From: Armatimonadota bacterium
Lineage (GTDB): Bacteria > Armatimonadota > Zipacnadia > Zipacnadales > JABUFB01
Assembly: GCA_013314775.1 (NCBI GenBank)
Contig: JABUFB010000008.1
Span: forward strand, 1,037,036-1,101,035
DNA: 64,000 nt
Direction: 5' to 3'
A program made the position numbers and the translations under genes. The notes below the pieces were generated by a model. That model was not told where the DNA came from. It worked only from the letters and a program-made list of their open reading frames with translations, and made no database searches. Below are positions 1 through 64,000 of the stretch, in pieces (the stretch's first letter is position 1; every line of letters starts with the position of its first letter).

Positions 1-717
1 GTCCGGGTGGTCCGTCTTGGCAGTGGCAGCGCCCCAACGGGACCCGGCCTTCCCCTCATCGCAAGTTTCTCCCCGGCGCGGCAAGTCAGTGTTCTTGATC
101 TTGCCTACCAGCAGGAAATACTCGGAACGGCGAGCGTGCCCGTGGGCACCTACGAACAAGTCAGACTGGTGGTGGCTCCCAACGTGTCAGGGCAGCCGCC
201 CGCGAACTATGTGACCTTGCTGTCAGACCCCACAACGAAACTCCCCCTTGATACCCCCAGTGGCGAGACGGCGGGACTCAAGGTCCTGGGGCGTTTTGAG
301 GTCCAGCCGGGCGTTGCCAACGCCATTGTTCTCGACTTCGATCCGTCACGGGCGATCGTCACCGCAGGCCAGAGCGGCAAGTACCTGTTCAAGCCCACAG
401 GCATACGCATCGTCGATGTCAGCCAGACGCTGCCGAACTATGGGTCGCTCTCGCTGACTGTGGACCCTGCGTCCGCCTGGCCGGACGCCATGGTCTACGT
501 CACGCCTATGGGCAGCAGCGTCCCGATCGCAGCCGGCACGGTGAACACCAGTGATGGCTCTTTCCGGGCATTCCTGCCCTCGGGCCAGTATTCCGTAAGC
601 ATCACCGCTTCCGGATTCCAGACGTACAACACAGCGCTCCTGGCGCCACCGATCTACTACCCGGTAGCTATTGGGGCAGACACGCCGGTAGGCACGGTAA
701 CACTGGCTGCGCCATAG
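1..717 (+). CDS. DUF4382-like secreted protein, 5' end missing
   Basis: The reading frame is open from the first base, so this is the C-terminal 238 residues of a longer protein whose start lies outside the window. The stretch around VPVGTYEQVRLVV and the preceding QEILGTA resemble the core of DUF4382 proteins, where an ALxxxxxPAGxYxxIRL pattern is typical. The last ~85 residues (from about base 460) look like a beta-sandwich of the carboxypeptidase-regulatory or PEGA type (LSLTVDPASA, PSGQYSVSITASGFQ). Such proteins are usually exported lipoproteins of unknown role. The next gene starts 65 bases downstream on the same strand. Family assignment rests on motif resemblance only. Confidence 0.6.
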   Translation, partial: VRVVRLGSGSAPTGPGLPLIASFSPARQVSVLDLAYQQEILGTASVPVGTYEQVRLVVAPNVSGQPPANYVTLLSDPTTKLPLDTPSGETAGLKVLGRFEVQPGVANAIVLDFDPSRAIVTAGQSGKYLFKPTGIRIVDVSQTLPNYGSLSLTVDPASAWPDAMVYVTPMGSSVPIAAGTVNTSDGSFRAFLPSGQYSVSITASGFQTYNTALLAPPIYYPVAIGADTPVGTVTLAAP

Positions 718-782
718 CTTCCATCGGGTTGGGTATGCTGCAGTGTCGGACGTACCACAAAAGCCAGAAAGGGGTGGACGAG

Positions 783-1619
783 ATGAGTAGGAGCTGGAAA
801 GCAGTCCTGGCAGCCGCGGCCATCTTCGTAATGGCCGCAGTTCTGGGAACGGCGGCGAGGTCATTCGTTGCCGGGAGTTCCCAAGCGGCCTACGCCGATC
901 CCCCGGCGCGATACAGCGCTGGCGCCGATCTGGGTGTGACCGTATGGCCTGAGATGTTGGGTGGCCGCGAAGTGGCGACAATCGTTGTCAATGGCGTGGC
1001 CGTCATGCGAATGCGGCAGAAGTACGGTAGCTGGAGCCCGTCCGACCGGGCGAAGATGGTGGCTGACCGGCTTCGGCCGCTGTTGGCTCAGGGCCTGCAA
1101 CCCTCCGACATTCGCTCGGCCCGGTCTCGCGGTTCGTACGTCGTCCGGGCGCGAGGGGTGGACCTGGTCACCGTGATGCCATTTGACGCACAGCTCGTAG
1201 ACTCATCGCGGGCTGAACTCGCCGAAGCCTGGGCGAAGAACCTCCGGATCGCGATGAGACGCAACGCCACAGTGACCGGCGGCGTTGGGACCATCGAAGG
1301 CGTGAACTATCAGGAGGCAGATGGCCAGTACTCCGGCTATCCCTCCACGCCCAGCGCCGAATGGAGGCCGCCCGAACGGTACGATGACCGGTACGTGCCC
1401 ATCGTGAGCGTGCTGTCCGGCTTCAAGCTGGGTGTTGCACGGGTCAACGGGCCTGTCTCGAAGCTCCAGCATGTGCAGGCTGTCGCGCAGCTCGAGACCC
1501 ACTGGAAGGACATACTCGAGATCGACATATTCGTGCCCATCTCAACGGAAGTCCCCGGAAAGACCCTGGATCGCGTGGAAGGCTGCGCGGTCACGGGCTT
1601 CGTGGACTACGACTTCTGA
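783..1619 (+). CDS. Secreted or membrane-anchored protein of unknown function, paralogous module A
   Basis: A 278-residue protein. The start at the ATG of MSRSWKAVL is chosen because it is followed at once by a hydrophobic segment (residues 5-27, AVLAAAAIFVMAAVLGTAA) and preceded by a GAAAGGGG ribosome binding site; an in-frame ATG at 735 has no such support. The middle part (residues ~45-170) has no motif I recognise. The C-terminal ~75 residues, beginning VPIVSVLSGFKLG and continuing GPVSKLQHVQAVAQLE, align by eye with the C-terminal part of the next gene, so the two adjacent genes share a module. The 14-base gap to that gene suggests one operon. Function unknown. Confidence 0.75.
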   Translation: MSRSWKAVLAAAAIFVMAAVLGTAARSFVAGSSQAAYADPPARYSAGADLGVTVWPEMLGGREVATIVVNGVAVMRMRQKYGSWSPSDRAKMVADRLRPLLAQGLQPSDIRSARSRGSYVVRARGVDLVTVMPFDAQLVDSSRAELAEAWAKNLRIAMRRNATVTGGVGTIEGVNYQEADGQYSGYPSTPSAEWRPPERYDDRYVPIVSVLSGFKLGVARVNGPVSKLQHVQAVAQLETHWKDILEIDIFVPISTEVPGKTLDRVEGCAVTGFVDYDF

Positions 1620-1633
1620 AGGAGGCTGCCGAC

Positions 1634-2095
1634 ATGACACGCACAAAGCGTTTCACAGGTATCAGTGCGCTGGTTGCCGCGGGCTTCCTGGTGGGCGTCC
1701 TCGCCGGCCCGCCGGCGGCGCAGGCGATTGATGTGGGCGATATCCTCAAAGGAGGCGGCATCGCGGCCGTGGTGTCGATCTTCGGCGATGAGATAAACAG
1801 CTTCATCAACACGATCCTCCTGCAGCGCGAGGCGGAGATCAAGCAGATGACCAAGGTCGTTCCCGTGGTTCGAGTCGGTGGGGGCGGCGGGGGAACGGCA
1901 GTGGGCGCGGTGCAGGTTCAGGGACCGCGTGAGCAGGTCCGTCTCGTGCAGGCGGTGGTGGAAGTTGAGCTGAAGGTCGGCAACCGAGTGCGCGGCCGGG
2001 CGCTGCTGCCGGTGACGACCAAGGAAGTCTACACATCAACCATCCGGAGCGTGGGCGGCGTCGGGGTGTCGGCGAACATCAAGCACCCCCTGTAA
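1634..2095 (+). CDS. Small secreted protein of unknown function, paralogous module B
   Basis: A 153-residue protein with a clear Sec signal peptide (MTRTKRF, then a hydrophobic core, cleavage probably after AAQA near residue 31). A GGAGG site lies 9 bases before the ATG. The mature part begins IDVGDILKGGG, and residues ~74-150 (VPVVRVGGGG..., GPREQVRLVQAVVEVE) match the end of the upstream protein in order and spacing. The glycine run is unusual. From memory, short exported proteins of this style (AIDVGDILK... start) occur in Armatimonadota, which is one reason for the taxonomic guess; this is not verified. It ends 82 bases before the convergent FG-GAP gene, with a hairpin between. Confidence 0.75.
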   Translation: MTRTKRFTGISALVAAGFLVGVLAGPPAAQAIDVGDILKGGGIAAVVSIFGDEINSFINTILLQREAEIKQMTKVVPVVRVGGGGGGTAVGAVQVQGPREQVRLVQAVVEVELKVGNRVRGRALLPVTTKEVYTSTIRSVGGVGVSANIKHPL

Positions 2096-2118
2096 CAGGC
2101 GCGACATGCACACACACC

Positions 2119-2152
2119 GCGGCCCCCTGCTGGCAGACCGGCGGGGGACCGC
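2119..2152. terminator. Bidirectional terminator-like hairpin
   Basis: GCGGCCCCC at 2119-2127 pairs with GGGGG-A-CCGC at 2143-2152 (9 pairs with a single bulged A and a 15-base loop). It lies in the gap between two convergent genes, where it could end transcription from both sides. There is no long T-run, only TTCATT on the right. Confidence 0.5.
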
Positions 2153-2176
2153 TTCATTCCCGTCGACGTTCAGGGC

Positions 2177-4555
2177 TCAGTCATCCCGCCTCTCCGCACC
2201 TGTAGCCTCTGCGTTCGCGGTTCCTGCGCGGATATAACTGCCGTCCGCGAAGTACAGCACGCTGTATGAGGACCCCAGCACAACATCCAGGTCCCCGTCG
2301 CGGTTGATATCCACCACCGAGGGCTGAGGGTACGGAATCCATGCAAGGTCGAGCTTCCTACCGGGGAACTGGAGGACCGGCCCATCATCCCCCGGGCGGT
2401 TTTCGACAACCATCACCTGATCGCCCGCGCCTCCGCCGGACTGCGCGACGATGAGATCTGGCCTGCCATCTCCGGTCATCTCGGCAGCCGCCACATGCAC
2501 GCGCCCTGACAGCTTCGCCAGTATCCTGCCCGGCGCAAAGACCGGATCTGCGGCCGTCCCCACGTTCCGGAAGTGGGTCACCCCACCCACGGCATCGCCT
2601 GTTACGAGGTCCTTGAGGCCATCGCCATCAAAGTCCGCGCAGGCCGGGACTGCACGGTTCCCCTGGAGCACGGTGAAGTCGGTGATGGGAGTGTCCGGGT
2701 CGATTCCCGCGACAAGGGGCGCACCCGTCTCAAGCTGCAGCCGCGTTCCCTCGTCGAAGACGGGCGCTTCCCGCGTTCCGGTATTGCGGTAATACCAGAC
2801 ATACCCGGCCACGTCTCCGACGATGATGTCCTGATCGCCGTCGTCGTCCCAGTCACAGGCAATCGAAGCGGCCCACGGATCGCCATGCTCCGGGGGCTTG
2901 CACATGCTCGCACCAGACGCCGTACGCAACTCGGCCACGTCTTCGAAGACGGGAGGGTTGCCCTGAACGGCGTTCGACTTGAGGGAAACCGATCCTCCTC
3001 CGTGCGCCTGGAGCGCATCCAGCCCGCCGTCACCGTCCCAGTCTCCCATCCAGTCGGGATGAACCAGGTGGGGCACCCAGCCCACCGTCAGCGGCTCCTG
3101 CCGGCGGAACAGCGGCTGCGTCGCGGTACCCACGTTCAGGTATACGACGGCAACGGTGTTCGTGCCCACGATGAGGTCCTGCAGGCCGTCGGCGTTCCAG
3201 TCGACAAACTTGGGATTGAGCAGGAAGGTCTCGTGCCAGGTCCCATCCAGCGGGAAGGACACCTGGGTCAGAACAGGAGCGGCGGCGGTTCCCCTGTTCT
3301 TGAGCATGAACAGTCCGGGGCGACCGGCGGGCGCCTCTTCCCCACCGCTGGCGCTCATGAACATGCTGCCGGTCACCAACTCGGGCAGTCCGTCGCCATC
3401 GATATCGCGCGCCGTGGGGGATGCCTGCCAGATCACGTCGAAGATCTCGCCGTCCGCCTCGAGGGCCCCGCGAGCAGACAGGATCGGGAGGCCATCCGCC
3501 TCGGCGCCCACATTCTCAAAGTAGAAGATGCGGCCCGTGACATACCCGCCCATGAGCAGGTCGAGCCGCCCGTCGCCATTCCAGTCCACCACTTCCGGGA
3601 CGCCGGTGTAGTCCTTTCCGAAGATCCCCGGCGCTTCGGGCACAGGCTCGAAGGGGCAGGTGATCGGCTGCCCGTCAGCGAGGATCTGCCCGCGAGACGT
3701 CAGCTTCGGCGCTGTGCGCGAGCCCACGTTCTGGAAGAACCTCACCTGCCCGCTGGGGTCGTGACCGACGATCAGATCGGGCAAGCCGTCGGAATCCCAG
3801 TCAGCCACGCGGGGCGCCGAATACCACGGCACCTTCAACGGCTCGCCGTCGGCCTGGATGAAGTATGGCCCTTGGAACTCGGGCGCTTCGGTAGAGCCGA
3901 CATTGCGGTACAGGAACACGTATCCGCGGATATTGCCGATGAGCAGGTCAAGCCGGCCGTCGGCATCCCAGTCAAAGGCGTCCGGGCGGGTATGCAGCAT
4001 TGACGGCAGCGGGCCGCGTTCCCGGAACAGCCCATCCCCGTCGCCGATCCAGCCCCTCGCCGGGGCGCGCACGGCATCGGACGATTCCGCGAGGTCGAAG
4101 TAGATCGCGTAGTGGGACACTGCGTCGCCGCGCTGGGTGTGGGTCCACGTGAGTCTGCCGCGCTGGCCGTCTCCGAGCAGGGAGAACAGCCACCAGTAGG
4201 GCCGCGGGTCGACCTCATCATACCGGTAGGGCAGGTCATGCGGACCTCTGCCGAGGCGGAACGCCACTCCCCCCACTGGCGCCCCGGTCGCGGCATCATG
4301 CTGGATGACCTGGATTGACGCGGGATCGACGAGGCCACTCACACCAGTCTCGGCAAGCACCTTGCCGAAGTCGAGATCGATGGTCGCAGGCCGGCAGTCA
4401 AACTGGCGCGGGGCGATGTCCGCCGGGGCAACCGACACGAGAAGTCGGAACCGGCTCTTCCCTGTCCATTCGACATCCGGTGCGGCCCACAGGCAGGACG
4501 ATGAGAGTACGGTGATGCCCAGCGCAAGCATGGCGGTCAAGGGGAACGGCTTCAT
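2177..4555 (-). CDS. Secreted FG-GAP/VCBS repeat protein, probable beta-propeller
   Basis: A 792-residue exported protein. The start MKPFPLTAML is preceded by GGAGGGAATTGTCCC; the frame is open further upstream but without a better site. Residues 1-25 form a signal peptide ending near CLWAAPD. After an N-terminal region of ~190 residues there are about ten copies of the calcium-binding FG-GAP/VCBS motif, such as FDWDADGRLDLLIG, ADWDSDGLPDLIVG, VDWNGDGRLDLLMG, CDWDDDGDQDIIVG and VDINRDGDLDVVLG. These are typical of integrin-like beta-propellers that bind Ca2+ and often sugars or surfaces. No catalytic domain is visible. It is divergent from the GH172 gene across a 266-base gap, so the two may share a control region. 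Confidence 0.85.
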   Translation of the reverse strand: MKPFPLTAMLALGITVLSSSCLWAAPDVEWTGKSRFRLLVSVAPADIAPRQFDCRPATIDLDFGKVLAETGVSGLVDPASIQVIQHDAATGAPVGGVAFRLGRGPHDLPYRYDEVDPRPYWWLFSLLGDGQRGRLTWTHTQRGDAVSHYAIYFDLAESSDAVRAPARGWIGDGDGLFRERGPLPSMLHTRPDAFDWDADGRLDLLIGNIRGYVFLYRNVGSTEAPEFQGPYFIQADGEPLKVPWYSAPRVADWDSDGLPDLIVGHDPSGQVRFFQNVGSRTAPKLTSRGQILADGQPITCPFEPVPEAPGIFGKDYTGVPEVVDWNGDGRLDLLMGGYVTGRIFYFENVGAEADGLPILSARGALEADGEIFDVIWQASPTARDIDGDGLPELVTGSMFMSASGGEEAPAGRPGLFMLKNRGTAAAPVLTQVSFPLDGTWHETFLLNPKFVDWNADGLQDLIVGTNTVAVVYLNVGTATQPLFRRQEPLTVGWVPHLVHPDWMGDWDGDGGLDALQAHGGGSVSLKSNAVQGNPPVFEDVAELRTASGASMCKPPEHGDPWAASIACDWDDDGDQDIIVGDVAGYVWYYRNTGTREAPVFDEGTRLQLETGAPLVAGIDPDTPITDFTVLQGNRAVPACADFDGDGLKDLVTGDAVGGVTHFRNVGTAADPVFAPGRILAKLSGRVHVAAAEMTGDGRPDLIVAQSGGGAGDQVMVVENRPGDDGPVLQFPGRKLDLAWIPYPQPSVVDINRDGDLDVVLGSSYSVLYFADGSYIRAGTANAEATGAERRDD

Positions 4556-4821
4556 GGGACAATTCCCTCCACCCGGGCGGTCGCAGCCCGAAGCTGCCTT
4601 CGCTTTCGACGAACCGGAAACCTCCCGGCGCCCGGACCCCACGGGCCTTGTAAGCTGTCACGGGTCCCGTGCTCTGGACGGCGAGCACACCCGTGACCTG
4701 TGCTTGTGCCTGCGTACGGGGAATGCCTCACCGCGCAGGTGAACAGCTGCGCTGCGGTGAATCGGTTCGTGTCGCGCCAATATGCCCTCGATTGTGGGGG
4801 CGAAGGCGGAGGTCACCTGAG

Positions 4822-6351
4822 ATGACCAGGCTGCTGGCGACAGTCGCGCTCGTCGCGTGTGTGTTTGGCGCTGCGTGGGCGCAGATGACGCCCGGTAACC
4901 CGTTGTCCGGCCTCGAACTGCTGCGGGATCAGCAGACCATGAGGTCCTCGTCCTCGGACCCTGACTGGCGGAACGGGAATGGCGATGCCCGCGGTATACC
5001 GGCGGGGCAGACGCTCACGCTCTGCGAGCTCGAAGGCCCTGGGGTCATCACCCACATCTGGTTCACCATCGCCCACAATGTCCAGGGGTACTCGCGCCTG
5101 CTCACGCTGCGCATGTACTGGGACGGCGAAGAGCATCCCAGCGTTGAGGCGCCAGTCGGTGACTTCTTCGTGATCGGGCACGGGGTAGACAGGCCTTTCG
5201 CATCTCTGCCCGTGCGGGTGAGTTCGGACGGACGGGCGCGCAACTGCTACTGGCCCATGCCTTTCGCCAGATCCGCGCGAATCACCGTGACCAATGAAAG
5301 TGACCAGCCGTGCGGGGCGTTCTTCTGGTACATCGACTGGCAGAAGCAGAGCACGCTGCCCGAGAACACTGCCTACTTCCACGCCATGTACCGCCAGGAG
5401 TTCCCGTGCATGATGGGGCGGAACTACCTGATCGCGGACATTGAGGGACGCGGGCAGTACGTAGGCACGGTGCAGAGTGTCTATCACACATCCGAGGGAT
5501 GGTACGGAGAGGGCGACGATTTCTTCTTCATCGACGGTGAAGAGGAACCGCGCCTGCGAGGTACGGGCACTGAAGACTACTTCTGCGATGCCTGGGGTTT
5601 CCGCCAGTTCGACGGCCCCTACTACGGCATCCCGCTCTGGGAGGGCTACTCACCCGGAGACCGGGGCACGGCTTACCGCTGGCATATCGGCGACGCAGTG
5701 TCTTTCCAGAAGTCCCTGCGCGTGGAGATCGAGCACAAGGGCTCCCAGAGCTTCCCCGACAATACCTGGAGCGGGTTCATCGAGCGCGATGACCTCATGT
5801 CCTCGGTGGCCTTCTGGTACCAGACCGAGCCCCACAAGCCCTGGCCGCCGCTGCCGCCGGGCTCGAAACGGCTACCCTCCAGGGACGAGACCATCGCCAT
5901 CGGTTACCGGCTTGTGCCCACCGCTGCCCACTCAGAGCACCCAATGTCGGTTCAGGATCTCCCCGGCATGGCCACGGATGGCAAGCAGATGTTTTTCACC
6001 CCCCGGGATGACACGGGTTGGGTGGAAATCCCCTTCACTGTTGCCGAGGACACCACCGCGCTTCTCGTGGGCAAGTTCATCCACTCCTGGGACTACGGCA
6101 CCTACCGAGCCCTGCTGGATGGACAGCAGTTGGAGATCATGGACCTGTACAACTCCGCACCCACCCCGAAGGAACACAAGTGGGGTATGCGGGAACTCAA
6201 GGCTGGCGAGCACATCCTGCGCCTGGAGTGCGTCGGGAAGCCCGAGAAGTCCAAAGGTTTCTTCCTGGGATTCGATGCCCTGGTGTTCCGCATACCCGCA
6301 TACACGCGTCCGGCCGGCAAGGATCTGCGGGACCTGCAGGCCGGGAACTGA
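4822..6351 (+). CDS. Secreted DUF2961 / GH172-family glycosidase
   Basis: A 509-residue protein with signal peptide MTRLLATVALVACVFGAAWAQ. The start is chosen because GGAGG lies 10 bases before it and the signal peptide begins there. The body matches DUF2961: ITHIWFT, LRMYWDGEEHPSVEAPVGDFF, the hallmark GTGTEDYF (E251, D252) and WHIGDAVSFQKSL. The family is now GH172 in CAZy and includes difructose-anhydride synthases/alpha-fructofuranosidases and D-arabinofuranosidases (established knowledge); acidic residues including one near GTGTEDY are catalytic in characterised members. A C-terminal jelly-roll of ~120 residues follows (VEIPFTVAEDTTALLVGKF), extending the usual core. Substrate cannot be read from sequence. 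A GH5-like gene follows after 36 bases, probably in one operon. Confidence 0.85.
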   Translation: MTRLLATVALVACVFGAAWAQMTPGNPLSGLELLRDQQTMRSSSSDPDWRNGNGDARGIPAGQTLTLCELEGPGVITHIWFTIAHNVQGYSRLLTLRMYWDGEEHPSVEAPVGDFFVIGHGVDRPFASLPVRVSSDGRARNCYWPMPFARSARITVTNESDQPCGAFFWYIDWQKQSTLPENTAYFHAMYRQEFPCMMGRNYLIADIEGRGQYVGTVQSVYHTSEGWYGEGDDFFFIDGEEEPRLRGTGTEDYFCDAWGFRQFDGPYYGIPLWEGYSPGDRGTAYRWHIGDAVSFQKSLRVEIEHKGSQSFPDNTWSGFIERDDLMSSVAFWYQTEPHKPWPPLPPGSKRLPSRDETIAIGYRLVPTAAHSEHPMSVQDLPGMATDGKQMFFTPRDDTGWVEIPFTVAEDTTALLVGKFIHSWDYGTYRALLDGQQLEIMDLYNSAPTPKEHKWGMRELKAGEHILRLECVGKPEKSKGFFLGFDALVFRIPAYTRPAGKDLRDLQAGN

Positions 6352-6387
6352 ACCCGGTTCTCGCCGGCGAGGGAGCGTGACACCGAG

Positions 6388-7725
6388 ATGACGTTCGCCG
6401 GCTTCACGGCTGCCGCACGTGCCGTCCTGCTTGCTGTCGCCGCGGGCTCCTGCATGGCACAGACAGTGGAGACGCCCGGCAGGATTGTTGTGAAAGATGG
6501 AGCGTTCGTGGTCAAGGAAACCGGCGAGCCCTTCACCCCGCTGGGAGTGAACTACTACCGCGTCGGCAAAGTGGACGGCGACAAGGTGGTCCATGCCACC
6601 TTCTGCCCGGGCTTCTATGACAGGCCCTTCATCGAGAAGATGATGGCCGATGTCGCAGCCTGGGGCTTCAACACCGTCCGGACCTTCCAGGTGTACCACG
6701 TCGGCCCCAGCGGCATACTGGTCTCGCGCGAATCCCGCGAGATCGCGCCGGGCTACCTGGACAACGTGGTCCATTTCCTGCAGCAGGCGCGTGCCCACGG
6801 CATCCACGTGATCTTCTCATGGGACATCTGGATGCCCGGCTCGGACTGGTGGGCTGAGACACCGCTACCTGGGGAGGAAGCCTGCGACCTGCGTCCGGAC
6901 TGGGATAATGCGCAGGGCATCAACGGCTTCCGCCTGCACCGGGGCTCGGTGCGGACCCGGGCCAATGCCATCGTAGCGCTGATCGAGGCGATCCGCGCCC
7001 GGGACCCGAACCTGCTGCCCGTGGTTATGGCCTGGGAGCTTGAGAACGAGGTGTATCTGAGCGCCACGAAGGAGCCCTTCAGCCTGCGGAAAGGGGCATT
7101 CCGGTTCGCAGGCCGAAGCTACGATCTTTCCTCCGACGCGGAAGCTCAGGACCTCATGGATGCGGTGCTGATCCAGTGGGCCGATTGCTGCGCGCGGGCT
7201 ATCCGCAAGGCTGACCCCGAAACACTGGTGGGCACGGGTCTCTTCAGTTTCGCCGCCGTGGGCAGAGGTGGGCCAGGCACGCGTTCGCGGGACCAGACCG
7301 CCGATGAACGCATCCCCGGGCGTCCGCTTGCCTTGCTGCGATCGAGTCTCGACTACGTTGACCTGCATCTGTACGCCTGGCGCACCCCGGAGAAGAGCGT
7401 CGCGTGGCACCTGGAGCGCAACCTGGAGTCCTCGGAGTGGGACACGGTCCGCTCGGCGGCGCGTGACCTCGGCAAGCCCCTGATGTCGGGCGAATGCGGG
7501 CTGTTCGCCAACTACCTGCGCAGTGCACCGAACTGGCAGGAGATCAACCACGAACTGGGCGCGGATTGTTTCCGCGAGCACGTCGAGGGTATGGGACGCG
7601 CAGGTCTGGCCGGTGCACTGTACTGGTCCTACGGGAACCCGGACAGCACCGCCGGAGATGAGAACCCCGTACTCACATTCCACCCGCAATACGGGCGCAT
7701 CCTGCGGGAAACCTGGCCGAAGTAG
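6388..7725 (+). CDS. Secreted GH5-like (clan GH-A) glycosidase
   Basis: A 445-residue protein with signal peptide MTFAGFTAAARAVLLAVAAGSCMAQ. It shows clan GH-A TIM-barrel features: FTPLGVNYYRV near the start, WGFNTVRTFQVYH, the acid/base motif WELENEVY with E221, DYVDLHLYAW, and a candidate nucleophile E369 in MSGECGLF. The barrel ends with GALYWSYGNPDS. These match GH5 and relatives such as the mannanase-like subfamilies, but the exact family and substrate are uncertain. A GGGAG site lies upstream. It follows the GH172 gene closely, so they probably act on the same glycan. Confidence 0.8.
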   Translation: MTFAGFTAAARAVLLAVAAGSCMAQTVETPGRIVVKDGAFVVKETGEPFTPLGVNYYRVGKVDGDKVVHATFCPGFYDRPFIEKMMADVAAWGFNTVRTFQVYHVGPSGILVSRESREIAPGYLDNVVHFLQQARAHGIHVIFSWDIWMPGSDWWAETPLPGEEACDLRPDWDNAQGINGFRLHRGSVRTRANAIVALIEAIRARDPNLLPVVMAWELENEVYLSATKEPFSLRKGAFRFAGRSYDLSSDAEAQDLMDAVLIQWADCCARAIRKADPETLVGTGLFSFAAVGRGGPGTRSRDQTADERIPGRPLALLRSSLDYVDLHLYAWRTPEKSVAWHLERNLESSEWDTVRSAARDLGKPLMSGECGLFANYLRSAPNWQEINHELGADCFREHVEGMGRAGLAGALYWSYGNPDSTAGDENPVLTFHPQYGRILRETWPK

Positions 7726-8214
7726 GTGCCACGCCGATCGCCGGCTGTGAGGCAGGCCGGGTGGGGGACGCCGCCGGGGAAGCGCACCGACTGGCTGCGT
7801 ACCCGCGCCATGATGCAGGCCGAGAGTGACCTGTACTACATCAGTGCGCTCATCATCGGTGTTGAAGGGGAGATCATCGGCCGGTACCCAAAGCGGCACC
7901 CGGCCCAGTTCTTCGAGGGTACCGCGCTCGGACTGACCTGCAATGGAGCTGAGTTCCTGGTTGTCCCAACTTGCAGGGCCAGGGAATGGGGACCCATCCA
8001 GCAGATGCAACATGCCCGGCCCTGGCACGAGTCGCCGAGACTTCATGGCCTTACCTCCTGTTTCTGGAACACTGACCGGGGCGGCTGTGAGCCTCTCTTG
8101 ACTTCCCCGAATTGTCCTCCCCGTGGCTGCAAGGTGGCCTGCATGCCAGCAGGGAAACCGCACACAACCACGTGTGTTCCAGCACAATCAGCGCGAAGCG
8201 GAGGCGTGGAACAG
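7726..8214 (+). other. Intergenic stretch of 489 bases, no supported gene
   Basis: The frame of the next gene is open through here without a signal peptide or good start, and its codons do not read like a known domain. On the minus strand an ATG near 8045 has an AGGTAAGG-like site, but the peptide is not recognisable. I see no RNA gene or repeat. It may hold the promoter of the GH27 gene. Confidence 0.4.
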
Positions 8215-10173
8215 ATGGGCAACACAACATCCCGCACGGCAAGCCGGTTCGTCGTGGCTGTAGCACTGCTTGCATTGCTTACCGTCACCGGGCACACAGG
8301 GGAGACAGTTCCCCTGACCAGTCTCAAGCTGGATCTTGCCACACAGGATTGGGGAACGCCGCGGGTGGATAAGTCGGTGGACGGCAACCCGCTTTCCATC
8401 GGCGGCCGAAAGTTCGAGCACGGATTCGGAACCCACGCCATGAGCGTGCTGTATGTGAGCCTCAAGGGCGGCAGCGACCGCTTCGCGGCCTGGGTCGGGG
8501 TGGATGACGAAATCGGCGACCGCGGGACCGTGGAGTTCGTGGTGCAGGGAGACGAACGTGACTTGTTCCGGTCTGGGGTGATGAAGGGCGGGCAGGAAGC
8601 AAAGAAAGTGGACATCGATGTCCGCGGGATCCAGATCCTGGTGCTCCTCGTGACAGACGCAGGAGACGGCATCAACTACGACCACGCCGACTGGGCTGAT
8701 GCGCAGTTCGAAGTATCGGGTGCGAGGCCCGTGGCGATGGCTGGCCCTGACGGCGAGCCGGTAATCCTCACCCCGAAACCTGGGCCCGAGCCGCGCATCA
8801 ATGGCCCGAAGGTATTTGGAGCGCGCCCCGGCAACCCATTCCTGTTCAAGGTTCCGGCCACGGGAGACAGGCCCCTCACATACGCGGCGGAAGGCCTGCC
8901 GGAGGGCCTGAGCATCGACCCGGACACAGGTATTATCACCGGATCGGTTGTGCAGGTGGGAACGTACCGGGCAATCATCACGGTAAGCAACGCGCTGGGA
9001 AGCAAGTCCCGCGAGCTGCGCATCGAGATCGGCGAGGGCATCGCGCTCACGCCGCCGATGGGCTGGAACAGTTGGAATTGTTGGGCCGGAGCGGTGGATG
9101 AGGACAAAGTGCGCCGTTGCGCGAGAGCCATGGTGTCCACCGGTCTTGTCGACCACGGGTGGAGTTACGTGAACATTGACGATACGTGGCAGGCCGCAAG
9201 AGGTGGCCCGCTGAATGCACTCCAGGGGAACGAGAAGTTCCCGGACCTCAAGGGCCTCTGCGATGAGATACACAGTCTCGGTCTCAAGGCCGGGATCTAC
9301 TCGACCCCATGGATCACCTCCTACGCAGGCTTCCCGGGCGGCTCCAGCAATTCCGAAGACGGAAGCTGGAACCGCGAGCGCGGCCACGGCAAGTTCGGCT
9401 TTGAGGAAGCCGATGCCAAGCAGTTCGCGGCCTGGGGATTTGACTATCTCAAGTATGACTGGAACCCCAACGACGTCCCGCACGTGGAGAAGATGGCCGT
9501 CGCCCTGCGAGCAAGCGGGCGGGATATCGTCTACAGCCTGTCCAACAGCGCGCCGTATGAGCTGGCTTCCGAGTGGATGCGTCTGGCCCACTGCTGGCGG
9601 ACCACCGGCGACATCACCGACCGCTGGAGCAGCGTGAGCGGGATCGGATTCTCGCAGGACCCGTGGGGACCTTTTGCCGGCCCGGGCCACTGGAACGACC
9701 CGGACATGCTGGTTGTGGGGGAAGTCGGCTGGGGTCCGAACCTGCACCCCACCCACCTCACGCCCAATGAGCAGTACAGCCACATCAGTCTCTGGTGCCT
9801 GCTTTCGGCCCCGTTGCTGCTGGGCTGCGACCTGGAGAAGCTGGACGACTTCACCCTGAGCCTGCTCACCAATGACGAAGTGCTGGAGATCAACCAGGAC
9901 CCTCTCGGTGAGCAGGCCAGGCGAGTAGCCGTCACGGGGAAAACTGAGGTCTGGTGCAAGTACCTGGAAGACGGAAGCCGAGCGGTGGGGCTTTTCAACC
10001 GCGGGGAGACCGAGGTCACAGTCACGGCGCACTGGCCGGACCTGTGGATTCAGGGGCCACAGCGAGTGCGGGACCTGTGGCGACAGGAGGACCTGGACGT
10101 CTTCACGGACCACTTCGAAGCGAAAGTCCCCCGCCACGGGGTTGTGCTGGTGAAACTGACCGCGGATCAGTAG
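8215..10173 (+). CDS. Secreted GH27 alpha-galactosidase-like enzyme with NPCBM and Ig domains
   Basis: A 652-residue protein. The start MGNTTSRTAS is chosen for the signal peptide that follows (FVVAVALLALLTVTG) and the upstream GGAGG. Domain order: NPCBM (residues ~30-170; VDGNPLSIGGRKFEHGFGTHA, the classic opening), a putative Ig fold (~195-275; AEGLPEGLSIDPDTGIITG), then a GH27 melibiase barrel from PPMGWNSWNCW. The candidate nucleophile is D415 in YLKYDW and the acid/base D466 in TTGDI, both in the places expected for GH27. A C-terminal beta-sandwich ends the protein. GH27 enzymes release alpha-galactose, alpha-N-acetylgalactosamine or beta-arabinopyranose (known), so galactose is the likely but not certain target. 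Confidence 0.9.
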   Translation: MGNTTSRTASRFVVAVALLALLTVTGHTGETVPLTSLKLDLATQDWGTPRVDKSVDGNPLSIGGRKFEHGFGTHAMSVLYVSLKGGSDRFAAWVGVDDEIGDRGTVEFVVQGDERDLFRSGVMKGGQEAKKVDIDVRGIQILVLLVTDAGDGINYDHADWADAQFEVSGARPVAMAGPDGEPVILTPKPGPEPRINGPKVFGARPGNPFLFKVPATGDRPLTYAAEGLPEGLSIDPDTGIITGSVVQVGTYRAIITVSNALGSKSRELRIEIGEGIALTPPMGWNSWNCWAGAVDEDKVRRCARAMVSTGLVDHGWSYVNIDDTWQAARGGPLNALQGNEKFPDLKGLCDEIHSLGLKAGIYSTPWITSYAGFPGGSSNSEDGSWNRERGHGKFGFEEADAKQFAAWGFDYLKYDWNPNDVPHVEKMAVALRASGRDIVYSLSNSAPYELASEWMRLAHCWRTTGDITDRWSSVSGIGFSQDPWGPFAGPGHWNDPDMLVVGEVGWGPNLHPTHLTPNEQYSHISLWCLLSAPLLLGCDLEKLDDFTLSLLTNDEVLEINQDPLGEQARRVAVTGKTEVWCKYLEDGSRAVGLFNRGETEVTVTAHWPDLWIQGPQRVRDLWRQEDLDVFTDHFEAKVPRHGVVLVKLTADQ

Positions 10174-10274
10174 GCATCTGCCCAGCGCCGGCCGCGATAA
10201 AAGACCGTGTGGGACAGCAGATCGTTCCGGCCGGCAGACCCTTCGCGCGTGCGCACCGACCCTCTGACCGGGTT

Positions 10275-10395
10275 TCGGGCCTCACAGCCCGCGAAGCGGG
10301 CGTCAGCCTATAGCCACGGGTCGAGTGGAGCGAAGCGGAACGGAACCCGCGGACTCGGCCCGCTCAAGACGCTTCGAGCGCCCGAAGAGGCGGCA
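10275..10395 (+). repeat. Dispersed intergenic repeat, copy 1
   Basis: This segment and the reverse complement of 36378-36485 share GGCCTCACAGCCCGCGA and, after a short variable part, GTGGAGCGAAGCGGAACGG followed by AACC, then a looser CGCTT-GAGC-CC segment. Spacing and order are kept over ~110 bases, while the flanks differ. It contains the imperfect palindrome GGAGCGAAGCGGAACGGAA. This copy lies between two convergent genes. No open frame or transposase is associated. Confidence 0.7.
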
Positions 10396-10418
10396 CAAGC
10401 CCGCAGCTTCTCCCCGGC

Positions 10419-12557
10419 CTACCCCCCAATCAGCCGCACGAACCGCATGCTCCGTGCAGGCAGGAACAGCGTGGCCTTGCCGTCCTCGGGGACCAGCCCG
10501 TCCGTCCGGCTGATCGTCACCGTCTGCTCGTCGCGCGTGTAGTTGATCAGCACCAGCCCGGCAGTTCCATCCGGACTGCGCCACGCGCTGTGCAGGACCG
10601 CCGGGCGCTGCACAGTGAACGGCTCGATTGTGGATGGGGGAGTGAAGATGCTGCGCATGATGCAGGTCACGTCCACTGTTTCGCAGTCCACGGTGCCCGG
10701 CGCCAGCATTTCTCCCCACAGCAGCCACTCCCGGTGTGCGTGGTAGAACCGCGCCAGTTCCAGGAAAAACTCAATGTCGCACGCCAACTCGGGGTCTGCA
10801 AGGTGCTTCGCGGTGATATTGGTCGCCAGAGGCTGGCAGCCGCAGGCCACTGTTCGCGCCATGTCCAGCGCGAACTGGTCCGGGCAGAGCGCGTGCCAAT
10901 CCCTTTCCTCGGACGGATCGGGCCGGGCCTCCTGCGGCCATTTCTCGTCCCACGGCGTAATTCCGTCGATATGGGAGTAGTTGCCGAAGACCACCGCGTG
11001 CCCGTGGTAGATGGCGTGGAACAGGGGGATGAGCGTGGTCCCTTTGCAGCCGGCCGCTCCCCGGGAGGCTTCCCAGCTAGTCTGCAGCGTGATACAGCAC
11101 TCGAGCAAGTCCTGGTATACTTCGGCCACGCTTTCGCTGCTGATCACGAACCCGGGATGGCGTTGGCGCACCTTGCGAAACATCTCCCGGAAGCCCTGCA
11201 CGCCGTATGATCCGCCGCCGGGGACGTGTCCGTGTTCGGTGCTGAAACACGGTCGCGTTCCACCGATGATCGCGATCTGGTCGATGTACAGACCGTCCAG
11301 CCCAAGTGCCACCGCACCGTCCACGGTTTTCAGGACCTGTTCGTGCCACCCCTCGGCGGCCCCGCAGGTGTGCATGAGCTTGCGGTTCATCCAGGTGTTG
11401 TAGACGTGGCCCCAGTACTCCCCGTCGCGCAGGACTGTGGTGCACTTGCGGCCTTCGGTCTCCCACCGCGGCTCGTCACGGTCCCATGACATTCCGTTGC
11501 TATAGACCTGCACGCTCACATTGTTCGCCTGAAGATCTGCGACTGCCGCGCTGAAGGCTTCCGTCCCCTCGCGCGGAGGGAAGTAGTCCGGATAGCTGGT
11601 ATCATACGGGTGCTTGTGCCACCAGTACCAGTCCACCGCGATGGGCAGGTCCAGGCGGCGCGCGATTTCCTTCGCCACCGGGCACACGTTATCGATGCGC
11701 CCGCGAAGCCACAGCCAGCAGGCGAGGTCCGCGACGTAGCTGTTCCGGCGCTGGTCTGGTCCCCGCGATGCCCAAACCTGCTCCAGCGCCCAAGGCCGAT
11801 AGATTCGGGCGCTCTCGTACCACCCGCCCACAAAGGGCGCGATGGAAACCGGGTAAGCGGGCATCTCCGGCCGCCCTTCGGGGGGCTGCGGCAGGAGGTG
11901 CTCGATGCAGAGCTGGGCAGTTCCTTGTCCCACGCGAAGCAGCAGCGACTTCATCCACCCGCTGGTGTCTCGCGAGTCCAGGTGCAGGCCTGCGCCGTCT
12001 GCAAGCCATGCGGTAAGTTGGACGTGCATCCACTGGCGGGAGCAGGCGCTCATGTCCGGCGCATCCACCGCGTGCTTCAGCGGGTTGTCCACCAGCATCC
12101 CCAGATCCAGCGGCACCACCCACTGCGCATCGCCTGTATAAGGGACGCGTAGTTCCGGAAATGCCAAGGCTGCGGGCTTCAGACCGTCGGGAAGTTCCAG
12201 GTGCTCGAAACGCCCCCGGAGCAAGCCGTCGGACAGCTCCCAGAGCAAAGACACGCTGGCGTCGACATGCCGGCCATCTTCGTAACTCAGCCGATCAAAC
12301 ACCACCCGCAGGTGCGTCGCGTCGAGCTGGTCGATGCTCGCCGCGTCATCCGGCCTCAGTGGCTCGGGAGCACTGTCCTCCCAACCTGTGCGCAACGACC
12401 AGCCGAAGCACGGCGCCGTGAACGCCCACGCGCAATCCGCGCGGCTGACCGCGAGCAGTTCCCCCCGCTCCGAGAAACGGGCAGAGAGGCCGGAATCATC
12501 ACGCAGGAGAAAATCGCCTGGAACGGACGCGGGGGGCCTGTGGGTATGCATTTCCAT
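10419..12557 (-). CDS. DUF6259-like putative glycosidase without signal peptide
   Basis: A 712-residue protein starting MEMHTHRPP, with GGGAG 9 bases upstream. No signal peptide is visible, unlike most neighbours, so it may be cytoplasmic. The N-terminal ~270 residues look like an all-beta domain; the centre is TIM-barrel-like (AVDWYWWHKHPYDTS, GLDGLYIDQIA, HGHVPGGGSYG, GFVISSESVAEVY), and an all-beta C-terminal part ends SMRFVRLIGG. The DGLYIDQ and HGHxxGGG pattern resembles DUF6259 proteins, which belong with TIM-barrel glycosidases of unknown specificity (from memory). D in LYIDQ and E in SSESVAE are plausible catalytic residues, which is inference. It is divergent from the DUF4838 gene. 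Confidence 0.65.
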   Translation of the reverse strand: MEMHTHRPPASVPGDFLLRDDSGLSARFSERGELLAVSRADCAWAFTAPCFGWSLRTGWEDSAPEPLRPDDAASIDQLDATHLRVVFDRLSYEDGRHVDASVSLLWELSDGLLRGRFEHLELPDGLKPAALAFPELRVPYTGDAQWVVPLDLGMLVDNPLKHAVDAPDMSACSRQWMHVQLTAWLADGAGLHLDSRDTSGWMKSLLLRVGQGTAQLCIEHLLPQPPEGRPEMPAYPVSIAPFVGGWYESARIYRPWALEQVWASRGPDQRRNSYVADLACWLWLRGRIDNVCPVAKEIARRLDLPIAVDWYWWHKHPYDTSYPDYFPPREGTEAFSAAVADLQANNVSVQVYSNGMSWDRDEPRWETEGRKCTTVLRDGEYWGHVYNTWMNRKLMHTCGAAEGWHEQVLKTVDGAVALGLDGLYIDQIAIIGGTRPCFSTEHGHVPGGGSYGVQGFREMFRKVRQRHPGFVISSESVAEVYQDLLECCITLQTSWEASRGAAGCKGTTLIPLFHAIYHGHAVVFGNYSHIDGITPWDEKWPQEARPDPSEERDWHALCPDQFALDMARTVACGCQPLATNITAKHLADPELACDIEFFLELARFYHAHREWLLWGEMLAPGTVDCETVDVTCIMRSIFTPPSTIEPFTVQRPAVLHSAWRSPDGTAGLVLINYTRDEQTVTISRTDGLVPEDGKATLFLPARSMRFVRLIGG

Positions 12558-12728
12558 GCTGTGCAGCTCCCAGTTGGGGACGATCAGTGACGCAAAGGCG
12601 GCCCGCACCTGGCAGGCCGTCGCACAGTCTGCCACCCTTGACAGAGGGTGTCAAGAACATGGGGCAGGTCTCAGTCTCCCCGAGGCGAATACCCTGTTGA
12701 GTCCTCAGCAACCTGCGAGGTGCCAGCC

Positions 12729-15700
12729 ATGAAGGTTTTCGAGTATGGCATATTACTCTGTATTCTGGCAGCGCTCCCGGCCTGTCAAGCGCCGGCGCAA
12801 TCACTCACTCTCGCTGACAATGGCCGGAGCGAGTTCCGCATCGTGATTGCGAAAGACGCTTCGCCGTCCACCAAATGGGCGGCGGATGAGCTGCAGCGAT
12901 GGCTCAAGGAGATGACGGGGGCGACGCTCCCAATTGCCACGGACGACTCCGCCATGACCGAGCACGAGATCGTCCTGGGCGCCAACGCGCACCTGGCGAA
13001 GCTCGGGGTTCGACCTCCCATGGATGAACTCGGCCTGGAGGGCTACATCATCCGTACCAGCGGCCCGCACCTTCTGCTCATTGGCGGCCCGGTGCGCGGC
13101 GTGGTGTACAGTGTCTTCGGGCTGCTTGAAGACCACCTCGGCTGCAGGTGGTTTACGCCGGAAGTCAGCCGGATCCCGAAGCGGAACAAACTCACCGTGG
13201 GGCCGCTGGATGAGAAGAAGATTCCGGCCCTTGAGTACCGAGAGCCTTTCGTGATGGATTGCTTCGATGGTGACTGGTGCGCGCGCAATCGTGTCAACAG
13301 CTCGGCCGGGCGCCTGGAAGACAAGCATGGCGGGAAGATCCAGTATTACGGGTTCGTCCATACCTTCAACCAGCTGGTGCCGCCCGAGAAATACTACGAC
13401 GAGCACCCCGAGTACTTCTCGCTCATCAACGGCAAGCGGATGAAGGGCTACTACCAACTTTGCCTCACCAACCCCGACGTGCTGCGGATCGCCACCGAGG
13501 AAATCCGCAAGCGCATGCGCGAGCACCCCGAGGCATTCGTCTTCTCGGTTTCGCAGAACGACACGCATGGAGCCTGCCAGTGCGAAAACTGCCAGGCCAT
13601 TGTTGAGCGCGAGGGTTCCGAAGCCGGTCCGCTGATTGAATTTGTCAACAAGATCGCCGACGCGGTCAAAGACGAGTTCCCGGACAAGGCAATCGACACC
13701 CTGGCCTACCAGTACACCCGCAAGGCGCCGAAGAACGTGCGCCCGCGCCCCAATGTGATCGTGCGCTTGTGCAGCATCGAGTGCTGCTTCTCCCACCCGC
13801 TGCGTACCTGTAACAGTGGCGAGAACGCTGCTTTCCGCAAGGACCTGGAAGACTGGGCGAAGGTGAGCGAACGGCTCTGGGTATGGGACTATGCCACATC
13901 TTTCGCGAACTATCTCGTCCCCTTCCCAAACCGCCACGTGCTGCGGGACAATATCCGCTTCTTTATCGAGAACAACGTCACCGGGATATTCGAGCAGAAC
14001 ACCTATACGACCCTTTGCGGAGAGTTCAACGCGCTGGACGGATACATGCACGCCAAGTTCCTCTGGGATCCGAACTACGACGAAGACAAGGCGATGGACG
14101 AGTTCCTCGCGGGCGTGTACGGGAAGGCAGCAACCCCGATCCGCAAGTACCTGGACATGCTCCGCGACAAGGTGGTCAACGAGAACATCCACATGCACAT
14201 CTGGGAAGGCCCGAATGCTCCCTACCTGACCGACGAACTCATCGCAGAAGCCGACAAGCTCTGGGATCAGGCCGCCGCGGCGGTTGCCGACGATCCAGCT
14301 ACGCTGAACCGCGTGAACGTGGCGCGACTCAGCATGGACTGGCTGATCCTGGAACGCACGAAACGGACCGTCACCAGTGCCTACGAGTTCCGCAATGGCA
14401 AATACGAGGCCGAAGCGATCCCCGGCTACCGGGAGCGCGTAGACCGGTTTTTCACCACCGCCGCGAAGAACAACCTGACGCAGCTGCGCGAGGGCGGGAC
14501 TCCGCCGGAGACGCTGTGGCAGAGGCTTCGCTCGAAATCCTCTTCTTACGACGTCCTGAGCATGGGCGACCGTGCACTGTCAGTGGGCATCGTGCCCGGG
14601 CTTGGCGGGCGCATCCTCATCATGCAGTCCGAGGGCGGCCCCAACCTCCTGTCCCTGGGGGCACCCGAAGATCCCGCCTACCCGGCGACAGGTGGCTATG
14701 GTGAGTCCTGGCAAGGCGGTCTGCACGGGCCCGGCTGGTCCGACCCCTTCGAGTCCAGCCCGGTCCAAGAGACGGACGACTCGTGGTCCGTGGAGATGAC
14801 CCACGATCTGGCGGACGGTGTCAAGCTAACCCGTACTGTCATGGTCCCCAAGGGCAAGGGCTACTGCGAGATTCTCTCGTGCGTGAGCAATGGGCGCGAG
14901 GATCAGCAACCGGGAGACCTGCGCGCATGTTTCGGCCTGGACCTGGGCGATGTCGACCAGGTCACCGCGATCCTGCCGGCCATGGGTGAGGAAGGCGTCA
15001 TCAGCCTGTCGCTGACGCAGGACGAGGCCAAGCGGCAACTTTCCTTCACCCCCGAGCAGATCGGGGGCGGCGTGAAGTTCGTAAACCACGCCGCGGGCAA
15101 GGGAGTTGAGATCATCCCCTCCGCGCCGCAGATCGAGCGGGTCTGGGTGCGCGTGGATGCCCGTCGAGACGTGATCACCTTCGAGGTGAAGACAAGAGCC
15201 ACCGTGGCCCCCGGCGAGAAGGCCTGCCTGCGCCAGTGGGTGCGGCCCCTGCGCAATGTGGCGTCCTTCGCCAGAGCCGTTCACAGTGGTGCGGAGACTC
15301 ACAGCGCACGCAGACTGGTTGCCCAGGATGACGAGATTACCCTGGGCAACTACGGCAACTGGGGATGGATTGAGCAGGTTGAGGGCGCATCGGACGGCTA
15401 CGCCATCCGCCTGAACAATAACCACATCGAGTGGTGCTGCCAGTGGCGCTACAATCACCAGGAGCTGGAGCCGGAAACGAAGTACGATGTGTTCGCGCGG
15501 ATCAAGGTCGGGAAGAAAGGTGACGGCGGCAACGCCTTCTGGGCAGGCATCTACGACACCCTCACGGGCGCGGACCTGGGTACCTTACAGCCCTCGATGA
15601 CCGCCATCCCCGACAGCGATTGGCGCATCTACAAGCTCGGAACCATCACGCCGGGCCCCGGCCATTACGTCTGGATGGGCCCGCAGAACAACCCCGACAA

Positions 15701-15749
15701 CCAGGACGGTCTGTGGCTGGACTACTTTGAACTGAAGGCTGCCGAGTAA
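12729..15749 (+). CDS. DUF4838-domain lipoprotein, putative glycoside hydrolase
   Basis: A 1006-residue protein. It starts MKVFEYGILLCILAALPAC: a lipoprotein signal with lipobox LPAC and Cys19, so it is probably anchored in a membrane. A GAGG site precedes it. Residues ~30-150 resemble the GH20-type N-terminal alpha/beta domain (WAADELQRWLKEMTGATLPI, RGVVYSVFGLLEDHLGCRWF). Residues ~170-520 match DUF4838 (HTFNQLVPPEKYYDEHPEYFS, SVSQNDTHGACQCENCQ, WDYATSFANYLVPFPN). A mutarotase-like beta-sandwich (~600-850) and a C-terminal jelly-roll (~865-1006) follow. DUF4838 proteins are linked to glycan degradation, but activities are mostly not established. The CxCxxC in ACQCENCQ is typical of the family. 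Confidence 0.8.
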   Translation: MKVFEYGILLCILAALPACQAPAQSLTLADNGRSEFRIVIAKDASPSTKWAADELQRWLKEMTGATLPIATDDSAMTEHEIVLGANAHLAKLGVRPPMDELGLEGYIIRTSGPHLLLIGGPVRGVVYSVFGLLEDHLGCRWFTPEVSRIPKRNKLTVGPLDEKKIPALEYREPFVMDCFDGDWCARNRVNSSAGRLEDKHGGKIQYYGFVHTFNQLVPPEKYYDEHPEYFSLINGKRMKGYYQLCLTNPDVLRIATEEIRKRMREHPEAFVFSVSQNDTHGACQCENCQAIVEREGSEAGPLIEFVNKIADAVKDEFPDKAIDTLAYQYTRKAPKNVRPRPNVIVRLCSIECCFSHPLRTCNSGENAAFRKDLEDWAKVSERLWVWDYATSFANYLVPFPNRHVLRDNIRFFIENNVTGIFEQNTYTTLCGEFNALDGYMHAKFLWDPNYDEDKAMDEFLAGVYGKAATPIRKYLDMLRDKVVNENIHMHIWEGPNAPYLTDELIAEADKLWDQAAAAVADDPATLNRVNVARLSMDWLILERTKRTVTSAYEFRNGKYEAEAIPGYRERVDRFFTTAAKNNLTQLREGGTPPETLWQRLRSKSSSYDVLSMGDRALSVGIVPGLGGRILIMQSEGGPNLLSLGAPEDPAYPATGGYGESWQGGLHGPGWSDPFESSPVQETDDSWSVEMTHDLADGVKLTRTVMVPKGKGYCEILSCVSNGREDQQPGDLRACFGLDLGDVDQVTAILPAMGEEGVISLSLTQDEAKRQLSFTPEQIGGGVKFVNHAAGKGVEIIPSAPQIERVWVRVDARRDVITFEVKTRATVAPGEKACLRQWVRPLRNVASFARAVHSGAETHSARRLVAQDDEITLGNYGNWGWIEQVEGASDGYAIRLNNNHIEWCCQWRYNHQELEPETKYDVFARIKVGKKGDGGNAFWAGIYDTLTGADLGTLQPSMTAIPDSDWRIYKLGTITPGPGHYVWMGPQNNPDNQDGLWLDYFELKAAE

Positions 15750-16217
15750 GCCGGATCGATCCCGTCAGCCTCCATCAGGCGCATCGCAAGGTCTGCAGCC
15801 CGCGCCCGGATCGAATCACAGTCCGCGGGCTGCAGGCCCGGATGCAAGACGCGCGCGCAAATGTGCCGGCTCTGGGGCCGTCATCAGCTTCGCTCGGGGA
15901 CTGAGAAGTCTGGGTGACACTGCGTGCCATTGGGCCGGATCGCGCCCAGCCGCTGGTCGAGAGAGCGTAGAAGATCCGGTCATGCAGCGCGGCCTCATCT
16001 GACGCGGCCCGCGCCGCAAGCAGCAAAGCAAGCCCTGCCCGACCAGCCGGACGCTCGCCCGACCATGGATGGCCCGCGCTCAGGCCCTGGCAGTCGGCAG
16101 TGAGCCCCTGGGCTGTGACTCCTCCTTTGAAGGAGAAGCCCCGTTGACGGTGAATTATATATGAACACTGCCGCAACCCCGCGGGGAGACACTCCCCGTG
16201 CTCGTGGAGACTTGCCA
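15750..16217 (-). other. Intergenic stretch, possible decayed gene remnant on the minus strand
   Basis: No intact gene. On the minus strand, protein-like runs appear in two frames: one reads AARAASDEAALHDRIFYAL (about 16030-15970) and another ARVLHPGLQPADCDSIRARA followed by ADLAMRLMEADG (about 15870-15770). Together these would need at least one frameshift, which suggests a broken gene, but high-GC DNA readily gives such runs by chance. The inverted repeat at 15794-15834 lies inside. Family not recognised. Confidence 0.25.
15794..15834. repeat. 11-bp perfect inverted repeat
   Basis: TGCAGCCCGCG at 15794-15804 and CGCGGGCTGCA at 15824-15834 form a perfect 11-bp stem with a 19-base loop. It lies 45 bases after the DUF4838 stop codon and could act as a terminator for it, although no T-run follows; it could equally be a REP-type element. 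Confidence 0.5.
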
Positions 16218-16709
16218 ATGTCCGGTGGCCGACTCGCCCCGGTGAAAGAGTACCTGCCCAAAGGAGAGGCCCGGGGACGAGTGCTCGTGGTCTCCGACCA
16301 CAGGCCCCTGAATCTCGGCCATGCAGCGGTTCTGTGCGCCCATGGTTACGCTGTCTATACCGCGGTAACCTGCACGGACGTGCGCCGGATTTTCGAAACC
16401 TACCAGCCCGGAGACGTCGACTTGATTGTGTTCGCCTCGCTGGTCCACGGATGGCATCACATGGAAGGCGAGCGTCGTCCCGGCGGCATCCCGGAAACGA
16501 CGGATGCCGAGTGGCAGACGAGGAATATGCGAGCGATCATCGACCTGGTCTCCCAGCGGCAGGAGCGGGTGCCGGAAGTGGTTATCGCCGCGGAACTGAT
16601 TGACTACGGCTGGTACAGCATCACCGCCGAAGCCCTGGAGAGCGCGGGGATCCGGTACCACACCTACTCCGCCAAGGATCCTCGCGCAATCCTTGCGTTG
16701 CTAGGATAA
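16218..16709 (+). CDS. Degenerate receiver-like protein
   Basis: A 163-residue soluble protein. The start MSGGRLAPV is preferred because GGAG lies ~10 bases upstream; an upstream in-frame ATG at 16161 has a poorer site. The segment RVLVVSDHRPLNLGHAAVLCA and the following DVDLIVFASLVHG read like the first and third beta strands of a receiver (REC) domain, and AVYTAVTCTDVRRIFETYQ fits helix 2. However, the residue after DLIVF, where the phospho-acceptor Asp should be, is Ala-Ser, so phosphorylation is unlikely if this is a REC fold. It sits 135 bases upstream of a hybrid sensor kinase, suggesting signalling. Assignment is by fold resemblance only. Confidence 0.5.
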   Translation: MSGGRLAPVKEYLPKGEARGRVLVVSDHRPLNLGHAAVLCAHGYAVYTAVTCTDVRRIFETYQPGDVDLIVFASLVHGWHHMEGERRPGGIPETTDAEWQTRNMRAIIDLVSQRQERVPEVVIAAELIDYGWYSITAEALESAGIRYHTYSAKDPRAILALLG

Positions 16710-16844
16710 CCTGTTTGCCTGCCCCAAAGAGCACGGCGATGCCCTCGTCGTTGCACTCACGCGCAGGATGATCGTGCCCCCGTCTCCAGCGCGGAAAGGG
16801 CGTCGGATCAACCGGTACGAGATCTGGGAGCTCGGAGGAAGGAG

Positions 16845-19800
16845 ATGTCAGGCAGAGCCCCAAGAAACCAGCGTGGGGGGGCCGCGGACAGTACCGCGCT
16901 GCAGGGGGACCGGCTTCTTTGCTCGGCATTCCACCATTCGCCCATCCCCTCGTGCATCCTGTCTTTCACGGGTGTTCTGATCACGGCCAACCGCGCCCTG
17001 TGCGACATGCTGGGTTGGCCGCCGTCTGACCTTCTCGCCCGGGATATTTCATCGCTAACCCACCCCGAAGACAGAGAGCCTCAGCTGCAACTTTTCAACG
17101 CACTGGCCGCGGGTACGTGCCGGACCGCCCGACTCAAGGCTCGGTATATCCATAGTACGGGGGTGGCCGTGGTGGCGGACGTTGTCCTTTCCGCTGTTCC
17201 CGGCCAGGATGGAGACCCTGCGGCCATCAGCGCCCAGTTCCTGGTGGATTCCGGAGCTCAGAGGGCCGTTCTGCCCAGGCTCTCACACTTGGACGACGCT
17301 GCATCGGACATTTTGCGATCAATGGACGAGGTGGCAATGCTTCTATCACCGGACCTCGTCATTCTCGCCGCAAGCCCCGGCCTTGCTGCAAGCCTGGGCA
17401 AGCCGGTGTCGGAGCTTGTCGGCACGCCAGCGCTATCGCATCTACCCGCTGACCTCGCCCGGAGTCGGGCAGCTCACCTTGAACAGGTTCTGGACACTGC
17501 AAAGGCTGCATCTTTCGAGGACTGCAACGGCGGACGCGTCTTTGCCAACACCGTGTATCCCGTCATCGACTCCAGCGGGAACGTCTGTCGCCTGGTCGCT
17601 TTCTGCCGGGATGTCACACGGGAGCGTGAGGTGGAGCGCGAAGCGCGCGAACGCGCTGCGATCCTCGACTCGATACTGAAAGCATCCCCCGTCGGCATGC
17701 TTCTGTCCCGCAACCGTATGCCGGTCTGGGTGAACGATGCGATGTCAGTGCTGACAGGCAGGTCCGTGGAGGAACACCTGCGCCTCGGGCCACGCTCGCT
17801 CTACGCGACCGAAGCGGAATACGAGCGGGTGGGGCAGGCGCTCTATGGAGACAACCCAGGCCTGGACGTGCGCGAGACACAGACCACCTGGGTCCGTGGA
17901 GACGGCTCGGTGATTCAGGTTCAGCTGCGGGCACGACCCTTGAGCGTGGAAACCGGTGACGAATCGTATATTGTCACCGCTTGGGACATTACTGACCGCT
18001 TGCGTTATGAGCAGGAGTTGCAGGCCAGCCTGGAACTGTACCGCGGCCTTTATCACGCAGTCCCCGGCGGCATCATCGTTTTTGACGCGGACGAGAACAT
18101 CATCGACGCCAACGATCACGCGCTGGAGATCCTCGGGCTACAGCGCGGGGAGAACGGCAGGCGCGTGCCACCGGGCAGACAGTGGCGAGCGGTGCGGGAA
18201 GATGGTACGCCGTTCCCGGAGCAGCATTGGCCTGTCACTGCTACTCTGCGAACCGGTCGAAGGGTCACAGGTGCGGTCGTAGGGCTCTACCCGGCAGGCA
18301 GCGACGAGTGCGTCTGGCTTCTGGTCAACTGCGAGCCCAGACTGGACCCGTCTACCGGTAAGGTCGAGGGCGCCGTGGTGACATTGGTGGACATCACCCA
18401 GCGCAAACGCTCGGAGGCCGCTCTGCGGGAGAGCGAAGAGCGTTTCCGCCAGGCTTTCGAGAACGCTCCGGTTGGCGTCTGCCTGACCTCGGTGGATGGG
18501 ACATTGCTCAGAGCGAATCGGGCATTCCGCGAAATGCTGGGATACGCGGGGAATGAGCTGGTGGGGGTAAATGTTGCGGCCCTCACCCACCCGGGCGATG
18601 TTTCCACAACGCGGGACTGGATCGGCAGCATACCTGAGTCGGGCCCATGGACAGTGCAGGTTGAGAAGCGGTACGTACACCGCGACGGGCATCCGGTCTA
18701 TGCCAGAATCAACACGTCGCTTCTGAGGGATGCCGAGGGCCGTCCGCTGCACTTCATCACCCACGTCGTGGACACCACCGAAGCGAGACGTGCTGCTCTG
18801 GAACTGGATCAGAGCGAGACGCGGTTCCGGGAGATAACGGATCTGCTCCCCGACATGGTATTCGAACTCGATCCGGACCTGCGCATCACCTACATCAACA
18901 AGGCCGCCACGGACACGCTCTGGTACACGCAGGTGGATCTCGACGCGGGTCTTTCGGTGCGAGATGTAATGGATGAGGTTACCCTGCAGCGAGCAACCGA
19001 GGGCCTTGCCGACGCATCCGCCCGCGGGCGATCCCTCGTCGGCCTGTTTGAACTGCGACGCAAGGACGGCTGCTTGATCCCCACGGAAATCAATGCCATG
19101 CCCGTCACAGGACCGGACGGAGTCTTAGTGGGGTACCGCGGGGTAGCACGCGATATCCGCGAGAGACAGAAAGCTGAAGATGCCCAGCGGCTGGCCGCCG
19201 TCGGGCAACTGTCGGCGGGAGTGGCCCACGAGTTCAACAACCTCATGGCCTGCCTGATGCTCCAGGCGGAGCTTACCGCTGAAAACCCATGCGAAGAACG
19301 GTACCGGAAGCTGACCCAAATAGCGCTCAATGTCGCCAACCATGGAGGGGATATCTGCAGGAACCTCACCGCCTTCGCAAGGCCGGCGTCCCCTCACCGG
19401 CAACCCATACATATTGAGGAGGCCATAGAAGCCGGCCTGGCACTTGCCGCACAGCAGATCCAGACGTGTGAAGTCACCATTCGGCGCGACTTCCAGTCCG
19501 CCAACCGGCGAGTGTACGCGGACGCGGGGCAGATGGAGCAGGTAATGCTCAATCTCTTCGTCAACGCCTGTCACGCCATGCCGTCCGGTGGGGAGCTGAC
19601 CGTGACCACCCGGTACGTGCCTAGCCCCGCCGGCGACGGAAATGTGGTCATCGCGGTGACCGACACGGGGACGGGCATTTCGCAAGAAGACTTGCCACGG
19701 GTCTTCGAGCCTTTCTTCACCACCAAGACGCGCCTGGGGGAGCCGGGCGTCTCAGGTAGCGGCCTGGGGCTCTCCGTCTCTCACGGGATTATCAAGGCTC

Positions 19801-20324
19801 ACGGTGGAGAGATCCGGGTACGCAGCCAGCTCGGGGTCGGCACAACCTTCGAACTCGTGCTTCCCGTCCATCCCGCTGACTATCCGGCGGACACCCGATC
19901 CGGCCCCGAGTCAGCGCGGACAGTCCCTGCGCCGGCCGCCAGGTCCTCCCGGATCCTTGTTGCGGAAGACGGCACTGAACTGTCCAATCTCATCTACTCG
20001 ATCCTTACCGATTTCGGCCACGAAGCCCATTGTTTCGCAACCACCGGAGAGATCATCTCAGCGCTCCACAGGGACACCTATGACCTTGTGATCACCGACA
20101 TGCTTATGCCCGGCGGCGGCGGCGAGGAGATACTCACCTGCTTGAGCGCCCGGGAACCCCGACCGCCAGCGCTGGTCATCACTGGCGTCATGGACCTGGC
20201 ATTGGAGCGAAGAGCCCTCGAACTTGGCGCGGAACGGGTCCTGCACAAGCCGTTCTCCTGCATGGCGCTGATCTGCGCGGTGGATGATCTCCTGTCCAGG
20301 GAGCAGGACCCAAAGGCCACATAG
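16845..20324 (+). CDS. Soluble hybrid sensor histidine kinase with about six PAS domains and a receiver
   Basis: An 1159-residue protein without obvious membrane segments, so a cytoplasmic sensor. A strong GGAGGAAGGAG site directly precedes the ATG. About six PAS/PAC units fill residues 25-770; repeated signs are NRAFREMLGY or NRALCDMLGW starts and DITDR/DITQR/DVTRE ends. The HisKA domain has the phospho-acceptor H795 in GVAHEFNN. The HATPase domain shows LNLFVNACHAM (N box), DTGTGIS, FEPFFTTK and GSGLGLS. A C-terminal receiver (~1030-1150) has acceptor D1085 in YDLVITDMLMPG and the conserved lysine in LHKPFS. It should autophosphorylate and either relay to or self-regulate by its receiver. 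No output regulator with a DNA-binding domain is adjacent, so its target is unknown. Confidence 0.92.
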   Translation: MSGRAPRNQRGGAADSTALQGDRLLCSAFHHSPIPSCILSFTGVLITANRALCDMLGWPPSDLLARDISSLTHPEDREPQLQLFNALAAGTCRTARLKARYIHSTGVAVVADVVLSAVPGQDGDPAAISAQFLVDSGAQRAVLPRLSHLDDAASDILRSMDEVAMLLSPDLVILAASPGLAASLGKPVSELVGTPALSHLPADLARSRAAHLEQVLDTAKAASFEDCNGGRVFANTVYPVIDSSGNVCRLVAFCRDVTREREVEREARERAAILDSILKASPVGMLLSRNRMPVWVNDAMSVLTGRSVEEHLRLGPRSLYATEAEYERVGQALYGDNPGLDVRETQTTWVRGDGSVIQVQLRARPLSVETGDESYIVTAWDITDRLRYEQELQASLELYRGLYHAVPGGIIVFDADENIIDANDHALEILGLQRGENGRRVPPGRQWRAVREDGTPFPEQHWPVTATLRTGRRVTGAVVGLYPAGSDECVWLLVNCEPRLDPSTGKVEGAVVTLVDITQRKRSEAALRESEERFRQAFENAPVGVCLTSVDGTLLRANRAFREMLGYAGNELVGVNVAALTHPGDVSTTRDWIGSIPESGPWTVQVEKRYVHRDGHPVYARINTSLLRDAEGRPLHFITHVVDTTEARRAALELDQSETRFREITDLLPDMVFELDPDLRITYINKAATDTLWYTQVDLDAGLSVRDVMDEVTLQRATEGLADASARGRSLVGLFELRRKDGCLIPTEINAMPVTGPDGVLVGYRGVARDIRERQKAEDAQRLAAVGQLSAGVAHEFNNLMACLMLQAELTAENPCEERYRKLTQIALNVANHGGDICRNLTAFARPASPHRQPIHIEEAIEAGLALAAQQIQTCEVTIRRDFQSANRRVYADAGQMEQVMLNLFVNACHAMPSGGELTVTTRYVPSPAGDGNVVIAVTDTGTGISQEDLPRVFEPFFTTKTRLGEPGVSGSGLGLSVSHGIIKAHGGEIRVRSQLGVGTTFELVLPVHPADYPADTRSGPESARTVPAPAARSSRILVAEDGTELSNLIYSILTDFGHEAHCFATTGEIISALHRDTYDLVITDMLMPGGGGEEILTCLSAREPRPPALVITGVMDLALERRALELGAERVLHKPFSCMALICAVDDLLSREQDPKAT

Positions 20325-20368
20325 CGCCCGGGCCGATGCCCGACCCGGCCGGAATCCCCGGACGCGCG

Positions 20369-23300
20369 TCAGTTCACGGGGAAGAACTCCACCTTGTCGA
20401 TACGAAGGTTCCGGTCCTCCGGCGGCGCCCATTCGTCATTAGTGAAAACCAGTCGCAGCTCGAAAACCCCCTCTGGCAGCTCGACGGGCAGTGAGTAGCT
20501 CCGCCAGCTTTCGCTTTTCAACTCAAACTCGCCGGCCGCTTCCCCGCCGATCTCCACGCGAATGATTGGGTAGATACCCTTGACCGGAGTTCCACTTGCC
20601 GTCAACCGCAACTGGTACCGTCCTGCTTGCGCGCAACGGACCGTCTTGGCGATCCAGCCCGATGAGCCCATGTACGCGGCCCCGGCCTCGCGTCGGAACC
20701 AGGATATTCCCGGCTGAGGCTCGAAAGTCTCCGCTTCGAACACTGTGGCGCCGGCCTGCTCGAACCGCGCGCCCAGTCCCGTCAACAGGCCCGAGATGTA
20801 GCGCGAGGCCTTGCGGCTCTCACGCTCAGTCTTCGCCCAGTTGATGTTATCCACGACCACTCTCCCGCCACCGCGCTCAATCACGGCCAGTGCACCCGGA
20901 TTGGTGAGGATCGAGACGCCTTCGGACCCGTCATCAGCCGCAACCTTGAGGGCTTCCACAATCAGGTTGCGGTCCTCCGTGGCACTGTTGTAGTCATTCG
21001 TGAAACGGATCACTGCCCGATGTGTGCCGGCGGCCAGCTCGCCCGACACGGTATATGTGCGCATCCCACTGTCCTGGCAGGAGAATGCGCCCAGCACGCG
21101 CCCGTCAACACTCACGGTCCCTGTAGGATACACGCCCAGGGCCGGCGATCCACCGGCCACGACCCCGAGTATGTAGGCGCCGTCCGCAGGGATCTGGATG
21201 TCGACGGACGCTGTGCTCGACCCACTCGGGATGATCGCCTGACCATTGCGGATCGCGGTGTACGGTCCCTCCACCGTCATGGTCTCCGCCGGGTACTCGG
21301 TGGCCTGCTTGCCCTCCAGGGTCTTCGCAAACACGAAATCGGCCATGTCATCGGCCAGCGGCCGCGTCGCCCACGAGTGCGCGGCCCGGGATTCCCCAAG
21401 CCAGTAAAGGTCCTCGTTGGCGAGGAAGCTGGAAAGCGCATGGGCTCCCGGCTGCCTGACGACCCCGCCGCGATGGGGTACCAGCGCCAGGTCAGGGCTC
21501 CCCAGAAGTTCCGGGAGCAGCGCATCATCCGGCGCGACACCGTGAAGCAGTACGGTCCCGCCTCTCGCCAGCAATTCCCCGATCTTTTCCCGGCATGCTT
21601 CGAGCGCCTCCAGCGGCGGGCAGGCCACTAGCAGGTCCACGGCCGCCCAGTCAGCTTCTCCGGGTGCCTGAGTGATGTCTGCGTACTGCAGTCCGAGGCC
21701 ATCGAGGTACTCGCGCATTTCCGCATCCGGCGCGAACAGGGCCGTGCGGCTCGCGGGTGCGGGCTTCACGGCGAGGTAGTCGAGGGCGTTCTGGAGAATC
21801 AGCCCGGCCGCGGGTTCCACGTCCAGACGCTCTACGAGCCGAAGCTGGCTCAGCACCAGTGCGCCGTCACCCAAGAAATACTCGCACAAGGGCGCATACG
21901 CAATGCCCTGCCGGCTGCCGGACACCACGACCGCCCGGGCCGCGCCGCCCTCCGGACGGGCAGGCTCAGCGAGACTCACATAGTTGTCTGGACGCCACCA
22001 TTTCAGGTCATTGGGTTTCACGCCCCTAAGCAGGGGGTGTTCAGGCACCTGTGGGAAGGTCATGGTCGAGACCCTTTCCGTGGTTAGCGCGGGAAGGACC
22101 CCTTGCGTGTAGCCGGGCTGTTCGAGCACCAGCGCTTTGCCGCCGGCGCGCACGAAGTCGGTCAGCCCCCTTGCCCCGGTCTCCAGGCCGATAACCGGCT
22201 CCTGCTCAGTCATGCCACTGAGCGCCCCGGCTCCCACGACCACCGCCTGCAGACCGTCCGGGATCGCGTCCAGGTCGGCCACCGGGGGAAGGTTCACCCC
22301 ATATTTCTCCAAAGCCGCAGCCGTCTTGCCGCCGGGGTCAAACAACCCGGCGCGCGTTCCCTCCGGCGCCGTAAGCCTGAGCGGCGGGAATACCGACACC
22401 GGGTGGCTATCCTCGAAGACCGTCTCTCCTCCCCGCGATATGCGCACTCGCAGGGTCATCTCTGTGCGCGTGTCCACAGTGGGCAGATTCACTGAAAGCC
22501 GGACCTCGCGCCGCTCGCCCGGCTTCATCTGCAGCGTCATCTCGCCACACACTGTCTCCTGCTCACCGTCCACCAACGCCCAGTTCAGGGCAAGTTCTGA
22601 GTCGCTGAGCACGTCGTTGTATACGTCCGCAGTGCGGGTGATTTGCTCGCCGGAGTAGAAATTGTGGTCGTACTCGCGGATGTACGCCGCAATGTGCTGC
22701 ATGGCGTACTTCTGCGCCGCGTACATGGCATTGGTGTCTTCGTTGAGCGGACCACCTTCCACCATGGTCCACGGCGAGATCCCGCCCACTTCATAGTAGC
22801 GATACGCCTGGATCGCCATCCGCCATGAATCGCCCTTGGCCTTGACCCGGTAGCGGTCGTAGTCGAGATAGGCGTCATCTCCGTAGAAGACCGTGTGCCA
22901 GGATGGGTCGGAGGAGGGGACCCAGAGGAACTCACCCACATACACCGGCTTGCTCCGATCCCACAGCCAGGGATCCTCACCGTTGGTGAACATCCAGCTG
23001 ATACTCTTCGGGGTGTCCATCCAGTAGGCGGTGTTGGGCCAGTCGGTGTGCTCAGGATACTCATGCGGGTAGTGAATACCGATGACGTCCGCCACGCCGC
23101 CCGGATCGCCGTCGGATTCGTAGAAGATGGGCCGCGTCGGATCCCACTGCTTCATGAGCTCACCCAGCCGCACAAGCTGCGCTTTGGCCGGCGACTTGTC
23201 GTTGATCCGGGAGCCATAGAACTCATTCTCCAGGCTGTACATGACCACTGAGGGCTTGTTCTTGTCCCGATCCACCATGGCCTTGAGATGCGTGGCGTAG

Positions 23301-24466
23301 TTGTCCCAGAACCGCTGGTCATCCAGGCGGTAGACCTCGTCGTCGTTCCATACAGCGCCTTCCGGTATCATCATCAGGCCCATTTCATCCGCAGTCTCAT
23401 ACCAGATCTCGGACCAAGGCTGTGTGTGAGTGCGGAAGATCACGCAGTTGGCATTCTTGATCTGTCGGATGCGCTCCTGGATGTACTCCTTCGGCCTCGA
23501 CAACTCCGGCCACCACGAAGTCGCCAGCAGGTTCACACGCTTGCCGTTGAGGATGAAGTGGCTGCCTTCCACCCAGAACTCCCGGAAGCCGAAGCGGGTG
23601 CGCAGGTCATCCACCACCGCGTCGTCCTGAGTCATCACCGTCCGCAGGAAGTACAGATAGGGGTCCTCATGCGACCAGAACCGGGGTTCGGGCCAGGGCG
23701 CTTCGAGAACGGCCGTCGCTTCGCCCTGAGCGGGTACAGTAACAGCCTGAGCGGGCAACTCCAGCGCCTGTTGCCCAGCGTCCTCCACACTCGCCCCCAG
23801 CTGCAGGTTGGCCTCGCGATCAGTGAGATTTGCCAGCGTATACTCGACCCGCAGCCGCATGTTCCGCACCGAAGGCTTGATGAAGAGGTCCTTCACATAC
23901 ACCGCCGGGTGCGCGCGAAGCTCCACGTCATCCCATGGGCCGAAGTTGCTCACCAGGCCCCCGATGGGTGCGAGCACCCGGTCGCGGGGCAGATCACGCG
24001 GGTCTGTCGGGCGCGTCTGCATCACAGAGAAATCGACATCATTGGCGCTGAACACTCCAGTCCAATCGTGGCAGGCAAGGTCCAGGCGGTTGGTCTCCCC
24101 CACTCTCGCAGCGGCAGTGATATCCACGTCGAAGGGGTCGTACCCTCCGAAATGCCCGCCGACTTCCTGCCCGTTGATGTACACAGTGCTGTTGAACTTC
24201 ACGCCCCCGAAGTGAACCGTGAGGCGCCGCCCGGTCATGGACTGCGGGACCGTGAACTCACGGCGGAACCATGCCCGCTGGTAGTCCACCCCACTGATGG
24301 TTCCCGGGACCTCGATCGGCAACCAACCCTCCTCCGGCGGGGTGGTGAGTTCCGCAACCCGCACATACTGCCAAGCGCCGTTCAGGCTTATCTCCTGCCG
24401 GGGCTGACACCAGGCTATGCCGGACGCGATGATCATCATAAGGAACAGACAGTTGCGAAGCGCCAT
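20369..24466 (-). CDS. Large secreted GH2-family glycosidase with two CBM60-like domains
   Basis: A 1365-residue protein with signal peptide MALRNCLFLMMIIASGIAWC and a GGAG site 9 bases before the start. Domain order: GH2 sugar-binding jelly-roll (residues ~25-190; LNGAWQYVRV, RAWFRREF, VYINGQEVGGHFGGYDPF), immunoglobulin-like domain (~190-300), and TIM barrel (~300-600) with candidate acid/base E415 in SLENEFYG and nucleophile E512 in VYVGEFLWV. Then come ~450 residues including a GATase-like glutamine amidotransferase fold (GGKALVLEQPGYTQGVLP). Two tail domains each end with FTNDY/W...EDRNL, the Ca2+-binding signature of CBM36/CBM60 xylan-binding modules. Substrate could be a galactoside, mannoside or glucuronide. 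It is convergent with the kinase gene. Confidence 0.88.
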   Translation of the reverse strand: MALRNCLFLMMIIASGIAWCQPRQEISLNGAWQYVRVAELTTPPEEGWLPIEVPGTISGVDYQRAWFRREFTVPQSMTGRRLTVHFGGVKFNSTVYINGQEVGGHFGGYDPFDVDITAAARVGETNRLDLACHDWTGVFSANDVDFSVMQTRPTDPRDLPRDRVLAPIGGLVSNFGPWDDVELRAHPAVYVKDLFIKPSVRNMRLRVEYTLANLTDREANLQLGASVEDAGQQALELPAQAVTVPAQGEATAVLEAPWPEPRFWSHEDPYLYFLRTVMTQDDAVVDDLRTRFGFREFWVEGSHFILNGKRVNLLATSWWPELSRPKEYIQERIRQIKNANCVIFRTHTQPWSEIWYETADEMGLMMIPEGAVWNDDEVYRLDDQRFWDNYATHLKAMVDRDKNKPSVVMYSLENEFYGSRINDKSPAKAQLVRLGELMKQWDPTRPIFYESDGDPGGVADVIGIHYPHEYPEHTDWPNTAYWMDTPKSISWMFTNGEDPWLWDRSKPVYVGEFLWVPSSDPSWHTVFYGDDAYLDYDRYRVKAKGDSWRMAIQAYRYYEVGGISPWTMVEGGPLNEDTNAMYAAQKYAMQHIAAYIREYDHNFYSGEQITRTADVYNDVLSDSELALNWALVDGEQETVCGEMTLQMKPGERREVRLSVNLPTVDTRTEMTLRVRISRGGETVFEDSHPVSVFPPLRLTAPEGTRAGLFDPGGKTAAALEKYGVNLPPVADLDAIPDGLQAVVVGAGALSGMTEQEPVIGLETGARGLTDFVRAGGKALVLEQPGYTQGVLPALTTERVSTMTFPQVPEHPLLRGVKPNDLKWWRPDNYVSLAEPARPEGGAARAVVVSGSRQGIAYAPLCEYFLGDGALVLSQLRLVERLDVEPAAGLILQNALDYLAVKPAPASRTALFAPDAEMREYLDGLGLQYADITQAPGEADWAAVDLLVACPPLEALEACREKIGELLARGGTVLLHGVAPDDALLPELLGSPDLALVPHRGGVVRQPGAHALSSFLANEDLYWLGESRAAHSWATRPLADDMADFVFAKTLEGKQATEYPAETMTVEGPYTAIRNGQAIIPSGSSTASVDIQIPADGAYILGVVAGGSPALGVYPTGTVSVDGRVLGAFSCQDSGMRTYTVSGELAAGTHRAVIRFTNDYNSATEDRNLIVEALKVAADDGSEGVSILTNPGALAVIERGGGRVVVDNINWAKTERESRKASRYISGLLTGLGARFEQAGATVFEAETFEPQPGISWFRREAGAAYMGSSGWIAKTVRCAQAGRYQLRLTASGTPVKGIYPIIRVEIGGEAAGEFELKSESWRSYSLPVELPEGVFELRLVFTNDEWAPPEDRNLRIDKVEFFPVN

Positions 24467-25329
24467 CGTGGATCACTCCAGTCGTCTCCCGCAGCTGGGT
24501 CTCGTCCTAACCAGATTCGCCGCCACGAACGCGAATGCCTGCCAGTTTCGCGGCAGGTGCATGCAGCGCCGACGAAGCGAACTATCGGGTCCCTTCGTCA
24601 TTCCTCGCAGGCGGCACTCCATGAGAAGGCCCCGGCGCTGCCTACAGTCTGGCCGGCCCTGATCCCCGCTACCAACGCAGTGTGAGAGCCATCCCCGCGC
24701 AAGATGGACGTGACCCGAAACGGGGAGGCGATCCCGGTGAGCCGCCGGCTTCCGGCGCCTGGTACCCCATAGCTGTTTCGTAACGTTACGGTGGCGGCTT
24801 GCAACTGGACACCAACGCCCAGACGGTGATCGCCCGCGGCGGCGGTCTTCTCAGCAGGTTCGGCACGGGTGATTACCTGCCCACCAACCGGTCTTGCATT
24901 GCGCAGCACGGCTACGGGAACGCCACACAATTCTCACCGGGGAGCCCGGTGAAATCGGGGGGATTGCCGGGATTGACCAGGGCTTTCCAGACTGCGAGGC
25001 CGTCGCAGCGAGAAGACCGCGGCCGAGGTCGCCGTCATCTACCGCGTGGTAATCAAGCCCGGTGTACGCGAGGACTCCCACAACGTTCACGCCCGGATCG
25101 AGGATAGGGACGTGCGCCGGGAGGACTCCAGGACCATGTGATCGCCGACCATCGTCAGCGATGCCGGAGTGCGCTGGACCGGTGCGCCCGAGAAACGGTC
25201 CAACTTCCTGAAGCCCGCCGGCCCGAAGGGTGAACTCTCCCCCGCCGAGCGTGGTCAGTCCAAGTGCGCCCTGGTCATACCCGAAGACCCGGGGGCATCG
25301 TGCGGAGGGGCACGAGCGCTGGCACTGGC
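24467..25329. other. 863-base stretch without a recognisable gene
   Basis: Only short overlapping frames are present on both strands and none begins with a good ribosome binding site. A plus-strand run around 25030-25130 (EVAVIYRVVIKPGVREDSHN) looks protein-like but is closed off by stops; it could be a remnant of a lost gene. The region must contain the promoter of the GH2 gene (reading left). A perfect palindrome lies at 24779-24790. No RNA gene or insertion-sequence end was seen. Confidence 0.4.
24779..24790. promoter_or_regulatory. Palindrome resembling a LacI-family operator
   Basis: CGTAACGTTACG is a perfect 12-bp palindrome with a central CG, the layout of many LacI/GalR-family operators that control sugar genes. 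It is 313 bases upstream of the GH2 start, which is far for direct repression. No LacI-type regulator gene is in the window. A 12-bp palindrome can occur by chance. Confidence 0.25.
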
Positions 25330-27123
25330 TCACCTGCTGCCCGGCGCAAGCCGGTACACGCGGATGGTCGGCCCGATTCTTTGCCCGCCTCGCGGCTCAA
25401 AGGAGTTGAGCAGCCGTATTCCGCGCTCTGTTTCGCCTCGCGCGACGCGCTCCAGAATGATGTAGAAGCGGCGGAACTCGGGGAACGCCGCGGTGCGTGG
25501 GTCGTACCGAGGGAGTTCGTCAGCGCTCTGGTGCTCCAGGTACATATCGTAGACCGTGGACGAAGTCACGATGTACTGCGCGCCCTGCTCGCGAACATGA
25601 TCCAGAGAAAGCGTCCGGCTGGCCTCGCGACGGGCATACTCGCTGCGTTTGAGCCGGGCGATCGCCGGCCCGGGCCAGCTCTCCGGGAAAACGGGTTCGG
25701 GAAGTGTCTGTCTCAAGGGCAAGAGCCTGTAGACCGGCTTGCCCTTCAAGATACGGCTGACGGTTTCCCTGTGTTGCGTCGGTATCTCCCCGCGGGACAG
25801 ATAATCCTCCACACGCTCCATTGGAAGCAGCGCCGGGTAGCCCTCGGGCGAAGTCGGACCGGCGATGACTGCACCCGGGGGGATATTCGCCTCGATCCAC
25901 GCCCGAGAGAGTTCGCGCGTGTCGGGCAGGAGGAGAGAAAGGGAGTCGCGACCGTACACCACAACAGTCCACAGGACCAGGCCCGCGACTGCAACCGCCG
26001 CTGCGCGAGCAAAGATGGGCCTGTGAGTTCGCAGATGTCGGAGGCCGACCACGACGGCGTCGGCGGCCATTACCGCCAGAGCCGGGTACAAGAACAGGTA
26101 AAAGCGCATGTGGACCATGCGCCAGCGACCGATGTAGGCCAGCGCGAGGAGCACTCCGACGACCATGAGCAGTCGGGCCGGTGTGCGGCGAAAGATGCAC
26201 CCGATGAGACCCACCCCGAACAGGAGGGCAATGCCGTGCTCCGAGCGCAGGCACACGCCCAGATGCGACAGCCAGGGGATGAAGCTGGCCGGATCCACCG
26301 CACCCGAATAGGCCAGCAGCTTGTAGTCGCGCTCGTATACCAGCACGGAATGCAAGAACTTGTGGGGTTCCAGCAGCACCTGGAATGAGGTGACACTGAA
26401 GGCGGCGACGCCAAGCAAGAGCGCCTGGAGCAGATAGGACCACCGGGCTTGCGGGCTACGCTCGCCAGGACGGAGGCGATGCCACAGGTGTACCCCGACT
26501 CCCAGCACCCCCAGCATTCCCGCATTGTACTTCGCGGCCGTGGCAAGGCCGGTGAACAACCCCGCCAGCAGGTAGTTCCGCCGCGAGGGGTTGTCTGCCG
26601 CGTTTGCCAGAAACACCCACGCCAGAGCCGCCAGCGTCGTCATCGTGGCGTCCGGCACCGCTTCGTGACAGTAGTCATTGAACGTCGGGGTCAGGGCCAG
26701 CAGAGTCGCCGCAAGCAGCCCCACGGTGCGGTCGGCCACACTTCGCCCAAGCCAGTATGTGGCCACGATAGCCGCCAATCCCACCACCAGGCTGAGACCG
26801 TTGGCAACCGGCATGAATACGCGCCAGTCGATGAGGTTCGCGTACAACTCAGGCCACGTCCAGGCGCCCGAAGCCACCTGCAACGCGCAAAAGGCCACGA
26901 CGGTCGCCGCCAGGAGGTTCGCCTGCAGCATTGGGTAGGCGACGAACTTTGAGTTTAGAGCCGTGTCGCGCAAGTAGTGCAGGACATTGTCAACGACCCA
27001 TGGCCCTGCGTGCCACGTGGGGTTCGCAAAACCCGGCAGCGTCAGGGCCGTCGCGATGAACATGACAGCCCCGAGCACCCAGACATCACGGTTACGGGCA
27101 ATGGCCGCGCGGCTGGCGCTCAT
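25330..27123 (-). CDS. GT-C-type membrane protein, glycosyltransferase 39-like
   Basis: A 597-residue polytopic membrane protein with roughly 10-12 hydrophobic segments in the first ~400 residues and a soluble C-terminal ~190-residue domain. The first periplasmic loop, WHAGPWVVDNVLHYLRD, and the later FNDYCHEAVPDATMTTLAAL and GLATAAKYNAG follow the pattern of PMT/ArnT-like GT-C glycosyltransferases (PF13231), which use polyprenyl-phosphate sugars. Its ATG overlaps the stop codon of the upstream gene (ATGA), so it is translationally coupled to 27120-28163. It is the last gene of the candidate RiPP operon. It could add a sugar to a product or to a cell-surface glycan, or be an unrelated rider. 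Confidence 0.75.
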   Translation of the reverse strand: MSASRAAIARNRDVWVLGAVMFIATALTLPGFANPTWHAGPWVVDNVLHYLRDTALNSKFVAYPMLQANLLAATVVAFCALQVASGAWTWPELYANLIDWRVFMPVANGLSLVVGLAAIVATYWLGRSVADRTVGLLAATLLALTPTFNDYCHEAVPDATMTTLAALAWVFLANAADNPSRRNYLLAGLFTGLATAAKYNAGMLGVLGVGVHLWHRLRPGERSPQARWSYLLQALLLGVAAFSVTSFQVLLEPHKFLHSVLVYERDYKLLAYSGAVDPASFIPWLSHLGVCLRSEHGIALLFGVGLIGCIFRRTPARLLMVVGVLLALAYIGRWRMVHMRFYLFLYPALAVMAADAVVVGLRHLRTHRPIFARAAAVAVAGLVLWTVVVYGRDSLSLLLPDTRELSRAWIEANIPPGAVIAGPTSPEGYPALLPMERVEDYLSRGEIPTQHRETVSRILKGKPVYRLLPLRQTLPEPVFPESWPGPAIARLKRSEYARREASRTLSLDHVREQGAQYIVTSSTVYDMYLEHQSADELPRYDPRTAAFPEFRRFYIILERVARGETERGIRLLNSFEPRGGQRIGPTIRVYRLAPGSR

Positions 27124-28163
27124 GGGTGCATCTCATCCCCTCCGATGCGCGGGAAGTCCGCACGCCTCAGCGAAGGTGCAAGTTGCCACACGATGAGCGC
27201 CAAGACAGGCGCCAGTACGGGGTGATATATGCGGGTCTCTGCGATGTATGCGAAGGGGACCGCCAGTACGAGCAGAGGCAGGACGGTGCTGGCGCATAAC
27301 CTCAGCAATCGCGGGGCCGAGTTCAGGCGCCACAGTGCAATGGGCCACAGGCCCCCGGCAACCAGCAGCAGATTCCTGCGATACCCCGGGGTGCGGATGA
27401 GGGCCCAGGGATGACGGAACAGGGAATGGAGATTGAGGGCCAGCTGATTCGGATGGCCCCAGGACTTCCCGTAGTATTGCCCCAGTGCCGCGAGAATGCC
27501 CAGTGCCAGGGCGGCCCCCGCGACTGCGGTGACCACGGCCACCCGCCTGTCTCCCCGGGCCCACTGCACCAGAACCCAGGGCCACAGCAGGAGCGCGCCA
27601 GTCTCCTTATTGAGCACCGCTAGAGCAAGCAGGGCAAGCATCGCTGTCAGATCCCCAGGCCGCCGCAACAGCAGGACGTATCCCCCGGTGCACAGCGCCA
27701 GTTCCGCGAATTCGCTGCAGTACCAGTAATGGAAGGTCGAGGGCAGCACCGCGGCGGCCGCGAACAGCCCCAGAAATGCCCCGTCCCGGATGAACCAGAC
27801 ACCAAACCACAGCCACAGGACCCACAGCGCGGCGACAAGCGAAACGAATTGCATGATGTGGGCGCAAGTGGAGATGGAGATACCAGTGGCGATGCTGAGG
27901 GCCAGCGCCAGCAGGGGAACAAGCAGGCGGAACTGGAAGGTGGAGGACAGGTTCCCCTGGAGAATCCGCTCCACCTCGCCGCCCGGATTGGGTTCGACGA
28001 GATGGATGTAGGAACCGTAGAGGACCACGGACAGAGCAAATATGGTGACGCCGGTGACCAGCGCCTCGACCCTGAAGACCCGACGGAGGGCGAACCAAAC
28101 CACACCAACCAGGGCCGCCGCCGCCAGCGATCGCGCAAGGTTGAGCACGTCCTGATAGTCCAT
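27120..28163 (-). CDS. Polytopic membrane protein of unknown function, GT-C-like
   Basis: A 347-residue membrane protein with about 9-10 hydrophobic segments, starting MDYQDVLNLARSL 22 bases after the PqqD-like stop. VLNKETGALLLWPWVLV and FHYWYCSEFAEL resemble the periplasmic/transmembrane layout of EpsG- or GT-C-type polymerising glycosyltransferases, but I cannot place it in a family. It overlaps the next gene by four bases, so the two membrane proteins are probably made together and may form a pair. Its place in the operon after the peptide-modifying genes suggests a late step such as glycosylation or membrane handling, which is inference. Confidence 0.65.
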   Translation of the reverse strand: MDYQDVLNLARSLAAAALVGVVWFALRRVFRVEALVTGVTIFALSVVLYGSYIHLVEPNPGGEVERILQGNLSSTFQFRLLVPLLALALSIATGISISTCAHIMQFVSLVAALWVLWLWFGVWFIRDGAFLGLFAAAAVLPSTFHYWYCSEFAELALCTGGYVLLLRRPGDLTAMLALLALAVLNKETGALLLWPWVLVQWARGDRRVAVVTAVAGAALALGILAALGQYYGKSWGHPNQLALNLHSLFRHPWALIRTPGYRRNLLLVAGGLWPIALWRLNSAPRLLRLCASTVLPLLVLAVPFAYIAETRIYHPVLAPVLALIVWQLAPSLRRADFPRIGGDEMHP

Positions 28164-28185
28164 GCTCGTCCGTCCGCTCTCGGCG

Positions 28186-28446
28186 CTATTGCTCCAGAAT
28201 CGACAGCTCAGCGAAACTGGCCAGGCACGCCAGGATGTCTTCGCGCGCTTCGGCCTCGGAGACCTCATAGAGGGCGACGGCTTCGGCGACGATGTCCTCC
28301 ACGTCGTGCTCACCGTCGCAGCGGTCCCACACGAAGCGCGCTGTCTCGTTGAGCACATGGACGGCCTTGCCACTCGCGTCGTAGATCATCCACTCATCGG
28401 CTACCTGGCGTCCCAGCAGGTCCTTGCGACGAACTGGCTTGTCCAT
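28186..28446 (-). CDS. PqqD-like peptide chaperone (RiPP recognition element)
   Basis: An 86-residue protein starting MDKPVRRKDLLGRQVADEWM. It has the PqqD pattern: a two- or three-strand N-terminal part with IYDASGKAVHVLNETARFVWDRCDG, then helices DVEDIVAEAVALYEVSEAEAR and a final DILACLASFAELSILEQ. PqqD-like domains bind leader peptides and hand them to a radical SAM enzyme (established). The start codon overlaps the stop of the S24/S26 gene (TAATG), so the two are coupled. Its presence beside a SPASM radical SAM enzyme and a short peptide gene is the strongest single sign that this locus makes a RiPP. Confidence 0.88.
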   Translation of the reverse strand: MDKPVRRKDLLGRQVADEWMIYDASGKAVHVLNETARFVWDRCDGEHDVEDIVAEAVALYEVSEAEAREDILACLASFAELSILEQ

Positions 28447-28973
28447 TATGGCCTCCGATCTTCGTCGGTCGCGGGACGCGCCGATGGCAGTATCCCCAGT
28501 CGCCACGCCCTGTGTACTACACGCAACGGGTAGCCGAAGCGCGGCCAGAGCGCCGCCTCCACGCGCGAGAGCAGGGCCACGAGACGCGAGATGGGCGGGC
28601 GCCAGTGGATGGGTGTGGTCAGGCGCCCCTCGCGCACGATTCCTGTGACGCGGCCGACAATGCTCTCCGGTGGCGAAGTCTCGTCCGAGTGGAAGCAGCG
28701 GTCACCTTTGGTGACGACAGACCCGTCCTCCATCCGGGCGACGACCCGGTGGGCGACGAACTCACCTTTCAGCCGCACCAGGGCTACGTCGCCGATCCGC
28801 AATGCACCTGGGGAAGGGTCCACCAAGCACTCACAGCTTCCAGCGAGACAGCCTCCCATGCTTGCGCCCTCCACCCGCAACAGGAAGGGTTCGCCACTCC
28901 GGGCATGGATGGCGACCAATGCGGAGGCATACTCACTACGCGGGTCCGAACTGTCAACGTCGTCTTGAGCCAT
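28446..28973 (-). CDS. S24/S26-family signal-peptidase-like serine protease
   Basis: A 175-residue protein starting MAQDDVDSSD, whose start lies 20 bases inside the end of the kinase-like gene. It carries the Ser/Lys dyad of the S24/S26 fold: S38 in VEGASMGG and K89 in VVTKGD, with GDVALVRLKGEFVAHRVV between them as in type I signal peptidases and LexA-like proteases. It has no N-terminal membrane anchor; a weakly hydrophobic stretch is near residue 130. Proteins of this type recur in RiPP clusters beside PqqD and HPr-kinase-like genes (from memory). It could remove the leader from the peptide, which has not been shown. Confidence 0.85.
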   Translation of the reverse strand: MAQDDVDSSDPRSEYASALVAIHARSGEPFLLRVEGASMGGCLAGSCECLVDPSPGALRIGDVALVRLKGEFVAHRVVARMEDGSVVTKGDRCFHSDETSPPESIVGRVTGIVREGRLTTPIHWRPPISRLVALLSRVEAALWPRFGYPLRVVHRAWRLGILPSARPATDEDRRP

Positions 28974-29958
28974 GTGACGCACACCCGGTGTATTCCAGCA
29001 GTAAGCGCGCGGTCTCCATGGGCGGTCCGGCCACCAGATTGGCGCATTCGATGCCGTCCAGGATCGCACCCCACCGCCATATGAGCGCCAGGGCGTCGCG
29101 CCCGGTGGCGAAGCAGTCTGCTTCGACCAGGTGTCCCGCCATCATCCCCGCTTTGGCGGGAGAGAAAGACGGCATGGGCCCGAAATCCACGATACGCACG
29201 ACGTGCGTGAGCCGGGTCTCGCTCCCCAGGGCGTCCCCGCGAACGTCCTCGGGATGAACATAGTAGCGCGTCTCCCCGCGCAGATCAACGATTGTGGACC
29301 TGGGCAGCGATGCAAATTCCGGCTCGGCTTCCAGGGTGCCCTTCCGCAGGCGAGTCGCCCTGGCGAAGGGCAGTATAATGCCGAGGTCGAGATCAACCGC
29401 GCTCAGGTCGTCAGACATGAACTGCATGCCCGCGATGGTCGCGGCAACGCTCAGCGTGGTCTTCCCACCCTTCGTCGGGGCCAGGATGAGCACGCCGACT
29501 GCATCGCGAACCACGGCGCCGGCATGCACCAGTCGGACAGAAGGCTGCTCGCGAAGCAGGTGGTCCAGTACACGCCTCTGGAAATGGATTGCGAGCAGTT
29601 CCAGGGCCGTCTCATCGTTCAGGTCAGCCCCCGGGTCTTCGGCTCCGAAGGTGCCCGCGTCCACAACCGTCTCGGCATCGACCCGGGTGAGATGGAACAG
29701 GGAACCGTTGTCGGGTGAACGGCTGGCCAGATACCCGGCGCGCGGCGTCCAGAACGCCGCCTCGATCCCCTCGGCGGGGCGGTAATGGCACAGAAACTGG
29801 ATTCGCTGCCCGGTCTGGTCTGGCGCGAAAATGCGACTTGCGTAGGTGTCTCTGAGTATTTGATGGATGCGAGGGGAATTTGTGGCAAGGATGATTTGCC
29901 GCCCAAGAAGCGTCAAAGCGAGCTGATGCGGGCAGTCTTCCAGCGGAGGGCGTTCCAT
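28954..29958 (-). CDS. HPr kinase/phosphorylase-like protein
   Basis: A 334-residue protein. The start is set at the ATG of MERPPLEDC because the frame further upstream passes through a GC hairpin; no strong ribosome site is visible. The C-terminal half has the HprK-type fold: HAGAVV (H145), Walker A APTKGGKTT with K166, and MSDDLSAVD with D183/D184. In HprK the P-loop kinase phosphorylates Ser of HPr. Homologues in lasso peptide clusters phosphorylate a serine of the precursor peptide (established for ThcoK-type enzymes). Here the precursor candidate has S4, S10 and T26, so it is a possible substrate. No HPr gene is nearby, arguing against carbon-control function. Confidence 0.85.
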   Translation of the reverse strand: MERPPLEDCPHQLALTLLGRQIILATNSPRIHQILRDTYASRIFAPDQTGQRIQFLCHYRPAEGIEAAFWTPRAGYLASRSPDNGSLFHLTRVDAETVVDAGTFGAEDPGADLNDETALELLAIHFQRRVLDHLLREQPSVRLVHAGAVVRDAVGVLILAPTKGGKTTLSVAATIAGMQFMSDDLSAVDLDLGIILPFARATRLRKGTLEAEPEFASLPRSTIVDLRGETRYYVHPEDVRGDALGSETRLTHVVRIVDFGPMPSFSPAKAGMMAGHLVEADCFATGRDALALIWRWGAILDGIECANLVAGPPMETARLLLEYTGCASHGSRRR

Positions 29959-30065
29959 GGTTAAAGGGACAGATCGGGTTGGGGTGGGCGCAATCACGAT
30001 ACCACGAAACCGCGCGCAGCGGACAAGCGGCATTCGCGGCCGGTCAGGAATCAGGAAGAATGGGC

Positions 30066-30095
30066 GCGGCCCGCGCATTTGCCTGCACGGGCCGC
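30066..30095 (-). terminator. GC-rich hairpin after the peptide gene (attenuator-like)
   Basis: GCGGCCCG at 30066-30073 and CGGGCCGC at 30088-30095 form an 8-bp perfect stem with a 14-base loop, 44 bases beyond the peptide stop codon. Only scattered T residues follow on the minus strand, so termination would be partial. Such a structure between precursor and enzyme genes would let much more peptide than enzyme message be made. Confidence 0.45.
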
Positions 30096-30138
30096 ACACG
30101 TTACCCCAGCAACGACACTGGGAAACACGAACTGCTTA

Positions 30139-30243
30139 CTATTGGTCGAGGTGGCCGTCTTCGTGGGTCTGTGCCTTGGCCGCGAGCTTAGCGAGAAGCT
30201 CCTTCTCTTTGTAGGACTTTACCACCGGCTTGCTCCACTTCAT
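30139..30243 (-). CDS. Candidate RiPP precursor peptide, 34 residues
   Basis: A small gene encoding 34 residues. The peptide begins MKWSKPVV, continues with a lysine- and leucine-rich middle (KEKELLAKLAAK), and ends HEDGHLDQ. It has W3, P6 and Y11 but no cysteine. The start is supported by GGGAG 9 bases upstream and by a good promoter at 30301-30329. W-x-K-P at the N-terminus is also the opening of PqqA peptides, which PqqD binds, though the PqqA Glu-x3-Tyr pair is not visible. It lies between the DUF483-like and HPr-kinase-like genes of a radical SAM/PqqD cluster. The leader is probably the N-terminal ~22 residues and the core near the C-terminus, which is inference. It has no recognised family. 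Confidence 0.75.
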   Translation of the reverse strand: MKWSKPVVKSYKEKELLAKLAAKAQTHEDGHLDQ

Positions 30244-30300
30244 CACGGTTTCTCCCTTTTTCCCAAGGTACTGGCCCAACCGCGCAAACTACATACTACC

Positions 30301-30329
30301 ATTGTAGCCATTGGACGACGCCGGGTCAA
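30301..30329 (-). promoter_or_regulatory. Sigma-70-type promoter of the peptide gene
   Basis: On the minus strand TTGACC (30329-30324) is followed after exactly 17 bases by TACAAT (30306-30301); both hexamers match the consensus at five of six positions. Transcription would begin about 50 bases before the peptide ATG. The -35 box overlaps the stop codon of the DUF483-like gene, so the peptide can be transcribed independently of the upstream genes. Confidence 0.7.
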
Positions 30330-31201
30330 GCTGAATCTGCCTGTTTCTCGGGCACAGGCGACTGACTCCGGAAGGGAAGCCAGACCGCACCCCCTGCCTG
30401 CGCAACCATGGCGCCGTCTCGGAAGACCTCCAGGCGCCCGTCGCGCAGACGCAAGAGGTCCGAAACCATTAGCTCTCCGGTGTGATAGGCCGCTTCGGAG
30501 ACACGCAGACAGTCTCCTGTCCGCCTTTCTCGCCAGGCGACCACGTATGGAAGGGCATGCGCAACATCCGTCTCGAGACATGTCAGGGTCTCCCGAGCAA
30601 GTTCGGGCGCATGCTTCTCAAGAGCTGAAAGCGTGCCGGTCGCGACGGCAAGGGATCCCTCGCAGTCCCAGCGACATGGGAAGTGGCTGATCAGTGCGTA
30701 GCCGAAATGCCGGCAAGCATAGTTGATCAAAGGATCATAACGTCCCGACGGGGGCCAGCCAACGGCAGCCACAAGGTCCGCCCCATCGGGCAGGTGCCGT
30801 CGCTCAGTGCAGTCGAGGAAAAAGCTTACGCAGCAGTCGGGATACCCTAGAAGGCGCCCAAATCGCACGGGATCTGCGCCGTCAAACAAGCGAGCCAGGT
30901 GCACAGCCACCGGTTCAGCGCCGATGTACGCATGCACCGAGGACGCGGCAGTCGTCTCGTCATCGCGGGCCAGACGGTGCCCGTGTACTGTCCCAGCCAC
31001 AGGCGCCTGGGGTATTACACGGTACTCCGAGACCCCGCCGGTCAGCCCCAGCGCCTGCACGAGGTCCATGAGATCCGCCACACACCCTTGGTGCAGGAGA
31101 ACGCGCATGACTGGTTTGGCGCCCTCCAGGACGGCGAGGAGTTCGGTCAGACCTCGCCGGCCCAGCAAGGCCCGCGCTACCCCCAGTTGCTCCTCGGTCA
31201 T
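30326..31201 (-). CDS. DUF483-like protein in the RiPP locus
   Basis: A 291-residue soluble protein starting MTEEQLGVAR; its ATG overlaps the stop of the radical SAM gene (ATGA), so it is translationally coupled to it. The stretch RFGRLLGYPDCCVSFFLDC with C123/C124 resembles the GYPxCCV signature of DUF483, a family of unknown function (from memory). H35/R33, H90 and C131 could also be functional. The C-terminal part (GELMVSDLLRLRDGRLEVFR) looks beta-rich. Tight coupling to the SPASM enzyme implies a shared role in modifying or sensing the peptide, but I cannot name a reaction. Confidence 0.6.
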   Translation of the reverse strand: MTEEQLGVARALLGRRGLTELLAVLEGAKPVMRVLLHQGCVADLMDLVQALGLTGGVSEYRVIPQAPVAGTVHGHRLARDDETTAASSVHAYIGAEPVAVHLARLFDGADPVRFGRLLGYPDCCVSFFLDCTERRHLPDGADLVAAVGWPPSGRYDPLINYACRHFGYALISHFPCRWDCEGSLAVATGTLSALEKHAPELARETLTCLETDVAHALPYVVAWRERRTGDCLRVSEAAYHTGELMVSDLLRLRDGRLEVFRDGAMVAQAGGAVWLPFRSQSPVPEKQADSA

Positions 31202-32472
31202 TTCCTGTCACCCTCACGGCCGGGACGCTGCGCAGCTGCTGCAAGGGCCGCGTCAACCTTGCGAGCGAGCCGAGTGAACACGTCCTTGTAGGCCTCGCAA
31301 AGGTAGTCCACACCACCTGGGCAACCGCTGGCCTGAATGCGGTGGTAGGTGCAACCGCCGTGGCAGTAGTCCCACCAATCACACTCGCCGCAGGCCGCAT
31401 CGCCGTCGGCCCGAGCCCGCCAGAAGGCCTCGGCAACCGGCGAATTCAGGATGTCCACGAGATCGTCGCTGAGAATATTCCCAAAATGAAACCGAGGCTC
31501 CAGACTCATCTCGCAGCATGGCGATACGGTCCCGTCGGGCTCGAAGCCGGGAAAGTTGGCGCACGACCCACCCAGGGCACAAGTCTGGGGTGAGTACCCC
31601 AACAGGGCTCGCATGACGTCATCGATGATGCCGATTTGCGCGCCACCGCCGTCGCATGCCCACGCGTCGAAGAGGTCTTCGATGTACTGGCCGAAGCACG
31701 AAACGGTCTCGGGCGCGCGGCACGGGTTCGCGCGCCACTTTCGGATTCCGAGCCGGGTCATCAGCCTGAAGAGATCACCGGGAGCCGCAGCCGGCGGGCA
31801 TGTGACCACGGCAATCGCTGACACCTGGACGCCTTCCTCCTGCACTGCGGCGATGCCCTCCAGCAATCGCGCTATCGAGCCGCGTCCAGCGGAGTCCACG
31901 CGATTGGCATCATGCACTTCCGGCGGGCCATCGATGCTGACTCCCACCCGGAACCCATTCTCCGCGAAGAACCGGCCCCACTCGCGGTTCAGCAGCGTCC
32001 CGTTGCTTTGTACGGAATTGCTGATCTGCTGCCCGGGCCTGCGGTACTTCGTTTGCAGCGCCACCGCGAGACGGAAGAAATCGATACCCGCCAGAAGGGG
32101 TTCGCCGCCATGAAAGGAGAAGCTGGCCTTGCCGGGGGAAAGAGCCATGACCTGGGAGATGATGCGTTCGAGCAACTCCTCGCTCATACGTTGCACAGGC
32201 TGTTCGGGCCTGTTGAAGCAGTACTTGCAACGCAGGTTGCAGCTGTCGCCCACAGGCTTGATCAGCGCGCTCAGGCAACGCTGGTCAGGCGAATCCAGCA
32301 GGCCGGCGGTGAAGACACGGGCCAGCCGGTCAGACTGTTCCTGGATGATGCGCAGTGCAGCGCTGGCCACCGCCCGGTCAGAGGGGGAAGTCGTCTCATC
32401 CCGGGGTGCAGTGAGGGCAAACGTCCGTCTCTCGCTGGCTGTAAGCATGGCGAAGGGAACTCTGGCCGGCAT
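31198..32472 (-). CDS. Radical SAM/SPASM peptide-modifying enzyme
   Basis: A 424-residue protein. The start MPARVPFAML is chosen because an AGGA site precedes it; the frame is open upstream without a site, and a later ATG (MLTASERR) is possible. The radical SAM motif is C78-x3-C82-x2-C85 in SCNLRCKYCF, followed by FSFHGGEPLL. The C-terminal SPASM region has CALGGSCANF, SPCC and CGECDWWDYCHGGC, giving enough cysteines for two auxiliary iron-sulfur clusters. This architecture is shared by anaerobic sulfatase-maturating enzymes and RiPP maturases such as PqqE and MftC. No sulfatase is in the window and PqqD-like and peptide genes follow, so peptide modification is favoured. Confidence 0.88.
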   Translation of the reverse strand: MPARVPFAMLTASERRTFALTAPRDETTSPSDRAVASAALRIIQEQSDRLARVFTAGLLDSPDQRCLSALIKPVGDSCNLRCKYCFNRPEQPVQRMSEELLERIISQVMALSPGKASFSFHGGEPLLAGIDFFRLAVALQTKYRRPGQQISNSVQSNGTLLNREWGRFFAENGFRVGVSIDGPPEVHDANRVDSAGRGSIARLLEGIAAVQEEGVQVSAIAVVTCPPAAAPGDLFRLMTRLGIRKWRANPCRAPETVSCFGQYIEDLFDAWACDGGGAQIGIIDDVMRALLGYSPQTCALGGSCANFPGFEPDGTVSPCCEMSLEPRFHFGNILSDDLVDILNSPVAEAFWRARADGDAACGECDWWDYCHGGCTYHRIQASGCPGGVDYLCEAYKDVFTRLARKVDAALAAAAQRPGREGDRK

Positions 32473-32478
32473 TTGTGT

Positions 32479-32529
32479 TTTTCCTGATGCGGCACAGGCA
32501 GTATAATCGACCCTCGTTGGCCGCCGCAA
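32479..32529. promoter_or_regulatory. Divergent promoters between radical SAM and nucleotidyltransferase genes
   Basis: On the plus strand TATAAT (32502-32507) is preceded after 17 bases by TTTTCC (32479-32484), a weak -35. On the minus strand TATACT (32505-32500) is preceded after 18 bases by TTGCGG (32529-32524). The -10 boxes overlap in AGTATAAT, so the two operons probably share one control point. Confidence 0.5.
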
Positions 32530-32556
32530 CGTCGCGTGGGTGGGATGTAATGGTTG

Positions 32557-33750
32557 ATGAGGGTACTGCGCCCCCTCGAAGATCTGGTCCCTTTGGCCGA
32601 GGAGCGCCTGCTGGTCGAGGCCGTCGGGGTGGTTGCGGGCGGCCTGAGCGACCTCCCGGCCGCGAGCAGCGCGTCTGATTGGGAGAGGGTTGCCGAACTG
32701 GCGCGCGCACATCGCGTGGGCGCAGTAGTCGCGCATGCGCTGGCCCGGACAGACTGTCGCGTGCCATCCTCGGCCTCGGAGCTCCTGGGCGGTGTCGCGA
32801 GGGAGGAGTTCGCAGCGACGCTGATCTCCCGTGGCCAGCTCGGGGCCATCACGGCGGCACTCTCGGATGCCAGTGTGCCGGCCATGCTTCTCAAGGGCGC
32901 GGCGCTGGATCAGGTCGCATACCCGGCTGACCTGCCCCGCACCATGTCTGACCTCGACCTTTTGGTACCCGAAGATAGGCTGCCGGAAGCGGTCACGGTG
33001 GCTCGAAGTCTGGGCTATCGGGACCTTGAGGAGTCCGCCGATCCCCGCGATGCGTACCACGTCACGCTCGCGTGCGAGGGCCGGATCGTGGAGCTTCACT
33101 GGCGCATCACCGCGCGCGGCCCGTTCCGTTTCCCCCCCGAACGAATCTGGATGCGGAGACTGGATGCGCCTGCCGTAAGCCCGGGCGTCGTGACCCCATG
33201 CCTGGTGGACCTCTTCGTTCTCGGGGCTTTCCACTACGTGTTCCAGAACAGGTTCTATAACGGCCTGCAGTCTCTGCTGGACCTCGCGCTGCTCGCGGGA
33301 CGAGCTGCAGAGCAGGAGACCGGCGAGGAACTGGTCGCCACTGCTCGTGAGACGAACTCGTCCGGAGCGGTGTACTGGGCAATGTGCATGCTGCACGACT
33401 GGTTGGGGATGGATGTGGGCGATGGCACCCGCAAGCTTCGCCCGGCCGGTTTCGTGCATAACCGGGCGGCCCAACTGCTTGAGGAGACCTTCGCGGATGC
33501 GCTGTCGCATATGGGCGGGCGCCCCGGATCGGCGACGGGGCTGGACCGGGTGCTGTGGCGCCTGGCATGCACCAGTTCGGAGAGCCCGGTTACCGCGCTA
33601 TCGGCGGTTGCTACCGAAGTTTTCCGAGCACCAAGGGGCGGCGAGGGAGGTCAGCGGCTGACAACCCCGCTGAGCCGAGCTCTATTTCTGTTGCGCCCGA
33701 GTCGCTGGTGGAAGGCCTGGCGCGCCCTGCGCGGCGACAGGAGGGTTTGA
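32557..33750 (+). CDS. Uncharacterised nucleotidyltransferase family protein (NTP_transf_5-like)
   Basis: A 397-residue soluble protein divergent from the radical SAM gene. The ATG of MRVLRPLEDL follows a G-rich region; a TTG one codon earlier is also possible. The segment VPAMLLKGAALDQVAY followed by RTMSDLDLLVP (metal-binding D132 and D134, counting from this ATG) matches PF14907, the uncharacterised nucleotidyltransferase family, with VELHWRI beyond it. These genes commonly accompany lasso-peptide and other RiPP clusters (from memory) but the reaction is unproven; AMP or NMP transfer to the peptide is possible. The C-terminal half (~200 residues) is helical and shows no further motif. No gene follows closely. 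Confidence 0.75.
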   Translation: MRVLRPLEDLVPLAEERLLVEAVGVVAGGLSDLPAASSASDWERVAELARAHRVGAVVAHALARTDCRVPSSASELLGGVAREEFAATLISRGQLGAITAALSDASVPAMLLKGAALDQVAYPADLPRTMSDLDLLVPEDRLPEAVTVARSLGYRDLEESADPRDAYHVTLACEGRIVELHWRITARGPFRFPPERIWMRRLDAPAVSPGVVTPCLVDLFVLGAFHYVFQNRFYNGLQSLLDLALLAGRAAEQETGEELVATARETNSSGAVYWAMCMLHDWLGMDVGDGTRKLRPAGFVHNRAAQLLEETFADALSHMGGRPGSATGLDRVLWRLACTSSESPVTALSAVATEVFRAPRGGEGGQRLTTPLSRALFLLRPSRWWKAWRALRGDRRV

Positions 33751-34047
33751 CTACCGGACGTCCAGCTGGTCCGCAGCGCGGGACCGGTGCCTGTGCGCGG
33801 CGGCTTCCCGCGGGGCCCCGTCCGCTGGACGACGCCGACACCCCGCGGCTATCTGCAGACCGGCCGCCGCTGATCGACTACTCCTCTCACGCCACCCCTT
33901 CGCCTTCCAATCGCCCGTAAGGCGTACCGGCCTCCCCTCGCTTGCGTGGAAGCTCCGGGTATGGCAGTTCCCGCAGAGCATGTCAGTTACTGCCCCGCCC
34001 TGGGCACAGGAAAATGGTGGCCACGATGCCCGTGAGAATACCGGACG

Positions 34048-36099
34048 CTACCGGGCACCCTGGGGTGCAGGCCTGACCTCGACCATGCACAACTCCCGCG
34101 CGGGCAGCGTGAAGGACGCCTGCGCCCTGGCGCCTTCGACGCGGAACGTCACGGTCTCCAGCGAATGCTCCTCGCCCGCTCTCCGAACACTCAGGCGATA
34201 CTCGCCGGGACCAAGCAGATAGAACTCGGCCGCCATCGGACGCGGCGTCTCGCCGAAGTGGAACAGCTCGGCGGAGAAATGGTCCGAGCCCGCGCCTGTG
34301 ACCAGCGCCGCGATCTCGCGGGGCTTCGTAAGCCAGCGGACGGCGTTCATCTGGAAGTATCCGAGCGCCCCCGGGTCGCCAGTGGCTGTGGAGTACAGAA
34401 GGTCTGGAGCCGGCTGATGCACCTCGAAGTTGGGCTCCGCAAGCTTGATCTTGCCGGTGAAGACCGCCGGGAAACGCAGCACGCGATCAGTCCAGCGCAC
34501 TTCGCTGGTGTAGCGCGGGAAATTGTACGCGAAGGCCTTTGCGTTGCTTGCCAGAGCGGCTTCCAGCGGCTTGCGGTCGCCTGTCAGCAGGAACCCCTGG
34601 TACGCCGACCCGCCGCCGGCGAGAAGTCCGTCGAACTGCGGATCCCCGGTGACCGCCCGGTACTTCGCCATAGTTCCGCCGATGAACCCCATACGAGAGG
34701 CGCACCAGTTGCGCGTGCCCGGATCGCCCGCCGGCCTGCCGTTTTCCAGGTATTCCAGGCGGATGCGGGCCATGGAGCGGATCGGTTCCAGGTACTTCTC
34801 ATCGTCGGTCATATGGTAGGTGAGCAGCATAGCATCCATGAAAGCCCCCATGCTGCTGGGCCACTCGTAGAGGGTCGGCTCATTGTGGTTGCGCGGATCC
34901 CACCAGTTGGGTGAGAGCCCACCGACAGTACCCTCGGGCCAGTGCAACGCCGCCGGGATGATCCCTGCCGGTTTCCCGTTCTCCTCCCGGGCCGTGGCGT
35001 CCACCCAGGTGTTCATCCAGTCTGAGAAGAGCGCCGTGAGTTGCGGGTCGCCGGTGCGCTGCCAGTACAGCAGGGCAGGCTGGATCGCCCGCACGTGGTA
35101 GGGCGTGTCGCAGGCCTTCTGCGGGTCCTCATGCACCCTGTCGACGGTGAAGTAGGTGCTCTTGAACTGCAGGAAGCCACGCTCATTGCGCCCGGTCCAC
35201 AGGTCCCGCATCAGTTCCGCGAGTCGCAAGGCCCGGGCGCGCCAGATTTCATCATCCGGCGCGAGGTGCATCATCGGCAGGACCGTGTCGGTGGAATCCT
35301 CTGCCGAGTGCTCCACGTCCGTCATCTTCGTCATGAAGCCGCCCTTCATGTAGTCTTGGCTCATGACCGCGTTCGAGAATTTGGCCTGGGCGCTGGTGAT
35401 CTTCTGGTCCTCGAAGGCGATCATCACCGGGACCCACCACCGCCACATCTCGCAATCATCGCCCCAGCCCCCGCCGAAAGAGCCGTCTTCTTGCTGGCGA
35501 TTGTCGATCCACCACTCTACGATGTCTGCGATGGACTCCAGACCCGCGCGCTGGTCTACTGCCCACTGTGGGGCGCCCTCAACCACAGGCCATGTCTTCT
35601 CCCACGGGATGCCTTCGCCGAGGTACATCCGGGCGATGCGGTTCTCGGGAAACGCCGCATGGTACTTCTGGAAGAACTCCCGGGCCGTTGCGAACCACTC
35701 GGCGCGCTTGTCGTAGTAGCTCCAGATATTCCCGCTCTGGATGGTGGCGGCGAACACTCCGCGGCCTCGATAGATGTAGGTCAGGGGGTACAAGGGCGAC
35801 TCCGGCTCGATACCGAAGTCGTAGTCCCGAGACTTGTAGATCGGCCCGGCAAAAAAGGACAGGTTCTTGCCGTCCACCCACTTCTCGATGAAGGACACTA
35901 TCTTGGGCAGGTCCTCCTTGAGGGCGGCATCCAGATCCGGGTTCTGCTGGAGTTCCCTGAGAATCGCGAGGCGAACGGCGTCATCATCCGCGTTCCCGGC
36001 GCGCAGAATGGCGTCGCGAGTGGCATCATCGAGGGCGAAGGACGCGGTGGGAGACACCAGGACTGCCACGGTAATCCCAACGAAGCAACAGAAGCGCAT
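34048..36099 (-). CDS. Secreted alpha/alpha-barrel-like protein, putative glycan-acting enzyme
   Basis: A 683-residue protein with signal peptide MRFCCFVGITVAVLVSPTASFA and an AGGAGG site 8 bases before the ATG. Residues ~180-560 are rich in helices with conserved aromatic motifs, such as RQQEDGSFGGGWGDDCEMWRW, AIQPALLYWQRTGDPQL and WPSSMGAFMDAMLLTYHMT, as found in alpha/alpha-toroid lyases and glycosidases. A C-terminal beta domain follows. I do not recognise the family; E-D-G-S-F-G-G and the GDDCEM acidic cluster are candidate active-site residues. It stands alone on the minus strand. Confidence 0.65.
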   Translation of the reverse strand: MRFCCFVGITVAVLVSPTASFALDDATRDAILRAGNADDDAVRLAILRELQQNPDLDAALKEDLPKIVSFIEKWVDGKNLSFFAGPIYKSRDYDFGIEPESPLYPLTYIYRGRGVFAATIQSGNIWSYYDKRAEWFATAREFFQKYHAAFPENRIARMYLGEGIPWEKTWPVVEGAPQWAVDQRAGLESIADIVEWWIDNRQQEDGSFGGGWGDDCEMWRWWVPVMIAFEDQKITSAQAKFSNAVMSQDYMKGGFMTKMTDVEHSAEDSTDTVLPMMHLAPDDEIWRARALRLAELMRDLWTGRNERGFLQFKSTYFTVDRVHEDPQKACDTPYHVRAIQPALLYWQRTGDPQLTALFSDWMNTWVDATAREENGKPAGIIPAALHWPEGTVGGLSPNWWDPRNHNEPTLYEWPSSMGAFMDAMLLTYHMTDDEKYLEPIRSMARIRLEYLENGRPAGDPGTRNWCASRMGFIGGTMAKYRAVTGDPQFDGLLAGGGSAYQGFLLTGDRKPLEAALASNAKAFAYNFPRYTSEVRWTDRVLRFPAVFTGKIKLAEPNFEVHQPAPDLLYSTATGDPGALGYFQMNAVRWLTKPREIAALVTGAGSDHFSAELFHFGETPRPMAAEFYLLGPGEYRLSVRRAGEEHSLETVTFRVEGARAQASFTLPARELCMVEVRPAPQGAR

Positions 36100-36268
36100 G
36101 GCTCGAACCTCCTGGAAGCATGGTAGGGACTGGCCTCAGGCGCTGCCGGCATCGGTCCGCCCGCTATCAGAGTGGCTGCACAGGAACGGTACCACGTATA
36201 CCGAGATGGTACAAGCCTGCCGACAGTTGGTTGCCGGGGGTGATGCAAGAGTGCGTTCCCCGAAAAGA

Positions 36269-36306
36269 GGTGAATCCGGTCGAGACGGGGCCCCGTCTCC
36301 TTCACC
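36269..36306. repeat. Large inverted repeat with an 18-bp perfect palindrome
   Basis: GAGACGGGGCCCCGTCTC at 36282-36299 is a perfect 18-bp palindrome. Outside it GGTGAA (36269-36274) and TTCACC (36301-36306) also pair, with a one-sided bulge of seven bases. The fold is strong enough to act as a terminator or protein-binding site; no T-run follows on either side. Confidence 0.6.
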
Positions 36307-36377
36307 GACTGCAGCCGGCGATGAAGAGGGGCCGCTGTGCTTGCTGTACAGCCGCGCAGCGTTCTCATCGTTTCCGT

Positions 36378-36485
36378 CGCCTCCGTTGGGGGCTCAAGCG
36401 ATTTGAACTGCACCCATTCCACCGGTTCCGTTCCGCTTCGCTCCACTCCTATCGGCTGCCGCCCGACTCGCGGGCTGTGAGGCCA
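36378..36485 (-). repeat. Dispersed intergenic repeat, copy 2
   Basis: Reverse complement of the copy at 10275-10395. Here it reads CACAGCCCGCGA, then a variable stretch, then GTGGAGCGAAGCGGAACGG followed by AACCGG, with a looser tail of CAAATCGCTTGAGC. It lies between the PEP-CTERM gene and the gene at 34048-36099, outside coding sequence. Confidence 0.7.
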
Positions 36486-36772
36486 AAGGACCGCCGGTGA
36501 GGTTCCCACGAACACCTGCGCACGCAGGGGGGTGCACAACTACGTCCCGACGGACGTGCGAAAGCGGCGGACTTCCTCGCCGCGCGGAGCAATCAGTCCG
36601 GCTTCGGGGACATTGTGGCTCAGGTCTACCTTTTCGACGAATGGCAGAAGGCCTTCTCCCGCGCAGAGCGCAATTCGGGCATTCTGCGCGTGGCGCGTGC
36701 TCCGCAAACCGGCACCCGAATGCGATCAGGGCGCGGGTAACCCCGCGCCCTGATCGTTCGCATGCATGCGCG

Positions 36773-37423
36773 TTACAACGGTTCCCTGCGTTTCCTCCGA
36801 ATGGCGATCCCGATCCCCGCAAGCCCGAAGAGCACCAGCGACAGCGTGCCCGGTTCCGGGATGTCATTACGGACAGTCACCTGGAAGGGGCTGCCGGCCT
36901 GACCGGCGAGCTCGTCGAAGTCGTCCTCAGTGATCAGGATATTGCTCAGGGTCAGGGAGTACGTGTCCGGGGCTGTGCCGAGAGGCACGCCCAGCACCCA
37001 CTTTTCGATGGTGTACGTACCCGGAACAAGAGCGTTGCTGTCCGCCCGACCCGTGGCCTGGTGGAAGTCGGCTGCTCCTGGATCGCCGTCGGGATAGAGA
37101 GCAGCATCCACCGTGAACGGGTAACCGACTGCGGTCTGGCGCGGCGTTGCCTGGTCAAAGAACGACGCGTCCGCGGTCCAGCCGTAACTGCCGTAGTCGC
37201 GGCTGACCAGCAACCAGTCGGTGGTCGGAAGGACAACATCGTACTGTACCGCCAGCACGTCCGTGTCACTGATCATCCGCACCAGTATCTCCAGGGTGTC
37301 CCCGTCGAACATGGTCGCGGAACCGTGACCAGCCAGGGTCTCCATCTGGAAGACCGTTGCGGCATGGACGCCTGCGGCCGTCGAAAGCGATAGAGCTAAC
37401 ACCAACGGCACGAACCACTTCAT
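36773..37423 (-). CDS. PEP-CTERM sorted secreted protein
   Basis: A 216-residue protein. The start MKWFVPLVL follows GGAGGAGGGAG; a signal peptide runs to about ATVFQ. The C-terminus is a textbook PEP-CTERM tail: IPEPGTLSLVLFGLAGIGIAI then RRKRREPL, that is a PEP motif, a membrane helix and a basic end. Such tails are processed by an exosortase and mark surface or exopolysaccharide-associated proteins (established). The mature part is a beta-sandwich-like domain with no catalytic motif. No exosortase gene is in the window. A hairpin lies just before the ribosome site. Confidence 0.9.
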   Translation of the reverse strand: MKWFVPLVLALSLSTAAGVHAATVFQMETLAGHGSATMFDGDTLEILVRMISDTDVLAVQYDVVLPTTDWLLVSRDYGSYGWTADASFFDQATPRQTAVGYPFTVDAALYPDGDPGAADFHQATGRADSNALVPGTYTIEKWVLGVPLGTAPDTYSLTLSNILITEDDFDELAGQAGSPFQVTVRNDIPEPGTLSLVLFGLAGIGIAIRRKRREPL

Positions 37424-37438
37424 GCTCAGACTCCCTCC

Positions 37439-37463
37439 TCCAGTTCGCAATGCGTGAACTGGG
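37439..37463 (-). promoter_or_regulatory. Hairpin before the PEP-CTERM ribosome site
   Basis: The 5' leader on the minus strand contains CCAGTTC paired with GAACTGG (7-bp arms, extended by GC with one bulged base), ending ~16 bases before the ATG and directly abutting the GGAGG. It could tune translation or stabilise the message. No riboswitch class is recognised. Confidence 0.35.
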
Positions 37464-37532
37464 GACGCTCGCCCACTGTATGGTCGGCCGGACACCACCT
37501 CCCACTCGCAGGTCGGGGCGCTGCCGCGTCGC

Positions 37533-40500
37533 CTACCTGTGCACGGACAGGGCGCAGGTCCTCGACGCCTGCCGGCCATCCTCCGAGCGCACCGTGAGCT
37601 TCACGAAATAGGTGCCCGAAGGGACCCGCGTGCCTGCAGTGCTCACCCCGTCCCAGACCACGCGATTGACGCCGGCAGGAAGCACCGCATCGCTGCTCAA
37701 GCGCCGAATCACCCGACCCGCGATGTTCAGAATGTCCACGTCCACCGCTGCCTGCTCGCCGAGAGTGAAGGCAATCTCGGCGCCTCCCGCGCCCCGGGGC
37801 ACCGCGGACAGACTCGTAACCTGCCCGCCGCCGACGATCCGCGGGACGAACTCAAGGCCGAGTTCCCGCACGCCGGCTGTTGATGGCGTGTACGTGTACC
37901 CGGTCCGGGTGCGCATGTAGACCCGCTTCCCGGTTACCGTGTCCACCAGGTACGGTGTCAGGGTGACCGGAACTTGGGTGAGATCAGGCCAGGAGACGGT
38001 GACAGGCAGTCCGGCGGAGCCGCTGTGTACGGCGATCCGCCATTTGTAGCCGCTCGCACCTGACGCCTGCAGGGAAAGTGCCTCCCCGGGCGTGCCCGGA
38101 TCGCTCAACGATTGCGACTTCACGACGAGATCCACGCCAGGGCCGAAGGGCGGGTGCGGCTCCGACGCGCCCAGTCCCCGGGCAGCGGCGCCGATGACCG
38201 TGCAGCGGTCCGCGTAGTCCCCCGCCGAAGCAACCAGTCGCACTTGCCAGTCCGCGGCTTCCTGTTCGACGCTTCCCGCGCCCGCGACCCCGGACTCCAC
38301 ATGACTTGATTCCGCGGATATAAGGAGCTCGCACGGCACGCGAGCGCACACGAAGTAACCTTGCCAGGGCTCCAGCATTGCCCCTGAATTGGCCGCCAGC
38401 CGGGTGTTTCCGCCGTCCTCATACCCGTAGGCTACCGCGTAGATCCAGTTCCTTTCGACCCCACCCGATAGCGGCAGCCATTCGCCGGAATGCAGCACCT
38501 GGATGTTCCGGTCAGACCATTCCACTGCATGGGCGAAGGGGCACCCGATGATGTTCCAACCCTTTTCGAGATGGACGACCTCATCAGGCGGAGACGACGC
38601 GCTTCGCGGCGGACACTGGAGAGATCCACCCCGGCGGGAGTAGAGCCAGTAGCCGCGACCCGTCTCGGTCCCCGATGACGAGACTGCCAGCGCGCCGCCG
38701 GCATCGACCGTGAACAACTCCCAGTCAGCGCCACGCGTGCCCAGTCCGGAGGCGATGGTGTCGAGAGCCGCCGATCCTACGTCCCCTGGTATAGCGATGC
38801 GCGACCAGCCAGGCGAGACCACGAACGATGGCGGAGCGTTGCTGACCAAAGCCGAAGAGGCTGTGATATCCGGTGCGGAGTGGTTCATGTTCGCCTGGAC
38901 CAGGTACATCTCGGTGATAGTGATGAGCCCGTTCTGGTTCAGGTCGTAGTGGCAGTTGGCCGCTGTCACCGCCTTGTTCAGCATGCTCTGCATGAGGTAC
39001 ATGTCGGTTATGGTCACACGCGAACTGTGGTTGACATCGCCCACGCAGCATTTCAGGATGCGGTCGCGATCACCCGTGAGCGCAAGACCGTTGTCGCGGC
39101 CGGTAATCGTCTCCGAAAGAGTGATCTCGAAGGTGTCATCGTCGGGGAGTGCGGGGCTGAAGTCGATGAACAGCGTATGCGCGTCGGTGCTCAGGGTAGT
39201 CGCCGAAACTCTCGCGGAAATATCCCCAGCCTTGGAGGCGACAACCATAAGATCAGCAGGCGTCACGGGAGCCAGTGGGTCGGTGAATACCACGGCCAGC
39301 CTGGACACGCGCCCGGTGCGGGTCTCCACGTAGCCGTCGGTGCAGGTTGTGGCGATCTCCCCAACGCCGCCGCCGTGGGTGGCCACCACTGTCCATTCCA
39401 CGACTTCAGGTGGGGTGCTATCGTCGGACTCAACGGTGAAACCGTCTGTGAGGGTCCCCCACTGTCCGTCCGGGTTGGTGACCGTGATGTCCCAAGTGCC
39501 CGGCGTGACCCCGTTCAGGTCCAGGGTGCAGGTGATTTGCGTGAAGTTCACTACACTGACCCCGGTCGCGATGACGTCGGTCTCACCCGACTTCTCAAGC
39601 TTCACCGTCGCGCCACTCTGGAAGCCCATGCCTTCGAGGTCGGTAATTGCGACGGAACCAGAATTCGGGGCCGAACTGGGCGTACTGGATATCACCCGCG
39701 GATTGTCGATGTTCACGATGACCCGGGGTGTGTCGCAGCTTGTGAGAACCTCGACGTCCTCAATCGTCTTGGTCTGGCTGAAATACGTGGCGCTGATATC
39801 GTACAGACCGGGATCGATGTTGGCGATACGATACATGCCGTCGGAGCGGGTAGTTGCCCCCGGCGCATATCCTCCGGCGACCGGCGTTGCTTTGACCACC
39901 GCATTCTGCACCGCCGTCCCATAGTACGTGACCTGGCCGGTGATCGCCCCCACAGCGGACGCCCGGTTGTCATTCTCGAGAAGGGTCTGCGCCGCGTTGA
40001 TTCGCCCCCAACCCCAATAGGGATGCCAGCCCGGAACGAGCCCGACATCATCGCAGCCGCGCTGAATCGCTCGGAAGATCCGGATCAGACCACCTGGTGT
40101 TGACTGGGTGATGCCCTGTGAGGCCGCATATAGGCTGGCAAGACCGGAGACGAAGGGGCAGGCGAGAGAGGTGCCCGTCTGGTACTGGTACCGCGCGTTG
40201 CCCTCGGGCAATCCTGCGTAATGCATGGGCACGAGTTCGGTGGGCATCGTAGTCCAGGTAAGCCAGAAGGCGAGGGTGTCCATGTCCACGTCGCCGCCCG
40301 GGGCAGCAACATCCACATAGTCACCGTAATTCGAGTAGGAGGCCGGGGCGTCGTAAGGCCAACTGGTGGAAGCAACGCCCATCACCCCGGCACAGGCAGC
40401 TGGGTAAGTGGGCCTGTTCATGGAGTCGCCCTCGTTGCCTGCGGCGGCGACCACCAACGCCCCGTGTTCCCAGGCGTAGTTCACTGCGTCTTGCTCAAGC

Positions 40501-41411
40501 TGGGAGTAATAGATGTCACCGGCACTGATGTTGATGATCACCGCGCCATGGTCGACCGCCCAGATGATCGACTCGGCCAGGTCCGATTCGGTACCGTATC
40601 CCGTGTTGTCAAAGCACTTGATGGGCAGGATCTGGCAATGATAGGCCAGGCCGGCGATGCCGCTGGATGGAGCAGTGCCGCCGTTATTTGTGGAGGCGCC
40701 AATTACGCCTGCGACAGCGGTTCCGTGGCCATAGTCATCAGCGAAATCCGTGGGGGAGTACCCGCCCAGCACGTTGGTGCCGTTGGCGATGTCAATCTGC
40801 CCACCCAGCGCCGCATCGGGGCTTGATCCCCCCAGGTTGATGAAGTCCGGGTGGGCGATGCTGTCAGTCCCGCCGTAGTCGATGCCGGTGTCAATCACCG
40901 CGACCTTGGGAGGATTGGCGGGCTTTGTCGCGGCGGTATAGTAGGTGCTGGGGTAGATGTTCCAGGCGCCGAGAGCGTCGATGACATGCATGCCCCACTG
41001 GTACCAGGTGGCGTCGGATGGATCCCACACGGCAATGGAACTGTCCAGGTTATTGTACGCGGGGTCGTTGGGAGCAGCAAGAAGCACGCGGCGGGTGTAG
41101 TTGGGTTCAGCGAAGCGGACTTCGGGGCGCCGCCGGATGTTCTCCAGCACAGAGTCCATGTCCGAAGCAGAGCGGAGACGCATGACGTGAGCATTCACCC
41201 GCGGTACCGCTCTACTGCGCGTCATCCGGTACCGGGAGGCAAGACGGGCCACAGCGGGGGACGAAGCAGTGTCGCGCAGCCCCACCACGATCTCACCCGG
41301 CACGTATGGAGGGCCGGCCACTCTGACTGGTTTTCCGCGTTGAGCGTCTGAAACTGGGATTAATAGGATTGCGAGACAGCCTAACAGCACAGCGCGAAGC
41401 GCCACTGCCAT
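37533..41411 (-). CDS. Secreted S8 subtilisin-like protease with TIG, dockerin and FlgD-like domains
   Basis: A 1292-residue protein starting MAVALRAVLLGCLAILL with a signal peptide; GCAGGTGAG precedes the ATG. Propeptide-like residues ~35-110, then an S8 domain with D174 (VAVIDTGID), H229 (DDYGHGTAVAG), N326 (AAAGNEGD) and S415 (GTSLACPF), so all catalytic residues are present. Next come a carboxypeptidase-regulatory-like domain (~490-570), an IPT/TIG-like domain (~575-665), a Big-like stretch, and a type I dockerin at ~790-850 (two Ca2+ loops, GDVNHSSRVTITDMYLMQ and YDLNQNGLITITEMYLVQ). The end (FVKLTVRSEDGRQAS) looks like a FlgD-type Ig fold. Dockerins usually bind cohesins, but none is encoded in the window. 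Confidence 0.88.
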   Translation of the reverse strand: MAVALRAVLLGCLAILLIPVSDAQRGKPVRVAGPPYVPGEIVVGLRDTASSPAVARLASRYRMTRSRAVPRVNAHVMRLRSASDMDSVLENIRRRPEVRFAEPNYTRRVLLAAPNDPAYNNLDSSIAVWDPSDATWYQWGMHVIDALGAWNIYPSTYYTAATKPANPPKVAVIDTGIDYGGTDSIAHPDFINLGGSSPDAALGGQIDIANGTNVLGGYSPTDFADDYGHGTAVAGVIGASTNNGGTAPSSGIAGLAYHCQILPIKCFDNTGYGTESDLAESIIWAVDHGAVIINISAGDIYYSQLEQDAVNYAWEHGALVVAAAGNEGDSMNRPTYPAACAGVMGVASTSWPYDAPASYSNYGDYVDVAAPGGDVDMDTLAFWLTWTTMPTELVPMHYAGLPEGNARYQYQTGTSLACPFVSGLASLYAASQGITQSTPGGLIRIFRAIQRGCDDVGLVPGWHPYWGWGRINAAQTLLENDNRASAVGAITGQVTYYGTAVQNAVVKATPVAGGYAPGATTRSDGMYRIANIDPGLYDISATYFSQTKTIEDVEVLTSCDTPRVIVNIDNPRVISSTPSSAPNSGSVAITDLEGMGFQSGATVKLEKSGETDVIATGVSVVNFTQITCTLDLNGVTPGTWDITVTNPDGQWGTLTDGFTVESDDSTPPEVVEWTVVATHGGGVGEIATTCTDGYVETRTGRVSRLAVVFTDPLAPVTPADLMVVASKAGDISARVSATTLSTDAHTLFIDFSPALPDDDTFEITLSETITGRDNGLALTGDRDRILKCCVGDVNHSSRVTITDMYLMQSMLNKAVTAANCHYDLNQNGLITITEMYLVQANMNHSAPDITASSALVSNAPPSFVVSPGWSRIAIPGDVGSAALDTIASGLGTRGADWELFTVDAGGALAVSSSGTETGRGYWLYSRRGGSLQCPPRSASSPPDEVVHLEKGWNIIGCPFAHAVEWSDRNIQVLHSGEWLPLSGGVERNWIYAVAYGYEDGGNTRLAANSGAMLEPWQGYFVCARVPCELLISAESSHVESGVAGAGSVEQEAADWQVRLVASAGDYADRCTVIGAAARGLGASEPHPPFGPGVDLVVKSQSLSDPGTPGEALSLQASGASGYKWRIAVHSGSAGLPVTVSWPDLTQVPVTLTPYLVDTVTGKRVYMRTRTGYTYTPSTAGVRELGLEFVPRIVGGGQVTSLSAVPRGAGGAEIAFTLGEQAAVDVDILNIAGRVIRRLSSDAVLPAGVNRVVWDGVSTAGTRVPSGTYFVKLTVRSEDGRQASRTCALSVHR

Positions 41412-41608
41412 GCCCACTCACCTGCTCATTCCCTGTGCCCCCACAACTAGAGTCGAACTGTTGTCCGTCAGCCTCACTTTCTCCCTTTATTATCAACTTA
41501 CCTTCTTTCTATGCCGATTATGATCCTTCCCGGGAACAAATCAGTTCAGGCGGCCCCACTATCGACGCCGGTCTTCTGGCCCCCAGGGTGGGGGCAGACG
41601 CGCGCTTT

Positions 41609-43150
41609 TCACCGAGTAAGCTTCAGCACACTATCCCCGTCGAAGGGTGCCACGAGTTCCACCTTTGCGCCGCAGGGGACCGTCAACGTTCCCGACGGCT
41701 CGCCGGTGGCGGGGTTGAACCACTCCCCCGACAGTTCCCCGGTGACGCCGGTCAGGTCGACCGTCACCGCGCCGCCATTGGGCGAGTAGATGAGATACTC
41801 CGCCCCCGGATCGGCCAGGCAGTATCCGCTCGACGCCAACTCGCCGTGAGGGACCGCCTTCGACAGATCCATCCGCTCGGCGAATCTCAAGGTGTATCCC
41901 ATATTCTTGCGAATCGGGTCCCACTTCGGGTCCAGCGACAGGTTCGCCGTGAGGTGGTCGGTCCAGGCGCGGGCCGCGCCCGGTGTCACGGGCTGGATTG
42001 GAGGGCTGAAGGGGTCCATGAAGATGGGATTATGCCCCCTGCAGAAGCTCTTCCAGACCCATTGCGGGTTCCCGCCAATGCCCCACAGGTGGTCCGTGTC
42101 GTTGATGATGACCTTGCGTCCGTCCGCGGCCGGCGGGTTATCGCGGTAACCGCCATCGGGGTTGGGAGAGACCCATTCCGCCGGGCTTTCGAAGAGCGTG
42201 GCGTTCTTGCCCCGCTGCTTCGAGTCGCGGCAGTACTGGAAAGTCATGCCCACCGGGTGCTGTTTCCCCATGCCTTTCTCAAGCTCGTGGATGAAGCGGA
42301 TGAAATGGTACTGCCAGTCGGTGGAGTACGCCCCTGACTCGTTCGCAATCTCATACAGCACGTTATCCAGGTCGTTCACGGTCTCCACGACCTTGCGGAC
42401 GTAGGCCTCCTGGATCGCGACCACGGCGGGGAGCGCGAGGGTCTGGATTTCGATGCCGCGCTCATTGCCATCGGGATTCCCGTCGATGCCATTGATGTTG
42501 TTCCGGGCGTTGAAGGGGTGGCCGTCCCAGCACCAGGGCACGTCGGAGGCGTGCAGACCATGCCCCTCAAAGAGCATGATGGACACGTAAATGCCCCGCT
42601 CCCCCGCAGCCTGAACACGCTGGCGGAGACGATCGAAGTACGACTGATCAAAGCGTGACAGGTCGAACTTCGGCTTGCCGTCCAGCGCCAGCTCGGGCCC
42701 CGTCCGGGGCCAGGGGAATCCGGCGCAGTAGGTGGTCTCGCCGCCGTAGGCGTAGCGACTCAGTTCCCAGGTCCAGAGCCGGATAAAGTTGTGGTGGTAG
42801 TGCTCCATCATCTCCAAGCAGCCGACGAAATCGAACTCCGGCGGAGGGTCGGTCTTTCCCATGTCCTTGAGATTGCTCCAGGTGTGAGAGCCGGTCAGGT
42901 AGACCACCTTTCCGGCGGGATCGGCGAAGTAACGGGGGTTGTCGGGACTAACGCGCAAGGGGCCGCTTGCCGGGCCCGCCGAAGCGCTCAAAGATTCGAT
43001 GACCATAAGTACCACTCCCAGGAACCCGAACAGTGTGACCGGCCGGCGACGGTTGAGCACAGCATCTGCCCGCGTCAAGTGGATCGACCTCCGATGTGAT
43101 ACTGCGGCGCGCTCAAGTGCCAGAGCACGTGCCCTGATGAGTCCCGACAT
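41609..43150 (-). CDS. Secreted TIM-barrel glycosidase-like protein with collagen-binding-like C-terminus
   Basis: A 513-residue protein; the start MSGLIRARAL has GGCGGAG directly upstream, and a hydrophobic segment at residues ~38-57 (LFGFLGVVLMVIESLSASA) acts as signal peptide or anchor. The barrel includes YFADPAGKVVYLTGSHTW, HNFIRLWTWELSRYAYGG, GIYVSIMLFEGHGL, and an acid/base candidate E in LYEIANESGAYS. A later INDTDHLWG motif is also characteristic. The pattern is close to clan GH-A proteins of the DUF4038/putative collagen-binding (PF12904) type. The final ~85 residues (AVTVDLTGVTGELSGEWF) fit that C-terminal beta domain. Substrate unknown. Confidence 0.72.
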   Translation of the reverse strand: MSGLIRARALALERAAVSHRRSIHLTRADAVLNRRRPVTLFGFLGVVLMVIESLSASAGPASGPLRVSPDNPRYFADPAGKVVYLTGSHTWSNLKDMGKTDPPPEFDFVGCLEMMEHYHHNFIRLWTWELSRYAYGGETTYCAGFPWPRTGPELALDGKPKFDLSRFDQSYFDRLRQRVQAAGERGIYVSIMLFEGHGLHASDVPWCWDGHPFNARNNINGIDGNPDGNERGIEIQTLALPAVVAIQEAYVRKVVETVNDLDNVLYEIANESGAYSTDWQYHFIRFIHELEKGMGKQHPVGMTFQYCRDSKQRGKNATLFESPAEWVSPNPDGGYRDNPPAADGRKVIINDTDHLWGIGGNPQWVWKSFCRGHNPIFMDPFSPPIQPVTPGAARAWTDHLTANLSLDPKWDPIRKNMGYTLRFAERMDLSKAVPHGELASSGYCLADPGAEYLIYSPNGGAVTVDLTGVTGELSGEWFNPATGEPSGTLTVPCGAKVELVAPFDGDSVLKLTR

Positions 43151-43554
43151 CTCTCCGCCTGCTGCTTGATGCATCTCTGGTCCGGGCTTGCCCGGTGCTG
43201 CATCGGGGCAAGTCATCGCCGATGAGTCCCTTCCAGTATAGGACTCTCACCCGGACGTGAGCGCAGGAAAGAAGCCGCAGGTACATGATCAGGAAAAACA
43301 GCGTGCGCTCGCGGTCCTGGACCACCACAACCTCCGGCGCGGCATTATTGGTTCCTACATTTCCGACCGAAGGGTCTCGGTTCCTCCAGGACGGGTCGCC
43401 GAATTCGGCCGGGGACAAAGTCACCATCCGCGTAAGTGCCGTGGGACACACCCGGGCCTCCAGACGCCAATGCGCTGGAGGCCCGGGGAACAGCTTGGTA
43501 CGTCCGGATTCGCGGGCATGAAACTGGGCACAGCGCCCGCGTGCATCCGCCCTG
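43151..43554. other. Intergenic region of 404 bases
   Basis: Upstream region of the minus-strand TIM-barrel gene and downstream region of the small secreted protein gene. It holds a strong hairpin (43451-43487). Short overlapping frames here lack ribosome sites and match nothing I recognise. Confidence 0.5.
43451..43487 (-). terminator. Strong 13-bp hairpin terminator
   Basis: CCCGGGCCTCCAG at 43451-43463 pairs perfectly with CTGGAGGCCCGGG at 43475-43487 (13 bp, 11-base loop). It begins 68 bases after the stop of the minus-strand small secreted protein gene. TGTGT follows on the minus strand rather than a clean T-run. Confidence 0.7.
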
Positions 43555-43938
43555 CTATTTCAAGTTGATTGGTCCCGTGAGGCCGGTGCCATCGGTGTAG
43601 TATGTGGCCCACGTGCCGGTCCCACGCCCCGAGACTTTCATCATGAACCCGGCCGCGACACCAGTCTGGAAGAAGCCGTCGGTGCCGTCAGGAACGAAGC
43701 GCACTGCCGAGGTGCCTTCCGGGGTCGCCACCCAGCCGGGCGGCGCGGTGAAATCCTGAACCCGTCCGCGCATCACGCTGATGAGCAGTGAATGGAAGTC
43801 GGTCGGGTCGTCAACAACCAGTGTCAGATAGGCCTTTCCGCGTGCGTTCTCAACGGCCACTCCATCGGCATACACGGCGGGAACTGCGACAGCCAGCACG
43901 GCCACAACAAGCACCCAGCACGTCATTCTGACTCGCAT
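43555..43938 (-). CDS. Small secreted protein of unknown function
   Basis: A 127-residue protein starting MRVRMTCWVLVVAVLAVAV, a signal peptide cleaved probably after VYA. GGGAGGACGTCGC is upstream of the start. The mature 100 residues are beta-rich, with VVDDPTDFHSLLISVMRG, PPGWVATPEGTSAVRF and GFMMKVSGRGTGTW, and end GPINLK. No family is recognised; the composition resembles a small PEP-CTERM-type ectodomain but lacks the C-terminal tail. The long 5' leader contains two hairpins. Confidence 0.7.
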   Translation of the reverse strand: MRVRMTCWVLVVAVLAVAVPAVYADGVAVENARGKAYLTLVVDDPTDFHSLLISVMRGRVQDFTAPPGWVATPEGTSAVRFVPDGTDGFFQTGVAAGFMMKVSGRGTGTWATYYTDGTGLTGPINLK

Positions 43939-44243
43939 TGCGACGTCCTCCCTGTACGTAGCGAACCCAGATTTCGCTGCGTTGCCCCCTCCGGCCCGCT
44001 CTACAGCGGGCGGATATGATGAATGTTCCACATCCGAGCCGGCAGTTCCTTTCAAAAAACCAAGAAAAAGACAGACCTCTCTGGTTTGACTCAAGCTTAT
44101 ATATGACTAAGCTCAATTCAATGTGACAGTCTCTGCGACCGGACGGAGGAGACTGGCGGAGACTCTGGAGGGTTGACCCGCAAGGCGAGGCGAACAACGG
44201 AGGGGCGGGATGAGGGCGGACCAACCGGCGCGTATGGGGCCCG
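43939..44243. other. 305-base leader region with two hairpins and an AT-rich block
   Basis: Two stem-loops precede the secreted protein gene on the minus strand: GCCCGCT/AGCGGGC (43994-44011, 4-base loop) and AGCGAA/TTCGCT (43960-43978, 7-base loop). An AT-rich block at 44055-44110, unusual in this window, contains a possible -10 (TATAAG) with a -35-like TTGAAT at short spacing. I see no gene. Confidence 0.4.
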
Positions 44244-44519
44244 TCAGATCACCTTCAGCACCACCAGCACGCCCATGACGATGAATGCCCCGCCTGCCAC
44301 GTACCGGATCAGCTCGCGGGGCAGACACGTAGCGCACACCTGGCCAAGGACGACCCCGAGTCCGGTCACAACGGCCAGCGCCAGTGCGCCGCCGGCGAAC
44401 ACAAGCCAGGGCGACTGGAACTTGGCAGCCTGGCTGATGACCGCAAGCTGGGTCTTATCGCCCAGTTCGGCTAGCAGCAGAAGGGTGAAAGTGGAGACAA
44501 AGGGCTTCCAGTCCATCAT
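44244..44519 (-). CDS. Half-size GDT1/TMEM165 (UPF0016) family membrane protein
   Basis: A 91-residue membrane protein starting MMDWKPFVSTFTLLLLAELGDKTQ. A CGGAGG site precedes it. It has three hydrophobic helices and the family signature E-x-G-D-K-T (ELGDKTQLAV) once only. Most GDT1 proteins carry two such copies on ~200 residues; single-domain forms exist and are thought to pair as dimers (from memory). The family exchanges Mn2+ or Ca2+ for H+. The partner half is not adjacent. The ATG is 205 bases from the divergent GH29 gene. Confidence 0.85.
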   Translation of the reverse strand: MMDWKPFVSTFTLLLLAELGDKTQLAVISQAAKFQSPWLVFAGGALALAVVTGLGVVLGQVCATCLPRELIRYVAGGAFIVMGVLVVLKVI

Positions 44520-44723
44520 GATCCTCCGGTGAGTACAAACGCGCTGCCGGCAGGAAGCCGCAACGCGCTTCGTTATGCGTCCTCGCGGCATTCTACGCTG
44601 GGACGTAGGCAAGGACAAGTGTCCGGTCGGGCAGGACAGCACCGACTGAGCAGCGAACCTGCCGCTGATAGACTGTACGTTCCACGGCAAGCACCGCAGA
44701 TCATAGACCAGGAGTCCACAGAC

Positions 44724-46463
44724 ATGGTTGACGGCACTTCCCCGGAGATGTGGGGCAAAGCAGGTGGGAAGCAGGAAGGCGATCTGAAGCGCGGCGCCTG
44801 GCTCAAGGACTCGCGGTTCGCGATGTTCATCCACTGGGGCCTGTACTCCGAACTGGCCGGGCGCTGGAAGGGCCGGACCTACTATGGCATCAGTGAGTGG
44901 ATCATGAACCGCGCGCGAATTCCGGTGGCTGAGTACGAGCAGGTCGCCGCGCGGTTCAACCCGGTGGAGTTCGATGCCGCGGAGTGGGTAGGCATCGCGA
45001 AAGCCGCAGGCATGCGGCACATTATGATCACCGCGAAGCACCACGACGGGTTCGCGCTGTTCAAGTCGCAGGCGAGCCCGTACAACATCGTGGATGCCAC
45101 GCCCTTCGGCCGTGACCCGATGAAGGAACTTGCCGATGCCTGCAGTGCCGAGGGCCTGCGCCTGGGCTTCTATTACTCGCAGACCCAGGACTGGCACGAG
45201 CAGGACGCCGTGGGCAACTCTTGGGACTGGCCCGAGGGCGGGGATTTCGACCGGTATCTGCATGGCAAGGTCGTGCCCCAATTGCGGGAGCTTCTCACCG
45301 GCTATGGCCCCGTGGCCGGGGTCTGGTTCGACACGCCGGGGCCGATCACGCCCGATCAGTCGCGGATGCTGGTGGATCTGGTACACGAACTGCAGCCGGA
45401 GTGCCTGGTAAACAGCCGCATCGGCAACGGTCTGGGAGATTACGATACTCTCGGTGACCAGGAGATCCCGCGTTTGCCTCGGGAGGGTCTCTGGGAGACG
45501 CCGGACACCCACAATGATACGTGGGGCTACGCCTGGTATGACCGCAACTTCAAGGGCCCGCGCACCGTGGCGGAACGGCTCATCAGGGTTGCGAGCCGCG
45601 GCGGGACCTACATGCTCAATGTCGGCCCCGACGGGCTGGGACGCATCCCGGAAGCATCAGAGCGAGTCTTGCGCGAGGTCGGACGCTGGGTGCATGCGCA
45701 TGAGGACGCGATCCACGGCGTTGACCCCACGCCGCTGGGCCCTCTCCCCTGGGGTGAATGCACGGCAAGGGCCAACAAGCTTCATCTGCACGTCTTCGAC
45801 TGGCCTGCGAGCGGGAGATTGGTGGTTCCGGGGCTGCGATCGCCGGTGGAAACGGCCCGGATTGGCGATGAGACACTCCCGGCGACTGCAGGAGACGCGC
45901 ACGTGACGGTGCAGTTGCCGGCGGTCCGGCCGGGCGAGCTGATACCGGTGGTCGTCCTGGAAGTGCCGGAACCGATTGAGGCGGACCGGGAGCTGACCGT
46001 ACTCGCGGGGAGCACGAACACACTGGATGCAGGCCTCGCCGAGATGACTGGCTGCGAGTTGCGGACGGTCCAGTGGATGGAGAAGTTCGGCGACTGGCAA
46101 CACGCAGAGTGCGTGGGCGGCTGGCAGAAGGGCGGCACCGCGACCTGGACTTTCCGCACCCTCGAGCCGGGATCGTATGCTCTGGAACTGGAGTACTCCT
46201 GCCCTGCTGCAGATGACTACGCCGAGTGGCGGGTGCGGTGCGATGAGCTGGAGCTGACCTTTCCGCTCATCGACACCGGCGAAAGAGATCGGCGCGAAGC
46301 TTTCGGCGGGCAACTGCCCCGGTTCCGTACATACCGCGTGGGCATCGTGGATTTCCCGGAGCCCGGGGCGCATCAGCTCTCGACCGGACCTGCTGAAGCG
46401 GAGGGCCGGGGGATGCGACTGGCCCTGGTGAGGTTGGTTCCCGTGGCCGGACTCGGTTCCTGA
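44724..46463 (+). CDS. GH29 alpha-L-fucosidase, no signal peptide
   Basis: A 579-residue protein starting MVDGTSPEMWGKAGG with AGGAG upstream. No signal peptide is present, so it is probably cytoplasmic and would act on imported fucosides. The GH29 barrel is clear: RFAMFIHWGLYSELAG, MITAKHHDGFALFKS, GLRLGFYYSQTQDWHE, the nucleophile D203 in GVWFDTPGPI, and RGGTYMLNVGPDGLGRIP. The C-terminal ~120 residues form a jelly-roll (TATWTFRTLEPGSYALELEY) of CBM type. A LamG-domain protein follows after 18 bases, probably co-transcribed. Confidence 0.92.
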   Translation: MVDGTSPEMWGKAGGKQEGDLKRGAWLKDSRFAMFIHWGLYSELAGRWKGRTYYGISEWIMNRARIPVAEYEQVAARFNPVEFDAAEWVGIAKAAGMRHIMITAKHHDGFALFKSQASPYNIVDATPFGRDPMKELADACSAEGLRLGFYYSQTQDWHEQDAVGNSWDWPEGGDFDRYLHGKVVPQLRELLTGYGPVAGVWFDTPGPITPDQSRMLVDLVHELQPECLVNSRIGNGLGDYDTLGDQEIPRLPREGLWETPDTHNDTWGYAWYDRNFKGPRTVAERLIRVASRGGTYMLNVGPDGLGRIPEASERVLREVGRWVHAHEDAIHGVDPTPLGPLPWGECTARANKLHLHVFDWPASGRLVVPGLRSPVETARIGDETLPATAGDAHVTVQLPAVRPGELIPVVVLEVPEPIEADRELTVLAGSTNTLDAGLAEMTGCELRTVQWMEKFGDWQHAECVGGWQKGGTATWTFRTLEPGSYALELEYSCPAADDYAEWRVRCDELELTFPLIDTGERDRREAFGGQLPRFRTYRVGIVDFPEPGAHQLSTGPAEAEGRGMRLALVRLVPVAGLGS

Positions 46464-46481
46464 TATCACGAGAGGTAACCT

Positions 46482-49400
46482 ATGTTGGGTATCCAGGCAT
46501 TGCTCCTCCTCGCCACGGGCGCGACACAGGTCAGCGAGTGCGTGCCCCGTCCGGAAGACTACGCGTTGATGTGGTGGGCAGAAGGCTTCCCGTCCCATAC
46601 CCCGGAAGCGCCGTGGCTGCGCTGCATCCAGACTGGGCGCTACGCCATCGCGCTCAACACCGAGACGCTTCAGGTTCCGCATTTTGGTCGAGTATCTGCG
46701 GGCCTGGACTATGCCGGAGCTGCGAAGGCGGACAACAGCATCGTGCACAGCCTCCCCCCGGCAGACCTCTCCCTCACCATATCCGTGAACGGAAAGACCT
46801 ACCGTTGCGAAAGCGGCGCGAAGTGGACGCAGTTCGGTGGCCCTAGGCTCATCGAATCAGGACGGGTCATGCAGCGGGCGGATGTGACCGGCCTGGAATT
46901 CGCAGCGCAGGACGGCAGCCGGCTCCATGTGGACGCGCGGTTCGAGACAGTTGCCTGGCCCGACCGCCTGGCGCTCATTCTCGCCGCCCGGCCGGGCATG
47001 CAGCCGATTCCGCAGGGCGAGCCCTGTTTCGGGCGCATTGGCGGTGGGTACGGCTTGTCCGGCGCGAATCACCTCGAAATCCCGCACTCGCCGGAGCTTG
47101 AGCCAGAGCAGTTCACCCTGGAACTCTGGGCGTTCGTACCGGTGGATTACCAGGCATCGCCTCGCCTGAGCCCGTGGCTGGTATGCAAGAACGGGAACGA
47201 GTGGGTGGACGGCAACTACGGAATCATGATCATCGGGGGCCGGCCGCGGGCGATCGTGAATATCGGCGGGGGGCGCGAGAACTGCTTCCAGTTGGAGGCC
47301 CAGGGCGGAGCTGTGGTGCGGACGGAACAGTGGAACCACCTGGCCATCAGCTATGACGGAGACACCTTGCGCATCGCCGTGAACGGCCAGCCTGCCGGAG
47401 AGCTGAAGATCGGGCGGAAGCGCACGGCAGGGGCCGGAGGACTGGCCTTCGGGCGGCGCCAGGACAACTCCGGCGACGGCTACCACTTCCGGGGCGTGAT
47501 CGACGAGGTGCGCCTGTACGACCGCGTGCTGACCGCCGAGGAGTTGCAGTCGCGCACCACGAAGCCCGAGCAGGCGCTCGCAGGAGCAACGCCGGTGCGT
47601 GAGTGGTCTTTCGACCCGAAAGGGCAGGCATCGACGAACAGGCCCGGCGAGCGCTGGCGCGAAGCGTCGATGGAGGTCTTGCTGAGCACGGAAAGAGGCA
47701 CAGAGCGAGGGCGATGGGCCCTGCCGGAGGGGGAGGCCTGGGATGCAGACGCCTGGCGCGAAGCAGCGCTGGTGCTCTCCCCGGGAACAGACGAGCCGCC
47801 GAACGCCGGACAGTCGCTCAGGGTGGCGGCAACCGAGGTGCCCGCGGGCAATGAGCGCGCGGTGGAGTATGACCCGGCGCGGGGCTGGCATCGGATCGAC
47901 CTGAACGGGGTCGCGCCCATCATCCCGGAAGGCGGGCATGGGAACCAGAACGACGCGGTCGAGCGAGTGAGGATTACCCTGACCAACCCAGACCCGGTGG
48001 AGCGCACCGCGAGGCTGCTGTTCGAGAAGGGGGCGGCAGGGATCGCGTTGCGCTTCGGCGCACCGATTACCGGCGTGTCCGCGTTTCTGCTGGACGTCGA
48101 GGGTAACCCCACGGGCATCCCCGTCCAGATCAGCAAGAACTGGCACGGCAGGCCGGAAGGCGGCGTCTATGCCGGCCAGTGGTTCCACGGCTTCAGCATG
48201 GTGCGCGTGCCGCCCGGGGAGACGGTTGAGCTCGAGCTGAACATCGTCTACGGTCACTACGGCGGGGTGGCGGCGGCGTCACACGCCCAGTTGTGCCTGA
48301 TCGGCTGGGGCAGCAACCAGCTCTGGGACCAGTCGGCGCTGGGCTCGTGGGGCGAGAGCATCTGCTACGAACCCGATCAGGCACAGGCGGCGGCCACGGT
48401 CCTCGACGTGCGCCCGTTGATGGTGCGGTCGATGAACCGAAACATGGAGTGGAACTGGACGCACAATGTGGGCGGCGGCGACTTCTTCCGGTACTTTGCC
48501 CCCGATGGCAAGCGCGGTTTCCCCGCGCGCATGAAGACCGCGTACCTGAGTCAGTGCCCGGTTCTTACCGAGGTGCTCTACGCAGGTTGCACGGCGCAAA
48601 GACGCATCGAGCACGAGGCCACCGTGAGTCTGTACCGGTCGGACGACATCGTGCGGGGGGTATACCGGCTGAGGATGGACGTGAACGAGGCGACGCCTTT
48701 CTCGCGGTTCGTGATCTGCCAGATTGGCGCCGACACCTACAGCTACACCGGCGAGCGGAAGATGGCGCTGGGCAACGAGCAGGGCCTCGTGCGCGAGTGG
48801 GACACGCGCTGGGGAGGCGACCAGTACCGCACGGAGCCAATGCAGTGCACTGGCCGCGTCCCGTGGGTGTCGCTCCACGATGCGGTGTCTCGGGCCGGCG
48901 AAAATGGAGGCGCGTGGGCGAACCGGGGCCTGATTATCCGCAGTTGGAGGGCGCGCCTCGGCGGAAAGGATGCGAAACCATGGGTCGCGGAGTACGGGGT
49001 CCGTGCGTGCGGGACCGACACATCCACCATCGACATCATCCCGCCGCCCGGCGTCAACCAACTGCAACCGGGGGATTTCGTGGAGGCCACGATCGAGCAT
49101 GTGATCCTCCCCCAGCACCCAGAGGACTACTACGGCCCCAATGCGAACCTGCGTTCCGCGCTGGAGAGCGATGGCAACACCTGGCGGATGGTGTACCGAG
49201 AGGCAACCGGAAACGACATTGCGGTTTCCGCCACAGTGGGGAGGACGGAGCGCGAGCGGCCTGCATTGATCCGCGCTGAGGGGGACCGTGCGGAGTTCAG
49301 CCTCGAGGGCGGGCTGGGGTACGTGCCGGTGACTATCGCCGGACTGTCTCGACCGGGAGCAGCAATCCTCGAGACGCGGACCGCGGAAACCTGGATGAGA

Positions 49401-49535
49401 GCGCCCGGCGCGGACGTCTGGCAGGCCGATTATGACCCACGCACGGGGACATGGGCGTACACCTTCAGCGTTCGCGCGGACGCACCGCAGGATGTGCGAA
49501 CCAGGCGGCAGTTCCGGTTCCGCCTGCGGGACTGA
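46482..49535 (+). CDS. Large secreted protein with an inserted LamG-like domain
   Basis: A 1017-residue protein starting MLGIQALLLLATGATQVS, a short signal peptide; GAGAGG is upstream. It is all-beta in character. Residues ~188-355 are a Laminin-G-like domain (NHLEIPHSPELEPEQFTLELWAF, WNHLAISYDGDTLRIAVNG, GVIDEVRLYDRVLTAEEL), a typical carbohydrate-binding fold. The remaining ~800 residues, before and after, are a beta-sandwich array without a known signature; WGSNQLWDQSALGSWGESI and the KRGFPARMKTAYLSQCPVL region are conserved-looking. It probably binds or cleaves the substrate of the adjacent fucosidase, which is inference. Confidence 0.7.
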   Translation: MLGIQALLLLATGATQVSECVPRPEDYALMWWAEGFPSHTPEAPWLRCIQTGRYAIALNTETLQVPHFGRVSAGLDYAGAAKADNSIVHSLPPADLSLTISVNGKTYRCESGAKWTQFGGPRLIESGRVMQRADVTGLEFAAQDGSRLHVDARFETVAWPDRLALILAARPGMQPIPQGEPCFGRIGGGYGLSGANHLEIPHSPELEPEQFTLELWAFVPVDYQASPRLSPWLVCKNGNEWVDGNYGIMIIGGRPRAIVNIGGGRENCFQLEAQGGAVVRTEQWNHLAISYDGDTLRIAVNGQPAGELKIGRKRTAGAGGLAFGRRQDNSGDGYHFRGVIDEVRLYDRVLTAEELQSRTTKPEQALAGATPVREWSFDPKGQASTNRPGERWREASMEVLLSTERGTERGRWALPEGEAWDADAWREAALVLSPGTDEPPNAGQSLRVAATEVPAGNERAVEYDPARGWHRIDLNGVAPIIPEGGHGNQNDAVERVRITLTNPDPVERTARLLFEKGAAGIALRFGAPITGVSAFLLDVEGNPTGIPVQISKNWHGRPEGGVYAGQWFHGFSMVRVPPGETVELELNIVYGHYGGVAAASHAQLCLIGWGSNQLWDQSALGSWGESICYEPDQAQAAATVLDVRPLMVRSMNRNMEWNWTHNVGGGDFFRYFAPDGKRGFPARMKTAYLSQCPVLTEVLYAGCTAQRRIEHEATVSLYRSDDIVRGVYRLRMDVNEATPFSRFVICQIGADTYSYTGERKMALGNEQGLVREWDTRWGGDQYRTEPMQCTGRVPWVSLHDAVSRAGENGGAWANRGLIIRSWRARLGGKDAKPWVAEYGVRACGTDTSTIDIIPPPGVNQLQPGDFVEATIEHVILPQHPEDYYGPNANLRSALESDGNTWRMVYREATGNDIAVSATVGRTERERPALIRAEGDRAEFSLEGGLGYVPVTIAGLSRPGAAILETRTAETWMRAPGADVWQADYDPRTGTWAYTFSVRADAPQDVRTRRQFRFRLRD

Positions 49536-49587
49536 GGCAGAGTCTCTGGCGATAACTCCCTGGGAGCGCCGGCCGTGCCGGATACAG

Positions 49588-50985
49588 TTACGGTCGCGGA
49601 TCGCGCACAATCACGAACTGCGTGGTGATCGTGTCACCCGCGCAGTAGAACAACCGATAGCCTCGGGGCGTTGTGCCGTCGTGATTCCCCCGCGTGGTCG
49701 CGAGGCAGGCCGTGGTGGTATACAGCACCCCGTCGATGACTTCCTCCTGATTGGCGTGGTAATGCCCCGAGAGAACAGCCTTCAGGTTGTGCCCCTTGAA
49801 CAGCGCGATCACATCCGCCGCGCCGGGAGCCAGATAGGCGCGGGTATTGGGGTACAGCGGGTGGTGAGTACACAGGACGATGGGCTGAGACGGGTCAGTA
49901 GCCTTGAGCAGCTCGCGAAGCCACTCGATGCGCTCCCCGCCGATGGGCTCGGTCTCCGGGTTGGAGTCCAGCAGGATGAACTTCCAACCGGCGTACTCGA
50001 AAACCCGGTTCAGGGGACCGAACTCACGCTCGAAGTAGCCCCCAGCGAGATCATGGTTGCCGCGCAGAGCGTAGTATGGCCTGCGTAGACGATCCAGTCC
50101 CATACGCGCAAGGGCCATGGCGTCTGACGCGGAATCCTGCGTCAGGTCCCCCAGCCACAGGCTGAACGCCACGTACGGGTCGGCGTTGATCATGTCTACC
50201 GCGTCGTTGAGGATTTCGACGCTCTTTGTGTCGGTGATATGGATGTCGTTTCCCTGCGCGAAACCGAACTCCAAAGCAGCGGGGTGGTTCTGCTGCCACT
50301 GTACCCAACCAGACGCCAGCTCGTCCCCGGACAGGGCACGGTCGTGGATTGCCGCAAGGGCCACTCCACCCGAGTAGGGACCGTTGAGGTTCGAGTAGGC
50401 GCCGACGGTGAGAGGCGTCCCGGGCCTGGAGACGAGAGAACCACTGATCTTGGATTCCGCGACGAGACCGCCATCCACATACAGGCGCGCTGCCGTGCCG
50501 TCGTAGGTCAGCGCAAGCTGGTGCCAGCCGGGCACGATCGGCGCGCTGACACCGGTCTGCCCTGAATCCGTGGTGACCCGGCCGACCCAGTTGCCCTGCG
50601 GGTCGGTGATGATGCCGAACACATCGCCGTCGGGACCGCCGTACACGTCCCGGCAGACGATCCCGGCGTAGAGGTTCCCGCGCTGCTCCTGGAAGACCAC
50701 CGCGACCAGGGAGAATGCGGGCCAGCCATCGCCCAGAGCGGGCCCGACAGCGTACATCCCTGGCCCGGTCCGCAGGAGTGTGCGGCCCATGAACTGCTCG
50801 ACCGAGTCGCCTTTGAGCGCGAGAGGGTGGCCATTGCCGGAGGTGTCGGTTACAACGGTTCCTTCGATGCTCTCGGCGGCCCACGAGGCGATGGGAACAT
50901 CGCCTGAGAAAACTGGCGCTGTCAGAGTCAGTGCGAGAAGCGCGCTAAGCACGAATCTGCTCGTTTGGCCAGTAGGAGTCGTCAT
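49588..50985 (-). CDS. Secreted LamG plus calcineurin-like metallophosphatase
   Basis: A 465-residue protein with a signal peptide (MTTPTGQTSRFVLSALLALTL). Residues ~30-225 form a LamG-like domain (GWHQLALTYDGTAARLYVDGG, VALAAIHDRALSGDEL). The C-terminal ~240 residues carry the calcineurin-like phosphoesterase motifs: GNDIHITD, LGDLTQD, GNHDLAGG, CTHHPLY and GHYHAN, giving the expected bimetal-binding set. Such enzymes hydrolyse phosphate esters; the LamG domain probably directs it to glycans. It is convergent with the upstream LamG gene. Its ribosome site is weak (AGGGA, ~11 bases). Confidence 0.88.
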   Translation of the reverse strand: MTTPTGQTSRFVLSALLALTLTAPVFSGDVPIASWAAESIEGTVVTDTSGNGHPLALKGDSVEQFMGRTLLRTGPGMYAVGPALGDGWPAFSLVAVVFQEQRGNLYAGIVCRDVYGGPDGDVFGIITDPQGNWVGRVTTDSGQTGVSAPIVPGWHQLALTYDGTAARLYVDGGLVAESKISGSLVSRPGTPLTVGAYSNLNGPYSGGVALAAIHDRALSGDELASGWVQWQQNHPAALEFGFAQGNDIHITDTKSVEILNDAVDMINADPYVAFSLWLGDLTQDSASDAMALARMGLDRLRRPYYALRGNHDLAGGYFEREFGPLNRVFEYAGWKFILLDSNPETEPIGGERIEWLRELLKATDPSQPIVLCTHHPLYPNTRAYLAPGAADVIALFKGHNLKAVLSGHYHANQEEVIDGVLYTTTACLATTRGNHDGTTPRGYRLFYCAGDTITTQFVIVRDPRP

Positions 50986-51147
50986 CGATCAAAGCGTCCC
51001 TCGTGTCGGTTGTTCGCGTGCCGCCTGGAACCAAACGAGCCGATGACGGCCAGGGAACGGCGTTGTGCGCCTGTCAGGCACCCGTACGCTCCGGGTCAAG
51101 CACACTACAATCGTGGTTGACGAGACCGTTCTCTGCGAGGTCCCTAT

Positions 51148-52461
51148 TCAGCCCTGCCAGAGCACCTCGATCACGTCGTCCAGCCCTGTCACGCTCTCCG
51201 TAGGCGCCTCGATGATGAGTCTGCCGTTCTCTTCGCGGTGAGGTAGGTTCTGGCCGGTGGCAAGTAGTCTCACGCGTTTCGGCACGGCCGGAGGAAGCAC
51301 TTCGATATTGCCCCTGTGCCCCGGAAGGACATGGAGATACCAGACATCTTCCCCGCGGGTGATGGGCACATTGGCGCGGTCGTCGCCGGGGGTCGGCCTG
51401 GCGCCGATGAGCGACTTGCGACTGTGCTTCATCCACCCGGCCAGTTCCGCGGCATGGTCGTAGAAGCCCTGGGGCATAGTTCCGTCCGGAGCAGGGCCGA
51501 CATTGAGCAGGAAGTTCCCGCCCCATGACCGGCACTTGACCAGGGTCTCGATGACCCAGGATGTGGGGCGAAAGCGCCCCTTCGGATTGTAGCCCCAGTG
51601 ACCGTTCCAGGCGATGCAGTATTCCCACCAGCCCGATGGACGGCCGTCCGGGAAGTTCCATTCAGGGGTGGCGAAATCGCCCACGCCTCCCCAGCGGGGA
51701 TTGATCACGATGCCGGGCTGCAGGTCCCGCACCCACTGGAGGGTCTGCTCGGTGCGGATGTCCTTGATGCCCGGCCAGCCCATGCCGTCAAACCACAGCA
51801 GGTCGATCTTTCCGTAGCGCGTGAGCAGTTCGGCAAGCTGCCCGATGGTGTATTCGTAGAAGGCGTCGAAGTCTTTCTGGTTCTGGATAGGCTCCCGTGG
51901 GGGGTGCTTGCCACGCTTATTGTAGTCGAAGTCCACGTCGCCCACGGGGAACCCCGGGTAATGCCAATCCACGGGCGAAAAGTAGAAGCCGACTTTCAGA
52001 CCGTGCCTGCGGCAGGCATCGACGTAGGGTTGTAGCAGGTCGCGACCGCCCATATACTGGCGGGTGCTCATGTCGCCGAAATGCGTGGGCCACAGAGCGT
52101 AGCCGTCGTGGTGCTTTGTGGTGAGCACTGCGTAGGTGAAGCCGGCCTCCGCGGCGGCTTGCATCCACTTGTCCGGGTCGTAGTTCTGGGGATTGAAGTC
52201 TTTGGCCAGCGCGTAATACTTGTCAGGCGGGTGGAAGCGGGGATCGCCGCCTGCCGGGTAGTCCTTGATCATCGCCCAGGAGGGTTGGATTCCGGCAACG
52301 CTGTGAATTCCCCAATGCATGAACAGGCCCAGGCCCGCTTCCGGGAACCATTGGGCGTCCGGGTGGGTGGTGCGCTCGAACTTCGGGGCCGCTCCGGCGG
52401 GAATGCAGAGCGCCAGAGCCAGCAATGCGGGAGGTATCAGCATGGGTGTCACGCCTCGCAT
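51148..52461 (-). CDS. Secreted GH29 alpha-L-fucosidase
   Basis: A 437-residue protein with a signal peptide ending near IPAGAAPKF. The start could be the first ATG or the internal one (MLIPPALL, six residues later), which has a better GAGG site. GH29 features: GLGLFMHWGIHSVAGI, LTTKHHDGYALWPTHF, GLKVGFYFSPVDWHYPG, nucleophile D225 in DLLWFDGMGW, and GGNFLLNVGPAPDG. It ends with a short beta domain. It lies apart from the cytoplasmic fucosidase at 44724, and may start degradation outside the cell. Confidence 0.92.
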   Translation of the reverse strand: MRGVTPMLIPPALLALALCIPAGAAPKFERTTHPDAQWFPEAGLGLFMHWGIHSVAGIQPSWAMIKDYPAGGDPRFHPPDKYYALAKDFNPQNYDPDKWMQAAAEAGFTYAVLTTKHHDGYALWPTHFGDMSTRQYMGGRDLLQPYVDACRRHGLKVGFYFSPVDWHYPGFPVGDVDFDYNKRGKHPPREPIQNQKDFDAFYEYTIGQLAELLTRYGKIDLLWFDGMGWPGIKDIRTEQTLQWVRDLQPGIVINPRWGGVGDFATPEWNFPDGRPSGWWEYCIAWNGHWGYNPKGRFRPTSWVIETLVKCRSWGGNFLLNVGPAPDGTMPQGFYDHAAELAGWMKHSRKSLIGARPTPGDDRANVPITRGEDVWYLHVLPGHRGNIEVLPPAVPKRVRLLATGQNLPHREENGRLIIEAPTESVTGLDDVIEVLWQG

Positions 52462-52585
52462 GGGTACGATCTCTTGAGTCCGTCCAGGGCCAATCCGGTT
52501 CGTGTTCGCGATACAGGGCAGCCAGTCGGGGACACCCTGCCTCCCACGTCGCCTTGGGGCGCGCGATGGGCTGTCCTGCCAGTTC

Positions 52586-53734
52586 CTACTTTAGGCCCAG
52601 AAAACCGCGGAGCTGGAGAGTGTTTGCCACGTCCGCCTGGTTGATCAAAGCACCGCCGTCGATCACCATGGCCATCACGATGTGCTCGCTATCGAGTTTG
52701 CCGTTCTCATCCATACTGTCTTCTCCCCTCTTGAACTCGGTCATGGGGAGCTCGACCGTCTGCCAGTCATCCCCCGCCTGCAGCTGCACCATCGCGCTGT
52801 AGTTGGCCTTCTTCTCCTCGCCACGCCCGGTGCGTTCCTCGAGGTCCACGACAAGGGTAGTCGCCTTCTCCGATTTCACCTGCAATTGCAGTGTCTTGAT
52901 ACCCTCCAGAGACCCCGGCCTGACCTGATGCACAAGCGCAAAGACACTCTGCGCCGGGACTTCATACTCGACCTTCAGCGCCGCGCCTGCTCCCTCTTGC
53001 GTAACCGCTGACGTCTTCACCTTACTGCCGCCCAGGAGCGCAACACCTTCCAGCGGCCAGGCGTAGTCCTGGATGAGTACCGTGCCCTCCTGCGTCTCAC
53101 CCTTCTCGGGCTCGACCGTGCACAGTTCGAACTCGTCGAGCATGACGACCTGTTCGGCAGCAGGCGCCACGTGGAACATTGGGTTCTGCTGCGCAAGAAG
53201 CCGGAAGAAGCAGCCCACATCCACCAGCACGACTGCCTCGACGCTCTCCGGGGTCAGCTTGCCGTCAGGGTCGGCACCGCTGTCGCGGTCGTAGTGGAAG
53301 TCATCAATGCCGATCTCATACTCAGCCCACTCGCCGCCTTCGCACCAGATGAAGGCGCTGTAGCGCGGCCCGTCTTCGCCGCCCTCAGCCAGCATCACGG
53401 AAAGAGCGGTACTGATCTCGGCGGTCGCTGCGAACCGCACGGCTTTCAGTCCCGGAAGACCGCCCTCGGTCGGAAGTATGAGCGACCCGGGCAGTCCGTT
53501 CGCCGCGTCGCCGGGCTTGATGGCGCGCTGCGGGTACCAAAGCTCGAGGGCGCCCGCGCCCTTGAACGCGAAGCCTTCAGTCGTAGTCACACCCAACTCT
53601 GCCAGCGGATCGGCAGACGCAAATCCCCCCAGATCTTTTTCGAAGTCCAGCTTGCGCAGAACCCCCTCGTCCTGTGCCCACGTCAGGCACCTACTCATCA
53701 CCAGGCAGGTCAGCATGAGAGCTCTGGTCACCAT
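52586..53734 (-). CDS. Secreted protein with tandem CBM11/CIA30-like domains
   Basis: A 382-residue protein; the start MVTRALMLTCLVMSRCL follows GGAGGAATGTC, with a signal peptide ending near WAQ. The mature protein is two similar ~170-residue jelly-roll units: KLDFEKDLGGFASADPL ... WAEYEIGIDDFHYD, and then VLIQDYAWPLEGVALLGG ... DWQTVELPMTEFKRGED. The pairing of a folded sandwich with a late W-x-x-x-E/P-strand resembles CBM11/CIA30-type domains. It has no catalytic motif and likely binds polysaccharide or stabilises another protein. It precedes a DegT gene on the same strand only after 176 bases. Confidence 0.65.
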   Translation of the reverse strand: MVTRALMLTCLVMSRCLTWAQDEGVLRKLDFEKDLGGFASADPLAELGVTTTEGFAFKGAGALELWYPQRAIKPGDAANGLPGSLILPTEGGLPGLKAVRFAATAEISTALSVMLAEGGEDGPRYSAFIWCEGGEWAEYEIGIDDFHYDRDSGADPDGKLTPESVEAVVLVDVGCFFRLLAQQNPMFHVAPAAEQVVMLDEFELCTVEPEKGETQEGTVLIQDYAWPLEGVALLGGSKVKTSAVTQEGAGAALKVEYEVPAQSVFALVHQVRPGSLEGIKTLQLQVKSEKATTLVVDLEERTGRGEEKKANYSAMVQLQAGDDWQTVELPMTEFKRGEDSMDENGKLDSEHIVMAMVIDGGALINQADVANTLQLRGFLGLK

Positions 53735-53910
53735 GACATTCCTCCCCAGACGGATTCCCCCCACCGCTCAGCGCAGCCGCGCAACCTGTCAATCGTCCAT
53801 CATCGGTTCAGTACTTCGCGCCCCATGTGCAGTCACCTGCCGCAGGGGAAAACCCGTGTTCCGCGCGCCTGAACCCTTGCCGATCGAACACTGAAGCCGG
53901 CCTGGTCCGG

Positions 53911-55158
53911 CTACTTCCGGTAGGCCTGCTCGACCTTGGCAATGGCAAGGCCCACGTCCCGAGCATCATCGTCGCTGAAGCTCTCGTGAACCGAGGTTCG
54001 CATCAGGTTCGCATCGGCCAGTTCCGCGTTGGGGCAGCAGTTCTCGTAGTCGAACTGGCCTCCCCACAAGGGGCAGCACCACGGGCACTGGGTCTCGCCG
54101 TAAGCTCTGCGGTCCAGGATGTATGGGTTCTTCCAGGCGAGAGCCCCGTAGTTCGGGGACACCCCGACACCCTCGGCGGCGACGGCCTCGCAGAACCGCG
54201 CCTTGTCCACAGTCATCCGGTCGGCATGCCAGCGAAGGAAGATGAACCAGTAAGCCGACTTCGCACCCTCAATGATCTTGCCCATCTGCACACCCTCGCA
54301 GCCGTGCTCCGCGAGGACTTCGCCGATGATCTCAGCGCACCGGCGACGCACCCGGACGATCTCGGGGAGCTTCTCAAGCTGCACCCGGCCGATGGCCGCC
54401 GCCAGTTCGGTCATGCGGTAGTTGATACCCACGAACATGTTGCCGGGGGCGTCGGAGTTGAAGGGCTTGCCCCGGTCGGCGAAACGCTTGGCCTGCCAGT
54501 ACAAGTTCTCGTCGTTGGTGACCACCATGCCGCCCTGGCCGCCGGCGGTAGAATGCTTCCCGCTCATGAGCGAATAGCAGCCCATATGGCCGATGGAACC
54601 AACCTTCTTCCCCTTGTACTCGGCATCGTGGGCCTGGGCGCAGTCTTCCACGACCCACAGGTTATGCTCCGCCGCGATGGCCATGATCCCATCCATGTCG
54701 CAGGGCTGTCCGGCGATATGCCCGCAGACGATAGCCTTCGTGCGTGGCGTGATTCGCTCGCGAACCGAGGCCGGGTCCATGTTCTGAGTTTCGGGGTCGG
54801 CATCGGCGAAGATTGGGATACAGTTCTGCAGGAGGACCGGCATGATGGCCCCCGGATCGGTGATCGGCGAGCAGATGACCTCGCTGCCGGCGTCGAGGCG
54901 CAGCGCTCCTATGGCCGTATGGACCGCGCCCGTGCCATGGGATACAGCGTTTGCCCACTTGCAGCCCATGTGAGCGGCGAATTCGCTCTCGTAAGCGTCC
55001 ACCTCGACGCCCCCGTATCGTTCGAAGGCGCCGCCTTCGGTGCGGGCGCGTTCCACAACACGCATGATCGCGGCGACCTCGCGGTCGTCGATCTGGTCGC
55101 GCATCGGGAAGGGCGTGGTGCGGACAGGGGTGCCACCGTCAATAGCCAGTGTGCTCAT
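53911..55158 (-). CDS. DegT/DnrJ/EryC1/StrS family PLP aminotransferase
   Basis: A 415-residue protein starting MSTLAIDGGTPVRTTPFP with GGAGG upstream. Fold-I PLP features: SHGTGAVHTAIGAL, SPITDPGAIMPVLL, ADPETQNMDPASV, WVVEDCAQAHDAEYKG, and the Schiff-base lysine K201 in LMSGKHSTAGGQGG, which fits the family. NYRMTELAAAIGRVQL follows. These enzymes make amino sugars or related pseudo-sugars on NDP-linked precursors. No other nucleotide-sugar genes are nearby, so the product is not determined. It is divergent from the giant GH-A-like gene. Confidence 0.92.
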   Translation of the reverse strand: MSTLAIDGGTPVRTTPFPMRDQIDDREVAAIMRVVERARTEGGAFERYGGVEVDAYESEFAAHMGCKWANAVSHGTGAVHTAIGALRLDAGSEVICSPITDPGAIMPVLLQNCIPIFADADPETQNMDPASVRERITPRTKAIVCGHIAGQPCDMDGIMAIAAEHNLWVVEDCAQAHDAEYKGKKVGSIGHMGCYSLMSGKHSTAGGQGGMVVTNDENLYWQAKRFADRGKPFNSDAPGNMFVGINYRMTELAAAIGRVQLEKLPEIVRVRRRCAEIIGEVLAEHGCEGVQMGKIIEGAKSAYWFIFLRWHADRMTVDKARFCEAVAAEGVGVSPNYGALAWKNPYILDRRAYGETQCPWCCPLWGGQFDYENCCPNAELADANLMRTSVHESFSDDDARDVGLAIAKVEQAYRK

Positions 55159-55404
55159 GTCGGCCTCCATTCGATCTATGCACAGACAACGCTGCGCTGA
55201 GTTTCAATGATACGCCCTGCAGCGTCAAGGGCAGGCACCGGTTGCTTGCGCGAACGATCGGCAGTCAACCCGGCGCACTTTCACCGGGCGGGTTCCAGGT
55301 TCCTTCCCGTGGTCACGCACAGTGCGCAGAGGTGATGAAAGGGCTGCGCGCGAAGTGTGCCCGGGAGCCTGGCGGACCGTAGAGATGCGCAAGAGGTGAC
55401 CCGG

Positions 55405-58400
55405 ATGCAAGTCAGATGGCTGCTGGCACTGTTGGTTCTCACAAGCACTTGTTTCGCCGCTCCGCTGCGAATTGTAGATATCACAGGTGACGCAGATCTC
55501 GTGCCGTTGAGCGACGCCTTTGCCGACCTCGGCGAAAGAGCGACCGTGACGGCGCCTGGTTTGAATCAGCCGCTGGACCTGGGCGGCGCAGACGTGTTGG
55601 TGATTGACGGTGAGACGGACCTGGACGCGCGGAGCGTGCAGGCCGGGGCGCTGGAGGCATTCGTGCGCAATGGAGGCGGCCTGCTCATCGCGGGCATGCC
55701 TGCGACCCTGTCGAAGACCACACGACTGTGGCAGTTACTGGGCGATACCGCTCCCGCAAACGTGGTGGCTGCAGACCTGTTCCCCGATAATTCCGGCGAC
55801 TGGATGTGGACCGGCCCGCAAGCCGGTGAGACGCCCGACCACATCAGGCATATCCGCAAGACGATCACCGTGGCCAAACCGGTGCGCCGGGCGTACATCC
55901 GGACTACCGCAGACAACCTGTACTGGGTGTACGTCAACGGTGAGCAGGTGGGGTACCACTGGAGCTGGTATGACCTGGAATTGTGGAACATCACCGACAA
56001 TCTGAAGCAGGGCAAGAACGTCATCGCATTCAAGGCGCGCAATGTCGACGGTCCGGGCGGGTTCTACGCGCAGGTTGGTATCGAGTACGAAGACGGCACC
56101 CGCGAGCTGATCGCAAGCGACAGGACATGGAAGTTCCATATTCCGGAGGAGCAGGGCTGGAACACGGTGGAGTTCGACGACGAGGCCTGGCAACCAGCTA
56201 GGGAGATTACGCCTTTCGCAGCGCGTGGCGTGTTGCCGGACCGCGGGTCCGAACTGGAAGGGGAACTCTCCATGGACCTGACGCACCCCGTCTTCAATGC
56301 CATCGCCGACCGGTTCGGTCCCGTCAGCACCGTGCGCGATCTGGACCCGAAGCCCGGTTCCCAGGTCCTCGCACGCGTCGCCGGGCAGCCTGTGCTGCTT
56401 GCGCGCGAGTTGGGGCAGGGCCGCGTGCTCTTGATCAACACCGTAGGCAAGCGCGGAGGGATCGGGACGGGTGAGATGGCCGATGATCTGCTCTGTACCA
56501 GCCTGCTGTGGCTGGGCAAGCGCGCCGAACCGGTGCGCTTCGGTTCCGCCGAGTATCTGCCCGAGACTGTCCCCATTGACGGACAGGTTCGCCCGTACCT
56601 GCGTCTGCTGAGGGCCGACCCTCAGTCTCCGGTGGAGCTGCGGGTGAGCGTGGAATATGCGGATCGGCATACACTCGAGCAGGAAGCCGGAGAGCTGAGC
56701 CCGCTGCGCACCACTGTGGATGGGAATGGTCTGGAGGGTGAGATCAGGCTTCTGGACTACCGGGCCGAAGGCACGCTGGTCTTCACCGCAACCATGAGCG
56801 ACGAAGAGGGCAACGTAACCTTCCGCCGCGACTGGCAATCGGAGGCGACGAACCCGGTGAATATCGCGCTGTCAGTGCCGGGAAATCGCACCGTGACCGC
56901 GGAGGGCTTTCAAATCGACTTCGCGGGCACCCGCCAGGGAGACCTGCCCGAAGGGGCGCAAATCGTTGCCTGGGTCGAGGACCCGTCGGGCCGGGAACTC
57001 GCGCGTATCGCCCCGGCGCCTCGAGAGGACCGATTCGATTGGTCCTACCGTGTGCCGAACCTGGCGGAGGGGGAATACCGGTTGCGCACCCGGGTGAGTA
57101 CCGCGGAAGGCAAGATCCTCGACGAATCCGCACTGACGTTTCACGTGGTGCCGCGCCTGGATCTGGGGGATTTCTACCCGACCACCATGCGCCTGTCACC
57201 CTTCAGCACCTTCGACCAGGCTGCCATTGAAGCGGAGATCGAGGCGATCATCGCCCACGGCTTCAACACTCTCACATTCAGCGGTCGACGGCTGCGAACC
57301 GGCCCCAATGCGGTACTCGACTTCGCCGAAGACTATGCACAACGCAGAGGGATGGCCGTCAGCTACTCGTTCCAGGGAGACTTCTCTTTGCTGAACCGGG
57401 ATACGCCACCGCCCGTTTCTGTGTACTCGCCGGAATACAGCGCGGCACTGCGCCCGGTGATCGAGAAAGCCGTCGAGACTTGCCGGCGTGTGCCGAGGCT
57501 GCTCAACGTGCAGGGCTATATGGACGAACCCTTCCAGGTCGGCGGCAATACCTTCGATGACCGGCCGCCTGCCCGTGAGGAGTTCCGGCGGCGGTACGGA
57601 ATTGAGATGCCCACCCGTGAGGAGGCCATGAAGGACCCGGCCCTGTGGCTCAAGTACGTGGACTTCTGGAGCGACGGTTTCGCTGCGGGCTGGCGGCAGA
57701 GCTACGCGATGGTCAAGGAGCTTTACCCGGACTTCTGGGTGGAACTGACCCATGACTCGCACAACACCTTCGGGGCCGCCGGCAACGGGTTCAGAGGCAG
57801 TTGGGCTGTGGATGACGTCTTCCACTGGGGAGCACCCTTTGATTCGGTGAATTACGACATCTACCCGTACCTGTCCACGGACTTCCGCCGGGGCAAGTTC
57901 CGAGACCCCATGGTCCCGCGCATCGCCGGCATCCACATGGCTTTCGCGCAGATGCGCAATCTGGCATACACCTATGAGAAGAAGCTGGGGTTCTGGGTGG
58001 AATCCGGCTGGGGAGGCAAGCTTGCGCCGGAGTCAGACCTGCGACGCTTCACATGGTCTCCGAGGGAGCTGACTTACACGGCGATTGCGGCCGGGTGTGA
58101 TTACCTGAACACATTCTGGGGCATCCCCGAGGACCCACGCTGGTGGCAGACCCATGGGGAGACGATGAATGAAGTGAAGGCGGTCGCGCCGCTCCTCACC
58201 CGCAGCAAAGTGCCGCAGGCGAAAGCCGCTTTCCTCTTCCCGCGCACTCAGCACGTTCTCCTGCAGGAGGAGTACTGGAACGTGATGGTGGCCCTGGAGG
58301 CCTTCCGGCGGGCATATGGCGATCTGGACTGCATCCACGAGGATCAGCTCGCGCAGGGCAAGCTGGACCAGTACGCAATCCTGTGCCTGTTCGACGTGCA

Positions 58401-59391
58401 CCTGATGAAGCGCGCGTCGGCGGAGACCATACGCGCCTGGTGTGAAAAGGGCGGGTTCTTGCTCGCGGACGAGGTGCCATCGCTGGACGAACTGAAGCGG
58501 CCGCTGGGCATCTTTGAGCAACTCTTTGGGGTCACAGGCAGCGCGGAGGTCCGCGAGGGGCCCTTTGTGATTAGCGGATCACCTGCGACGGGCGAGGTCC
58601 CGCGCCTGTGGGGGCTTCGTAGTTACACCAGTGGTGACGCCACACCATCACGGGAGACGGCAGGCGGTGCGCCGGTGTGGTTCCAGCGGCAAGCGGGTGA
58701 AGGCTCAGCCAGACTTCTCAATCTTCCGTTGAAAGACTGCTACTTCCACGCATTGGCGCAGTCCGATACGAGCCCGGATGCGGCAGGCATACTGGGCCTG
58801 ATCAATGCGGCAACAGCGGGAATGCCGGCGCCCAATGTCGCATCTAACAACCCCGAAATCGAGGCGGCGGTGCGCCAGACCGAGCAGGGGACCACGCTCC
58901 TGTTCGTCATCAATCACGAGGGGCAGGATCCGGTGACCACGGTCCAGGTGAACTGCGCACCGCCCGGATGCATCGCTCGGGACCTGGTGAGCGGCGAACG
59001 GGTCGCGACGGAAGGGGAATACCGCCTGATGCTGGAGTGCCCCTGGGGGACCACGAGGCTCATCGGCCTGTTTCCCTCGGACCCGAGTGGCGTGGCCATC
59101 GTGGGCCTGCCGGAGACCGCGCAAGCCGGCGAGACTGTGGCATATACGGTCGAAGTCGGTGGCGGCGACTCTGAGGGAAATCACCTGCTGGACATCACGG
59201 TGGCGGGACCAGACGGCCAGGCGCGATTGGCTTTCTCCGGCCGGACGTGCACGGAAAACGGGCGCTGCGAGCGCAACGTCCGGCTGCCGATCAATGCGCA
59301 ACCGGGGACGTGGACGGTGCTGGCCAAGAGCCTCTGGGACGGATCATCCGCCCAGGCGACTTTCCAGGTTCGGGAGAGCACCGAGGGCTGA
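55405..59391 (+). CDS. Giant secreted GH-A-like (GH42-type) glycosidase
   Basis: A 1328-residue protein with signal peptide MQVRWLLALLVLTSTCFAAP and AGAGGTG upstream. Residues ~25-130 form a GATase-like domain (GADVLVIDGETDLDARS, GGGLLIAGMPA); residues ~130-265 a PA14/jelly-roll-like region with LYWVYVNGEQVGYHWSWYD; ~470-580 Ig-like. A TIM barrel follows (~590-960) with candidate acid/base E708 in QGYMDEPF and nucleophile E866 in FWVESGWGG. A second GATase-like unit (FLLADEVPSLDELKRP, ~1020-1060) and a beta-sandwich (~1150-1328) end the protein. The layout resembles GH42-type enzymes but I cannot assign a family. Kelch, GH5-like and fusion genes follow closely. Confidence 0.75.
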   Translation: MQVRWLLALLVLTSTCFAAPLRIVDITGDADLVPLSDAFADLGERATVTAPGLNQPLDLGGADVLVIDGETDLDARSVQAGALEAFVRNGGGLLIAGMPATLSKTTRLWQLLGDTAPANVVAADLFPDNSGDWMWTGPQAGETPDHIRHIRKTITVAKPVRRAYIRTTADNLYWVYVNGEQVGYHWSWYDLELWNITDNLKQGKNVIAFKARNVDGPGGFYAQVGIEYEDGTRELIASDRTWKFHIPEEQGWNTVEFDDEAWQPAREITPFAARGVLPDRGSELEGELSMDLTHPVFNAIADRFGPVSTVRDLDPKPGSQVLARVAGQPVLLARELGQGRVLLINTVGKRGGIGTGEMADDLLCTSLLWLGKRAEPVRFGSAEYLPETVPIDGQVRPYLRLLRADPQSPVELRVSVEYADRHTLEQEAGELSPLRTTVDGNGLEGEIRLLDYRAEGTLVFTATMSDEEGNVTFRRDWQSEATNPVNIALSVPGNRTVTAEGFQIDFAGTRQGDLPEGAQIVAWVEDPSGRELARIAPAPREDRFDWSYRVPNLAEGEYRLRTRVSTAEGKILDESALTFHVVPRLDLGDFYPTTMRLSPFSTFDQAAIEAEIEAIIAHGFNTLTFSGRRLRTGPNAVLDFAEDYAQRRGMAVSYSFQGDFSLLNRDTPPPVSVYSPEYSAALRPVIEKAVETCRRVPRLLNVQGYMDEPFQVGGNTFDDRPPAREEFRRRYGIEMPTREEAMKDPALWLKYVDFWSDGFAAGWRQSYAMVKELYPDFWVELTHDSHNTFGAAGNGFRGSWAVDDVFHWGAPFDSVNYDIYPYLSTDFRRGKFRDPMVPRIAGIHMAFAQMRNLAYTYEKKLGFWVESGWGGKLAPESDLRRFTWSPRELTYTAIAAGCDYLNTFWGIPEDPRWWQTHGETMNEVKAVAPLLTRSKVPQAKAAFLFPRTQHVLLQEEYWNVMVALEAFRRAYGDLDCIHEDQLAQGKLDQYAILCLFDVHLMKRASAETIRAWCEKGGFLLADEVPSLDELKRPLGIFEQLFGVTGSAEVREGPFVISGSPATGEVPRLWGLRSYTSGDATPSRETAGGAPVWFQRQAGEGSARLLNLPLKDCYFHALAQSDTSPDAAGILGLINAATAGMPAPNVASNNPEIEAAVRQTEQGTTLLFVINHEGQDPVTTVQVNCAPPGCIARDLVSGERVATEGEYRLMLECPWGTTRLIGLFPSDPSGVAIVGLPETAQAGETVAYTVEVGGGDSEGNHLLDITVAGPDGQARLAFSGRTCTENGRCERNVRLPINAQPGTWTVLAKSLWDGSSAQATFQVRESTEG

Positions 59392-59448
59392 GCCCAGACG
59401 GCCACGCGAGGCTCTGTGCCCGGCTGCCGGTTGGAGATACCCACGGAT

Positions 59449-60540
59449 ATGCAAGGCATCGGCCCTTCAATGGGTGTACTCGCCCTCTTTCTGGCAGTCT
59501 GCCTTCCCGCGAATGCAGACCTGGCCGGCGCACGGTATGCCCACACCACAACGCTCCTGTCGAACGGTGGAGTTCTGGTGTACGGCGGCCTCGGGACGGG
59601 CTACGGCTTCCTCTCGCGCGGCGAGTTGCTGGACGAGACCGGCTCCCCTGTCGGCCTCGCCCCGTTCGGGCATAAGGCAAGAGCTTTCCACACGGCCACG
59701 AGGCTGCGTGACGGCGCGGTGCTGATTGCCGGCGGGTTCATGCTGCCCTACTCGACCTCGCGGACCGCAGAGTTGTACGACGGCAATCGGTTCGTGTTCA
59801 TCACCAACCGCATGAGTGTTCCGCGGGAACTGCACGCGGCCACGCTGCTCGTTGATGGCCGGGTGCTCATCACCGGCGGGTTCATCGGCGGCGTGCGGTC
59901 GGTGGCGGAATGTGACCTGTTCGACCCAGTGACGCGGCGCTTCACCGCGGCCGCCACGATGCACCAGCCGCGGTTCGGCCACGCGGCGACGCTGCTCAAA
60001 GACGGCCGGGTGCTGGTAACCGGCGGCACCGTGTTCCCCGGGGAGAAAACGCTGGCATCGGCGGAGATATACTCGCCCGCAACCGGGCGCTTTGAGCAGG
60101 CCGCGCGGATGTGCGCAGATCGGTCCCGGCACACCGCAACGCTTCTGCAGGACGGGCGAGTGCTCATCACCGGCGGCTACAGCGCCTCCGAGGGCCTGCA
60201 ACTGGCGAGTACTGAGGTTTTCGACCCAGTGACAGGCCAATTCGCGCCGGGCCCGCCGATGATCTTGCGACGGATGGACCATCAGGCAACACTGCTGCCG
60301 GACGGCCGCGTCCTGATCACCGGGGGCCTGAGTGGCGAGGGAGGGGCCCACACCATTGCTGAATGTGAAGTGTTCCGGCCCGCATACGGGGATTTCTCCC
60401 CGGCGGGCAGACTCCTGGCGCCGGTGCATGAGCACCAGGCGACATTGCTTGCTTGCGGGAAGGTGCTCGTGACCGGAGGCATGGTTGTCAATGGCGAACG
60501 TCACCGCGCAGCTCCCCTGGCGCAGGTGATTGCGCCGTAG
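59449..60540 (+). CDS. Secreted seven-repeat Kelch propeller protein
   Basis: A 363-residue protein. The start is set at MQGIGPSMGV, with GGAG ~12 bases upstream, but the second ATG (MGVLALFLAV) could be the real one; both give a signal peptide. There are seven Kelch repeats with the core H-x-A-T-L-L-x-D-G-R-V-L-I-T-G-G (for example HTATLLQDGRVLITGG, HQATLLPDGRVLITGG), enough for one complete seven-bladed propeller. Kelch propellers usually bind partners, sometimes as galactose-oxidase-type enzymes, but no copper ligands (Tyr-Cys) are visible. The upstream gap is 57 bases, so it is in the 55405-63895 operon. Confidence 0.88.
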   Translation: MQGIGPSMGVLALFLAVCLPANADLAGARYAHTTTLLSNGGVLVYGGLGTGYGFLSRGELLDETGSPVGLAPFGHKARAFHTATRLRDGAVLIAGGFMLPYSTSRTAELYDGNRFVFITNRMSVPRELHAATLLVDGRVLITGGFIGGVRSVAECDLFDPVTRRFTAAATMHQPRFGHAATLLKDGRVLVTGGTVFPGEKTLASAEIYSPATGRFEQAARMCADRSRHTATLLQDGRVLITGGYSASEGLQLASTEVFDPVTGQFAPGPPMILRRMDHQATLLPDGRVLITGGLSGEGGAHTIAECEVFRPAYGDFSPAGRLLAPVHEHQATLLACGKVLVTGGMVVNGERHRAAPLAQVIAP

Positions 60541-60584
60541 AGCGATGCGGCCAGTCGTGGCCGCTGAGAGGAGTGGTGAGTAAG

Positions 60585-61598
60585 ATGATCAACGCCCGGC
60601 AAATCGCAATCACGGCGACTCTCATGGGGCTGCCTACACTCGGGATGCCGGGTCCCCCCACGATGCTGGGCATCGAGGGGACGCAATTCACCATCAACGG
60701 CAGTCCCAGGTTCTTGTTGGGGTTCAGTTACTACGGTGGGCTTGGGGCATCCGAAGAGTTCGTGACGCTCGATCTGGATGATATGCAGGCGCGGGGCTTC
60801 AACTGGCTGCGCGTCTGGGCGACCTGGGCGGGATCGGGTGCGGATGTCTCGGCGGTCGACAGCCACGGACACGCACGGCAGCCATACCTGAACAGACTGG
60901 CGTGGCTGGTGGGGGAATGCGACCGGCGCGGGATGATCGTTGACGTGACCCTGACCCGCGGCAAAGGCGCCGGGAGCGTGGCGGATCTACCGGCCCACCG
61001 GGAGGCGGTCAGGACCATCATCGGGGCCCTGCAAGGGCACGCGAACTGGTACCTGGACCTGGCCAATGAACGCGATGTTCGAGATGCGCGATATGTGAGT
61101 GTGTCTGAACTGAGAGAACTGCGGCAACTGGCGGCAGAGCTGGCCCCGAAGCTTCTCGTAACCGCCTCCTTCGGCGGGCATGACCTCGATGAAGCATCTG
61201 TGCGTGAGGCGCTGTTTGACGCAAAGCTGGACTTCCTGTGCCCCCACCGGCCCCGTCATGCCGATTCACCCCAACAGACTGAGAGCGAGACGCGTAAGGT
61301 ATTGGCGGCCATGAAAACACTGGGCGTGACGGCGCCGGTGCATTACCAGGAGCCCTTCCGGCGCGGGTACAGCCAGTGGGAGCCAATTGCTGAGGACTTT
61401 CTGATCGACCTGCGAGGAGCGGTGCGCGGCGGAGCCGCGGGGTGGTGCTTCCACAACGGCAGTCAGAGGCGGGCGGTAGACAACGAACCCCGCCGCTCGT
61501 TCGATATGCGCGCCCGGCGGCTATTCGACCAACTCGATGACGAAGAGCGCAAGGTGGTCGACGCGGCCGGGCCGGTGGTCATGAGCGCAGGGGACTGA
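60585..61598 (+). CDS. Secreted GH5-like (clan GH-A) glycosidase
   Basis: A 337-residue protein starting MINARQIAITATLMG with GAGAGGAG upstream; the frame is open further upstream with no better site. A short hydrophobic N-terminus may be a signal peptide. The barrel includes RFLLGFSYYGGL, RGFNWLRVWATWAG, GMIVDVTLTRGKG, the acid/base E162 in DLANERD, and the candidate nucleophile E256 in HYQEPFRRG. It ends GGAAGWCFHNG. The NE and EP pattern is that of clan GH-A, subfamily not known. It is 44 bases after the Kelch gene and 32 before the fusion gene, so probably one transcript. Confidence 0.72.
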   Translation: MINARQIAITATLMGLPTLGMPGPPTMLGIEGTQFTINGSPRFLLGFSYYGGLGASEEFVTLDLDDMQARGFNWLRVWATWAGSGADVSAVDSHGHARQPYLNRLAWLVGECDRRGMIVDVTLTRGKGAGSVADLPAHREAVRTIIGALQGHANWYLDLANERDVRDARYVSVSELRELRQLAAELAPKLLVTASFGGHDLDEASVREALFDAKLDFLCPHRPRHADSPQQTESETRKVLAAMKTLGVTAPVHYQEPFRRGYSQWEPIAEDFLIDLRGAVRGGAAGWCFHNGSQRRAVDNEPRRSFDMRARRLFDQLDDEERKVVDAAGPVVMSAGD

Positions 61599-61630
61599 GT
61601 ATGCAGGCCGGGAACCGGAGAGGTGCCACG

Positions 61631-63895
61631 ATGCCCACGCGGTCTCATGCCCTCACCTTCGTGCGAAGCACCCTCGTTTTCGGAGGCGTTTTGATGCTGT
61701 GCGGCGCCGCGAGCAGCGATGAAATGTGGCCCGGTCGTCACTGGCCGACGGCATCGCCCGCGGAAATGGGCATGGATGCCGCCAAGCTCGCGGCACTCGC
61801 CCAACAGGTGGGCGGCCGGGGTTGCGTCATTCGGCATGGGGCGCTGGTCCACTCCTGGGGCGACATTGCTGGGCGGGGGGACGTGGCCTCGGCGGCGAAA
61901 CCCGTCTATGCCCACTTCATCCTGAAAGCCGTGGAGGACGGGCGCATTCCTGGTCTCGACTCACCTGTGCGCGACTTCGAGCCCCGGCTGGATGCGATCA
62001 ACGCGGCTTTGGGCCACAAGGACCGGGCGATGACATGGCGCCACATGGTCAATCAGACCGCTTGCTACGGAGTGAGCGAAGCGCCGGGGACCGCGTACGA
62101 CTACAATGACTGGCACATGGCGCTGCTGTTCGACACGCTCCTTCTGAGAGTGTACGGTGCGAGCCATGAGACCATGGACGATGAGGTTCTGCGCCCCCTG
62201 CTGGCGGAGGTAATCGGCTGCGAGGACTCCCCCACTTTCCTGGCTTTCGGGGCGAAGGACCGTCCCGGTCGCCTGGGCATTTCGCCCCGAGACTTCGCGC
62301 GCTTCGGGCTGCTGTATCTGCGGGAAGGGCGGTGGAACGGGACGCAGGTTCTCTCGCCCGAGGCAGTGGCGATGGCGACCCGGAGCCCACTTTCTAACGC
62401 GATCCCCAGGACGACAGGGGCTGAGGCGGAGATGATCCCCGGACAGCGCAGCCTGGGATCGAAAAGCCTACCCGACAACCAGACTGACCACCTGGGCAGC
62501 TACAGTTTCCTGTGGTGGACGAACGGGGTGGATCGCGAGGGCCGGCGGAACTGGCCGAAGGCTCCCCACGATACCTTCGGAGCTTTCGGCCACGGCGGAC
62601 GCAGGGCGATGGTGGTAATCCCAAACCTGGACGCAATCGTCAGCTGGAACGACGCGCGCGTGGATTCGCGGGAAGCGCAGGACCGGGCGCTGCAACTGCT
62701 CACGGAGGCCTGCACTGACCGCGACCCCATGTTCGACCAGGTTACCACCGACCCCTCACGGCCGGGGGCTATTGTGAGGAAGCATGGGCAGCCGCTGGTT
62801 CTCTGCGGTCCGGGAGACCCCGAGGACTTCCTGTACCGCGGAGCCCTGCGCCCTGACGGCACCCGGGACGGCGACCAGATGCAGATCATCCGCAAGCTCG
62901 CGGCCACCGGCGCGAACTGCCTGTATGTGCAGGCGATCCGTTCCCACGGAGGCGACGGAGATGCGACCCAAAATCCGTTCATCGACCACGACCCGGGCAA
63001 AGGCCTGGATGAACGCCTGCTGGACCAGTGGGAGCAGTGGTTCGCGGCAGCGGACGAGGCTGACATTTGCATGGTTCTGTTCATTTACGACGACAGCGTC
63101 AGAGTCTGGAATACCGGCGATGATGTGGGGCAGCCCGAAAACCATCTGCTGCGTACGCTGGCGGCACGCTTCGGCAAGTACCGCAACGTGATCTGGTGCG
63201 TGGCCGAGGAATATCAGGAGGCGCTGCGCCCGGAGAGAGTACGCAAAATCGCGGCGATCCTCAAACAGGCCGATCCGAACCGCCATCCCGTCGCGGTGCA
63301 CAAGCTGGATGGGCTGGACTTCGCGGAGTTCGCCGACGATCCGAACATCGACCAGTTCTCTATTCAGCGCAATGCGCAGTCGCCGGAGGAGCTTCACGAG
63401 GGACTCGTGAAGGCCTGGATTGAGGCCGGGGGACGCTACAGCCTAAACATGTCGGAATGCGCGGGAATGGGTACGGGGTCCAGTCTGCGGCGCTGGATAT
63501 GGGCCTGCGCCATGGCAGGGGTCCACGTGATGGTGCTGCAGATGGATGTAGCGGGAACACCGCCCGATGACCTGTACGCGTGCGGATATCTCAGGCGGTT
63601 CCTGGAGCGTTCTGATTTCAGTTCCCTCGCTCCGCATGACGAGTTGGCGCTTGGAGATACCGATTGGGTGCTTGCCGCCCCCGGTGACAGATGGCTGGCT
63701 TTCTCATCCCACGCGGAAACGGGGCTTGGGCTGCGCAATGTGCCGGCAGGCAGGTACTCGGTGGACTGGATGGACTGCGCGAGTGGCCGAGAGTTTCAGC
63801 AGACCGGCGTGTCCCTGGCAGCCGGCGACATTGTGTTCGAGCGTCCGGCAACCATTGGTCCCGAGGCGGTTGTCCGGGTTCGTCGTCACGACTGA
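61631..63895 (+). CDS. Beta-lactamase-like serine hydrolase fused to a glycosidase-like barrel
   Basis: A 754-residue protein; the start MPTRSHALTFVRS is chosen for the GGAGAGG site and the signal peptide behind it (STLVFGGVLMLCGAASS). Residues ~35-375 are a class C beta-lactamase/esterase fold with S87-x-x-K90 (ASAAKPVY), Y158 in AYDYND and GAFGHGGRR in place of KTG. Residues ~385-754 look like a TIM barrel (IVRKHGQPLVLCGPGDPEDF, DICMVLFIYDDSVRVW, NVIWCVAEEYQE, VLQMDVAGTPP) with a small C-terminal beta domain (GRYSVDWMDCASG), as in DUF4038/cellulase-like glycosidases. Both parts keep plausible active residues. It may remove an ester and then a sugar from the same substrate. Confidence 0.72.
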   Translation: MPTRSHALTFVRSTLVFGGVLMLCGAASSDEMWPGRHWPTASPAEMGMDAAKLAALAQQVGGRGCVIRHGALVHSWGDIAGRGDVASAAKPVYAHFILKAVEDGRIPGLDSPVRDFEPRLDAINAALGHKDRAMTWRHMVNQTACYGVSEAPGTAYDYNDWHMALLFDTLLLRVYGASHETMDDEVLRPLLAEVIGCEDSPTFLAFGAKDRPGRLGISPRDFARFGLLYLREGRWNGTQVLSPEAVAMATRSPLSNAIPRTTGAEAEMIPGQRSLGSKSLPDNQTDHLGSYSFLWWTNGVDREGRRNWPKAPHDTFGAFGHGGRRAMVVIPNLDAIVSWNDARVDSREAQDRALQLLTEACTDRDPMFDQVTTDPSRPGAIVRKHGQPLVLCGPGDPEDFLYRGALRPDGTRDGDQMQIIRKLAATGANCLYVQAIRSHGGDGDATQNPFIDHDPGKGLDERLLDQWEQWFAAADEADICMVLFIYDDSVRVWNTGDDVGQPENHLLRTLAARFGKYRNVIWCVAEEYQEALRPERVRKIAAILKQADPNRHPVAVHKLDGLDFAEFADDPNIDQFSIQRNAQSPEELHEGLVKAWIEAGGRYSLNMSECAGMGTGSSLRRWIWACAMAGVHVMVLQMDVAGTPPDDLYACGYLRRFLERSDFSSLAPHDELALGDTDWVLAAPGDRWLAFSSHAETGLGLRNVPAGRYSVDWMDCASGREFQQTGVSLAAGDIVFERPATIGPEAVVRVRRHD

Positions 63896-64000
63896 GGACG
63901 GGACGCTGGCAGGCCGGCCTGATCGCCCTCTCCATGATCGGAATACCCTTGTCGAGCAGGAGAATGGCACTGTCGTCCAGCATCAGCTTGCGGTTACACA
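63896..64000. other. Window edge, nothing supported
   Basis: The last 105 bases after the fusion gene contain no supported feature. A minus-strand frame is open off the edge but runs into the antisense of the fusion gene. Confidence 0.3.

Follow-up and report, generated by a model that had tools for sequence, protein, structure and literature searches.

A locus in the 6.1 Mb genome of an Armatimonadota bacterium very probably directs the synthesis of a RiPP. In the window, i.e., the whole stretch of 64,000 nucleotides that was analysed, a conserved short precursor gene lies beside genes for peptide-modifying enzymes, and a PqqD-like protein (PF05402) provides a precursor recognition element. 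The best explanation of the whole is a RiPP on which a radical SAM (rSAM) enzyme would iteratively install aromatic-x-Asp cross-links, followed by tailoring with a kinase and a nucleotidyltransferase. As a complete account, in which each chemical step is predicted, it is considered somewhat probable. The features are as follows, in positions of the window.

32557..33750, plus strand: NTP_transf_5 nucleotidyltransferase-like protein, 397 aa, divergent from the rSAM gene (PF14907, 135 bits)
31198..32472, minus strand: radical SAM/SPASM peptide maturase, 424 aa (PF04055, 63.6 bits; PF13186, 38 bits)
30326..31201, minus strand: DUF483-like protein, 291 aa (PF04467, 22.4 bits, cut-off 25)
30139..30243, minus strand: precursor peptide MKWSKPVVKSYKEKELLAKLAAKAQTHEDGHLDQ, 34 residues (leader ~1-26, core HEDGHLDQ)
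30064..30097, minus strand: hairpin with a 14-bp stem, 3' of the peptide gene, also in the congener
28954..29958, minus strand: HPrK-like kinase (P-loop APTKGGKT, SDD; TIGR04352, 2e-8, below cut-off)
28446..28973, minus strand: S24/S26-like peptidase (PF00717, 19.4 bits, cut-off 23.3)
28186..28446, minus strand: PqqD-like RiPP recognition protein, 86 aa from the ATG at 28446 (PF05402, 58.1 bits, above cut-off)
27120..28163, minus strand: multi-pass membrane protein, ~7 hydrophobic segments; membership uncertain
25330..27123, minus strand: PMT_2 (GT-C type) glycosyltransferase-like membrane protein (PF13231, 56 bits, 5e-15); membership uncertain

All the genes that the preliminary description had placed here, i.e., a minus-strand set with a divergent NTP_transf_5-like gene, were found at these coordinates. 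Several names bear "like" because the DUF483, S24 and HprK matches fall below curated cut-offs, and one of the membrane proteins could not be placed in any family. The rSAM carries an N-terminal extension of ~60 aa. The kinase start was put at the ATG at 29958 because the sequence upstream is not conserved as protein in a congener (genome G001, locus L006). As for the tight or overlapping gene order described before, it stands in part. ATGA overlaps join the rSAM and DUF483-like genes as well as both membrane genes, the kinase and peptidase genes overlap by 20 bases, and the peptidase stop and the PqqD start share position 28446, but the order is broken on both sides of the peptide gene, by a gap of 82 bp in front and one of 180 bp behind. 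The latter gap holds the hairpin, a perfect 14-bp stem (-44 kcal/mol, z -4.3) that occurs in a single copy genome-wide and is conserved in the congener. This hairpin is a candidate leaky terminator or attenuator and may let the peptide exceed the downstream enzymes in amount. The locus is adjoined by a gene for a large GH2 glycosidase with CBM60 modules (20369-24466), and a PEP-CTERM-like protein is encoded on its opposite side (36773-37579).

Judged by its conservation, the 34-residue peptide is a real gene, because 27/34 residues (79%) are identical in the congener and the conserved bases around it start at the RBS. The preliminary description was right about the short peptide, and the HxD motif in it had gone unnoticed there. 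The leader is almost invariant between the two genomes (consensus MKWSKPxVKSYKExELLAKLAAKAQT), and the core reads HEDGHLDQ in the window and HGDTFGDR in the congener. His27, Asp29 and Asp33 are unchanged, position 31 goes from His to Phe with the aromatic character kept, and every one of the x positions 28, 30, 32 and 34 differs. Such a pattern of change would be expected of two [aromatic]-x-Asp units with one free residue between them. In a shuffling test of the HxD count, the two HxD of the window core gave p=0.002; the congener core, with one HxD and one FxD, was borderline (p 0.06-0.14). The very short core and the single HxD plus FxD of the congener count against the best explanation. The conserved Thr26 is the sole Ser/Thr adjoining the core.

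The congener keeps the order NTP5/rSAM/DUF483-like/peptide with identities of 80, 82, 77 and 79%, respectively, and its contig ends soon after. Further away, DUF483-like proteins are rare in Armatimonadota. Matches were found in 6/291 genomes at E<=0.001, one of which (G187), overlapping a long opposite-strand gene, was dropped. Three distant Armatimonadota genomes (L012-L014) nevertheless carry the genes rSAM-DUF483-like-peptide-PqqD-HPrK-NTP5 contiguously on a single strand. Homologues of the HPrK-like and NTP_transf_5 proteins are present in these clusters, that of PqqD also in L012, and one genome has two copies of this type of cluster. In their peptide, a Tat-like leader, not related to that of the window, precedes a core of tandem HxDx (HSDHTDAHTDTHTDT...HVDSHTD). 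The gene set thus recurs with another precursor that shares the (HxDx)n core, as the neighbourhood comparison proposed in the preliminary description had anticipated, and its reading as a RiPP locus gains support. Scattering of the genes without the peptide and pairing of the rSAM with sulfatases, both named beforehand as evidence to the contrary, were not seen in the genomes compared. The two membrane genes fared less well. They had been counted as a pair within the set, but their membership is unproven because the distant clusters lack them and one has no family match, and their place in the system is not supported. The GT-C-like label holds for the protein at 25330-27123, with its PMT_2 match. 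It is unsupported for that at 27120-28163, because this protein has no Pfam or NCBIfam match, just its hydrophobic segments.

A scan of 85,000 genomes plus plasmids placed DUF483-like genes next to rSAM genes outside the phylum too, in Verrucomicrobiota, Planctomycetota, Acidobacteriota (Bryobacterales), Pseudomonadota and haloarchaea. Of 37 DUF483-like loci, 19 have an rSAM within 3 kb; the other 18 showed none nearby in this test, which counts against the best explanation. The precursors at the non-Armatimonadota DUF483/rSAM loci are usually rich in aromatic-x-Asp/Asn/Ser. For instance, a Verrucomicrobiales locus (L046) has a DUF483-like gene beside an rSAM and a precursor with HTD, HSD, HAN and HYD units; no second genome with this rSAM was found among 320 of the same order. 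On a Halomicrococcus plasmid (L105), a precursor with many H/Y/F-x-D/N units (HSDTHGDSYADE...) lies directly upstream of rSAM and DUF483-like genes. In Nitrosovibrio, Nitrosospira and Paracoccus yeei, a precursor with HVN/FVN/HAN repeats is accompanied by an rSAM, an HExxH enzyme and further genes, and a Planctomycetaceae locus (L031) combines a precursor with HSSHSSGHSS, an HExxH enzyme and an FxsB/YhhB-type rSAM close to FxsB (365 bits, cut-off 370). Exceptions occur. In Chromobacterium (L023, L029), the DUF483-like gene is found with an HxsB-like rSAM and a likely precursor without HxD enrichment (shuffling p 0.4-1.0), and at the Halorussus locus L106 a precursor was not found. Among small ORFs, the pattern H.[DN].H.[DN] occurred in 5/1826 at loci with both DUF483 and rSAM genes versus 0/2845 at loci without DUF483. 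Judged by these neighbourhoods, the DUF483-like and rSAM genes recur as a unit in bacteria and archaea and are not a local oddity. Since such gene sets extend across bacteria and salt-loving archaea, they seem to form an overlooked peptide-chemistry family. On the Paracoccus yeei plasmid pYEE1 (L104), the set of HxN-repeat precursor, DUF483-like, rSAM and HExxH genes is located near quinohemoprotein amine dehydrogenase genes. Quinohemoprotein amine dehydrogenase is itself matured by an rSAM.

In an alignment of 27 relatives of the DUF483-like protein, G115, LGYP (118-121), C123, C124, C176 and C180 are invariant, and N160 and P175 nearly so. The resulting signature, LGYPxCC ... N ... PCxxxC, contains four invariant Cys and suggests a metal or Fe-S site. 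The LGYPxCC stretch is common to Pfam DUF483 (PF04467) and the window protein, which misses the gathering score of 25, as do four relatives scanned against the same model (16-21 bits or unmatched). The AlphaFold model (pLDDT 86) yielded no clear match in a fold search. The standout was 2guk, a protein without assigned function, which aligned over 102 residues in the N-terminal half (Z 8.9, rmsd 2.5); NleE followed weakly (Z 5.3), and no functional inference was drawn from either. Nothing meaningful was retrieved by the DUF483 profile from PDB sequences, and no DUF483-like protein was found in viral contigs. Titles from a text search for DUF483 in the open literature point to other subjects, which is weak evidence of absence. 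DUF483-like stretches are also part of long proteins (L034 6656-9679, L038 27-2663, L047 1131-3938, L050 123-3380), at least one of which, L038, has an rSAM-like part; such natural fusions hint at a joint function.

Such a Cys-rich partner could also be read differently. The HxDxHxD peptide might simply bind a metal through His and Asp ligands, any modification being secondary. Indeed, His/Asp-rich repeats resemble metal-binding sequences. This explanation is improbable, as His is replaced in the same register by Phe in the congener and, many times, by Tyr in the haloarchaeal precursor, and HxN and HxS versions occur. That the rSAM and the DUF483-like protein act on the aromatic-x-Asp motif is likely.

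The best NCBIfam model for the rSAM is TIGR03942, the anaerobic sulfatase maturase (anSME), at 253 bits, and this family, with which the enzyme has the full set of SPASM Cys in common (PF13186), is the nearest in sequence. The auxiliary-cluster Cys positions align with anSME, and the nearest solved structures include anSMEcpe and, as third best, the cyclophane synthase ChlB, the study of which is cited in PMC12636437. It could therefore be asked whether the rSAM is a diverged maturase, next to an unrelated peptide and a kinase half that forms a separate operon, the more so as the hairpin and the 180 bp gap split the halves and other Armatimonadota loci have HPrK/S24 pairs but lack this rSAM. 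This is very improbable, and the assignment as sulfatase maturase was rejected. The score lies below the cut-off of 349, while two true maturases are encoded elsewhere in the genome (438 and 410 bits). Furthermore, the window and congener enzymes have PCCE in place of the Cys276-Asp277 step of anSME, whereas anSMEcpe and 30/30 maturase-like relatives inspected keep Cys-Asp; Asp277 of anSMEcpe is presumably catalytic. No sulfatase was found in the locus, and rSAM, DUF483-like, peptide, PqqD, HPrK and NTP5 genes are contiguous in L012-L014. In a tree, the window and congener rSAMs form their own branch (support 100/99), and support is weak (81/82) for the branch that unites the maturases to their exclusion. 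Among the matches listed in the phylum search, none apart from the congener is >42% identical to the window rSAM. The window and L012 rSAMs are 22% identical and therefore possibly catalyze different reactions.

None of the NCBIfam cyclophane-family models attains its cut-off on the window rSAM (bits/cut-off: DynA 209/450, AmcB 134/425, GrrM 133/310, YhhB 117/445, FxsB 89/370). The closest analogy is nonetheless with triceptides (OscB/GrrM, XncB/XyeB, YxdB, HaaB/ScaB, YhhB, FxsB; ChlB with ChlH), which likewise combine a SPASM rSAM with a precursor of repeated aromatic-x-x motifs, as found in HEDGHLD, HGDTFGD and the (HxDx)n of the relatives. The bond made by their 3-CyFEs runs from W/F/Y/H to the C-beta of a residue at i+2, which may be Asn, Asp, Ser, Arg or Ala (PMC11002830). 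There are thus separate precedents for His, Phe or Tyr as the first residue and for Asp, Asn or Ser as the third. The His-Asp pair is absent from the pairs given, and a DUF483-like partner is not named, in the available text of that source. In contrast to triceptides, the rSAM of the locus reaches no equivalog or subfamily cut-off, and a kinase and a nucleotidyltransferase are added. A cyclophane as the product is reasonably probable on this analogy. Other chemistry on the HxD motif of a RiPP, i.e., epimerisation, hydroxylation or oxidation of His/Asp, or a cross-link that does not connect a ring carbon with C-beta, appears unlikely. In its favour, the rSAM is near the sulfatase maturases, which work by H-abstraction and oxidation, HExxH beta-hydroxylases stand at several DUF483 loci, and the DUF483-like protein, with its invariant Cys, might serve as another redox or metal enzyme. 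Beta-hydroxylation of Asp and His by an rSAM-fused HExxH enzyme, on a cyclophane already installed, has been described (PMC12636437). On the other hand, the exchange of H for F or Y with Asp/Asn kept suits an aromatic-to-C-beta link, and known cyclophane families lie close to some of the rSAMs found at DUF483 loci.

As for the tailoring genes, an HPrK-like gene followed by an S24/S26-like peptidase gene is found in other Armatimonadota without this rSAM (L066 7299-10183, L070 6974-8421), joined in L066 by NTP_transf_5; the pair is therefore a portable tailoring module. Three other Armatimonadota loci (L067, L068, L069) have an apparent PqqD-rSAM fusion, then an HPrK-like gene and a gene for a very large putative secreted protein, and look like a different, repeated system. 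Elsewhere in the same genome as the window, two more PqqD-like genes were observed (L015 7974-9507, L016 9082-9348), one adjoining another NTP_transf_5-like gene; further RiPP-like loci are therefore likely. The combination of genes had been described as new, which applies only in part, as kinase, NTP_transf_5 and PqqD have a counterpart in lasso peptide tailoring. In the available text on phosphorylated and phosphoglycosylated lasso peptides (paeninodin, pseudomycoidin), an HPrK homologue phosphorylates the peptide, a putative nucleotidyltransferase adds hexoses and a PqqD-like protein takes part, as proposed here (PMC8498205). The core enzyme here is an rSAM, however, and the lasso kinases described there act on a C-terminal Ser, which the locus peptides lack. 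Membership of the lasso peptides was rejected, with no B2 protease and no Asn-synthetase-like cyclase domain among the nine locus proteins.

The SynChlorMet cassette contains PqqD-like and HPrK-like proteins and rSAMs, and HPr-rel-A a PqqD-like and an HPrK-like protein; compared with both, the locus has the DUF483-like gene and the HxD peptide in addition. The earlier distinction from SynChlorMet was borne out, the locus not being an equivalog. Membership was rejected for this cassette (ScmD 30 bits, cut-off 100; ScmC unmatched), and the ScmE/ScmF models were not within the best 25 rSAM models for the window rSAM. It was also rejected for HPr-rel-A (HprK_rel_A, TIGR04352, on the kinase 33.7 bits, cut-off 200; TIGR04353 20.6 bits, cut-off 35). 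A text search for SynChlorMet in the open literature found nothing, again weak evidence of absence.

Taken as a pathway, the preferred RiPP reading would begin with the PqqD-like protein, possibly together with the N-terminal extension of the rSAM, presenting the leader. The core would be treated as two [His/Phe]-x-Asp-x tetrads, worked on iteratively by the SPASM rSAM with the DUF483-like protein. In each tetrad, the rSAM would bond the ring of the first, aromatic residue to C-beta of the Asp at position 3, so that two three-residue cyclophanes result. The HPrK-like kinase would then phosphorylate the peptide, for which Thr26 is the candidate site beside the core, and the NTP_transf_5 protein might put a sugar or nucleotide on the phosphate, as its lasso counterparts do. 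Phosphorylation with glycosylation is put forward tentatively, by analogy. The S24/S26-like protein, a candidate leader peptidase, would cut off the leader.

A broader view is equally tentative. It takes the DUF483-like/rSAM pair as one family across bacteria and haloarchaea acting on repeated His(aromatic)-x-Asp/Asn/Ser tetrads, with the DUF483-like protein as a hitherto unrecognised metal- or Fe-S-dependent partner that cross-linking requires and the Armatimonadota peptide stapled, phosphorylated and glycosylated. A His-Asp cyclophane and a combined pathway of stapling, phosphorylation and glycosylation are predicted, and neither is present in the available texts of PMC11002830, PMC8498205 and PMC12636437. 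The DUF483-like family of archaea and bacteria gains a testable context, namely that of an rSAM partner on His-x-Asp/Asn/Ser peptides, and haloarchaea are added as candidate RiPP makers.
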